Source of the DNA: Limisphaerales bacterium
GTDB lineage: Bacteria > Verrucomicrobiota > Verrucomicrobiia > Limisphaerales > JAKEEH01
DNA length: 36,329 bases
Reading direction: 5' to 3'
Assembly: GCA_022616725.1 (NCBI GenBank)
Contig: JAKEEH010000280.1
Location: 1 to 36,329 of the forward strand
A program made the position numbers and the translations under genes. Each line of letters starts with the position of its first letter. Position 1 is the stretch's first letter. Below, one piece after another: positions 1 through 36,329 of this stretch. A model generated the notes under the pieces. The model was given only the letters and a program-made list of their open reading frames with translations. It was not told where the DNA came from and searched no databases.

Positions 1-117
1 CGACCCCCCGGACACAGCGACGACCCCCCGGACACAGCGACGACCCCCCGGACACAGCGACGACCCCCCGGACACAGCGACGACCCCCCGGACACAGCGA
101 CGACCCCCCGGACACAG
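1..117. repeat. 20-bp tandem repeat, 5.85 copies, cut by the window edge
   Basis: Five exact copies of the 20-bp unit CGACCCCCCGGACACAGCGA are followed by a 17-bp partial copy ending at 117. There is no variation between copies and there are no spacers, so it is a head-to-tail satellite and not a CRISPR. The array starts at base 1, so its true length is unknown and the contig may have broken in it. The unit is C-rich on this strand and resembles the GACCCCC string at 191-206 just downstream, which suggests a shared origin with the REP-like sequence there (inference). Confidence 0.95.
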
Positions 118-179
118 TTTCCGGGCCATGCCGAGAATCTGTGTAAGCACCCGGGGCGCGTCAACTCGGAAGTGCAATT

Positions 180-190
180 TACTTGGGACC
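180..190 (+). repeat. REP-like motif TACTTGGGACC, left copy
   Basis: The 11-mer TACTTGGGACC followed by GACCCCCTCGACCCCC occurs here. The same 11-mer, also followed by a CCCGAC string, occurs on the opposite strand at 872-882, just after the stop codon of the transposase remnant. The two copies are inverted and bracket the orphan gene at 263-856. This arrangement is what REP/REPIN-type repeats near a RAYT transposase look like, but two copies in one window do not prove a family. Confidence 0.4.
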
Positions 191-262
191 GACCCCCTCG
201 ACCCCCTTCCGATGGCGCGTGACTAGGAAATTAACTGAAGCGCGACGATTACAATTTCGCCG

Positions 263-856
263 TCATAAAGTTCGCCTGCTTGAGGGTGGGCCTCCAATTT
301 TGCTGGCACGTTCCTGTCGCTGTTTCGCGTCTGACGGCATAGTCCTAACTGAAGCTCGGCGATGCCGGCCTTTCGCACCCCGTTTTTCTTCCTGGTCAGC
401 CAGAGAATGAGCAAGCCGCCAATAGTGTTCCGATTTTCTCCGGTAATAAGGAGAATCTTTGCGGTCAGCCATACAACGGTACAGCGTTCCCACGTGATGA
501 ACGAGAAAAGACGTTTTCCAGAACCTAGCGCTCGCGATAGCAAAGGATAGTGCTTCCCGAGGCTTACCAAGACACCAAAGCCAAGTGCTGTGGAGTTCGT
601 CCATCAGAGGATTCTTCGCCTCGCTTTGATCAACGGCTTCGATCATTCTGCCGGCAGCCTCGTATTCGCCTCGTTTCAAAAGGTGCTCCACTAACCGGAT
701 GCTATAACAGAGCGGATATGGTTGGCTCTGAATCAACTTTATAACGTAATCACACGTCTTATTCGCCCCCTGCCGTCTGAGGCGATCTCGTATTCGGCGC
801 CATCCTTTAGAGCGCGTCCAAAACGCATTTGATCGCATATTCGTCATGGCTTTCAT
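263..856 (-). CDS. TPR-like helical orphan protein
   Basis: The product is a 197-residue protein that I do not recognise as a named family. Residues 35-135 read as pairs of amphipathic helices with TPR-like spacing, for example LLKRGEYEAAGRMIEAVDQS and LGKPREALSFAIASARFW, ending in a stretch rich in Tyr and Arg. No signal peptide or membrane segment is visible, so it should be cytoplasmic. The last 40 residues are basic and low in complexity, and the reading frame may have been extended by decay; a competing frame covers 223-570. ATG is at 856, with a second in-frame ATG three codons in. It sits alone between REP-like motifs and a transposase scar, so it is probably accessory. It is more likely coding than not. 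Confidence 0.5.
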   Translation of the reverse strand: MKAMTNMRSNAFWTRSKGWRRIRDRLRRQGANKTCDYVIKLIQSQPYPLCYSIRLVEHLLKRGEYEAAGRMIEAVDQSEAKNPLMDELHSTWLWCLGKPREALSFAIASARFWKTSFLVHHVGTLYRCMADRKDSPYYRRKSEHYWRLAHSLADQEEKRGAKGRHRRASVRTMPSDAKQRQERASKIGGPPSSRRTL

Positions 857-871
857 GGCAACGGGCGTCGG

Positions 872-882
872 GGTCCCAAGTA
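872..882 (-). repeat. REP-like motif TACTTGGGACC, right copy
   Basis: This is the inverted copy of the motif at 180-190. On the minus strand it starts two bases after the TAA stop of the transposase remnant, so the motif belongs with the 3' end of that element. Confidence 0.4.
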
Positions 883-883
883 T

Positions 884-981
884 TTACACTGGCACATGAT
901 AAAGGCGGTTGGCCACGTGGTCCATGTGCCCATCTTGAGCCGCTCGGCGATCCATTTCAGCGTCTCGGCGCGCATGCGCCG
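884..981 (-). pseudogene. C-terminal remnant of a REP-associated (Y1/IS200-like) transposase, frameshifted
   Basis: On the minus strand one frame reads MRAETLKWIAERLKMGTW and, after losing one base near 919-921, the next frame continues HVANRLYHVPV to a TAA at 884-886. Joined, this gives the ending typical of REP-associated tyrosine transposases in PVC bacteria (a WIA.RL.MG helix and then a short tail after the catalytic domain). That comparison is from memory of the family. The catalytic HUH and Tyr motifs are absent, because upstream the sequence runs into the small gene at 995-1264. It is therefore a scar of about 30 codons and not a working enzyme. It overlaps the last codons of the neighbouring gene in another frame. 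Confidence 0.6.
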
Positions 982-994
982 TAGCGGCGTCCAT

Positions 995-1264
995 TCAGGC
1001 GTGTGGGGTCTTCCCAAGGAACGCGCGCGCTTCGGCTCTTAGCACACCCAGAAAGGTATTCGCTTGGACCAACCCTTCCAGCTCGGCCAGTTCCTCTGGC
1101 GTCGCAATCGCTGCGGAGTGTTTTTCGGCAAGCTCCTCGTAACGAGCTTGTGTGTCTTCGTCCGCTTGAATATTGAGGAGCATGCGCGCGAGGTCGGCTG
1201 TCATTTCTCGCGACAAGGGCTTCAGCAGCCGCTCCAATGCAGTCGTCACCGCTCCGTTTGCCAT
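995..1264 (-). CDS. small acidic helical protein of unknown function
   Basis: The product is an 89-residue protein that is almost entirely helical, with a pattern (ADLARMLLNIQADEDTQARY, then TPEELAELEGLVQANTFLGV) that I recognise as a widespread family of small hypothetical proteins in Planctomycetes, Verrucomicrobia and cyanobacteria. Members of that family often precede an HNH endonuclease gene. Here no HNH gene follows; the 3' end runs into a transposase remnant instead, so the usual partner may have been lost (inference). ATG is at 1264. The protein should be cytoplasmic. No catalytic motif is visible. Confidence 0.65.
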   Translation of the reverse strand: MANGAVTTALERLLKPLSREMTADLARMLLNIQADEDTQARYEELAEKHSAAIATPEELAELEGLVQANTFLGVLRAEARAFLGKTPHA

Positions 1265-1315
1265 AACACAAGTCTATCTCATTTTGGCTGGCTTTGCCAC
1301 AGGTATGCGTGCGGC

Positions 1316-3346
1316 CTAAGCAAAACTCAGCTTCGTCGTCGGGGCGTCGGCTTCCCAGTTGCGCGGCGGTTTGCTGTTGATGGCGGCGACGTCTTTGATC
1401 GATAGTTGGATGCCGCGGGATTTGACGCCTTTGACCAGCACTTCCGCGGGCTTGCAGGTCTGCTGATTGATCTTCTGGTATGGAGCGGGTTTGTAGCGGA
1501 TGAAGATTTCCGCAGGGGTATCCGGCTCGAAGAATAAAATCCTTGACTTCTCCGGGATGCAGAAATATTCGCGGTTCAGGATCGTCCCGCCAAAGGTAAA
1601 CCGCTTGATGTAGGTCGCTTCGCGGTTCGTGTACACGAGGGTGAAGACCCGGTCGCGCTCCGGCAGCGCGCAATAGACGAGGTCCGGCCCGACGAACATT
1701 TTTTCCGGCAACTCGACGACCTTGTAATGGCCGTCTTTGAACACAACAATCAGCTTGTCGAATTTGGTGCAATCCATCTTGAACTCGTCACCGGTCACTT
1801 TGTAGCCGACGTAACCGGATTCGCGATCGTAGGCGACCTTGAAGGCGCGGAAAGCGACTTCGCGTGCATCGACCTCATCGTAGCGGCTGCTGCGGGTCAG
1901 CCGCGGATATTGCGGGCCGTATTTCTCAACCAGCGCTTCGAGATGAGAGATCGCGTACTTGGTGACATTCTTGAGGTGTTTCCGGGTCTCCTCGAGTTCT
2001 GCCTTCACCTTGTCCATCTCTTCACGATGTTTGTTGATGTCGAAGAGTGAAATGCGCCGGATGCGAACCCCCAGAAGCATTTCGACGTCCTCGTTCGTGA
2101 GATCGCGATACATTTGGCGGCGAAAAGGTTTGAAGCCGTCGTGCACCGCTTCGATTACCGCTTCGTTGGTGCGACACTGCTCGATCTTCTTATAAATGCG
2201 GTTCTCGATAAAAATTCGTACCAGCGTTTTGAAATGCAGTTCCTGCTGCAGCTTCGCCTCCTTCAACTCGAGCTCGCGTTTCAGGTCCTTCAGGAGCTTC
2301 GCGGTATTCTCCCGCAGGACTTCCGAGACTGTCATTTCGACCGGGCGATTGTCTTTGATGACGATGATGCGGCTGTTGATGGTCGTCTCGCAGTCGGTGA
2401 AGGCGTACAGGGCATCCACCAGCTTTTCCGCGCTGACACCCTGCGGGGCCTTCACTTCGATCTCCACGTCTTCGGACGTGAAGTCATTGACGCTCTTGAC
2501 CTTGAGTTTGCCTTTGCGCGTCGCGTCCTCAATGGACGCCATCAGGGAATCGGTAGTCGTCGTAGGCGGGATTTCCTTGATTACCACCGTCGAGTCATCC
2601 TTGATCTTGATTTTGGCGCGCACTTTGACGCTGCCTTTGCCATCGGCGTATTCCCGCGCGTCCATCAAGCCGCCCGTCTGGAAATCGGGCAGGCACTTGA
2701 AGGGCTGCTTTTTGAGGATCGCGATCTGCGCCTGGAGCAATTCCGGAAAATTGTGCGGCAGAATTTTGCACGCCATACCGACGGCAATTCCCTCGGTGCC
2801 CAGCATGAGCAACAACGGCAGCTTCGACGGGAGAGTGACCGGCTCCTTGTTGCGCCCGTCGTAACTGGGCACAAACTCGGTCAACTCATCGTTGAAGATC
2901 TCGTTGCGCGCCAATTCCGTCAGCCGCACCTCGATGTATCGCGGCGCTGCCGGTGGATCGCCGGTGTAGATGTTGCCGAAATTCCCCTGCCCCTCGATCA
3001 GATAACGCTTGTTCGTCACCACCACCAACGCGTCCGAAATTGCCGCTTCCCCGTGCGGGTGATACTGCGCGCAATGCCCCGAGATCGTCGCGACTTTGAT
3101 GAACCGGCCATCATCCTTCTCGTGCAACGACCACAGGATCCTGCGCTGAACCGGCTTCAGCCCGTCGGCGAGATTCGGAATCGCCCGGTCGCGAATCACG
3201 TAGGAGGCATATTGAAGGAAACTGGTGTCCATCCGCCGGTGCAACGGCAATTCGACCGTCGTGGGCCGGCCATTACCGCCCTTCCGTGGCGCTGCATCCG
3301 TTTCGGCAACGACGTGGTCTTTTTTCTCTTTTTTCGATGCGCTCAT
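1316..3346 (-). CDS. parC: DNA topoisomerase IV / gyrase-type subunit A
   Basis: This is the type IIA topoisomerase A subunit: it breaks and rejoins DNA and works with a ParE/GyrB ATPase to decatenate or relax chromosomes. After a basic tail of about 30 residues comes the winged-helix and tower region: SFLQYASYVIRDRAIPNL, LKPVQRRILWSL, ISGHCAQYHPHGEAA, then QGNFGNIYTGDPPAAPRYIE with the catalytic Tyr at residue 137 after Arg136. A coiled-coil stretch lies at about 360-470, and the part after residue 530 is a short beta domain, not a full GyrA pinwheel. At 676 residues it is shorter than E. coli GyrA or ParC and resembles the short A subunits of Bacteroidetes and Verrucomicrobia. No parE/gyrB is adjacent in the window. 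Whether it acts as topoisomerase IV or as a second gyrase cannot be decided here. It is transcribed away from the M50 gene upstream, 117 bp away. Confidence 0.9.
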   Translation of the reverse strand: MSASKKEKKDHVVAETDAAPRKGGNGRPTTVELPLHRRMDTSFLQYASYVIRDRAIPNLADGLKPVQRRILWSLHEKDDGRFIKVATISGHCAQYHPHGEAAISDALVVVTNKRYLIEGQGNFGNIYTGDPPAAPRYIEVRLTELARNEIFNDELTEFVPSYDGRNKEPVTLPSKLPLLLMLGTEGIAVGMACKILPHNFPELLQAQIAILKKQPFKCLPDFQTGGLMDAREYADGKGSVKVRAKIKIKDDSTVVIKEIPPTTTTDSLMASIEDATRKGKLKVKSVNDFTSEDVEIEVKAPQGVSAEKLVDALYAFTDCETTINSRIIVIKDNRPVEMTVSEVLRENTAKLLKDLKRELELKEAKLQQELHFKTLVRIFIENRIYKKIEQCRTNEAVIEAVHDGFKPFRRQMYRDLTNEDVEMLLGVRIRRISLFDINKHREEMDKVKAELEETRKHLKNVTKYAISHLEALVEKYGPQYPRLTRSSRYDEVDAREVAFRAFKVAYDRESGYVGYKVTGDEFKMDCTKFDKLIVVFKDGHYKVVELPEKMFVGPDLVYCALPERDRVFTLVYTNREATYIKRFTFGGTILNREYFCIPEKSRILFFEPDTPAEIFIRYKPAPYQKINQQTCKPAEVLVKGVKSRGIQLSIKDVAAINSKPPRNWEADAPTTKLSFA

Positions 3347-3463
3347 GTCACAATCAGAAGCCCATTTTAGGAAAGGCGCGGGAACGAATCCATAAAAACT
3401 CTGGAAAAGAGAAGAGACGAACAGGAAGCTCGGAGGACGACGACGGACGGACGAAACTCGAAA

Positions 3464-4216
3464 TTATCCCCGCGCGGGCGAATCAGTCCGCGAAAACGGG
3501 CGTTCGGGCGCGGCAGGTTCGATGTTTCTTCCGATCTCGACGATGTGCGCCTCGTTGCGCGCACCTATGAAAATAAACACGCCGATCAGCATCAACATCG
3601 GATTGCCTCGCTGCAACGCGACGAACCCGGCGATGATGAACAGGACGGCCATCCCTTGCCCTATACGGGCCGCAATCCGCGTGGCGCGGACATATTCCAG
3701 CCTCCGCGCCAGCATGGCCCGCAGCACGCGCCCCCCATCCATTGGAAAAGCCGGTAGCAAATTGAACGCGACCAGAAACACGTTTAGCCAGAGTAGCGTA
3801 GTGAGGAATCCTGAAATGGACAGAATCGGGGCAAATCGTCCGATGCTTGCCACAACCAAAATGACATACAACGCAGCCGCGATCACCACGTTCACAAGCG
3901 GGCCGGCCAAAGCGACCCACAGCTCGTGCCGGGGTTCCCGCGGCATGCGCTCCAGGCGGGCGACCCCGCCAATTGGCAGCAAAGTAATATCTCGCGTCTC
4001 GATCCCGTAGCGCCGCGCGGCGAACGCGTGCCCGAACTCGTGCAGGACAATGCACGTAAACAAGGCCACGACAAAAAGCACCTGCTGCGCGGCCGCCGGG
4101 ATCCCTGTCCCTTTGTCCAAGCCATTGAAGAAAACGACGCCCAGGAGAATCAGAAATGTCCAGTGCAGGTACAATTCCGTTCCCGCGATTTTCCCAAGCT
4201 TGAGCGACCACCGCAT
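3464..4216 (-). CDS. M50 site-2-protease-type intramembrane metalloprotease
   Basis: This is a 250-residue polytopic membrane zinc protease of the S2P/SpoIVFB family, which cuts transmembrane substrates such as anti-sigma factors. The zinc site is HEFGH at residues 59-63, inside a membrane helix, and the third ligand is Asp160 in NLLPAFPMDGG. About six hydrophobic segments are visible. There is no PDZ and no C-terminal CBS pair, so it is the minimal form. The start is ATG at 4216, giving MRWSLKLGKIAGTELYLHWT, the usual N-terminus of this subfamily. The gene lies between a topoisomerase and a GrpE-like gene on the same strand, with no obvious substrate (sigma/anti-sigma pair) beside it. Confidence 0.9.
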   Translation of the reverse strand: MRWSLKLGKIAGTELYLHWTFLILLGVVFFNGLDKGTGIPAAAQQVLFVVALFTCIVLHEFGHAFAARRYGIETRDITLLPIGGVARLERMPREPRHELWVALAGPLVNVVIAAALYVILVVASIGRFAPILSISGFLTTLLWLNVFLVAFNLLPAFPMDGGRVLRAMLARRLEYVRATRIAARIGQGMAVLFIIAGFVALQRGNPMLMLIGVFIFIGARNEAHIVEIGRNIEPAAPERPFSRTDSPARG

Positions 4217-4308
4217 GAGTTATTATCGGCTGGAGATGGCTTGATCACAAGCGGGAGAACTACCTAGCCGGCTTCTACAAAATAACAGCCAAACTCCAGC
4301 CTGCGCGG

Positions 4309-5181
4309 CTATGCGGTCTGCTCCAAACGAAGCTGCGGCTGCTCTCGCATTTGATCCATCGCCTCAGGTCCCGGCACCACCGGTTCGGGCGCCTTCGCCA
4401 CCACCAGCGGGTTGCGGACCATCTGCCCCTGGAACGTGTAGCCCGTGGCCAGCACTTGTGCGATTCGCGCGCCGTTTCCGGGTTTCGGATGACCATCCGG
4501 AAGCGTATGCGCCTTTTCGTTGAAGGGCTCGCCAGCCTTGACCTCGACCGGCGCCAGGCCGACTCGCCGCGCCAGGTCCCGGCACGCGTGTTGAAACTGC
4601 GTCAACTGCGCGATCACGTTTTGCTGGCCCACCCGCACGGCTGCCTGCTGCAACGCGTACACATGGTCCAGCAGATGGACCACCACCTGCACCCAATCGC
4701 CCTCGCCTCGCCGCATCTTTTCAATCTCCAGGCGCAAATGCGCTTTCTCCGCGTCGTTGGCCTTGAGCATGAATTCGCTAAATGCCTTGGCGTCGGCCGC
4801 AATGCCATCGGCAATCTGCCTGGCCTCGTTGACGGTCTTGCCGCAGTTTTCCTGGATCACCTGCCACTGCGCCGTCGCGAAGCTGATCTGGTTCGTAAAA
4901 CTGCGCAGATTGTTGATCTGCTCGACCGCTTCGGCCAGTTTGTCGGCTTCGGCAAATTTCAAGTCAGCTTCGTACTGCTTCAGAAACGGCGTCATGGCCA
5001 CCCACGCGCCAATACATGTGCAAACCAGCACCGCGATTGTCGGCCACGTCGAAATCGGCTTATCGGCTTGGAACACGATCCATGCCGCCGCTCCAATCAG
5101 GAAAAGATCGGCCAGCAAAAATGGCCACTTTGGCAAGTGAGGTCGGGCGCTCTGACTCATATCCGGCGAAGCATTACTCAA
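4309..5181 (-). CDS. membrane-anchored GrpE-like protein
   Basis: The product has 290 residues. Two hydrophobic segments at about 20-38 and 45-64 anchor it to the membrane. Next comes a long helical, coiled-coil-like region (70-205), then a segment at about 208-262 that follows the GrpE beta-domain pattern: GLAPVEVKAGEPFNEKAHTL, then a gap, then AQVLATGYTFQGQMVRNPLV. In GrpE this domain binds DnaK and speeds ADP release. Normal GrpE is soluble and about 190-200 residues long, so the two membrane helices are unusual. A proline-rich tail follows. No dnaK or dnaJ is nearby. It could be a Hsp70 exchange factor at the membrane, or a protein that has kept only the fold. The ATG at 5181 has a second in-frame ATG seven codons later. 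Confidence 0.6.
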   Translation of the reverse strand: MSNASPDMSQSARPHLPKWPFLLADLFLIGAAAWIVFQADKPISTWPTIAVLVCTCIGAWVAMTPFLKQYEADLKFAEADKLAEAVEQINNLRSFTNQISFATAQWQVIQENCGKTVNEARQIADGIAADAKAFSEFMLKANDAEKAHLRLEIEKMRRGEGDWVQVVVHLLDHVYALQQAAVRVGQQNVIAQLTQFQHACRDLARRVGLAPVEVKAGEPFNEKAHTLPDGHPKPGNGARIAQVLATGYTFQGQMVRNPLVVAKAPEPVVPGPEAMDQMREQPQLRLEQTA

Positions 5182-5220
5182 ACTCGCTCCGCGTTACCAT
5201 AGAAAAGTGTGAGCCGTGGT

Positions 5221-5302
5221 CCCAAATACCAACAACCACCAAAACCCAAACTGACGGCTTGGAAGCTTGGCGTTTCTCTGGTGTCTGTTTTTGATGTTTG
5301 GG
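5221..5302. terminator. long imperfect hairpin just 3' of tRNA-Val
   Basis: A CA-rich arm (5221-5251) and a GT-rich arm (5272-5302) match at 20 of 31 positions with a 20-nt loop. On the minus strand it starts 9 nt after the tRNA 3' end, with the U-rich arm second. The right arm shares an ACCAG-GAAAC core with the hairpin at 33313-33442. It could end tRNA transcription; no simple U-tract is present. Confidence 0.4.
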
Positions 5303-5311
5303 ATTGCGAAG

Positions 5312-5386
5312 TGGTGGGCGATGAGGGATTCGAACCCCCGACCCACAGCGTGTAAAGCTGCTGCGCTACCACTGCGCTAATCGCCC
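5312..5386 (-). tRNA. tRNA-Val (anticodon TAC), CCA encoded
   Basis: The minus strand folds as a complete tRNA: acceptor stem GGGCGAT/ATCGCCC, D-stem GCGC/GCGC, anticodon stem GCAGC/GCTGT around the loop TTTACAC (anticodon TAC, valine), and a T-stem with loop TTCGAAT. The discriminator is A and is followed by an encoded CCA at 5314-5312. The length is 72 nt plus CCA. Confidence 0.95.
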
Positions 5387-5513
5387 GCAGACGCCACCAA
5401 TTTACCACCGGCCGAAGTCCTGGCAATTCCGAAGCCGTGGCTGGATGAGAACTGGTTAAGTGGATGCGTCGTGGATGGGTGGCCGAATGCATTCATCCCT
5501 TGATCCGTTACTC

Positions 5514-5572
5514 AACAGGAGCAAACAGAGGAAACGGAGAAAGAAAACTCTGTTTCTCTGTTCTCTCCTGTT
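5514..5572. terminator. 25-bp imperfect hairpin 3' of the ferritin-like gene
   Basis: The left arm 5514-5539 and right arm 5548-5572 pair with three mismatches and one bulge around an 8-nt loop. The outer part AACAGGAG/CTCCTGTT is perfect. On the minus strand it begins 24 nt after the stop codon of the ferritin-like gene, with the purine-rich arm first and the U-rich arm second. It is a likely 3'-end or terminator structure for that gene. Confidence 0.55.
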
Positions 5573-5596
5573 AAACTTGGGGTTTGGGGTTTTCCC

Positions 5597-7021
5597 TCAC
5601 GCCGATCCCGTGACCTCCTTCAAATCCGCGCGCACCGCTTCGTACGTCGTCGCGTACGCCAGCACTTCGGGATCCGGCTGCACCCCCCAATGTTCGCACG
5701 CCTGCCGGTAAACAGCCGGCCACCAGTTCCGATGCTGGGTCAAGCCTTCATCGCGCCAACTCCTCCAGCCCATCAGCACGCGCGACCAGCATTCGTCGCC
5801 ATATTTCACAGCCTGCTGCGTGTTCGGGAAATCCTTGAGATACCAATCACGCCCAATGCGCGCGTGCAGAACTTCATCCGCCCAATCGTAATCCTGAAAC
5901 AGTGCTGACAAGGCGTTGCCGGATTGCTGGCCGACTTCCCATTCAAACCGCTTGCCGTTCTTCGGCATCAAGCCTTGTTCGATGAAATACAGCACGGCAT
6001 GGCGCTCAATGGGTTTCAGTTGCGTGTTCAGGGCCAGCGACCACGTGAAATTCACCATCACGTTCTTCGGCCAATCAACGCCCAGTTGCGCAAACCCAAC
6101 CTCGCCCATCATCGCGTGGCGCGCTTCGTCCCAAAGCTGGCGGGTCATGTCGCGATAATAGCCCCATGGCTTGTCCGGTGTTTCCGTAATAATGCTGGCC
6201 ATCATCTCGGGCACATCGACTTCGCGGAGCCGTTTGTAGAACATCATCAGTGTTTTCGGTTGCGGCGGGTATTTCGGATCGTAAAGGAACACTTCCGCGT
6301 TGACACCCATGTTGTAGGGATCGGGGAAACGCTCGTCCCGCTTCGGCACTGGATCATACTTGTAAGGAGTCCTTGAAAACTGCCGACCGGTTTCTTTCTG
6401 CATGGGTGCGTCCGTGCCGTGCAAACCTCCCGCGCTAAGCAGGCAGTCGTCGAGTAATCGCAACCACGCGCTCAACTCCTGGCGCCGCTCCGGCGTGACG
6501 AGCCTTTCAATCGCCTGCCGCCCAAATGCCACCATGGCCGCTATCTCCAGCAGAGCGAAGCGGCAAACCCGCACCGATGGGGCGTCCGTGAGCAGGTTGG
6601 TATCGGCCGTGTGCTTCTGCAGTGCCGCTTCCAGCGTCGGCAGAGCTTTCTCATAAACGCCCAACAGCAGCTCTTCCGTCCCGGGTGCGCACAGGATCTC
6701 GTCAAATAAAATCTCCAAGGCCGGATGCGGCACTTGCTCCAGACCCAGCGGCGGCTCGCGCATCTCGCCAACCCGCTTCCGGAGGGCCGCCACATGCTCG
6801 GCGCAAAGATGGGCATGCAGACTGAAACCCATTTTCAATTCATAGATCGGCTCGGCCGTAATCCGCGCCGTGAAAGTCTGGTGCAGTCGCTTGAACGCGT
6901 AATGGTAGCGCTTGAGCCGCGCGACGCATTGCTCAACCGAGAGGCCGGGCCGCATCGCCTCTTCCATGGAACAAAGCCCTGCCAGCGGCGGCAGATCGCG
7001 ATAAGAACGGTATGTTTTCAT
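5597..7021 (-). CDS. ferritin-like-fold protein with DEARH motif
   Basis: The product is a 474-residue soluble protein with no signal peptide. Two helices carry ferritin-like metal-ligand patterns: YELKMGFSLHAHLCAEHV (Glu61, with Glu75/His76) and MTRQLWDEARHAMMGE (Glu299, His302, Glu307), so a di-iron or related carboxylate-bridged metal site is plausible. The region between (about 110-230) is helical, and the C-terminal half is rich in Trp and Tyr. I recognise it as an uncharacterised ferritin-like family found in Verrucomicrobia and relatives; the substrate is unknown. ATG at 7021 is the natural start (MKTYRSYRDLPPLAGLC). It is divergent from the haloperoxidase-like gene, and a palindrome lies 23 bp upstream of its start. 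Confidence 0.7.
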   Translation of the reverse strand: MKTYRSYRDLPPLAGLCSMEEAMRPGLSVEQCVARLKRYHYAFKRLHQTFTARITAEPIYELKMGFSLHAHLCAEHVAALRKRVGEMREPPLGLEQVPHPALEILFDEILCAPGTEELLLGVYEKALPTLEAALQKHTADTNLLTDAPSVRVCRFALLEIAAMVAFGRQAIERLVTPERRQELSAWLRLLDDCLLSAGGLHGTDAPMQKETGRQFSRTPYKYDPVPKRDERFPDPYNMGVNAEVFLYDPKYPPQPKTLMMFYKRLREVDVPEMMASIITETPDKPWGYYRDMTRQLWDEARHAMMGEVGFAQLGVDWPKNVMVNFTWSLALNTQLKPIERHAVLYFIEQGLMPKNGKRFEWEVGQQSGNALSALFQDYDWADEVLHARIGRDWYLKDFPNTQQAVKYGDECWSRVLMGWRSWRDEGLTQHRNWWPAVYRQACEHWGVQPDPEVLAYATTYEAVRADLKEVTGSA

Positions 7022-7043
7022 GGCGAAGCTTATATTGCACTGC

Positions 7044-7057
7044 TTTCGGGGCCGAAA
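7044..7057. promoter_or_regulatory. palindrome TTTCGG-GG-CCGAAA in the divergent spacer
   Basis: A perfect 6-bp inverted repeat with a 2-bp spacer lies 23 bp upstream of the ferritin-like gene start. A TATAAG string lies between it and the gene. This is a possible operator for that gene; the two-sided spacer also serves the haloperoxidase gene. Function is inferred from position only. Confidence 0.3.
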
Positions 7058-7262
7058 ACCATGGAAAAATCCCGTTGGAAACTGGGAGCCTTTGGGGTGG
7101 ACAGCGGATCAGCGTATTTGGCCCCGCAAAAATACCGACTCGCCACAATCCACTGCCTTTTCGCGCGATGAGTTGAATATATTCCTCGCTATTCACACCG
7201 ATTGGGCCTCCAGGGTGACGCAATGGGCGTCGCCCACGGCCATGTGTGGATTTGAAGTACCT

Positions 7263-8537
7263 ATGAAATCAGTAAATCGAATTATTGGAATTACGGCATT
7301 GGCGGTGGCCCTCTCAAGCAGGGCAGACGTGGTGACCGACTGGAACAACGTCGCGCTGGATGCCATCCGCGCCGGGCGCACCTCCCCTCCCCAGGCGTCG
7401 CGCCAGTTGGCGATCTTGCACACAGCAATTTACGATGCGGTAAACGGAATTACGCAGACGCACGAACCCTATCGCGTGCCCGGGAAGGCCTCGGGAGGAG
7501 CTTCTGTGGAGGCAGCGGTCCATGCCGCAGCCCACAGTGTGATGGTCAATTTGTATCCATCGATGACAGCAATGTTTGACGCCGCATACAATTCTGCAAC
7601 CGGGAACCTGCCGAACGGGCCGGCCAAATCCAAGGGCCTGGCCTGGGGCGCTCATGTCGCACAGGCGATTCTGGCTGATCGCGCCAATGATGGCTCAACA
7701 AATACGGTGCCTTACGCGCCCGGAACGAACCCGGGCGAGTGGAGGCCAACGATTTCCTTTGGCGGGGTGGTGCGGCCGCCACTGCTGCCGCAGTGGGGCA
7801 CTGTCAAATGTTTCGGAATCAAAGCGGGTTCGCAGTTTCGTCCCCCGACACCACCCGCTTTGACGACTCACCAATATGCGGACGAGGTCAACCAGGTGAA
7901 GAGTCTTGGTGAAACCAATAGCACAGCGCGCACCGCGGACCAGACGCAAATCGCTTACTTTTGGGCCAATGGCGCGGGCACCGCGACGCCGCCGGGGCAT
8001 TGGAACCAAATCGCGCAGATCGTCGCAGAGCAAGAGGGCAATACCCTGGCCGAAAATGCCCGCCTGTTCGCGCTGCTCAACATCGCCGAGGCCGACGCCG
8101 CTATCGTCTCGTGGGATTGCAAATACGCTTACAACTACTGGCGTCCGATCACGGCGATTCGCGAAGCCGATACCGATAATAATCCGCTGACGATTCAGGA
8201 TTCAACCTGGGCGCCCCTGCTCTTCACGCCGCCTTTTCCGGAATACACTTCGGGACACAGCACCTTCAGTGGCGCTGCGGCGGTCGTGCTGGCTATGTTT
8301 TATGGCACCGATGACATCCCGTTCACTGGAGCCTCAGACGATGTCCCCGGTGCGATGCGCTATTACACCAGCTTCAGCCAGGCGGCTGAAGAAAGCGGTG
8401 CCAGCCGTATTTACGCCGGCATTCATTTTTGGTCCGCCAATGTGCACGGTTTGGCGACCGGAGCGTCAGTGGGGGAATACGTGTCGGAACATCTGCTGCG
8501 CCCTCGGCGCGAGCGTTCGCAACGCGGCCAGCATTAA
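7263..8537 (+). CDS. secreted vanadium-dependent haloperoxidase / PAP2-like enzyme
   Basis: The product has 424 residues and a signal peptide (MKSVNRIIGITALAVALSSRA), so it is exported. The C-terminal domain has the vanadate or phosphate pocket of the vanadium haloperoxidase/PAP2 superfamily in order: WDCKYAYNYWRP (Lys287, Arg294), EYTSGHSTFSGA (Ser330, Gly331, His332) and SRIYAGIHF (Arg382, His388). The length fits the plain bacterial family of secreted haloperoxidase-like proteins. The reaction could be halide oxidation with peroxide or phosphate-ester hydrolysis; the sequence alone does not separate them. I start at ATG 7263 and not at the ORF-track start 7020, because only this gives a clean signal peptide. 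A GT2 gene follows after 18 bp, so it is probably the first gene of a three-gene operon. Confidence 0.85.
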   Translation: MKSVNRIIGITALAVALSSRADVVTDWNNVALDAIRAGRTSPPQASRQLAILHTAIYDAVNGITQTHEPYRVPGKASGGASVEAAVHAAAHSVMVNLYPSMTAMFDAAYNSATGNLPNGPAKSKGLAWGAHVAQAILADRANDGSTNTVPYAPGTNPGEWRPTISFGGVVRPPLLPQWGTVKCFGIKAGSQFRPPTPPALTTHQYADEVNQVKSLGETNSTARTADQTQIAYFWANGAGTATPPGHWNQIAQIVAEQEGNTLAENARLFALLNIAEADAAIVSWDCKYAYNYWRPITAIREADTDNNPLTIQDSTWAPLLFTPPFPEYTSGHSTFSGAAAVVLAMFYGTDDIPFTGASDDVPGAMRYYTSFSQAAEESGASRIYAGIHFWSANVHGLATGASVGEYVSEHLLRPRRERSQRGQH

Positions 8538-8555
8538 AACGCTGCGCGGACACGG

Positions 8556-9305
8556 ATGAAACCGCGTTTTCCGACAAATTCGGTCGTGGTGATCCCCGCG
8601 TTGAACGAAGCGCTGTGTGTGGGTGAAACCGTTCAAACGTGGCTTTCGTTCGGTGCGGGGCGCGTCCGGGTCGTCGATAATGGCAGCAGCGATGACACAG
8701 CAACAGTTGCGGCGCAGGCGGGGGCAGAAGTCATCAGTGAGCCCGGGCGTGGTTACGGCGCGGCGGCATGGGCCGCGCTGCAGAACTGGCCAACCGGGAT
8801 GGAGTGGGTGCTGTTCAGTTCTGCGGACGGCAGTGATCGGCTGACGCTGGCGGAGGCTGTCGAATGGCAGAAAGCTCTTGACAGCAGCGCAGACCTGGTG
8901 ATTGGTGATCGGACATCCTTAGCAGAGTCTCGTCAGTGTTTGAAACTTGTGCAGCGGTTTGGGAACTGGATCATCTGCCAGGGCGTGTGGCTTGGTTGGG
9001 CAGAGCGATTCAAGGACATGGGGTCACTACGCCTGGTCCGGCAGCGGAGTCTCGTCGGCCTTGGGATTAACGACCGCGGTTTTGGCTGGAACGTGGAGAT
9101 GCAGGTGCGGGCGATCGAGCAGGGGTGGCAAATTGTGGAGTTGCCGGTGCGCTATTATCGGCGCACCGCCGGTGAGTCGAAAATTTCCGGCAACGTTGCG
9201 GGAACAGTCCGGGCCGGCTTGGCCATTGCCCGCACACTCGGCATGCTTTGGAAGTTTCGTCGCCGCAAGGGGCAGGCCGCTTCAAGTCCGATGCCAGCCG
9301 CTTGA
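8556..9305 (+). CDS. family 2 glycosyltransferase, soluble, DPM1-like
   Basis: This is a 249-residue GT-A-fold glycosyltransferase. Motifs in order are SVVVIPALNEALCVGETV (nucleotide-sugar site), VRVVDNGSSDDT, GRGYGAAAWAAL and VLFSSADGSDRL in the position of the DXD metal site, then NDRGFGWNVEMQVRAIEQGW and ELPVRYYRRTAGESKISG. This pattern is typical of enzymes that load a sugar onto polyprenol phosphate (dolichol-phosphate-mannose-synthase type). It lacks the C-terminal membrane helices of the GT2 at 21145. The last four bases overlap the TTG start of the next gene, a GT-C transferase that would use such a lipid-linked donor. Confidence 0.85.
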   Translation: MKPRFPTNSVVVIPALNEALCVGETVQTWLSFGAGRVRVVDNGSSDDTATVAAQAGAEVISEPGRGYGAAAWAALQNWPTGMEWVLFSSADGSDRLTLAEAVEWQKALDSSADLVIGDRTSLAESRQCLKLVQRFGNWIICQGVWLGWAERFKDMGSLRLVRQRSLVGLGINDRGFGWNVEMQVRAIEQGWQIVELPVRYYRRTAGESKISGNVAGTVRAGLAIARTLGMLWKFRRRKGQAASSPMPAA

Positions 9306-10666
9306 GCATACGACTGTGGCTGCACGTGTGCGGGGGGCTGTCCGCCGCGGCTTGGGCGGCGTTGGCCGTGATCAGCCCACACGCCTCAGAGCCGCTGATT
9401 CCATTCCTTCTCGCAAACGCGTCGGCCTGGCTTCTTTTTGGCGTCAGTTGGTGGTTGTGCCGGCAGGCAGAGAAGGAGGTCTCCAGAATCGTTGTGCTTT
9501 GGGGCGTTGCTTTTCGCCTCTGCGGTTTCATCGCACAACCGGTGCTGGACGATGATTACTTTCGCTACCTGTGGGACGGGCGGCAACTTGGGACAGGCGC
9601 GAACCCGTACGCGACCGCGCCGGCGGACCACTTCGCCGGCGATGTTGGCGAATTCGAGGAGATTCTCAATAATGTCAGTTACCCCCATGTGCGCACCATA
9701 TACGGGCCGCTGACGGAAGTTGGCTTTGCGCTGAGCTACTGGATTGCGCCCGGCAAGCTTTGGCCGTGGAAGCTGTTCGTGATCTCATGTGACCTCCTTT
9801 TGCTTTGGCTGATCGCGTGCTTGACTCAGACTGCGACGCCGTTGATCCGAAGAACGGCCTTGTTGTTAGTCGCATGGTGCCCGCTTTCGATCTTCGAAAC
9901 CGGCTTCAATGCGCACGCGGATGTCCTCGGAGTGACGCTGCTCATTGCCGCAATGTTTGGTGTCCGGGCTTCAGCCGGCGTGTTGAACGGCAGGTTGCGT
10001 GCGAGGCAGGGGTGGGTGACGATGTCGGAATCGAAGCGACAACATATCGGTGCAGTGCTTTGCGGGCTGGCCGTAAGCGCAAAAGTATTCGCGGTGTTGC
10101 TTGTCCCGCTTTTGCTCGAGAGGAGGTTCAGGAGTTGGCTGATGTTTGCGCTGGTGGTTGCAGCGATGTATCTGCCTTTTGTGTTCACCGGCACTTCCGC
10201 CGACCTTCAGGGATTGCTGACATTTGCTGCGAGCTGGGAGTTCAACTCGTCGCTCTATGCGGTCCTGTCAAACTTCACGGGCGTTCTGGCAGCGAAATTC
10301 GTTCTCGGGGGCGTATTCCTGACCGTGTGCTTTGCCGTGTGGTTGCAGTGGCGCCGTGACCGATCACTTCCTCGCGGCGACATTTTGTATGGCGCGCTGT
10401 TCCTGTGCGCTGCCACCGTCAATCCCTGGTACTTGCTCTGGATGCTGCCCTTTGTGGCCCTGCGACCGAGCGTCGCCGGCCTGACGGCCCTGGCGGCTGT
10501 CTCTGCAAGCTACATCACGTGGTTCAATCTGGGAGTAGCCACCGGAGGGGCGTTCGAACACCCAATTTGGGTCAGGCCGATTGAATATGGAGCCGTGCTG
10601 GCCGGGGCCGGAATTGACTTGTGGCGCTGGCGACGCAGCAAGGCCGTGATCTCGACCCGCGCGTGA
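9302..10666 (+). CDS. polytopic GT-C glycosyltransferase (GT87/DUF2029-like)
   Basis: This membrane protein of about 454 residues has roughly ten hydrophobic helices. Near the N-terminus the first long extracytoplasmic loop reads DDDYFRYLWDGRQLGTGANP, the acidic loop signature of polyprenol-phosphate-sugar-dependent GT-C mannosyltransferases (GT87 and related). Such enzymes transfer a sugar from a lipid carrier on the outer face of the membrane. The ORF track begins at a TTG at 9248; I prefer the TTG at 9302, which overlaps the previous stop as TTGA and gives translational coupling. No strong ribosome site is visible for either. The donor is presumably made by the GT2 upstream. Confidence 0.8.
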   Translation: MSIRLWLHVCGGLSAAAWAALAVISPHASEPLIPFLLANASAWLLFGVSWWLCRQAEKEVSRIVVLWGVAFRLCGFIAQPVLDDDYFRYLWDGRQLGTGANPYATAPADHFAGDVGEFEEILNNVSYPHVRTIYGPLTEVGFALSYWIAPGKLWPWKLFVISCDLLLLWLIACLTQTATPLIRRTALLLVAWCPLSIFETGFNAHADVLGVTLLIAAMFGVRASAGVLNGRLRARQGWVTMSESKRQHIGAVLCGLAVSAKVFAVLLVPLLLERRFRSWLMFALVVAAMYLPFVFTGTSADLQGLLTFAASWEFNSSLYAVLSNFTGVLAAKFVLGGVFLTVCFAVWLQWRRDRSLPRGDILYGALFLCAATVNPWYLLWMLPFVALRPSVAGLTALAAVSASYITWFNLGVATGGAFEHPIWVRPIEYGAVLAGAGIDLWRWRRSKAVISTRA

Positions 10667-10965
10667 GGTCACTCTCCCCCGGCCTGGGATTCAGTGCTCT
10701 TAACTGGTGTCCGTCAAATCGAAGCAACCTCAATAGTGCTCGACTAGGCGACCGCAGGTTACGATAAGGGACAGACTCGGATGGCCGCCACAGGCTCCCT
10801 CAGCATTTACTTACAACAGGTTTTTGCCCCATTAACTATGAGCCGACTCTTCCTCGCGGCCGAGCGAGGCTGCGCCGACGCAGAAGAGCAGTGTAATTTC
10901 CACAAGCACAGGTTTCGGAGCGCTTGACAAATATTGGCGGACGACGCCGGAACACGACAGACCTA
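10667..10965. other. convergent intergenic region, no gene seen
   Basis: About 300 bp lie between the ends of the GT-C gene (+) and the propeller gene (-). Short ORFs here are extensions or shadows. The only clear structure is the three-way junction at 10847-10888. A TTGACA string at 10924 has no matching -10 and no gene after it. Confidence 0.6.
10847..10888. terminator. perfect three-way junction / twin hairpin between convergent genes
   Basis: Three perfect stems abut with no unpaired base between them: an outer stem CTCTT/AAGAG, then a hairpin CCTCGC-GGCCGA-GCGAGG, then a hairpin CTGCG-CCGA-CGCAG. It lies 78 nt past the stop of the propeller gene on the minus strand and 180 nt past the GT-C gene. 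There is no U-tract on either side, so a simple intrinsic terminator is not certain. Confidence 0.45.
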
Positions 10966-12168
10966 CTAATCGTCTTTTCGAGGAACTCCCGCCTCCCGCC
11001 AAACCCGATAGAGTCCGTGCCACGTTCCCAGCCAAACGCAACCGCGGCCTCGATCTTCGACAAAGCAAAGCGACACGCGCTGATCCGAGTGCAAGTCCAA
11101 CACTTCTCCCGTTCGATGCTCTGTGGCTCGAACTTCTACAAAATCCTCACCATCTCGGTAAAATAATGCCGAACCCGCCGTGAACCGTCCTCGGCGTTCC
11201 CTCAATACCCATCGCTTGGCGCTCGGTTTCGAGAGGTTCCACGTTTCCCCCTCAAGGACGTAAAAACCTTTGGGCGTCGTGACCAGAATTCGACCTAATT
11301 CATCCAACTCCGGAACGGCGCAACCGTACTTTTTCACGTCAAGTCCATGAGCTGGCCCATAAGCTTTCCAGCTTTTCCCATCGAATTCGAAGAGCGGGGC
11401 CGTCGAGGGCACTTGTGCTTGATCTGCGATCCAGATCGATCCTTCATGCGTCCATGGCCCCGTTGGCTTCAAGTAAACTGTGGCGCCAATCCAGACATTC
11501 CCGTTCGTTCCGATCGCAATAGCACGAAGCCCGGTCAGCTCGCGATGTATCGACTTGGCACGATATGGGAAGAGAACGGTGTTCCAGATCCTGCCATCGT
11601 ATTTTCGCACGGCGTATTTGGTCACAACCCAAGGCGCGCCAGACTGGTCCACCGCCATTGCGACAATGTATTCAAAGGAGCTGGGGGCTATTTCTTCATA
11701 TCGACCGTCCTGGTGCCTCCATATTCCAAACGAGCCACCGAACCAGATCGTACCAGCAGGGCCTTCCGCAATTCTGTGGGGGCCGCAATGGCCGGCTCTA
11801 GCCAACCTGGTAAGCACAGCGTCGCCTACCGATACGCTCTTTGCCTTGAATGTTCTGCTTTTCCACTCCTTGCCATCATAGAGTGCCAAGCCAGTTACGG
11901 TTCCCACCCAAACCCACTGTCTGGAGTCCACAAATACAGTGACGACAGTGTCATCGTATCCGGTTCGCGACGATTTAAATAGTGCCCCGCCCGCGGAGTC
12001 GTATCGTTCGAACTTGAACCGGTGTTGTATGAGGTTTGTGGACTGCTCGCCACCGGTCTCCGCAAATACTACTCCCTGCGCCAACCCACTTAACAGGAGA
12101 GCGACCCAGTGCCTGCACAGAAACCTGTGGCGAGCTCCGATTCTCATACTCCTGTTGGGTATCTTCAA
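10966..12168 (-). CDS. secreted beta-propeller protein (two-component-regulator propeller type)
   Basis: The product is a 400-residue protein with an N-terminal signal peptide (hydrophobic run WVALLLSGLAQGVVFA). The body holds repeated blades of the Reg_prop kind: QWVWVGTVTGLALYDGKEW, GTIWFGGSFGIWRHQDGRY, GNVWIGATVYLKPTG and CVWLGTWHGLYRV. In hybrid two-component systems such propellers are periplasmic sensors; here no kinase, membrane helix or DNA-binding domain follows, so it is a stand-alone exported propeller. The start is either the TTG at 12168, which overlaps the upstream stop as TTGA, or the ATG at 12147; both keep the signal peptide. The ligand is unknown. Confidence 0.7.
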   Translation of the reverse strand: MKIPNRSMRIGARHRFLCRHWVALLLSGLAQGVVFAETGGEQSTNLIQHRFKFERYDSAGGALFKSSRTGYDDTVVTVFVDSRQWVWVGTVTGLALYDGKEWKSRTFKAKSVSVGDAVLTRLARAGHCGPHRIAEGPAGTIWFGGSFGIWRHQDGRYEEIAPSSFEYIVAMAVDQSGAPWVVTKYAVRKYDGRIWNTVLFPYRAKSIHRELTGLRAIAIGTNGNVWIGATVYLKPTGPWTHEGSIWIADQAQVPSTAPLFEFDGKSWKAYGPAHGLDVKKYGCAVPELDELGRILVTTPKGFYVLEGETWNLSKPSAKRWVLRERRGRFTAGSALFYRDGEDFVEVRATEHRTGEVLDLHSDQRVSLCFVEDRGRGCVWLGTWHGLYRVWREAGVPRKDD

Positions 12169-12398
12169 CGCTTCGGCGCCTCAATTCTCGTGCCCCGTCC
12201 CTCGAGATAAACCCCAGTCCAAAACAAAATGATGGCCACACTCACGCCGATGAACAAGTGCATCCAGGAACTCACAATGGCGGGATCCATGTCGCGACCT
12301 TGGCCCCAAACCATTGCGTGCCGCGTTGCCGCATGCGCGGCAATCGCTACACCTACGTATTGCCAGAATCTTCCAATGCGAGCGAGTTTAAGTTTCAT
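12165..12398 (-). CDS. small membrane protein of unknown function
   Basis: The product has 77 residues with a basic N-terminus, one clear membrane helix (WMHLFIGVSVAIILFWTGVY) and a weaker hydrophobic segment at about 13-30 (YVGVAIAAHAATRHAMV). The tail is basic. I do not recognise a family. Its stop overlaps the TTG start of the propeller gene (TTGA), so the two are probably translated together and may work together at the envelope. ATG is at 12398. Confidence 0.55.
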   Translation of the reverse strand: MKLKLARIGRFWQYVGVAIAAHAATRHAMVWGQGRDMDPAIVSSWMHLFIGVSVAIILFWTGVYLEGRGTRIEAPKR

Positions 12399-12452
12399 GA
12401 GGACGCTGTATTCTTCAGTTAAGCTTTAAGATCCGACGCGAATCCCTACTCG

Positions 12453-13295
12453 TCAAGGCGTTTGCAGCAAATAAAATCGGAATGGCTGAGTGCTTGCCGA
12501 GGAGTCCACGTGATTGAATGCCCCGCCACCATCAAACCAGTTCGTCGCCATCCGCGTCCAGTTCGTCAGCGGTATGCCCACATTCATGGATGCCAGCAGA
12601 TAACACACGCTCCCCGGCGTGCCGTTGGTGCCGCGGATCGTCGCAGAGCCTTCCCCTCCGATGATTTCCTCAATTCGCGGCGCGCGCCGCCACACCCTCA
12701 CGTTAGCCCAATACGCCTCCATTAACGCGCTGGGATTATCCTGCGCGTAAACACCGCACTTGAAATAATGGATCGCCGCGCCGCGATCGGGATCCGATCT
12801 GACGAACGCGCCGTCAAGATAGATCGACACCGTGCGCGTGTTCGCGTCGTGAATCACATTCACGTGCACCCAGCGATCATAGATGTTGCTCCTGATCGGC
12901 GTCGTGTAGCGGCACAGTGACCCATTATAGACGCGTAATTGCGACGCTGTCGCCGCGGTCGCGCCGCCGAACACTTGCATCACCGCTGCTCCGGTCGTTC
13001 CCGAGGGCACATACAAGTCGCCCTCGAACTGCCAGACGCCGTTCGTGTAATTATTGAAGATTCGCATTTCCGTGCGGGGCGCAGTCGTGCTGCCCTGCTG
13101 GAATGGTTGATCGGTGCTATACACCCAAAAACGATTCGTGCCGTTGCTGACCGCGTAACGATCGGTCAGTTCAAGATCATATGGATACTGGACATAGTAG
13201 TACAAAGGCACTTCGGTGAATCCATCGGTCGGCGCGGCCCCGGCAACACACCCGATAGTCAGCGACACTGCGACTGTCAAAAGAAACTTTTGCAT
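12453..13295 (-). CDS. secreted polysaccharide-lyase-like lectin-fold protein (citrate-binding-protein / PL20-like)
   Basis: The product has 280 residues and an N-terminal signal peptide (MQKFLLTVAVSLTIGCVAGA); LTIGC is a weak lipobox, so it may be a lipoprotein. The central domain reads TEMRIFNNYTNGVWQFEGDL, VMQVFGG, LRVYNGSLCRY, SNIYDRWVHVNVIHDANTRT and IHYFKCGVYAQ. I recognise this as the concanavalin-like fold shared by plant citrate-binding proteins and glucuronan/alginate-lyase-type enzymes. The last 50 residues (GTPGSVCYLLASMN ... FRFYLL) are a separate C-terminal beta module often seen in verrucomicrobial exported proteins. The likely role is binding or cleaving an acidic polysaccharide outside the cell. 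I start at ATG 13295, not the ORF-track start 13382, because it gives the signal peptide. Confidence 0.7.
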   Translation of the reverse strand: MQKFLLTVAVSLTIGCVAGAAPTDGFTEVPLYYYVQYPYDLELTDRYAVSNGTNRFWVYSTDQPFQQGSTTAPRTEMRIFNNYTNGVWQFEGDLYVPSGTTGAAVMQVFGGATAATASQLRVYNGSLCRYTTPIRSNIYDRWVHVNVIHDANTRTVSIYLDGAFVRSDPDRGAAIHYFKCGVYAQDNPSALMEAYWANVRVWRRAPRIEEIIGGEGSATIRGTNGTPGSVCYLLASMNVGIPLTNWTRMATNWFDGGGAFNHVDSSASTQPFRFYLLQTP

Positions 13296-13378
13296 TCGGC
13301 TTAAACACCGTTCACCGCGTGTCTCGCCGGTGAACGGTGTCGTTGTTCTGCTCTTCGCTTCGGCCAGGCAGCCGAATG

Positions 13379-14224
13379 TCATTTTCCCTGCCGCGCCGCC
13401 ATCGCCTTCTTCATGAAAGCGTCCGCTTTGGCGCTGAACAGGTTCGGCGCCGGTCCGCGGGCGGCGGCGACGCCGCGCTCGGCGAACGGCTCGAACACCT
13501 GCTTCTTCATCTCGTCAGGCCAGTTCGCCTGGTCGGCCCAGAGCTTGCCCAGCCCTTCCTGAATCACGGCATGCCCGCCCGTGAAGCCCTCGACGAGCTT
13601 CGCCTGGCGGTCCAGCAGTTCCTGCGCTGCCGGGCTGGTCGGGTCCATATCGCTGGCCGCCGCCGCTTCCACGTCCTTGATCAGCGCCGTCCATTTCGCC
13701 GTCACTTCCTCCTGCAATTCCGGCGACCACATGGCCTGCCGTTCCGCGATAAGCTGCCGGGCTTCTTCGCTGTAATACTTCTTCATCACGTCATTGTCCG
13801 TTTGCATTTGTATTGCCTCAGTTATTTTCTGAAACGTCTCCCAGTCGGGTTTGGCCCGGCTCGCCGCGATGCTCTCGGCTTTCGCGATGGCCTGGATCGC
13901 TGTATCCAGGTGCCGCCGCTTTTCCTCCAGCGTCTTTCGCTGCGCGTGCAGCGCCGTCGGCAATCCAGACCCTTTCCTCTCCAGGAGCCGTTTGATTTCC
14001 TTCAATGAGAACCCGATGAACTTCAGCGTCACGATTTGCTGCAGACGCGCGAAATCATCATCCCGGTAGAGGCGAAAGCCCACCCCGGTATGCTCGCTCG
14101 GCTTCAAAAGACCGATCCGGTCATAATGATGCAGCGTGCGCACCGTCACCCGCGACCGTTTCGCAAACTCGTGCGGCTGATAACGTTTTCCCTTCGTCTG
14201 TTTCATACGACGTTCTCGTTTCAT
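13379..14224 (-). CDS. MerR-family transcriptional regulator with TipAS domain
   Basis: The product has 281 residues. Residues 14-80 form the MerR winged helix-turn-helix (FAKRSRVTVRTLHHYDRIGL, then GFRLYRDDDFARLQQI and LKFIGFSLKEIKRLL), followed by a dimer coiled coil (about 90-125) and a C-terminal TipAS-type effector domain (YYSEEARQLIAERQ ... GLGKLWADQANWP). TipAS domains bind bulky ligands such as thiopeptide antibiotics, and such regulators usually activate their own promoter. The start ATG 14224 has a strong GGAGG six bases upstream, which settles the start. A palindrome sits just above at 14239-14253. No efflux pump gene is adjacent, so the regulon is unclear. Confidence 0.85.
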   Translation of the reverse strand: MKRERRMKQTKGKRYQPHEFAKRSRVTVRTLHHYDRIGLLKPSEHTGVGFRLYRDDDFARLQQIVTLKFIGFSLKEIKRLLERKGSGLPTALHAQRKTLEEKRRHLDTAIQAIAKAESIAASRAKPDWETFQKITEAIQMQTDNDVMKKYYSEEARQLIAERQAMWSPELQEEVTAKWTALIKDVEAAAASDMDPTSPAAQELLDRQAKLVEGFTGGHAVIQEGLGKLWADQANWPDEMKKQVFEPFAERGVAAARGPAPNLFSAKADAFMKKAMAARQGK

Positions 14225-14230
14225 CGGCAG

Positions 14231-14235
14231 CCTCC
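14231..14235 (-). promoter_or_regulatory. ribosome binding site of the MerR gene
   Basis: The minus strand reads GGAGG, six bases before the ATG at 14224. It is one of the few strong Shine-Dalgarno sites in the window and fixes the MerR start. Confidence 0.7.
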
Positions 14236-14238
14236 GCT

Positions 14239-14253
14239 ATGACGCAACGTCAT
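14239..14253. promoter_or_regulatory. palindrome ATGACG-TTG-CGTCAT, likely MerR operator
   Basis: A perfect 6-bp inverted repeat with a 3-bp spacer lies 15 bp upstream of the MerR start codon. MerR proteins bind dyad sites in their own promoters, so autoregulation is likely (inference). A partial repeat of the half site (TATGACG, TGCGT) overlaps it. Confidence 0.45.
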
Positions 14254-14297
14254 ACGCAATGACTTTTTTTACCTTTTTTCAAGCCTCCCTTCACCCC

Positions 14298-14332
14298 TTC
14301 AACGATTCAACGATTCAACGATTCAACGATTC
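14298..14332. repeat. octamer array TTCAACGA x4
   Basis: Four exact copies of TTCAACGA plus a partial copy. A related array lies at 15220-15264 in the same orientation, near the other end of the spacer. Confidence 0.9.
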
Positions 14333-14440
14333 CGCCGTAACTATCTTATTACGAGCCACTTACAACTCGCCCCGGCCCGGCTATCATCCCTCTTCGCGGA
14401 AGCGCTCCAAATGTTGTCAACCAGTATTTCAAACTTTTTT

Positions 14441-14470
14441 GGCGCATACTGGCGCATACTGGCGGATACT
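14441..14470. repeat. 10-bp triple repeat GGCGCATACT
   Basis: Two exact copies of GGCGCATACT are followed by GGCGGATACT. The period is exactly 10 bp. Confidence 0.95.
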
Positions 14471-14578
14471 GTCACGAATTGGCATGTTAAACTGCATTCC
14501 CTCACCCGAGCCGCCAAAAACCCGTGGTATAATATAGGCGTGAAAAATAGAAGCATATTATATATAACGTGGGAGAGC

Positions 14579-14608
14579 AAAAGTGGACAAAAGTGGACAT
14601 TTCTGGAC
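14579..14608. repeat. 10-bp triple repeat AAAAGTGGAC
   Basis: Two exact copies of AAAAGTGGAC are followed by a degenerate third copy, ATTTCTGGAC. The A-tracts are spaced 10 bp apart. Confidence 0.95.
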
Positions 14609-14643
14609 GGAAACAGGGGAGGGGTGTCCAGAAAACCAGGACA

Positions 14644-14673
14644 AAAAGTGATGAAAAGTGATGAAAACTGATG
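14644..14673. repeat. 10-bp triple repeat AAAAGTGATG
   Basis: Two exact copies of AAAAGTGATG are followed by AAAACTGATG. The design matches the array at 14579, with a different 3' half of the unit. Confidence 0.95.
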
Positions 14674-14704
14674 GCTTTTCCAAGGGGTGCCAGCGCCTCA
14701 CCAG

Positions 14705-14734
14705 AAAACTGACCAAAACTGACCAGAATTGACC
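14705..14734. repeat. 10-bp triple repeat AAAACTGACC
   Basis: Two exact copies of AAAACTGACC are followed by AGAATTGACC. This is the third array with the AAAA-S-TG pattern and a 10-bp period. Confidence 0.95.
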
Positions 14735-14856
14735 GAAAATGCCAGGGACGCTGCAAAGCCGTTAGCCAGCCGAACGATGAATCGTCCCATTTTCCAGATC
14801 TATTCACCAATCACCACTCATAATTCACTCGCTGTGCGGGGTGTGTCACTTCCGCC

Positions 14857-14880
14857 CCTTCAAGCCTTCAAGTCTTCAAC
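14857..14880. repeat. 8-bp triple repeat CCTTCAAG
   Basis: Two exact copies of CCTTCAAG are followed by TCTTCAAC. A similar TTGCGCCT/TCGCGCCT pair follows at 14900-14915. Confidence 0.85.
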
Positions 14881-15049
14881 TCCTCCAATCGTCTCAACTT
14901 TGCGCCTTCGCGCCTTTGCTGTTTCAACCAGAAAATTGGACTTTTTGGACTTGGACTCGCTCCGATTCACCGCTTTTACGCACAAATCCGCACACTTTTT
15001 TTGGACCCGTCCGATTTTCAAGTCACTCGTCCTTACCCACTCGAGAAAG

Positions 15050-15084
15050 TTCACCGTTTCTTCACCATTTCTTCACCAATTTTC
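15050..15084. repeat. 11-bp triple repeat TTCACCGTTTC
   Basis: TTCACCGTTTC, TTCACCATTTC and TTCACCAATTTTC run head to tail, with an 11-bp period and a drifted last copy. Confidence 0.9.
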
Positions 15085-15219
15085 AGGGGTCCCGTGCGGA
15101 AAACCCAATGAAATCAGCCCTTTTATGAAACTCACCCCCGAAATGGTGAAATTTTTGCGTGGAATGATCCACCCCTTCCACGCTCAGAAGGCCCGAAAAT
15201 TGGAGGTCGGCATTCCTCC

Positions 15220-15264
15220 GATTCAACGGATTCAACGATTTAACGATTCAACGATTTAATTCAA
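15220..15264. repeat. degenerate ATTCAACG octamer array
   Basis: ATTCAACG, G, ATTCAACG, ATTTAACG and ATTCAACG are followed by a degraded copy. It is the partner of the array at 14298-14332, in the same orientation, about 50 bp upstream of the cytochrome gene start. Confidence 0.85.
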
Positions 15265-15315
15265 CAGTATTCGGCATCCTTGTTCTGTCCGGACAAATCA
15301 TAGTATTTTGCTGCC

Positions 15316-18300
15316 ATGAACCTTCGTCATAGCCTCTCTGCCCTGCTGCTGGCCGCAGTGGCGGCGTTCCCGGCCGAGTTCAAGTTCGGCGGCCAGACGA
15401 TCACCCTCCCGGGCGGCTTTGAAATCGAGTTGGTCGCGGGGCCGCCCCTGGTGGACCGGCCTATCGTCGCGGACTTCGACGACCAGGGGCGCCTTTACGT
15501 CGCCGACTCCGCCGGCGTGAATGATAAGCCCGAAAAGCAGCTCCAGGATCGGCCTCATCGCATCGTTCGCCTCGAGGACACGGACGGCGACGGCAAATTC
15601 GACAAACAAACCGTCTTTGCCGACAAAATGATGTTTCCCGAAGGGCTGCTTTGGTTCGATGGCGCGGTCTATTGCGGCGCGCCGCCTTCGGTTTGGAAAC
15701 TTGAGGACACCGACGGCGACGGCGTCGCCGACAAGCGCGAGGAATGGTTCAAAGGCGGCGTGCTCACCGGCTGTGCCAACGACGTTCACGGCCCCTACCT
15801 CGGCCCTGACGGTTGGATTTACTGGACCAAAGGCGCCTTCGCCAAAATGAACATCGAACGCCCGGGACGTCCTCCCATCCGCGACCGGGCGGCGCACATC
15901 TTCCGCGCCCGGCCCGACGGCACGGACCTCGAAGTGATGATGAGCGGCGGCATGGACAACCCCGTCGAAGTGGCGTTTTCACCCGATGGCGAACCCTTTT
16001 TCACGACCACCTTTTACGTCAACCCCGAGGCTGGCCGGCGCGACGCCATCGTCCATCTCATTTACGGCGGCGCTTACCCCAAGGTGCATGACGTCCTTGA
16101 CGATATCCCGCGCACGGGTGACCTGCTGCCCCCCCTGACGCACCTTGGTCCCGCCGTCCCGAGCGGCCTTGCCATGTACCAGTCCCCCACGTTTGGCGCC
16201 GATTTCCATCTCAACCTCTTCTCGACTCAGTTCAACCTGCACAAGGTGCAGCGCCACGCCCTGGAACCGTTCGGCGCCAGCTTCCGGTCCCGCGACATCG
16301 ACTTTCTGGTGTCCGACAGCGCCGACTTTCACCCCACCGACGTGCTCGAAGACGCCGACGGCACGCTCCTCGTGCTCGATACCGGCGGCTGGTATAAACT
16401 CTGTTGCCCAACCTCTCAACTGGCCAAGCCCGACGTCCTCGGCGCGATCTATCGGATTCGTCGCACGTTTATCACGCCCGTGGAAGATCCGCGCGGCCTG
16501 AAGATCGACTGGAAAGGCTCCGCGCCCGCGCGGCTTACCCGTCTTCTCGACGACGAACGGCCCGCAGTCCGCCAGCGGGCGATCGGGGAACTCTCTAAAC
16601 GAACTGACGCCGCCATTGACCCGCTGGCTGCAAGCCTGCGGAGTGGCACAGTCGAACGCCGTCGCAATGCCCTGTGGGCGTTGACGCGCATCCAGTCTCC
16701 AAAAGCTCGCGAAGTTGTGCGCCGCGCCTTTTCCGACAGCGATGCCGGCGTCCGGAAAGTCGCAATCTACTCCGCCGGGTTACACCGCGACCGCGAAGCG
16801 CTTTCACAATTGACCCAATTCCTGACTTCTGGCTCTGCCCACCTCCGCCGCTGCGCCGCGACTGCCCTCGGCCGTTTGGAGGCTCCGGAAGCCGTGCCGG
16901 CCCTGCTCGCCGCCGCGCCCGGTCCCAGCGACCGCATCCTCGAACATTCGATCATTTTTGCGCTCATGGAAATTGCCAATCCGGACGCGCTGCGAGCCGG
17001 CCTGACGGCTCGCAACCCATTCACCAAGCGCGCCGCCCTCATCGCGCTGGATCAAATGAATCTTGTAACCCCCGACCTGCGGGCGGAGCCTCGGTGGAAA
17101 GAAGAAGCCAACTCGAGGGGGCTGACTGTCTCCGATGTCATTCCACACCTCTCGTCCAGCGACGAACTGCTCCGCCAAACCAGCCGCTGGATCGCAGGAC
17201 ATCACCCCGACTGGGGCGGAGAACTCAGCGGCATGTTCAGGAACCGTCTGCTCGAATCGACCGCTGCCGAGCAAGAGGAACTCCAGCGTCAGCTCGCTGA
17301 ATTTGGGCGCGATTCCGCTATACAAGCCTTGCTGGCCGAATCGGCTTCCTCCACCAATCGGCAAACACGGCTTGTCGCCCTGGGCGCTATGACTCGCGCC
17401 CGGCTTCGCGAGGCCCCGAAAAACTGGATTCGTCCATTGGCAAAATGCCTGACTTCCGGCGACGATCAGATCGCCGCCCAGGCGGTGGCAGCCGTCCGCG
17501 CTCTCTCAGGCGCCAAAGGCGGGTTGACAAACCTGCACGAGCAGTTGCTTGAGGTCGCGCGCGATACCAGGCGCTCAGATGAAGTGCGCCTCGATGCGCT
17601 TGCGGCGATGCAGGGCGCGCTCCCTTTGGACGACGAGCTTTTCGACTTTCTGCGCCGCGCTGTCGATTCATCACGTTCGCCGGTTCAGCGGACCGCTGCC
17701 GCCAGTGTCCTGGGCCGGGCCCGGCTTTCCGAAGAGCAATTAGATAAATTGATTGACACATTTCCCACCGTCGGTCCGCTCGAACTCTCCCGCCTCATCG
17801 GCGCCTTCGAGAACGCCACGGACGAAGCGCTCGGTCTGAAGCTCGTCGCCGCGCTGAAGACTTCGCCCGGCCTCAAAGGTCTTCGCGCCGATACTCTCAA
17901 GCCGCGTCTCGCCAAATTCCCGGAATCAGTCCAGCGGGAGGGCGAAGTTCTACTGCGCTTGCTGAACGTGGACCTCGCCCAACAGAAAGCGCGCCTTGAC
18001 GAACTCCAATCCAGCTTGACCGGCGGTGATCATCGCCGCGGTCAATTAATTTTTAACGGCACGCGCGCTGCCTGTGCCACCTGCCATGCCATTGGCTACC
18101 TCGGCGGCCAGCTCGGTCCCGACCTCACCCGCATCGGCAGCGTCCGCACCGAACGCGACCTGCTGGAATCGCTCATTTACCCGAGTGCCAGCTTTGCCCG
18201 CGCCTACGAACCGATGATCGTCGAGACCCGCGACGGCGACGAACACTCCGGTATCATCAAACGCGAAACCGCAGAAACCATCCAGCTCATCACCGGCCCC

Positions 18301-18441
18301 GGCGCCGAGCAGACTGTCGCTCGCTCCGACGTGGCCGCGATGCGGCCGGGCACCCTCTCGGTCATGCCCGAGGGCCTCGAACAACAACTCACCCGCCAGG
18401 AACTGGCCGACCTCGTCGCGTTCCTCAAATCGCTGAAGTAA
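15316..18441 (+). CDS. secreted propeller-HEAT-cytochrome c fusion (PVC type)
   Basis: The product is a 1041-residue exported protein (signal MNLRHSLSALLLAAVAAFPA). Residues 25-390 form a six-bladed-propeller-like dehydrogenase domain (membrane-bound dehydrogenase type of Planctomycetes/Verrucomicrobia) with two DTDGDGKFD/DTDGDGVAD calcium-like loops. Residues 400-890 are HEAT-type helical repeats (RRNALWALTRIQSPKAREVV and similar). The C-terminal 135 residues are a heme-binding domain with CATCH at 920-924 and a likely distal Met at about 1017 (SVMPEGL). The role is probably periplasmic oxidation of a sugar or alcohol, passing electrons to the c-type heme. The substrate is unknown and quinone or PQQ use is not shown. 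ATG 15316 gives the signal peptide. It has no obvious co-transcribed partner upstream. Confidence 0.9.
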   Translation: MNLRHSLSALLLAAVAAFPAEFKFGGQTITLPGGFEIELVAGPPLVDRPIVADFDDQGRLYVADSAGVNDKPEKQLQDRPHRIVRLEDTDGDGKFDKQTVFADKMMFPEGLLWFDGAVYCGAPPSVWKLEDTDGDGVADKREEWFKGGVLTGCANDVHGPYLGPDGWIYWTKGAFAKMNIERPGRPPIRDRAAHIFRARPDGTDLEVMMSGGMDNPVEVAFSPDGEPFFTTTFYVNPEAGRRDAIVHLIYGGAYPKVHDVLDDIPRTGDLLPPLTHLGPAVPSGLAMYQSPTFGADFHLNLFSTQFNLHKVQRHALEPFGASFRSRDIDFLVSDSADFHPTDVLEDADGTLLVLDTGGWYKLCCPTSQLAKPDVLGAIYRIRRTFITPVEDPRGLKIDWKGSAPARLTRLLDDERPAVRQRAIGELSKRTDAAIDPLAASLRSGTVERRRNALWALTRIQSPKAREVVRRAFSDSDAGVRKVAIYSAGLHRDREALSQLTQFLTSGSAHLRRCAATALGRLEAPEAVPALLAAAPGPSDRILEHSIIFALMEIANPDALRAGLTARNPFTKRAALIALDQMNLVTPDLRAEPRWKEEANSRGLTVSDVIPHLSSSDELLRQTSRWIAGHHPDWGGELSGMFRNRLLESTAAEQEELQRQLAEFGRDSAIQALLAESASSTNRQTRLVALGAMTRARLREAPKNWIRPLAKCLTSGDDQIAAQAVAAVRALSGAKGGLTNLHEQLLEVARDTRRSDEVRLDALAAMQGALPLDDELFDFLRRAVDSSRSPVQRTAAASVLGRARLSEEQLDKLIDTFPTVGPLELSRLIGAFENATDEALGLKLVAALKTSPGLKGLRADTLKPRLAKFPESVQREGEVLLRLLNVDLAQQKARLDELQSSLTGGDHRRGQLIFNGTRAACATCHAIGYLGGQLGPDLTRIGSVRTERDLLESLIYPSASFARAYEPMIVETRDGDEHSGIIKRETAETIQLITGPGAEQTVARSDVAAMRPGTLSVMPEGLEQQLTRQELADLVAFLKSLK

Positions 18442-18521
18442 TACGGGTTGAACCATGACAACCGGGTTCACGACGCGACGCGCATTGACGAACTCGTTTC
18501 GCAGCGCGCATTGTCGCCAGC

Positions 18522-19001
18522 GTGTTATTCGCCCGCGCTTTGTTGGCCTTTTTGTGTCTGCCCGGCACGTTCGCCGGCATGATCCCGCTGGCCGTCATCG
18601 CGAGCGATCGCTGGCGTGGAGGCGGCTCCGCCCTTGGCATCGTGCCGCTCCTTATCGGGCTTGTGATCCTCGTCCGCTGCGTGCGCGATTTTTACGTTGC
18701 TGGCAAAGGCACGCTGGCGCCATGGGACCCGCCAAAGCACCTCGTCGTAATCGGCCTTTACCGCTTCGTCCGCAATCCCATGTATGTTGGCATTTTGCTG
18801 CTGCTGGCCGGCTGGGCGTGGCTGGCCGGTTCGCCGTTGCTAATCGGCTACATGGTCCTTCTGGCAATCGCCTTCCATTTGCGCGTGGTGCTTTATGAAG
18901 AGCCGCGCTTGGGCAGGCAATTCGGGGCCGAATGGACCGCTTACGCCGCGTCCGTGCCGCGCTGGATTCCACGCTTCAGAATTCGCGGCCCGCTCAACTA
19001 G
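18522..19001 (+). CDS. integral membrane methyltransferase, ICMT/PEMT family
   Basis: The product is a 159-residue protein with about four membrane helices. The C-terminal signature GLYRFVRNPMYVGILLLLAG followed by YEEPRLGRQFGAEWTAYAAS is that of the isoprenylcysteine carboxyl/phospholipid methyltransferase family, which binds S-adenosylmethionine in the membrane. Bacterial members methylate lipids or unknown small molecules. The start is taken as GTG at 18522, because an in-frame stop lies at 18486 and no ATG lies between. It is the first short gene after the cytochrome gene and precedes the GT-C gene by 41 bp, so it may belong to the lipid/glycan cluster. Confidence 0.8.
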   Translation: MLFARALLAFLCLPGTFAGMIPLAVIASDRWRGGGSALGIVPLLIGLVILVRCVRDFYVAGKGTLAPWDPPKHLVVIGLYRFVRNPMYVGILLLLAGWAWLAGSPLLIGYMVLLAIAFHLRVVLYEEPRLGRQFGAEWTAYAASVPRWIPRFRIRGPLN

Positions 19002-19042
19002 GCAGCCATCTGTGGTCCTAAAGCTGCTTTGCAGTCGAAAAA

Positions 19043-21103
19043 ATGAGCCCCGCGACTGCTCTGCCTTTCCGGGAATCCGAAACGCTCCTGCCGCCTGACC
19101 CGCCGGCAAAGGCTGCCCCGTCGTCGCGGCGCCAGCAGTGGCTGACGGCGGGCATGCTGGCGTTTGTGTTTCTGTGCGGGTTCTTTCACGTTTCCGACCT
19201 TGATGTGGGTTATCACATGCGCACGGGGGCGTATGTGCTGGAGAACTATCGCATTCCTGCGGTCAACACATTCTCCTACACGACGCCAAATGAGGAATGG
19301 CTGCTCCACCAGTGGTGGCCCGGGATCCTCTTCTATTTGACATATCAATGGGGCGGCGTGACGGCGCTGATCACCCTCAAAGCGGGCATCGCAACTCTGC
19401 TGATGTTCGTTGTCTGGTGCGCGGCGCGCCATGTGTTCGGGCGCGAGTCGCTGTTGACGTTTTGGCTTGTCACAATCGGCGTCCTGATTGCGCGGGTTAG
19501 ATTCTTCGAACGACCCGACTTGATTTCGGCGCTTTTGTTCGCACTCGTGCTCTACTTTGACCTGCGTTTTGAGAAGGACCGGCGGTGGCAGTTCCTGGGC
19601 CTCCCGATTCTGATGGCGGTCTGGGCCAATACGCACGCTGGCGTGATGTACGGTTTTGTTCTGTTGTGCGTCGTCGCCGGTGCCGAAGGGATTGAGTGGC
19701 TGTGGCAGTGCTACCGCGGCGCTAATCGAGAAGGGGCTGCCGGACCCTGGAAAGGGCTGCTGGTGCGCCCCGTGGGGATTGTCCTGTCGCTGATCGCGGC
19801 GGTGGTGGCGCTGCAAGCGATTAATCCGAACGGTTATCGTGTGATGCTGGTGCCGATCACGCAGTTCACGAGCAGGTTCTGGCAGTCAATTATCGTCGAA
19901 TATCTTCCGCCAACGTGGCAAAGCGCCAAACTGTTTTACCTGTCCCTGATTGCACTGGCCGTACTCCAAGTGCTTACGTGGCGGCGTCTTCGCCTGCGGC
20001 ATCTGCTGACGGGCGGCGTCTTCGCCTATTTGGCGTGCAGTTCCCAGCGGTCGATGCTGGTTTACTCGGTCGTCGCCGTGCCGTACGCAGCCTTCCTGGT
20101 CCGGCATTTGCCCCCCGTGCGACCGGTTCTGACGCTGAAGCGATTGCAGCCGGTTCTTCTGCCGATGGCATGGGTTGCGATCGTGTTGGTCGTCGTAATT
20201 CCGCACAAGACGTTTCACTTCGGAATCGGCTTTTACCGGCCATACTATCCGCTCGAAATCTACAGCTTCATCAGAGAGCAAGTCCCGCCGCAGAACATTT
20301 TCAATGACATGCCCTACGGGGGCGGCATGCTGTGGTGGCTTTATCCGCGGTTCCGCCCCTTTATCGACGGGCGGGGCGACGCTTACACCCCGGCATTCTG
20401 GCGCAAGGAATACATCCCGGTCATGAATGCGGACCCGGGCTGGCGCGACATCCTGCGAAAACACGACGCCCATGCGGCCTGGGTTGCGCACAACCCAGGC
20501 CGCCCCGTCAAGAGGATTGGTCAGGCGGTTTTTGACGATCCGGAATGGGCGCTCGTCGCCTACAACGATCATTCGCTCTTTTTCCTCGAACGGACGGAAG
20601 CGAATCGCGCCCTGATTTCCAGCAACGAATTTCGCTACGTGTGGCCTGGCGATCCGGCATTTTCGAAAGTAACCGATGGCGAGGCACTTAAGATTGCCGC
20701 GGTCGAGGCAGAACGGGCGTTTGCGCGCTCGCCGGAATCGAGTTTTGCCCAAACCGCGCTGGCGCGGACGAGCATGATGCGCGGTGACTACGCTCGCGCT
20801 GCGGTTCTTTATGTCGCGCTGGTCGAGAAGGTAGAGGGCGCCCAATTCTATTGGCGTGATTACGGCTATTGCCTGCTGAAGCTGGATCGCATGGACGAAG
20901 CCGACGCCGTCTTCAGGCGTATGATCAAAAAGGGATGGCTGACCGGATACGCCCACTATATGCGGCACGTCGTGGCCCTAAGAAAGAACGATGGAGCCCT
21001 CGCGAAACGATGCCTCGAGCAGGCGCTGACGCTGGAGCCAACGAACATAGAATATCAGCAAGCGCGAACCAGACTGCATGCGGCCGCGCAGCCCTCCCAG
21101 TAA
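19043..21103 (+). CDS. polytopic GT-C-like membrane protein with C-terminal TPR
   Basis: The product is a 686-residue protein. After a soluble N-terminus come about ten membrane helices (35-400). The first extracytoplasmic loop carries DLDVGYHMRTGAYVLENYRI and EEWLLHQWWP, acidic and Trp-rich like the donor loops of GT-C glycosyltransferases. A soluble domain follows (NIFNDMPYGGGMLWWLYPRF, RPFIDGRGDAYTPAF), and the last 130 residues are TPR-like repeats (ALARTSMMRGDYARAAVLYV, LLKLDRMDEADAVFRRMIKK). The role is probably transfer of a sugar from a lipid carrier to an exported glycan or protein. The donor may come from the GT2 that starts 41 bp downstream. ATG is at 19043. Confidence 0.75.
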   Translation: MSPATALPFRESETLLPPDPPAKAAPSSRRQQWLTAGMLAFVFLCGFFHVSDLDVGYHMRTGAYVLENYRIPAVNTFSYTTPNEEWLLHQWWPGILFYLTYQWGGVTALITLKAGIATLLMFVVWCAARHVFGRESLLTFWLVTIGVLIARVRFFERPDLISALLFALVLYFDLRFEKDRRWQFLGLPILMAVWANTHAGVMYGFVLLCVVAGAEGIEWLWQCYRGANREGAAGPWKGLLVRPVGIVLSLIAAVVALQAINPNGYRVMLVPITQFTSRFWQSIIVEYLPPTWQSAKLFYLSLIALAVLQVLTWRRLRLRHLLTGGVFAYLACSSQRSMLVYSVVAVPYAAFLVRHLPPVRPVLTLKRLQPVLLPMAWVAIVLVVVIPHKTFHFGIGFYRPYYPLEIYSFIREQVPPQNIFNDMPYGGGMLWWLYPRFRPFIDGRGDAYTPAFWRKEYIPVMNADPGWRDILRKHDAHAAWVAHNPGRPVKRIGQAVFDDPEWALVAYNDHSLFFLERTEANRALISSNEFRYVWPGDPAFSKVTDGEALKIAAVEAERAFARSPESSFAQTALARTSMMRGDYARAAVLYVALVEKVEGAQFYWRDYGYCLLKLDRMDEADAVFRRMIKKGWLTGYAHYMRHVVALRKNDGALAKRCLEQALTLEPTNIEYQQARTRLHAAAQPSQ

Positions 21104-21144
21104 GCCTGCCGATGGGCCGCGCTGGCACAGAAGCAGCTTGACTG

Positions 21145-22398
21145 GTGGCGGTGAACGCTCCGATGACACAGGTTTTATCTGTAGCCCCCGCGACGGAGTG
21201 GACTTTCAACTCGTTCACACCCGAGGTGCTTCCTGAGCCTCGAGTGGTTGAAGTATCGGTAGTCATTCCGTGTCTGAACGAAGCCGACACAATCGGAACT
21301 TGCATTCAAAAAGCGCAATGCGCTCTGCGCGAGCACGGCATTTCGGGTGAAGTGGTCATTGCGGATAACGGCAGCACGGATGGGTCGCGCGAGATCGCCC
21401 GCCAACTCGGCGCGCGCGTCATTTGCGTAGCGAATCCCGGTTATGGCAGCGCTTTGATGGGCGGCATCGAAGGGGCGCTAGGCCGTTATATCATCATGGG
21501 AGACGCCGATGACAGCTACGACTTCCTGGAGTTGCCGAAATTCATCGAGAAGTTGCGTGAAGGGCATGATCTCGTCCAGGGATGCAGGCTCGCATCGGGC
21601 GGCGGAACGATCAAACCGGGCGCGATGCCATTCTCGCATCGTTGGATTGGCAACCCGCTCTTTTCATGGCTGGTGCGCCGCTGGTTCCAGGCGCCTATCC
21701 ATGACGTCTATTGCGGGCTGCGCGGGTTCAGCAAGAACCTCTATCAGCGTCTTGGCCAGCGATGCACGGGCATGGAATTTGCGACGGAAATGATTATCAA
21801 GGCGAGCTTGAACCGACATCGCATCGCCGAAGTGCCGATCACGCTCCACCCGGATGGCCGCAAATCGCACCCGCCGCACCTGCGGACGTTCAGCGATGGC
21901 TGGCGCACGCTGCGTTTTTTCCTGATGTGCAGCCCGCGCTGGCTGTTCTTCATTCCGGGGGCCGCGCTGGCGATGCTCGGAGTCATCGGTTATATGCTGG
22001 CAATGCCGGCGACGACGTTCCGGGGCATCACGTTTGATGCGCATACTCTGCTCTTTGCAAGTCTGTTTATACTTTGCGGGTATCAATCGGTCTGGTTTGC
22101 GGTCCTCGCCAAAACCTTTGCCATTACGGAAGGACTTTTGCCCGAGGACAAGCAACTGACCCGCTTGTTTCGATTTATAAACCTTGAAAAAGGGCTGCTC
22201 GCCGCAGCGGCCTGCATCATAATTGGGGGAATCCTCCTGGTCTGGGCGATACAGGCGTGGTTTGCGAGTGGCTTCGGGCGGCTCGATTATGCCGTGACGA
22301 TGAGGCGCGTGGTTCCCGGCGCCACTTTGGTCGCACTGGGGTTTCAGACCGGGCTTTCGAGTTTCTTCATTAGCCTGCTTGGAATGCGCCGCAAATGA
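21145..22398 (+). CDS. polyprenol-phosphate-type family 2 glycosyltransferase, membrane-bound
   Basis: The product is a 417-residue GT2. The catalytic domain shows EVSVVIPCLNEADTIGTCIQ, VVIADNGSTDGS, GYGSALMGGI and the metal site GDADDSYDF, with VYCGLRGFSKNLYQRL and GMEFATEMIIKASL later. The C-terminal third has four membrane helices (SPRWLFFIPGAALAMLGVIG onward). This is the layout of enzymes that make polyprenol-phosphate sugars at the inner leaflet. The track start is GTG at 21145; an ATG six codons on (21163) is also possible. The stop overlaps the next gene as ATGA. It is distinct from the shorter GT2 at 8556. Confidence 0.85.
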   Translation: MAVNAPMTQVLSVAPATEWTFNSFTPEVLPEPRVVEVSVVIPCLNEADTIGTCIQKAQCALREHGISGEVVIADNGSTDGSREIARQLGARVICVANPGYGSALMGGIEGALGRYIIMGDADDSYDFLELPKFIEKLREGHDLVQGCRLASGGGTIKPGAMPFSHRWIGNPLFSWLVRRWFQAPIHDVYCGLRGFSKNLYQRLGQRCTGMEFATEMIIKASLNRHRIAEVPITLHPDGRKSHPPHLRTFSDGWRTLRFFLMCSPRWLFFIPGAALAMLGVIGYMLAMPATTFRGITFDAHTLLFASLFILCGYQSVWFAVLAKTFAITEGLLPEDKQLTRLFRFINLEKGLLAAAACIIIGGILLVWAIQAWFASGFGRLDYAVTMRRVVPGATLVALGFQTGLSSFFISLLGMRRK

Positions 22399-23069
22399 AT
22401 GTCGTGGAACGCTTTCATGGCGCGTATGTGCACCGGCGACGAGTTGAGGTCCTGGCTGGACACATCGCCGGCGTCCTCCCTCAAGATGCAACGGTGCTCG
22501 ACGTCGGTTCAGGCGATGGCCGCCTGGCACGACTAATTCAGGACGCACGGCCTGATTTGTCGATCAGGGGCGTCGATGTCCTTCTCCGCCCCGAAACGGA
22601 AATTCCAGTGAGCCAGTTTGATGGCCAAACGCTCCCGTTCGAGACGGGCGCGATCGATGTCGTTATGTTTGTGGACGTGCTGCACCACACCCAGGACCCG
22701 CTTATCCTGTTGCGTGAGGCGTCGCGAGTCGCGGCTGTGGGAATTGTAATCAAAGACCACTTGGGGGAAGGAGTGCTCGCCGCCGCCACACTGCGCTTTA
22801 TGGATCGAGTCGGTAATCGGCGGCACGGCGTGGCACTGCCGCATAACTACTGGACACGCCAGCAGTGGAGCGCGGCGTGGGAAGAACTGAGACTCAGAAC
22901 GGAGGTCTGGAGGACGCGACTGGGTTTGTATCCCTTGCCCGCGAGGTGGATCTTCGAACGATCCCTGCACTTCATCGCCTTTCTTCGCCGAATCGACGGA
23001 GCGATTGAGACAACAACAAACAGCAAACAGCACGTGCCAATAGTCAGTCTAAGCTGCACGCCGGCATGA
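22395..23069 (+). CDS. class I SAM-dependent methyltransferase
   Basis: The product is a 224-residue soluble methyltransferase with a Rossmann fold. Motif I is VLDVGSGDGRLARLIQ (about 34-49), the acidic end of strand 2 is IRGVDVL, and motif II reads IDVVMFVDVLHHTQDP, followed by IKDHLGEGVLA. The acceptor is unknown. It overlaps the GT2 upstream and the next methyltransferase (both ATGA), so the three genes are translationally coupled. A role in methylating a lipid-linked sugar or polyprenoid made by that GT2 is inferred from context. Confidence 0.8.
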   Translation: MNVVERFHGAYVHRRRVEVLAGHIAGVLPQDATVLDVGSGDGRLARLIQDARPDLSIRGVDVLLRPETEIPVSQFDGQTLPFETGAIDVVMFVDVLHHTQDPLILLREASRVAAVGIVIKDHLGEGVLAAATLRFMDRVGNRRHGVALPHNYWTRQQWSAAWEELRLRTEVWRTRLGLYPLPARWIFERSLHFIAFLRRIDGAIETTTNSKQHVPIVSLSCTPA

Positions 23070-23731
23070 ACACGTCAGCGCTGACTCCGAACGCGTGGGA
23101 AGCTGCTTATCTCCGCTTCGAATCTCCAGACCAGGAGACTCGCAAATTCGTCCGGCGGCTGAGCCGGTTTGGCGCGAGCCGGTGGCCGCGTGATGCCCAA
23201 ATCGTGGAATTATTCTGTGGCCGAGGCAATGGGTTGCGGGCGCTGGCGAATCTTGGCTTCACAAGAGTGGAAGGCATCGACTTGTCCGCCGCGCTGGCGA
23301 GGCAATATTCGGGTCCGGGACGCGTCATCATTGGAGACTGCCGCCACCTGCCATTTGAGAACGAAAGCCGCGACGTGTTGATTGTGCAGGGAGGACTGCA
23401 CCACTTGCCGACGTTGCCCGGCGATCTGGAGACTACGTTGGGTGAAGCGCGCCGCGTTCTAAAACGTGGCGGGCTTTTCTGTGCCGTCGAGCCCTGGTTG
23501 ACGCCGTTTCTCTCTCTCGTCCATTGGGTTTGCGAAAACCAATTGGCGCGGAGGCTCCTGCCAAAGATCGATGCCCTGGCTACGATGATCGAACACGAAC
23601 GAGAGACCTACGATCAATGGCTGGCTCAGCCCCAGGAAATCCTCGCGACATTTGGACGATTCTTCCAGCGCGAACGCACTCATGTGAGGATGGGCAAACT
23701 GATCTTTGTCGGCCACAAGTTCTTCAACTGA
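23066..23731 (+). CDS. class I SAM-dependent methyltransferase
   Basis: The product is a 221-residue methyltransferase with a Rossmann fold: motif I IVELFCGRGNGLRALANLGF (about 46-65), EGIDLSAALA, IGDCRHLPF, then VLIVQGGLHHLPTLPGD and VLKRGGLFCAVEPWL. It differs from its neighbour in motif I (ELFCGRGN instead of DVGSGDGR), so the two are not recent copies. It is the last member of the GT2-MT-MT coupled trio. The acceptor is unknown. Confidence 0.8.
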   Translation: MNTSALTPNAWEAAYLRFESPDQETRKFVRRLSRFGASRWPRDAQIVELFCGRGNGLRALANLGFTRVEGIDLSAALARQYSGPGRVIIGDCRHLPFENESRDVLIVQGGLHHLPTLPGDLETTLGEARRVLKRGGLFCAVEPWLTPFLSLVHWVCENQLARRLLPKIDALATMIEHERETYDQWLAQPQEILATFGRFFQRERTHVRMGKLIFVGHKFFN

Positions 23732-23754
23732 GAATTGGCAATCCAACCGCTGCC

Positions 23755-23769
23755 AAGCAACAGTTGCTT
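23755..23769. promoter_or_regulatory. palindrome AAGCAAC-A-GTTGCTT
   Basis: A perfect 7-bp inverted repeat with a single-base centre lies 50 bp upstream of the RNA methyltransferase gene and 24 bp after the methyltransferase stop. The loop is too small for an RNA hairpin, so a protein-binding dyad is more likely. No regulator is known. Confidence 0.3.
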
Positions 23770-23818
23770 CGTTAGTTGTCCTTGAAGAGTCGCGGTCGCT
23801 CTGCCATGAAATCACGCG

Positions 23819-24991
23819 ATGCCTGGAGAATTGACTCAAAGGCCGGCGGTTCGCGTTGGCGACAGGCTTGTCGTTAGGGTCGATGACATTGCCTTTGGCG
23901 GGGAGGGCGTCGCCCGATTGAATGAGTTCGTCATTTTTACGCCTTTTGTAGCGCTTGGCGAGGAGGTCGAGATCGAGATTACTGAAGTCAAGAAGCGATT
24001 CGCGCGCGGGCGGCTTGCGCGAATCATTAAGCGGTCGCCGCAGCGCGTGGAGCCGCTCTGTCCGTATTTCGGCGATTGCGGCGGCTGCCAGTATCAGCAT
24101 ATCAGTTATCCGGCGCAGCTTGAAATCAAGCAAAAGCAGATCGCCGATTTGTTCCAGCGCGTTGGCGGGGTCAGTTGCGAGGTGATCGCACCGGTAGTTC
24201 CCTGCCCGCAGCCGTACGGCTACCGCAACCGCGTGATGATCCGCAGCCAATGGGACAAACTTAAGCAAGGGCTGAACATCGGGTTCATTCGGGCGGACAA
24301 TCGGCTGGTCGTCGATATCGAGGAATGCAAGATTGCGGAACCAGCGATCAACGAGCAAATCCGGCAAGTCCGCGCCCATCCGCCACCGAAGGGAGGGATC
24401 AAAACCGTGCTCCGTATTTCGCCGGAGGGCTGGGAAGTGCCGGCGCACTCCTTTTTCCAGAACAATTTTTTCCTGCTCCCGAGGCTTGTCGAGACGGTGC
24501 GAGACCGCGTGAGCCAAAGTGGCGCGCGCTTTCTGATCGATGTCTATTGCGGCGTAGGTTTCTTTAGCCTCGAACTGGCGGACCTCGTCGAGTGGTTTGT
24601 CGGGATCGAACTGGACGCTCATGCGGTCAGGGCCGCGCGCAAAAATGCGGCGCACCGCTCTCGTCGCAACGGGGAGTTTATTATGGGGGCGACGGAGGAG
24701 TTCCTGCCCAATATTTTGGCTCGCTTTCCGCCTGAAAATTCGGTAATCCTCCTGGACCCGCCGCGGACTGGTTGCCCGGCGGGGAGTTTGGAATTATTGC
24801 GCCAAACCCGGCCCCGGCAGGTGATTTATATCTCCTGCCACCCGGCGACACTGGCCCGAGACTTGAACGTTTTATGCTCGGGGGATGTCTTTGAACTGAC
24901 GCGGGTAATCCCGCTGGATATGTTTCCTCAAACTCAACACGTTGAATGCGTCGCGGACTTGCGGCGCCAAGACCCGCTCTGCCGGGGCTGA
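23819..24991 (+). CDS. TRAM-domain 23S rRNA (uracil-5-)-methyltransferase, RumA/RlmD family
   Basis: The product has 390 residues: a TRAM RNA-binding domain (about 10-70), a 4Fe-4S site from CPYFGDCGGCQ (Cys81, 87, 90) and Cys170, and a C-terminal SAM domain with IDVYCGVGFFSLELA, the LLDPPRTG loop and the catalytic Cys340 in YISCHPATLARDL. These enzymes put a methyl group on C5 of a uracil in rRNA or tRNA. The length and iron-sulfur cysteines favour RlmD/RlmCD over TrmA, but which uracil is methylated cannot be read from the sequence. ATG is at 23819; the following membrane gene begins 17 bp after the stop. Confidence 0.9.
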   Translation: MPGELTQRPAVRVGDRLVVRVDDIAFGGEGVARLNEFVIFTPFVALGEEVEIEITEVKKRFARGRLARIIKRSPQRVEPLCPYFGDCGGCQYQHISYPAQLEIKQKQIADLFQRVGGVSCEVIAPVVPCPQPYGYRNRVMIRSQWDKLKQGLNIGFIRADNRLVVDIEECKIAEPAINEQIRQVRAHPPPKGGIKTVLRISPEGWEVPAHSFFQNNFFLLPRLVETVRDRVSQSGARFLIDVYCGVGFFSLELADLVEWFVGIELDAHAVRAARKNAAHRSRRNGEFIMGATEEFLPNILARFPPENSVILLDPPRTGCPAGSLELLRQTRPRQVIYISCHPATLARDLNVLCSGDVFELTRVIPLDMFPQTQHVECVADLRRQDPLCRG

Positions 24992-25008
24992 GCGGTCTTT
25001 CTTCATAA

Positions 25009-27933
25009 ATGGAAACGAGTCTCGATTCGACTTCGGTCGCCCGATCACAATCCTCAAAGCGAGCCGCCGATCCGTTTGGGTTTGCTCAAAAGCGCCTGCC
25101 GTGGATTGTTGCGGGGGCATTTCTCGCTGTTTACGTAGTGACGCTCAGTCGGTGGGTTAGTTACCAGGGATTGCCCACGCTGGCTCGCTCTGCGGGTTGG
25201 GATTGGCATCTGGTTTACACTCAACCGCTGCACTTCCTGGTCCTGTTTCCGGTGCGCTGGCTTCCGGCCGAGTGGCAGGTGGTCGGGCTGAACTTGTTTT
25301 CCGCGCTCTGTTCGGTGTTGACCCTGGCGCTGCTGGCTCGATCCGTGGCCATCCTGCCCCACGACCGCACGCGCGATCAGCGCCAGTTGGAGCGCAATGA
25401 CTTCGCATTCCTGAGCATCCCCGGGGCCTGGCTGCCGCCGCTGTTTGCAGTTATGGTGTGCGGCTTGCAACTGACGTTTTGGGAGCACTCGATCCTGGCT
25501 TCGGGTGAATCGCTGGACTTGTTGATTTTCGCATACTGTATCCGCTGCCTGCTCGAACACCGGTTGGATCAGCGCAACTCCTGGCTTTATCGGATGGCTT
25601 TCCTGATCGGGATTTCGATGACGAGCAACTATGCGATGATCGCGGCGTTGCCCGGGTTCATCGCCGCGACCATCTGGATCAAAAAGCGAAGCTTCTTCAA
25701 GCTGCGGTTCCTGACAAACATGACGCTTCTTGGGCTGGCTGGTTTGCTGCTCTATTTGGTATTGCCCGCAATCAACACCGCTTCGCCGCTTAATCATCAA
25801 ACGTTCCTGGAAATCGTGCGCGTCAATCTGGGCTTCCAAAGGTCGGCGATCACGGGATTCCCGAGATACCTCATTTTGCTCGTGGGACTGACTTCGTTAT
25901 TTCCGATTCTTTTCATAGGAATCAAATGGCCCGATCAACTGGGCGATACCAGCGCTTTGGGAAATGTTGCTTCGATCCTGACGATGCACTTGATCCATGC
26001 GGTGTTCTTCATTGCCTGCCTTTACGTGGCATTCGACCCGCCATTTAGCCCGCGCAAACTTGGGATGGGTCAATCGATGCTGCCCTATTATTATCTGGGC
26101 GCGCTGAGCATCGGCTATTTCGCGGGTTATTTCATGCTGGTGTTTGGTCACATGGAGTTGCGGGCGTGGCATCGCCATCGTGCGCTGCGCACAGTGCTGA
26201 ACAAAGCTATCGTGGCCCTGGTTTGGGTCGCGGCGCTGGGGGTCCCGGCGGGCCTGGTCATCAAGAATCTTCCTGAAGTGCGCAAAACCAGCGGACCGTA
26301 CCTGGCGACGATGGCGAGTCAAGTGGCGGACGCTTTGCCCCAGCAGGGTTGTGTCGTACTGAGCGACGATCCCTACCGTTTATACATGGCTTATGAGGCG
26401 CTCAATCGCCGCGGCACACTGAGCAATTATGTGTTGGTTGACACCAGCTCACTATCGTTCCCGGCTTACCAGCGGCACTTGCGCAAGAAATATGGCGAGC
26501 GCTGGCCGGCGATATTGAATGATGTGCCGCTTGAACGATCGATCCACGCCGGCTCGTTGATCGATCTGATGCTGCGGATTTCGGGCACGACGCAGACTTA
26601 TTATTTGCAGCCGAGTTTTGGATATTATTTTGAATACTTTTTCCTGACGCCGCGCGGAATGGTTTACGAGATGAAACCGTATCCGGCGGGAGAACTAACC
26701 GGACCGAAGCTCTCGGCGGATACATTGAAAGAGAATGACGCTTTCTGGTCCACGTTCATTGCCCGGAATCTGAAGCCGTTGCGGCAGCCGAAAACGGAGC
26801 TTAAGCGAGGCAAGAAGGACCCAGGCGACCGCAACATGGTCACCTACGCCGCAGCCTCGATGTACTCTCGCGCTCTGACCTGGCTGGGAGTCGAGGCGCA
26901 GAAAGGCGGATATCTGGAGGAGGCTCGAAAATACTTTAATGCCGCGCTCGAACTGAATCCGGATAATGCGTCGGCCTTCATAAGTCTGGACTACAATACA
27001 CTGCTGCGTGAAGGGAAGCGGGAGAGCCCGAAATTTTCGGAAGGAGCGTTTCAACGCCTGGGTCTTTATGGCAATCGTTGGGAGACTGTCGTCGCCGTCA
27101 ACGGGCCTATTGATGATCCCGGCGCGTGCTATGGCCTGGCGGGGATGTTTGCGCGCGGCAAAAACTTCCGCCAAGCCGCGCAGCATCTGGCTCGCATCGT
27201 CGAACTGAATCCCGAAAACGTCGAAGTTCGGATTTGGTTGGCGGGCATGTACATTCAGGCCCGTTTCTTTGCCGGCAAAGCGTTGGAATTGGTGCAGCAG
27301 ATCCGGTCCGAGCCGAAGAAGACGCCTTTGACACAGCAGAATCAAATGGCGCTCACGCAAACTGAAGCCTGGGCGCACGTTTACCGGGGCGACGTGGCCA
27401 CGGCGGAGAAAATCCTCCAGGAAGCCCAGCAGAAGAATCCACAGGATGACACGCCCTTCTCGACGCTCACCGAAATCTATTTCCGCATCGAGCAGGAAGA
27501 TAAGGCGGTGGCATTGCTGGAGAAAGAACTCAGTCGCGATCCCGGGAGCGTCGCGGCGCTGGTCAACTATGCGGCAATCAAGATTAAACGGAAAGAATAT
27601 CAGACGGCTGTCGAACTGCTGGACAGGGCGCTAAAGAACAAACAAAACTCGGAAAATGCTTACGTTTTGATCAACAGGGCCATCGCCAACCTGAACCTGG
27701 GACGACTCGACGAAGCTCGGCGCGATTATGAGACTATAGCGCGCAACACGCCGAGCCCTCCTTACTCGGTCCATTTCGGGCTGGCGGAAATTGCGTGGCG
27801 AAAAAAAGACCGAAAAAACGCGCTCAAATACTACAATAACTACCTCAAGGTGGCGCCGGGAAATACCGCCGAGTACGAACAGGTCCAGCAGCGGATTAAG
27901 GCTCTCAAGAGTGGCGCGCCGATTGGCGCTTGA
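25009..27933 (+). CDS. DUF2723 membrane protein with TPR tail
   Basis: The product has 974 residues. The N-terminal 400 residues hold about ten membrane helices with the DUF2723 pattern (LSRWVSYQGLPTLARSAGWD, then YTQPLHFLVLFPVRWLPAEW), a GT-C-like family related to protein O-mannosyltransferases. A soluble alpha/beta stretch (about 430-600) is followed by at least six TPR units (YLEEARKYFNAALELNPDNA, NFRQAAQHLARIVELNPENV, EYQTAVELLDRALKNKQNSE). The function is unproven; glycosylation of exported proteins or glycan assembly is a fair guess. It shares the membrane + TPR layout with the gene at 19043. ATG is at 25009. Confidence 0.8.
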   Translation: METSLDSTSVARSQSSKRAADPFGFAQKRLPWIVAGAFLAVYVVTLSRWVSYQGLPTLARSAGWDWHLVYTQPLHFLVLFPVRWLPAEWQVVGLNLFSALCSVLTLALLARSVAILPHDRTRDQRQLERNDFAFLSIPGAWLPPLFAVMVCGLQLTFWEHSILASGESLDLLIFAYCIRCLLEHRLDQRNSWLYRMAFLIGISMTSNYAMIAALPGFIAATIWIKKRSFFKLRFLTNMTLLGLAGLLLYLVLPAINTASPLNHQTFLEIVRVNLGFQRSAITGFPRYLILLVGLTSLFPILFIGIKWPDQLGDTSALGNVASILTMHLIHAVFFIACLYVAFDPPFSPRKLGMGQSMLPYYYLGALSIGYFAGYFMLVFGHMELRAWHRHRALRTVLNKAIVALVWVAALGVPAGLVIKNLPEVRKTSGPYLATMASQVADALPQQGCVVLSDDPYRLYMAYEALNRRGTLSNYVLVDTSSLSFPAYQRHLRKKYGERWPAILNDVPLERSIHAGSLIDLMLRISGTTQTYYLQPSFGYYFEYFFLTPRGMVYEMKPYPAGELTGPKLSADTLKENDAFWSTFIARNLKPLRQPKTELKRGKKDPGDRNMVTYAAASMYSRALTWLGVEAQKGGYLEEARKYFNAALELNPDNASAFISLDYNTLLREGKRESPKFSEGAFQRLGLYGNRWETVVAVNGPIDDPGACYGLAGMFARGKNFRQAAQHLARIVELNPENVEVRIWLAGMYIQARFFAGKALELVQQIRSEPKKTPLTQQNQMALTQTEAWAHVYRGDVATAEKILQEAQQKNPQDDTPFSTLTEIYFRIEQEDKAVALLEKELSRDPGSVAALVNYAAIKIKRKEYQTAVELLDRALKNKQNSENAYVLINRAIANLNLGRLDEARRDYETIARNTPSPPYSVHFGLAEIAWRKKDRKNALKYYNNYLKVAPGNTAEYEQVQQRIKALKSGAPIGA

Positions 27934-27987
27934 TGTCGGCCTTGGTTCACCAAGCCCTATAGCTGGATCGACTCACCCTGCGCCGGC

Positions 27988-28752
27988 ATGCCTCCACGCT
28001 TCTATCTGCCGCCCGAGAAATGGCAGGGCAACTCGTTGACCCTTGAGGCTCGCGAGGCGCATCACGCCGCAAACGTCCTGCGCCTTAAGCCCGGGGACCC
28101 GGTAATCGTACTCGACGGCGCCGGCACCGAGGTCTTGTGCGAGGTGACGCGGGTGCATCGGAAGCAAATTGACCTGACTGAAATCGATCGCGCGTCCCAG
28201 CTCAGGCCGTCCTTTGCTGTCACGCTGCTTCAGGCCATTGTGAAGGGAAAAACTATCGAAACCATCGTTCAAAAGGCCACCGAACTGGGTGTGTCGCGCA
28301 TTGTGCCGCTGCAGACCGAGCGTGTGGTCGCGCAACTCGATGATGAACGCGGCGAAGCACGCCAGGCAAAGTGGCAACTGACAGCCGTTGAAGCGATCAA
28401 GCAGTGCGGTTCCGCCTGGCTGCCGCGCATTGACCCGCCCGTTGCCCCGGCTGACTTCCTGAAACGCTCCGAGAAGTTCGACATTGCTCTTGTGGCCTCG
28501 TTGCAAGGCGATGGGCGGCACGCGCGCCATTGGTTCGAGGAGTACGCGAAGCGCGATCCACACCCGCCGCGCACCGCCTGCGTTTGGATCGGCCCGGAAG
28601 GCGACTTCACGGGTGATGAACTCGATGCCATTCGAGCTGGCGGTGCGCACCCAATCACGCTCGGACAACTCGTTTTGCGCGCCGATACCGCGGCCATCTT
28701 TAGCTTGTCCGTGATCCGGGCGGAGTTGGAATGGCGTCACGGGACTGAATGA
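27988..28752 (+). CDS. rsmE: 16S rRNA m3U1498 methyltransferase
   Basis: The product is a 254-residue SPOUT-fold enzyme that methylates N3 of U1498 in 16S rRNA. An N-terminal PUA-like domain (MPPRFYLPPEKWQGNSLTLE, EAHHAANVLRLKPGD) is followed by LLQAIVKGKTIETIVQKATE, ERVVAQL and the knot motifs WIGPEGDFTGDEL and LGQLVLRADTAAIF. The usual LRTETA is LRADTA here, a mild change. The last 53 bp overlap the end of the MidA-like gene on the other strand, tail to tail. ATG is at 27988. Confidence 0.95.
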   Translation: MPPRFYLPPEKWQGNSLTLEAREAHHAANVLRLKPGDPVIVLDGAGTEVLCEVTRVHRKQIDLTEIDRASQLRPSFAVTLLQAIVKGKTIETIVQKATELGVSRIVPLQTERVVAQLDDERGEARQAKWQLTAVEAIKQCGSAWLPRIDPPVAPADFLKRSEKFDIALVASLQGDGRHARHWFEEYAKRDPHPPRTACVWIGPEGDFTGDELDAIRAGGAHPITLGQLVLRADTAAIFSLSVIRAELEWRHGTE

Positions 28753-29776
28753 GCACTTTGAATGCGCGTCCGAGATGTTCCGGGTGCGTGAGCGTTTGAA
28801 ACTGGCGGACGCGGTCCGATGGCCAGTCCTCGATTTGGGCTGCGATTTCGGTGAGGAATTTCGACTGACTCGTGAAACGCTCAGTCTGCAACCCGGCCGA
28901 TTCGCCGGCGATTTGAATTTCTGTAAAGTTGACGTGGGCAGTGACGTCCTGCTGGCCGGGTCTGGCCAACAAGTCATTGGACATTCGATGCTCAAAATAT
29001 GCGCGGGCCGTTCCGTCGGCTCGCGCAGGGGAGAGAAATTCGTCAGCTTCGAACCCATAATCGAACGTAATCAGCTTGCCGCGAGCGAGTTGTCGCGCCG
29101 CAGTTCGCCACCACATCCGGGCGGCCGGACAGACCTCGATCTGGAAAGCCTCCGGTAGGACCGCTTCGATTTCACGTGGGATTTTCGGCGTGAGGGCGGG
29201 CTCCGCCGGGGCAGGCCGCCAGACGAATCGCCCTTCGTCGAAACCAACCTTCAGCTCGACCCACTGTTTCCCTCGCCATTGCAGGACGCAAAACGGGAAT
29301 GCATCTAAAAGCTCGTTGCAAAAAATCACGCCTTCAACAGGGCCAGGCAGGTGGTCGAAGCTGGCAAACCACTCCACCTGCCCGGCAAAAACCTCCAACC
29401 TCGCCCGCTGCCACTCGCGCCGCCTCTCGGACTCTTCAATAATCCAGTACTTGATAGACGCACGGCGATGGCTGGACGGCAGCCAGCCCAGGATGTCCCC
29501 CGCCAGGCGCCCGTCGTGGGCGCCCGCCTCGACAATTTGGGCCTGGTCCAGCCCCATTTCACACACCCACGCCGAGAACTGCCGCGCCAACAGCTCGCCA
29601 AACAGGGGTCCCGCACTAACGGAGGTGTAGAAGTCGCCGCGCCGGCCGACCACGCCGGGGTCGCCTTCGTAGTATCCAATTTTTGGACAGTAGAGGGCGA
29701 TCTCCATGAAGTGGGCGAAGGAAATGCTGCCACGAGCGAGAATTTCCTGCCGGAGCATCGCCTCAACGGGTTCCAT
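28700..29776 (-). CDS. MidA/NDUFAF7-like SAM-dependent methyltransferase
   Basis: The product is a 358-residue protein of the COG1565 family. Signatures are ISFAHFMEIALYCPKIGYY and GRRGDFYTSVSAGPLFGELL near the N-terminus, IVEAGAHDGRLAGDIL as SAM motif I, VIFCNELLDAFPFCVL and GKLITFDYGFEADEFLSP. The mitochondrial relative dimethylates an arginine of a complex I subunit; bacterial substrates are not established. The 3' end overlaps rsmE by 53 bp on the opposite strand. It is divergent from pilT, with 55 bp between the starts. ATG is at 29776. Confidence 0.9.
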   Translation of the reverse strand: MEPVEAMLRQEILARGSISFAHFMEIALYCPKIGYYEGDPGVVGRRGDFYTSVSAGPLFGELLARQFSAWVCEMGLDQAQIVEAGAHDGRLAGDILGWLPSSHRRASIKYWIIEESERRREWQRARLEVFAGQVEWFASFDHLPGPVEGVIFCNELLDAFPFCVLQWRGKQWVELKVGFDEGRFVWRPAPAEPALTPKIPREIEAVLPEAFQIEVCPAARMWWRTAARQLARGKLITFDYGFEADEFLSPARADGTARAYFEHRMSNDLLARPGQQDVTAHVNFTEIQIAGESAGLQTERFTSQSKFLTEIAAQIEDWPSDRVRQFQTLTHPEHLGRAFKVLIQSRDAIPTPPGSRTS

Positions 29777-29831
29777 GATTTGCCCGGGGTGAGAGTCGCG
29801 GTATCACTTTTGCTGTTACGCGATTCGCTGT

Positions 29832-30929
29832 ATGGCTAAAATCGACGCTTTCTTCAATCTAATGTTTGAGCAGAACGCTTCGGATCTGCACCTCTCGACC
29901 GGCAATCCGCCCATTTTGCGCATCCGGGGCGAGTTGCAGCGCGTGGATTTTCCGCCCCTCGAGAACGACTCGCTCAAAGCAATGCTCTACGAGATCGCGC
30001 CCGAGTACAAGATCAAACTCTTCGAAGAAACGGGCGATGTCGATTTCGGATACGAAATCCCGAATGTGTCGCGCTTCCGGGCCAATTTTTTCAACCAAAA
30101 GAACGGCATCGCCGCGGTCTTTCGCCAGATCCCGAGCAAGGTCATTTCGTTCGAGGATTTCGAGAAATGGGAATCCCCATTGCCGCCGGTGCTGAAGAAA
30201 TTCGCAATGCTCCACAAGGGGCTTATCGTCGTCACGGGCCCCACCGGTTCCGGCAAATCGACGACGCTCGCGGCGATGGTTGATTACGCGAACAAGAATC
30301 GCCGGGACCATATAATTACCGTCGAGGACCCGATCGAGTTCGTACACGAAAGCAAGAACTGCCTGGTGAACCATCGGGAAGTGGGCGTGCACACGCAATC
30401 CTTTGCCGCGGCGTTGCGCGGCGCGTTGCGTGAAGACCCTGATGTCATTCTCGTCGGCGAAATGCGCGACCTGGAAACAATCGAACTCGCCATCACCGCC
30501 GCGAGCACGGGACATCTGGTGTTCGGCACGCTGCACACCCAGAGCGCCGCCAAGACGGTTGACCGTATCATCGACGTCTTCCCGTCCGATCAGCAGAATA
30601 AAATCCGCGCCACGCTTTCCGAATCGCTCAAAGGCGTCGTGGCGCAGAACCTGTTCAAGCGGGTGGATAAGAAGGGCCGTGTCGCCTCGCTCGAAGTCAT
30701 GGTATTCACGACCGCCGTGGCGAACCTGGTTCGCGAAGGCAAAACGCACCAACTGCCCGGCATGATCCAGGTGGGCAAGAAGCTGGGAAACCAGCCGCTG
30801 GACGACTCGATCATGGACCACCTGAAGATGAAACGGATTTCTCCCGAGGAGGCCTACGACAAATGCCTCGACAAGAAAAAATTCCGCGCGTTCCTCACCA
30901 CCCCGCCGCTGGACGACGACACCCAATGA
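29832..30929 (+). CDS. pilT: type IV pilus retraction ATPase PilT
   Basis: The product is a 365-residue hexameric secretion-type ATPase that depolymerises type IV pili. The N-terminal domain (NASDLHLSTGNPPILRIRGE) is followed by Walker A GPTGSGKST at 136-144, HIITVEDPIEFVH, the Walker B region DVILVGEMRDLETIELAI, and the His box STGHLVFGTLHTQSAAKTVD. The length matches the family. The C-terminus has the usual PilT helix (RISPEEAYDKCLDKKKF). A second ATPase gene begins 40 bp downstream, and no pilus structural genes lie in the window. ATG is at 29832. Confidence 0.95.
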   Translation: MAKIDAFFNLMFEQNASDLHLSTGNPPILRIRGELQRVDFPPLENDSLKAMLYEIAPEYKIKLFEETGDVDFGYEIPNVSRFRANFFNQKNGIAAVFRQIPSKVISFEDFEKWESPLPPVLKKFAMLHKGLIVVTGPTGSGKSTTLAAMVDYANKNRRDHIITVEDPIEFVHESKNCLVNHREVGVHTQSFAAALRGALREDPDVILVGEMRDLETIELAITAASTGHLVFGTLHTQSAAKTVDRIIDVFPSDQQNKIRATLSESLKGVVAQNLFKRVDKKGRVASLEVMVFTTAVANLVREGKTHQLPGMIQVGKKLGNQPLDDSIMDHLKMKRISPEEAYDKCLDKKKFRAFLTTPPLDDDTQ

Positions 30930-30969
30930 TGATGTGGCATCGCGTCGAACCTCGAAATGAAGTCAAACT

Positions 30970-32169
30970 ATGCGCCGTAACGAGCTTGATTATATTCTGA
31001 GCACTTTGTTGGACTTCAACCCGGAGGTCTCCGACATTATCTTCACCGTGGACCGGCCGTTACAGGTCGAAGCCGCGGGACAACTGCTGCCGGTGCCAAT
31101 CACGCCGCCCATCGACCGCTTGACGCCGTTCCAGACGGAGATGATCGCGCTGAACATCATCGCGGGCAACCCCCGCCTGACCGAGGACTTGCAGAGGACC
31201 GGCTCCTGCGATTCCTCATATACGCTGGGTGACCGGGCCCGCTTCCGTATCAACATTTTCTCCCAGCGCGGCGCCTACTCGATCGTGCTGCGCAAATTGA
31301 ACGCCCAGATCCCGAGTATTCCGGATCTGAACCTGCCGGAGGTCATCAGCGAGGCCGCCAAAGAAAAGACAGGCCTGGTGCTGGTGACTGGCGCGACCGG
31401 CTCCGGCAAATCGACCACCCTCGCTTCGCTGATCGAAGAGATTAACGCTACCAAGCCGATTCACATCATTACGCTCGAGGACCCGGTTGAATTCATTTAC
31501 ACGCAGAAGATGGCAACGATCAACCAGCGCGAGCTGGGAGCGGACTTTGATACGTTCTCAAACGGCTTGCGCGCCGCGATGCGCCAGGCGCCGAAAGTGA
31601 TCCTCGTCGGTGAAATGCGCGACCGGGCCACGGTCGAGATCGCGTTGAGCGCGGCGGAAACAGGGCATCTCGTGTTCAGCACTTTGCACACGATCGACGC
31701 CGGGCAGACGATCAACCGTATTCTCGGCTTGTTCGAGACGGAGGAGCAGGAGCAGGTGCGCTATCGGCTGGCGGACACATTGCGTTGGGTCATCAGCCAA
31801 CGGCTGGCTCCAAAGGTCGGGGGAGGGCGTTTTCCGATCATCGAAATCATGGGGGCAAACCTCCGTACCAAGGAAAGCATCATGCAGGGGGAGAGCGAAG
31901 GCAAAAGCTTTTACGAAATCATCGACGCCAGCCAAACCTTCGGCTGGCGCACCTTCGACTACAGTTGCCTTGACTGTTATAAGCGGGGCATTATTACGGA
32001 GGAAACGGCGCTATTCTTCGCCAGCAAGCGCGGCACCGTGACCCGCGGAATCGACATGATCAAGAAAACGCGCGGTGAAACCACGTCAAACATCTCCGAT
32101 CTGCGCATGACCCCGCAGATGGACCGCCCCAAACCCCCGGCGATTCCGGTCTCGCTCAAACTCAAATAA
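30970..32169 (+). CDS. PilT/PilU-type retraction ATPase paralogue
   Basis: The product is a 399-residue secretion ATPase with Walker A GATGSGKST at 141-149, HIITLEDPVEFIY, VILVGEMRDRATVEIALS and TGHLVFSTLHTIDAGQTINR. The catalytic residues are intact. The N-terminus (VSDIIFTVDRPLQVEAAGQL) and a C-terminal extension of about 50 residues differ from the upstream PilT, so it is the PilU-like partner, which typically assists PilT in retraction under load. Three bases separate it from the next gene. I leave the symbol open because the gene may be a second pilT. Confidence 0.85.
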   Translation: MRRNELDYILSTLLDFNPEVSDIIFTVDRPLQVEAAGQLLPVPITPPIDRLTPFQTEMIALNIIAGNPRLTEDLQRTGSCDSSYTLGDRARFRINIFSQRGAYSIVLRKLNAQIPSIPDLNLPEVISEAAKEKTGLVLVTGATGSGKSTTLASLIEEINATKPIHIITLEDPVEFIYTQKMATINQRELGADFDTFSNGLRAAMRQAPKVILVGEMRDRATVEIALSAAETGHLVFSTLHTIDAGQTINRILGLFETEEQEQVRYRLADTLRWVISQRLAPKVGGGRFPIIEIMGANLRTKESIMQGESEGKSFYEIIDASQTFGWRTFDYSCLDCYKRGIITEETALFFASKRGTVTRGIDMIKKTRGETTSNISDLRMTPQMDRPKPPAIPVSLKLK

Positions 32170-32172
32170 GCT

Positions 32173-32628
32173 ATGTCGGTCGAATTTGATTTTTTAACAC
32201 CCACGGACAAACCGGCGCTGCTCGGCTTGACGACCCCGGAGTTGCAGGACACAGCCAAGACGGCGCTGGACCAGCTCGGCTACAAGGTCCACACCGCCAT
32301 AAATCACGGTGAGTTTCTGCACAAATTCGCGCAGGTCCCCTACCAGGTGGTGATTCTCGAGGAAATGTTTTCAGCCACCGTCCTCGAGGAAAATGAAAGC
32401 CTGCTGACTATCCAACGCATGCCAATGAGCATGCGGCGGCACGCTGTGTTTATCCTGTTTGGATTCTCCCTTGCCACCTTCAATCCGCTGCAGGCTTTCC
32501 AACAAGGCGTGCACGCGGTGGTGAACCCGTCTGAGATGTTCCTGCTCATCCAGTTGATCCAAAAGGCCGTGGGCGATAACGACCTGTTTCTCCATACCTT
32601 CCGCGAGTCCCAGAAGCAGCTTGGTTAA
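32173..32628 (+). CDS. degenerate receiver-like (CheY-fold) protein
   Basis: The product is a 151-residue protein with the alternating strand/helix order of a response-regulator receiver: LLGLTTPELQDTAKTALDQL, then YQVVILEEMF where the phosphorylated Asp should be, HAVFILFGFSLATF and GVHAVVNPSEMFLLIQLIQK. The phosphoacceptor position is Glu63, and the acidic pair after strand 1 is missing, so it cannot be phosphorylated in the usual way; Glu may mimic the active state. It is the third gene of a pilT-pilU operon, 3 bp behind the ATPase, which points to a role in controlling pilus retraction. The assignment rests on pattern only. Confidence 0.6.
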   Translation: MSVEFDFLTPTDKPALLGLTTPELQDTAKTALDQLGYKVHTAINHGEFLHKFAQVPYQVVILEEMFSATVLEENESLLTIQRMPMSMRRHAVFILFGFSLATFNPLQAFQQGVHAVVNPSEMFLLIQLIQKAVGDNDLFLHTFRESQKQLG

Positions 32629-32692
32629 AAGGCCCCCGCCGGATGCCGCTCTGGCCGGTCGGGAGTGTATCGGAGTCGTCGAACGGGAAAAG

Positions 32693-33268
32693 CTATTGCC
32701 TTTTCTTTAACAGCGCTTTCGTTTCGGCCTGGAGTGTTTCAATCTCGGCCTTGATTTCGGCTTTGGCTTCGCCGGCCATTCTGTCAATAAAAAGAATTCC
32801 ATTAAGATGATCCACCTCGTGCTGCACCGCGCGCGCCAGCAGGCCTCCCGCCCTAAAATGGATGCGTTCGCCTTTGGCATTGAGGGCTTCGACTTCGACG
32901 GATTCAGGGCGTGTGATGTCCGCATAGATCTCCGGAAAGCTTAGGCAGCCTTCGGGACCCTTGGTGGGATCACCAAAAGGTGTGATTTTCGGGTTGATCA
33001 GCGCCAGGGGCATGTACTCCGCCACGTCCACGGCTTTGCCATCGACTTCCAGCCGGGAGGGCCGTTCCTTACTGGCGGCGCGGACGTCAATGACTGTCAA
33101 TTGCACGGCATGTCCGACCTGCTGGGCGGCGAGACCGATGCCGGCCGCGTCATACATAGTTTCGAACATGTCATCGATGAGCTTCTTGATCTCTGACGTC
33201 ATCTTTTCGATAGCGGCGCCCTTCTTGCGCAGGATTGGGTGGCCGTATTTGACAACGGGGAGGATCAT
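32693..33268 (-). CDS. def: peptide deformylase
   Basis: The product is a 191-residue metalloenzyme that removes the formyl group from new N-termini. All three motifs are present: GIGLAAQQVG (43-52), EGCLS (106-110, metal ligand Cys108) and HEVDH (150-154, two His ligands and the catalytic Glu151). The C-terminal helix is Lys/Glu-rich. I start at ATG 33268, not the TTG at 33271 of the ORF track. It ends 64 bp from the receiver-like gene, tail to tail. No fmt gene is next to it. Confidence 0.95.
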   Translation of the reverse strand: MILPVVKYGHPILRKKGAAIEKMTSEIKKLIDDMFETMYDAAGIGLAAQQVGHAVQLTVIDVRAASKERPSRLEVDGKAVDVAEYMPLALINPKITPFGDPTKGPEGCLSFPEIYADITRPESVEVEALNAKGERIHFRAGGLLARAVQHEVDHLNGILFIDRMAGEAKAEIKAEIETLQAETKALLKKRQ

Positions 33269-33312
33269 CAAAGGGTTGATTCTTTGAAGGGTTGAAAGCT
33301 CCCTCTAAAGCT

Positions 33313-33442
33313 CCAAAAGCCAAACAACAAACACCAGGAAAACACCCAAGACCAAAGCTCAAGGAAACGCCGCGTCTCAAAACGGGCATCGAACATTGGG
33401 CGCAGAGCGAGGTTTCCCTGGTATTTGTGTTTTGGTTTTTGG
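33313..33442. terminator. long imperfect hairpin 3' of the PfkB kinase gene
   Basis: A CA-rich arm at 33313-33343 and a GT-rich arm at 33412-33442 match at 26 of 31 positions, with a 68-nt loop. On the minus strand it begins 10 nt after the kinase stop. It shares arm sequence (ACCAG-GAAAC core) with the hairpin after tRNA-Val and so belongs to the same repeat family. Spurious ORFs through it read as Trp/Phe/Gly-rich strings. Confidence 0.5.
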
Positions 33443-33452
33443 GTTATCTGTT

Positions 33453-34616
33453 TCATGCGTCCGATTCGGGCCAATTGCGGAGCATCTCCACCAGGTCGTC
33501 GATGCTGGGACTTTGGCCGCTGCGAACATAGAATCCGCTGGCAGCCGTGCCGAGCAAAACGCTCTCGGCGTGCTCAAAGCCAAGGCAGCGGCCCACACAA
33601 AAGCCTGCGTTAAAATGATCGCCTGCGCCGGTGGTGATCAGCGGCTTATCGACAAACGGGCCATCGACAAGTGTCACTTTCCCACTCGAGACTGCGAGGG
33701 CGTATTTCACCGGATGCACGACGAGCGTCGTGATCGGCACCTGCCGTTGGATGTCGCGGGCCAACATGCAGAGGCCGTCGCGCGTCCGCGATTTGGTGTT
33801 CAAACCGAGGACGTTGCCGATTTCATAGGCTTCCTTTTCGTTCACGCCGAGAATCACTTCGAAGTATCTTTCGAACGCGGCGATCAGGTTGAGAGCGCGC
33901 AGGATGTCTTTGGCGGTGCGTTTCTCCGGATCTGCGATGTCAAAAAATATTTTGCGGCGCGTCCCGATCGCCGGTGAGGCAATGTCCGTGCCCGGCGGCC
34001 TTGGCAACGCTGGGCAAAATTCCTGTAGCAGCGCGGCCCACAAGTCGCTCATGTGCGGGATCATCGTCCAGTTCACGAAACCCACGAGGTCGGCGGTGGA
34101 AAATTTTTCGATGAAGCGATCGCGGCCAAAACGCGCCTGGATATTTTGCCATGTGACCTCGTTAAGCTGTATGGATTTGACGAGCATCAGCTTCCCATCC
34201 TCGAATTCCAGTGCGTCGGTGTGGCCTGCTTCGGCGATGCTGTGAACTTCAGCGCGTCGCGCGAATTCGTTGAAGACCGGGTGCATGACCGGATAACCCA
34301 GAGCGCCCACATAGGTCACTTTTGTGCCGAGCCGCGCCAGCGCGTTGGCCATGATCGGCCCGTTTCCGCCGAGTTTCGTGCGCTGGTTGACCAGTTCGAT
34401 GTTGGTGCTCTTGCCGGCAGCGGCGCCAATGCGCTCGGCGAGCCGCGCAATCGTGGGCAGGCGTTGAAACGACTCCGCCGTTTCCCGCTTATCAACGGCA
34501 TGGATGATCTCGTCCACGAAACCATCGAGCCCGATAAAAGCTTTGAGGCGGCTGGCTGGTTCCACCAGGGTCAAAAGGCGCGCCGCGCAGTGCTCTCGAA
34601 ATTCTTCAAGTTCCAT
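33453..34616 (-). CDS. PfkB-family carbohydrate kinase
   Basis: The product is a 387-residue ribokinase-fold sugar kinase. Near the N-terminus is FIGLDGFVDEIIHAVDKRET, then the substrate-side motif KLGGNGPIMANALARLGTKV, and the ATP/catalytic motif LITTGAGDHFNAGF with the likely base at Asp333. The lid and an insert (about 190-230, Pro-rich) make it longer than ribokinase (about 310 residues). The substrate cannot be told. ATG 34616 is preferred over the TTG at 34625. parB ends 27 bp upstream on the same strand, so the two may be co-transcribed. Confidence 0.85.
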   Translation of the reverse strand: MELEEFREHCAARLLTLVEPASRLKAFIGLDGFVDEIIHAVDKRETAESFQRLPTIARLAERIGAAAGKSTNIELVNQRTKLGGNGPIMANALARLGTKVTYVGALGYPVMHPVFNEFARRAEVHSIAEAGHTDALEFEDGKLMLVKSIQLNEVTWQNIQARFGRDRFIEKFSTADLVGFVNWTMIPHMSDLWAALLQEFCPALPRPPGTDIASPAIGTRRKIFFDIADPEKRTAKDILRALNLIAAFERYFEVILGVNEKEAYEIGNVLGLNTKSRTRDGLCMLARDIQRQVPITTLVVHPVKYALAVSSGKVTLVDGPFVDKPLITTGAGDHFNAGFCVGRCLGFEHAESVLLGTAASGFYVRSGQSPSIDDLVEMLRNWPESDA

Positions 34617-34643
34617 GAAAATCAAAGGCGGAATTGAGCGAGC

Positions 34644-35564
34644 TTAATCGAGTGATACGCCCACAATCTGCAGAATGCGTTCCAGGTCATCGTCACTGAA
34701 AAAACGGACCTCGAGCGAACCCTTGCCTTGCTTATATCGCAATTGCACCCTGGTCCCGAACCGCTCGCGCAAGCGGCTTTCCAGGTCCGCCACGTGCGAA
34801 GCCGGCGCAGGCTGTTTACCGCCGCCGTTGCGACCGGGGCCGGCGGGTTGTTGCAGTCGGGCCACTAACGTCTCGGTGGTGCGCACATTTAAGCCATCTC
34901 TGATGACGCGCTCGGCGGCCAATTTCTGCTCCGCTGCCCCCGCGAGACCCAGGATGACCTTGGCATGGCCCACTGTTAACTGCCCGTTGCGCAAGTAATT
35001 TTGCACGTCGGCGTCAAGCTTCAGTAACCGAAGCGAGTTGGCGACGACCGCCCTGCTTTTGCCGACCTTTGTCGCGACGTCTTCCTGGCGCAAATTGAAT
35101 TGCTGGATCAATTGGTCGTAGCCCAGCGCCTCCTCAAGCGGATTGAGATTCTCGCGCTGGAGATTCTCTATCAGTGCCAGTTCAAGGACCGTCCGATCGT
35201 CAGCGTCGCGGACGATCGCGGGGACCTCCTTTAGCCCAAGCAATTGGGCCGCACGCCAGCGGCGTTCGCCCGCGATCAATTCGAACTGACCGTGGCGCGT
35301 GCGCACGATCAGGGGCTGGATGACGCCCTGGGCTTTGATCGAGTCGGCGAGTTCCTGCAGCGCCTCGGCTGGGAAATCCTTGCGTGGTTGAAAGGGAGAA
35401 GGCCGAATCTGCTCCGACGCGATCTGTTGTACCCGTTCGCCAATTCCGGGCCGCGGCTCAGCGGTTGCGGTAACGGATACAGCGGGCGCTACTGCCGGCA
35501 TGCCACTGGAAGTTGCCCCGCCCAACAAAGCGCCCAGCCCACGACCCAAAGCTGGTTTTGCCAT
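34644..35564 (-). CDS. parB: chromosome partitioning protein ParB
   Basis: The product is a 306-residue ParB/Spo0J protein, which binds parS and spreads as a CTP-dependent clamp to segregate the chromosome. The N-terminus [16 protein letters not shown] is the ParA-interacting tail; [20 protein letters not shown] and the [20 protein letters not shown] box form the CTPase domain, followed by [17 protein letters not shown] and the helix-turn-helix ([20 protein letters not shown]). The C-terminal dimer domain is present. The start is taken at ATG 35564 instead of the track's 35600, because of the conserved [10 protein letters not shown] start. No parA lies upstream, which is unusual, and no TGTTTCACGTGAAACA-like parS is visible in the window. 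Confidence 0.95.
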
Positions 35565-35701
35565 GAATCCAAGAGTGTCGGACAGAGGCAGGGATGTCAA
35601 TTTTTAGCATGCGTCGTGCCTTTGGAAGTGGATGCGGATCAGGCACGCGAGATTTCAGCGCTGAGGTTGCGTCGCACGGCGAAAGAACACGTTGAAACCA
35701 G

Positions 35702-36034
35702 CTAAAACGCCGCAGCCCATCCGTGTGCGGCAATAATTGTGCGGACCAGAGCAGCGCGGCGCGTGATTGAAACCTGCCCACGGCGACGCGCGAGCCTTTC
35801 GCGATGCACCGCATAGATTAAATCGCATTTGCAAAGCGTCGGCCAGTCAAGTCCATCGGCTTGATCGAGGAGGAACTCATGCAAGGCAGGCGCTCTCCCG
35901 GGGCGTTGCGTCGAGCATAACAGCACCTCGACCCACTCCTTGCGGCTGGCCCGAATTGGATGGGAGATCACAACAGCCGGATGCGGCTCTGGCCAACCTT
36001 GAGCCTGCCACATGAAAATATCAAAAGGGTTCAA
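35702..36034 (-). CDS. PemK/MazF-like toxin of a type II toxin-antitoxin pair
   Basis: The product is a 110-residue protein with a beta-rich start (MNPFDIFMWQAQGWPEPHPA, VVISHPIRASRKEWVEVLLC) and a conserved end (DGLDWPTLCKCDLIYAVHRE). I recognise it as a PemK/MazF-like family; such toxins cleave mRNA, but the classical MazF motifs are only loosely kept, so activity is inferred. The start is TTG at 36034 and overlaps the antitoxin stop as TTGA, which couples the two. Antitoxin first, toxin second is the usual order. Confidence 0.6.
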   Translation of the reverse strand: MNPFDIFMWQAQGWPEPHPAVVISHPIRASRKEWVEVLLCSTQRPGRAPALHEFLLDQADGLDWPTLCKCDLIYAVHRERLARRRGQVSITRRAALVRTIIAAHGWAAAF

Positions 36035-36285
36035 TCCTTAGCTGGACGCTTGAGGAGGTCTTTGTAGGAAGATTGCGCGAAGGCATTCTCGATCTTGTCC
36101 CATTTGGGATCGCTCGGCAGGGTCTCGACGGCCGGGATGAGTATCCGCTTGAACTTCACCCGTTTGCCCTGACGTCGTATAATCCAAGTTCCTTCGTCGA
36201 GCGCCTCAATGGTGACGGTCGAGCGCGGCGGGCATTCTTGTGGCAGGACAACGCGTCTCCGGTCGTCGACTTTAGCTGACTTCAT
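36031..36285 (-). CDS. AbrB/SpoVT-like antitoxin
   Basis: The product is an 84-residue protein with a short swapped-hairpin DNA-binding domain at the N-terminus (KVDDRRRVVLPQECPPRSTV) and a beta strand (EGTWIIRRQ), then an acidic and helical tail (DPKWDKIENAFAQSSYKDLL) of the kind that wraps the toxin. ATG is at 36285. It is followed by the toxin gene with a 4-bp TTGA overlap. It probably represses its own promoter, which would lie in the last 44 bp of the window, where a TTGACG string is seen on the minus strand without a clear -10. Confidence 0.65.
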   Translation of the reverse strand: MKSAKVDDRRRVVLPQECPPRSTVTIEALDEGTWIIRRQGKRVKFKRILIPAVETLPSDPKWDKIENAFAQSSYKDLLKRPAKD

Positions 36286-36329
36286 CGTAAAACAATCCCA
36301 TTTTTCCTCCCATTCGTCAATTATCGAAG

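Follow-up and report, generated by a model that had tools for sequence, protein, structure and literature searches.

The four arrays of 10-bp direct repeats at 14441-14734 of the window (the whole 36,329-nucleotide stretch of Limisphaerales DNA that was analysed) are probably iterons, i.e., candidate sites of an oligomeric helix-turn-helix (HTH) protein which would set one HTH on each turn of bent DNA. We reached this reading statistically, from the arrays themselves, their position, orientation and order, and a link between repeat word and recognition helix. The modules that contain the arrays appear to stem from a family of small HTH/coiled-coil proteins that lacks any named family.

Arrays in the window

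All four 10-bp triple-repeat arrays claimed in a preliminary description of this DNA are present:

14441-14470, (+): array 1, GGCGCATACT twice, then GGCGGATACT; part of module A
14579-14608, (+): array 2, AAAAGTGGAC twice, then ATTTCTGGAC; part of module B
14644-14673, (+): array 3, AAAAGTGATG twice, then AAAACTGATG; part of module C
14705-14734, (+): array 4, AAAACTGACC twice, then AGAATTGACC; part of module D

They had been said to have exactly three units each, which is approximately right: array 1 has five, as TGTCACGAAT and TGGCATGTTA continue the 10-bp pitch and the degenerate continuation reaches 14489, while array 4 continues into a fourth unit, GAAAATGCCA, which is degenerate. The form AAAA-S-TG-NNN, described for three arrays, is true of arrays 2-4 only. 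The proposed A-tract phasing is exceptional in array 3, where 0.03% of 60-bp windows in the 36-kb window score higher, and in array 4 (0.3%); it is moderate in array 2 (2.6%) and unconvincing in array 1 (4.9%), where repeated A-tracts are absent.

Compared with shuffled or reversed-pattern controls, arrays far exceed chance in both the window and the genome, and strict period-10 arrays are intergenic only in the own-genome contigs analysed. Allowing two mismatches, AAAASTGNNNAAAASTG occurs 7 times in the window versus 0.6 times in shuffles (maximum 3); allowing one mismatch, it occurs at 71 places in the whole genome versus 8 for the reversed pattern. The genome-wide statistics combine such pattern searches with about 0.93 Mb of own-genome DNA. 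A set of own-genome contigs, some of them picked for holding arrays, gave 25 strict period-10 arrays in 130 kb of intergenic DNA, with none in 667 kb of coding DNA and none in shuffles. An unbiased 62-kb intergenic sample, searched with looser thresholds, gave five period-11 arrays (none shuffled, none in 312 kb of coding DNA) and a weak enrichment of period 10 (4 versus 1.3 shuffled, with 2 in coding DNA), the latter because arrays cluster at a limited number of sites.

Modules and their parts

Each array belongs to a larger module, and the region extends from 8-bp repeats upstream of module A to a co-oriented gene:

14298-14332, (+): 8-bp TTCAACGA repeats; similar repeats directly precede the ATG of several HTH genes
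14401-14545, (+): module A, with TTGTCAACC, a T-tract, five 10-bp TGGCRCRTAYT-like units (14440-14489), an extended -10 and a relic start
14525-14533, (+): extended -10 of module A, TGGTATAAT
14540, (+): relic start codon of module A, GTGAAAAATAG
14577-14636, (+): module B, with array 2 and its TGGAC words (14579-14608), a G-rich stretch and an inverted TGTCCA at 14625-14630
14644-14696, (+): module C, with array 3 and its TGATG words, then GGCTTTTCCARGGG
14705-14750, (+): module D, with array 4 and its TGACC words, then GAAAATGCCAGGG
14929-15019, (+): module E, with direct and inverted TTGGACT words flanking a conserved core
15040-15160, (+): module F, with three TTCACC units of 11 bp (from 15050) and GGTGAA in inverted orientation at 15145-15150
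15219-15259, (+): second block of 8-bp CGATTCAA repeats, before the downstream gene
15316-18441, (+): downstream gene, DUF7133 with HEAT repeats and cytochrome c, co-oriented with the modules

Elsewhere in the window, a 20-bp unit, CGACCCCCCGGACACAGCGA, is repeated perfectly 5.8 times at the contig start (1-117), and the gene at 7020-8537 encodes a PAP2 domain and weakly resembles vanadium chloroperoxidase.

Module A is the predicted promoter of an HTH-gene unit, here standing without its gene. It precedes an intact HTH-protein ORF in contig C574 and, as a variant, the HTH genes of C382 and C295. Array 3 (GATG) is the array of the C311 HTH gene (C311:3831-4232), where it overlaps the stop codon.

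Sister copies of module E have GAGACT at the same places as the TTGGACT words. At two such loci (L075 and L086), GGACT has become GAGACT jointly at the direct and inverted positions with the core kept, as if the words had been exchanged in concert.

Several modules have an inverted copy of their word, so the direct words and this one copy could instead form alternative hairpins in a leader transcript; in some B copies, though not all, a change from TGGAC to CGGAC is matched by one from TCCA to TCCGG. We regard such RNA-level elements as unlikely, as no inverted copy is evident in module C or D, and the one-helical-turn phasing and the link to the HTH helix point to DNA. The single Rfam match in the whole window is a tRNA.

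Dispersal, strand and order

Searching the own genome with 14400-14780 gives 65 DNA matches, nearly all partial. Modules A, B, C, D, E and F each recur separately and with variable spacing, and together they form an intergenic dispersed family of 64 mapped clusters, which we call mosaics. Many mosaics lie at contig ends, as would be expected of repeats. The core of module A could be aligned in 29 copies from own-genome DNA, and with up to two mismatches it occurs at 39 places genome-wide versus 1 for the reversed control. Module B has 28 listed copies, while module D occurs within two mismatches at 16 places in the own genome and nowhere in 96 relatives.

The preliminary description took the four arrays to be of independent origin, each with a third unit that had drifted. 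This is not supported at 14441-14734: modules B and D keep their third unit in their other copies, so the arrays were copied as finished modules.

The arrangement of the mosaics is far from random. None of the 64 is mixed in strand, module A comes first wherever it is present, and module order agrees in 145 of 160 pairs, against at most 130 in permutations. The downstream gene is co-oriented with the mosaic in 40 of 50 cases and opposite in 10 (p = 2e-5). All this could be read as a cis-regulatory leader only, i.e., a selected multi-operator region that spread as upstream regions were duplicated, without mobility. The leading promoter A and the co-oriented genes speak for that reading, as does the conservation of module B, which is higher in the words (0.76) than in the spacers (0.63). 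However, module D matches in 43/43 bp at two further sites, which exceeds expectation for operators alone, and the downstream genes are diverse. We rate the leader-only account as possible and somewhat doubtful.

Other sites record how mosaics may have arisen. In C481 and C358, 8-bp repeats are fused straight to iterons at the expected position of the ORF, and the HTH genes of C495 and C32 are truncated; these fusions and truncations suggest that mosaics are gene-less derivatives of HTH-gene units. Junctions of B and D lacking C or the GAAT module are also seen.

Such remnants could also be left by a selfish or decaying mobile unit (MITE-like): HTH cassettes would have spread, lost their ORF and left their ends, with the HTH protein binding those ends to aid an enzyme that moves them, and with incidental effects on neighbouring genes. 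Short, near-identical modules with abrupt borders at several sites fit this history, as does a second expansion, of 31 GGTAAA arrays, in a relative (G266). Against it, the HTH proteins have no catalytic domain, and strict co-orientation with a fixed order is unusual under free insertion. Among 167 module copies, direct repeats resembling target-site duplications were not above swapped-flank controls, although the borders are approximate and a weak signal could escape. One candidate duplication, the 9-bp CCAGAAAAC flanking module C, was rejected, as repeats of that length were equally frequent in the control. We rate a mobile unit, like the leader-only account, as possible and somewhat doubtful.

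An HTH protein family with arrays at its stop codons

The C574 ORF has about 16 relatives or relics in its own genome, making 17 HTH genes or relics. The complete layout is a promoter, 8-bp YTYAACNN repeats, a coding start of ATGCAC..., and an HTH followed by a coiled coil; in many such genes there is then a 10/11-bp triple array over or just past the stop codon. An automatic search found a significant period-10/11 array at the 3' end of 30 HTH genes (20 non-redundant), while about half of the HTH genes examined, including Lysinibacillus L277, had no significant array of this period near the stop. No HTH gene matching the window words TGGAC and TGACC was found. The pairing of C574 with TGATAC was weakened by the automatic finder, which put another array (TTGAAAG) at the C574 stop; TGATAC lies only further downstream.

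An AF2 monomer model of the C311 protein has an HTH and two long helices (mean pLDDT 83). Pfam and NCBIfam searches of the HTH proteins gave HTH-type matches only and no catalytic domain, and the Pfam scans showed no replication initiator (Rep) or Par domain.

In 22 of 66 loci elsewhere, a second ORF of about 220-280 aa is conserved on the same strand, 3' of the HTH gene and array (e.g., L261:1168-1695, L264:825-1352 and 20 more, some genomes being represented by two loci). Pfam gave no significant match for this ORF, and the own genome has no convincing copy of it.

Recognition helix and repeat word

Going by the loci compared, repeat words seem to differ from one protein type to the next: GATG, GAAC, GATAC and CGAAC in the own genome, GGTAAA in relatives and AAGACC in a Bacillus. 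Across the 20 non-redundant gene/array pairs, helix similarity and word similarity have a correlation of 0.64. In partial Mantel tests on these pairs, the helix-word value given the coiled coil is 0.47 (reached in none of 5000 permutations), a test that removes shared ancestry incompletely, and the coil-word value given the helix is 0.08 (p = 0.20). In these data, the recognition helix is thus predictive of the word, and the coiled coil is not once the helix has been accounted for. The own-genome C204 and C133 proteins have the SKPTLI helix and GGTAAA (TTTACC) word common to relatives in other families of the order.

The preliminary description argued for a repeated process or a selected architecture with differing words and proposed looking for a protein that binds the arrays. 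The selected architecture finds support in these data, as does the avoidance of coding DNA, and the HTH/coiled-coil family is a candidate for the protein by virtue of the statistical helix-word link.

Distribution in other genomes

Of 293 genomes of the order, 31 have the HTH family, the own genome among them. A phylum sample of 338 genomes contained it in one sampled genome outside the order, and it is also found in a few Firmicutes; named records with the family are mostly Verrucomicrobia subdivision 3/Limisphaerales MAGs. Searches of 50,697 phage records with two family members gave no homologue. Arrays in relatives again have units of 10 or 11 bp, mostly GGTAAA, and GGTAAA arrays occur in 11/31 genomes with the HTH family versus 5/262 without it (Fisher p = 9e-9). 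The arrays of G266 constitute a second dispersal, carrying the word of that genome's own protein. They form dispersed intergenic mosaics (L305-L312, L315), with phased CGGTAAAAAT and TGACATTTTA/TGACAAAATA-like arrays.

The layout extends beyond the order. The HTH gene of Bacillus sp. FJAT-44742 (L276:2477-2930) has a 3 x 11-bp array at its stop codon, and G332, of the same phylum as the window, has the same layout with 2 x 11 bp. No array was found near three Firmicute plasmid homologues. The L276 array is followed by a terminator-like hairpin, and the adjoining ORFs resemble DnaD-/DnaC-type replication genes by eye.

The presence of arrays in other lineages, at stop codons within a single gene family, is hard to reconcile with replication-slippage microrepeats that have no protein partner. 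Short 7- and 8-bp repeats, which slippage might produce, are also common in these intergenic regions, but periods above 9 bp are 10 and 11 and rarely 12-16, and the words follow the HTH types, a link which already disfavours slippage. We therefore consider slippage very improbable.

Proposed mechanism and significance

On the iteron reading, each helical turn would present a single word of 4-6 bp to one HTH, and spacers rich in A/T would keep the DNA bent so that the oligomer could lie along or around it. We infer this arrangement from the C311 model, the ring proposed for phage small terminases (see below) and the phased A-tracts of arrays 3 and 4. The native unit would consist of promoter A, 8-bp repeats, the HTH gene, the array at its stop and a G-rich stretch, frequently accompanied by an inverted word. 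The window would then hold a gene-less derivative in which promoter A leads a co-directional stack of 3' ends from several different units, placed before the DUF7133/cytochrome c gene. Occupied sites in the stack may regulate transcription from promoter A into that gene. Such regulation is plausible and is favoured by the orientation and the promoter, while the near-identical dispersed copies favour recent copying.

We tentatively raise the possibility of an undescribed class of element, in which a compact gene encodes an oligomeric HTH protein and has its own phased iterons at the stop codon. Helix and word would diversify together, and the element would seed chromosomes with gene-less directional stacks, rewiring how neighbouring genes are controlled. 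Arrays next to their genes, in which the word goes with the protein type, are a natural data set, giving a recognition helix and its probable target from one locus, and therefore make an HTH recognition code and protein/site co-evolution directly testable. If binding is confirmed, a large class of Limisphaerales intergenic repeats will have a named partner, and there will be a way for many genes to fall under shared control.

Comparison with known systems

Phage small terminases (TerS) have been proposed to form a ring whose HTHs are spaced by about one turn and which selects bent DNA (PMC4737164), though how TerS engages DNA is contested (PMC9611059), and the SPP1 small terminase has direct repeats at its own gene (PMC4737164, PMC9611059). 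TerS is a small protein with an N-terminal HTH and a helical oligomerization core, a layout also seen in the AF2 monomer model, where the long helices would be the putative oligomerization part. The top PDB matches of a Foldseek search with the C311 model include phBC6A51 and Sf6 TerS, all non-significant (E 0.6-1), and no small-terminase profile was matched (PHROGs with one member, Pfam with ten). Read by eye, the downstream neighbours of the HTH genes in Verrucomicrobia are chromosomal genes, with no large terminase or phage genes noticed, and dozens of cognate-like sites are scattered through intergenic DNA.

REP/REPIN sequences and RAYTs combine one gene family with many dispersed, gene-less intergenic copies (PMC3116915). 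The HTH family shares this pattern, but no HUH/Y1 transposase domain was matched in its proteins (Pfam, NCBIfam), and phased direct repeats take the place of REP palindromes.

The iterons of plasmid replication and partition are short direct repeats at about one helical turn, adjoining the gene for the presumed binding protein, and the arrays resemble them in both respects. The differences are that no Rep/Par domain was found in the protein, that the arrays lie 3' in the gene unit and that they are dispersed over the chromosome. IS3/IS630 transposases have an N-terminal HTH (OrfA-like) with weak similarity, below curated cut-offs, but here there is no catalytic subunit, and target duplications are not in excess of controls.

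By the profile, domain and target-duplication searches above, the HTH proteins do not qualify as terminase small subunits, RAYTs, insertion sequences or plasmid initiators, and we found no description of this system in the open-access literature, to which the search was confined. By analogy, we suggest that the system may work like a TerS/pac or iteron system while being a member of neither.
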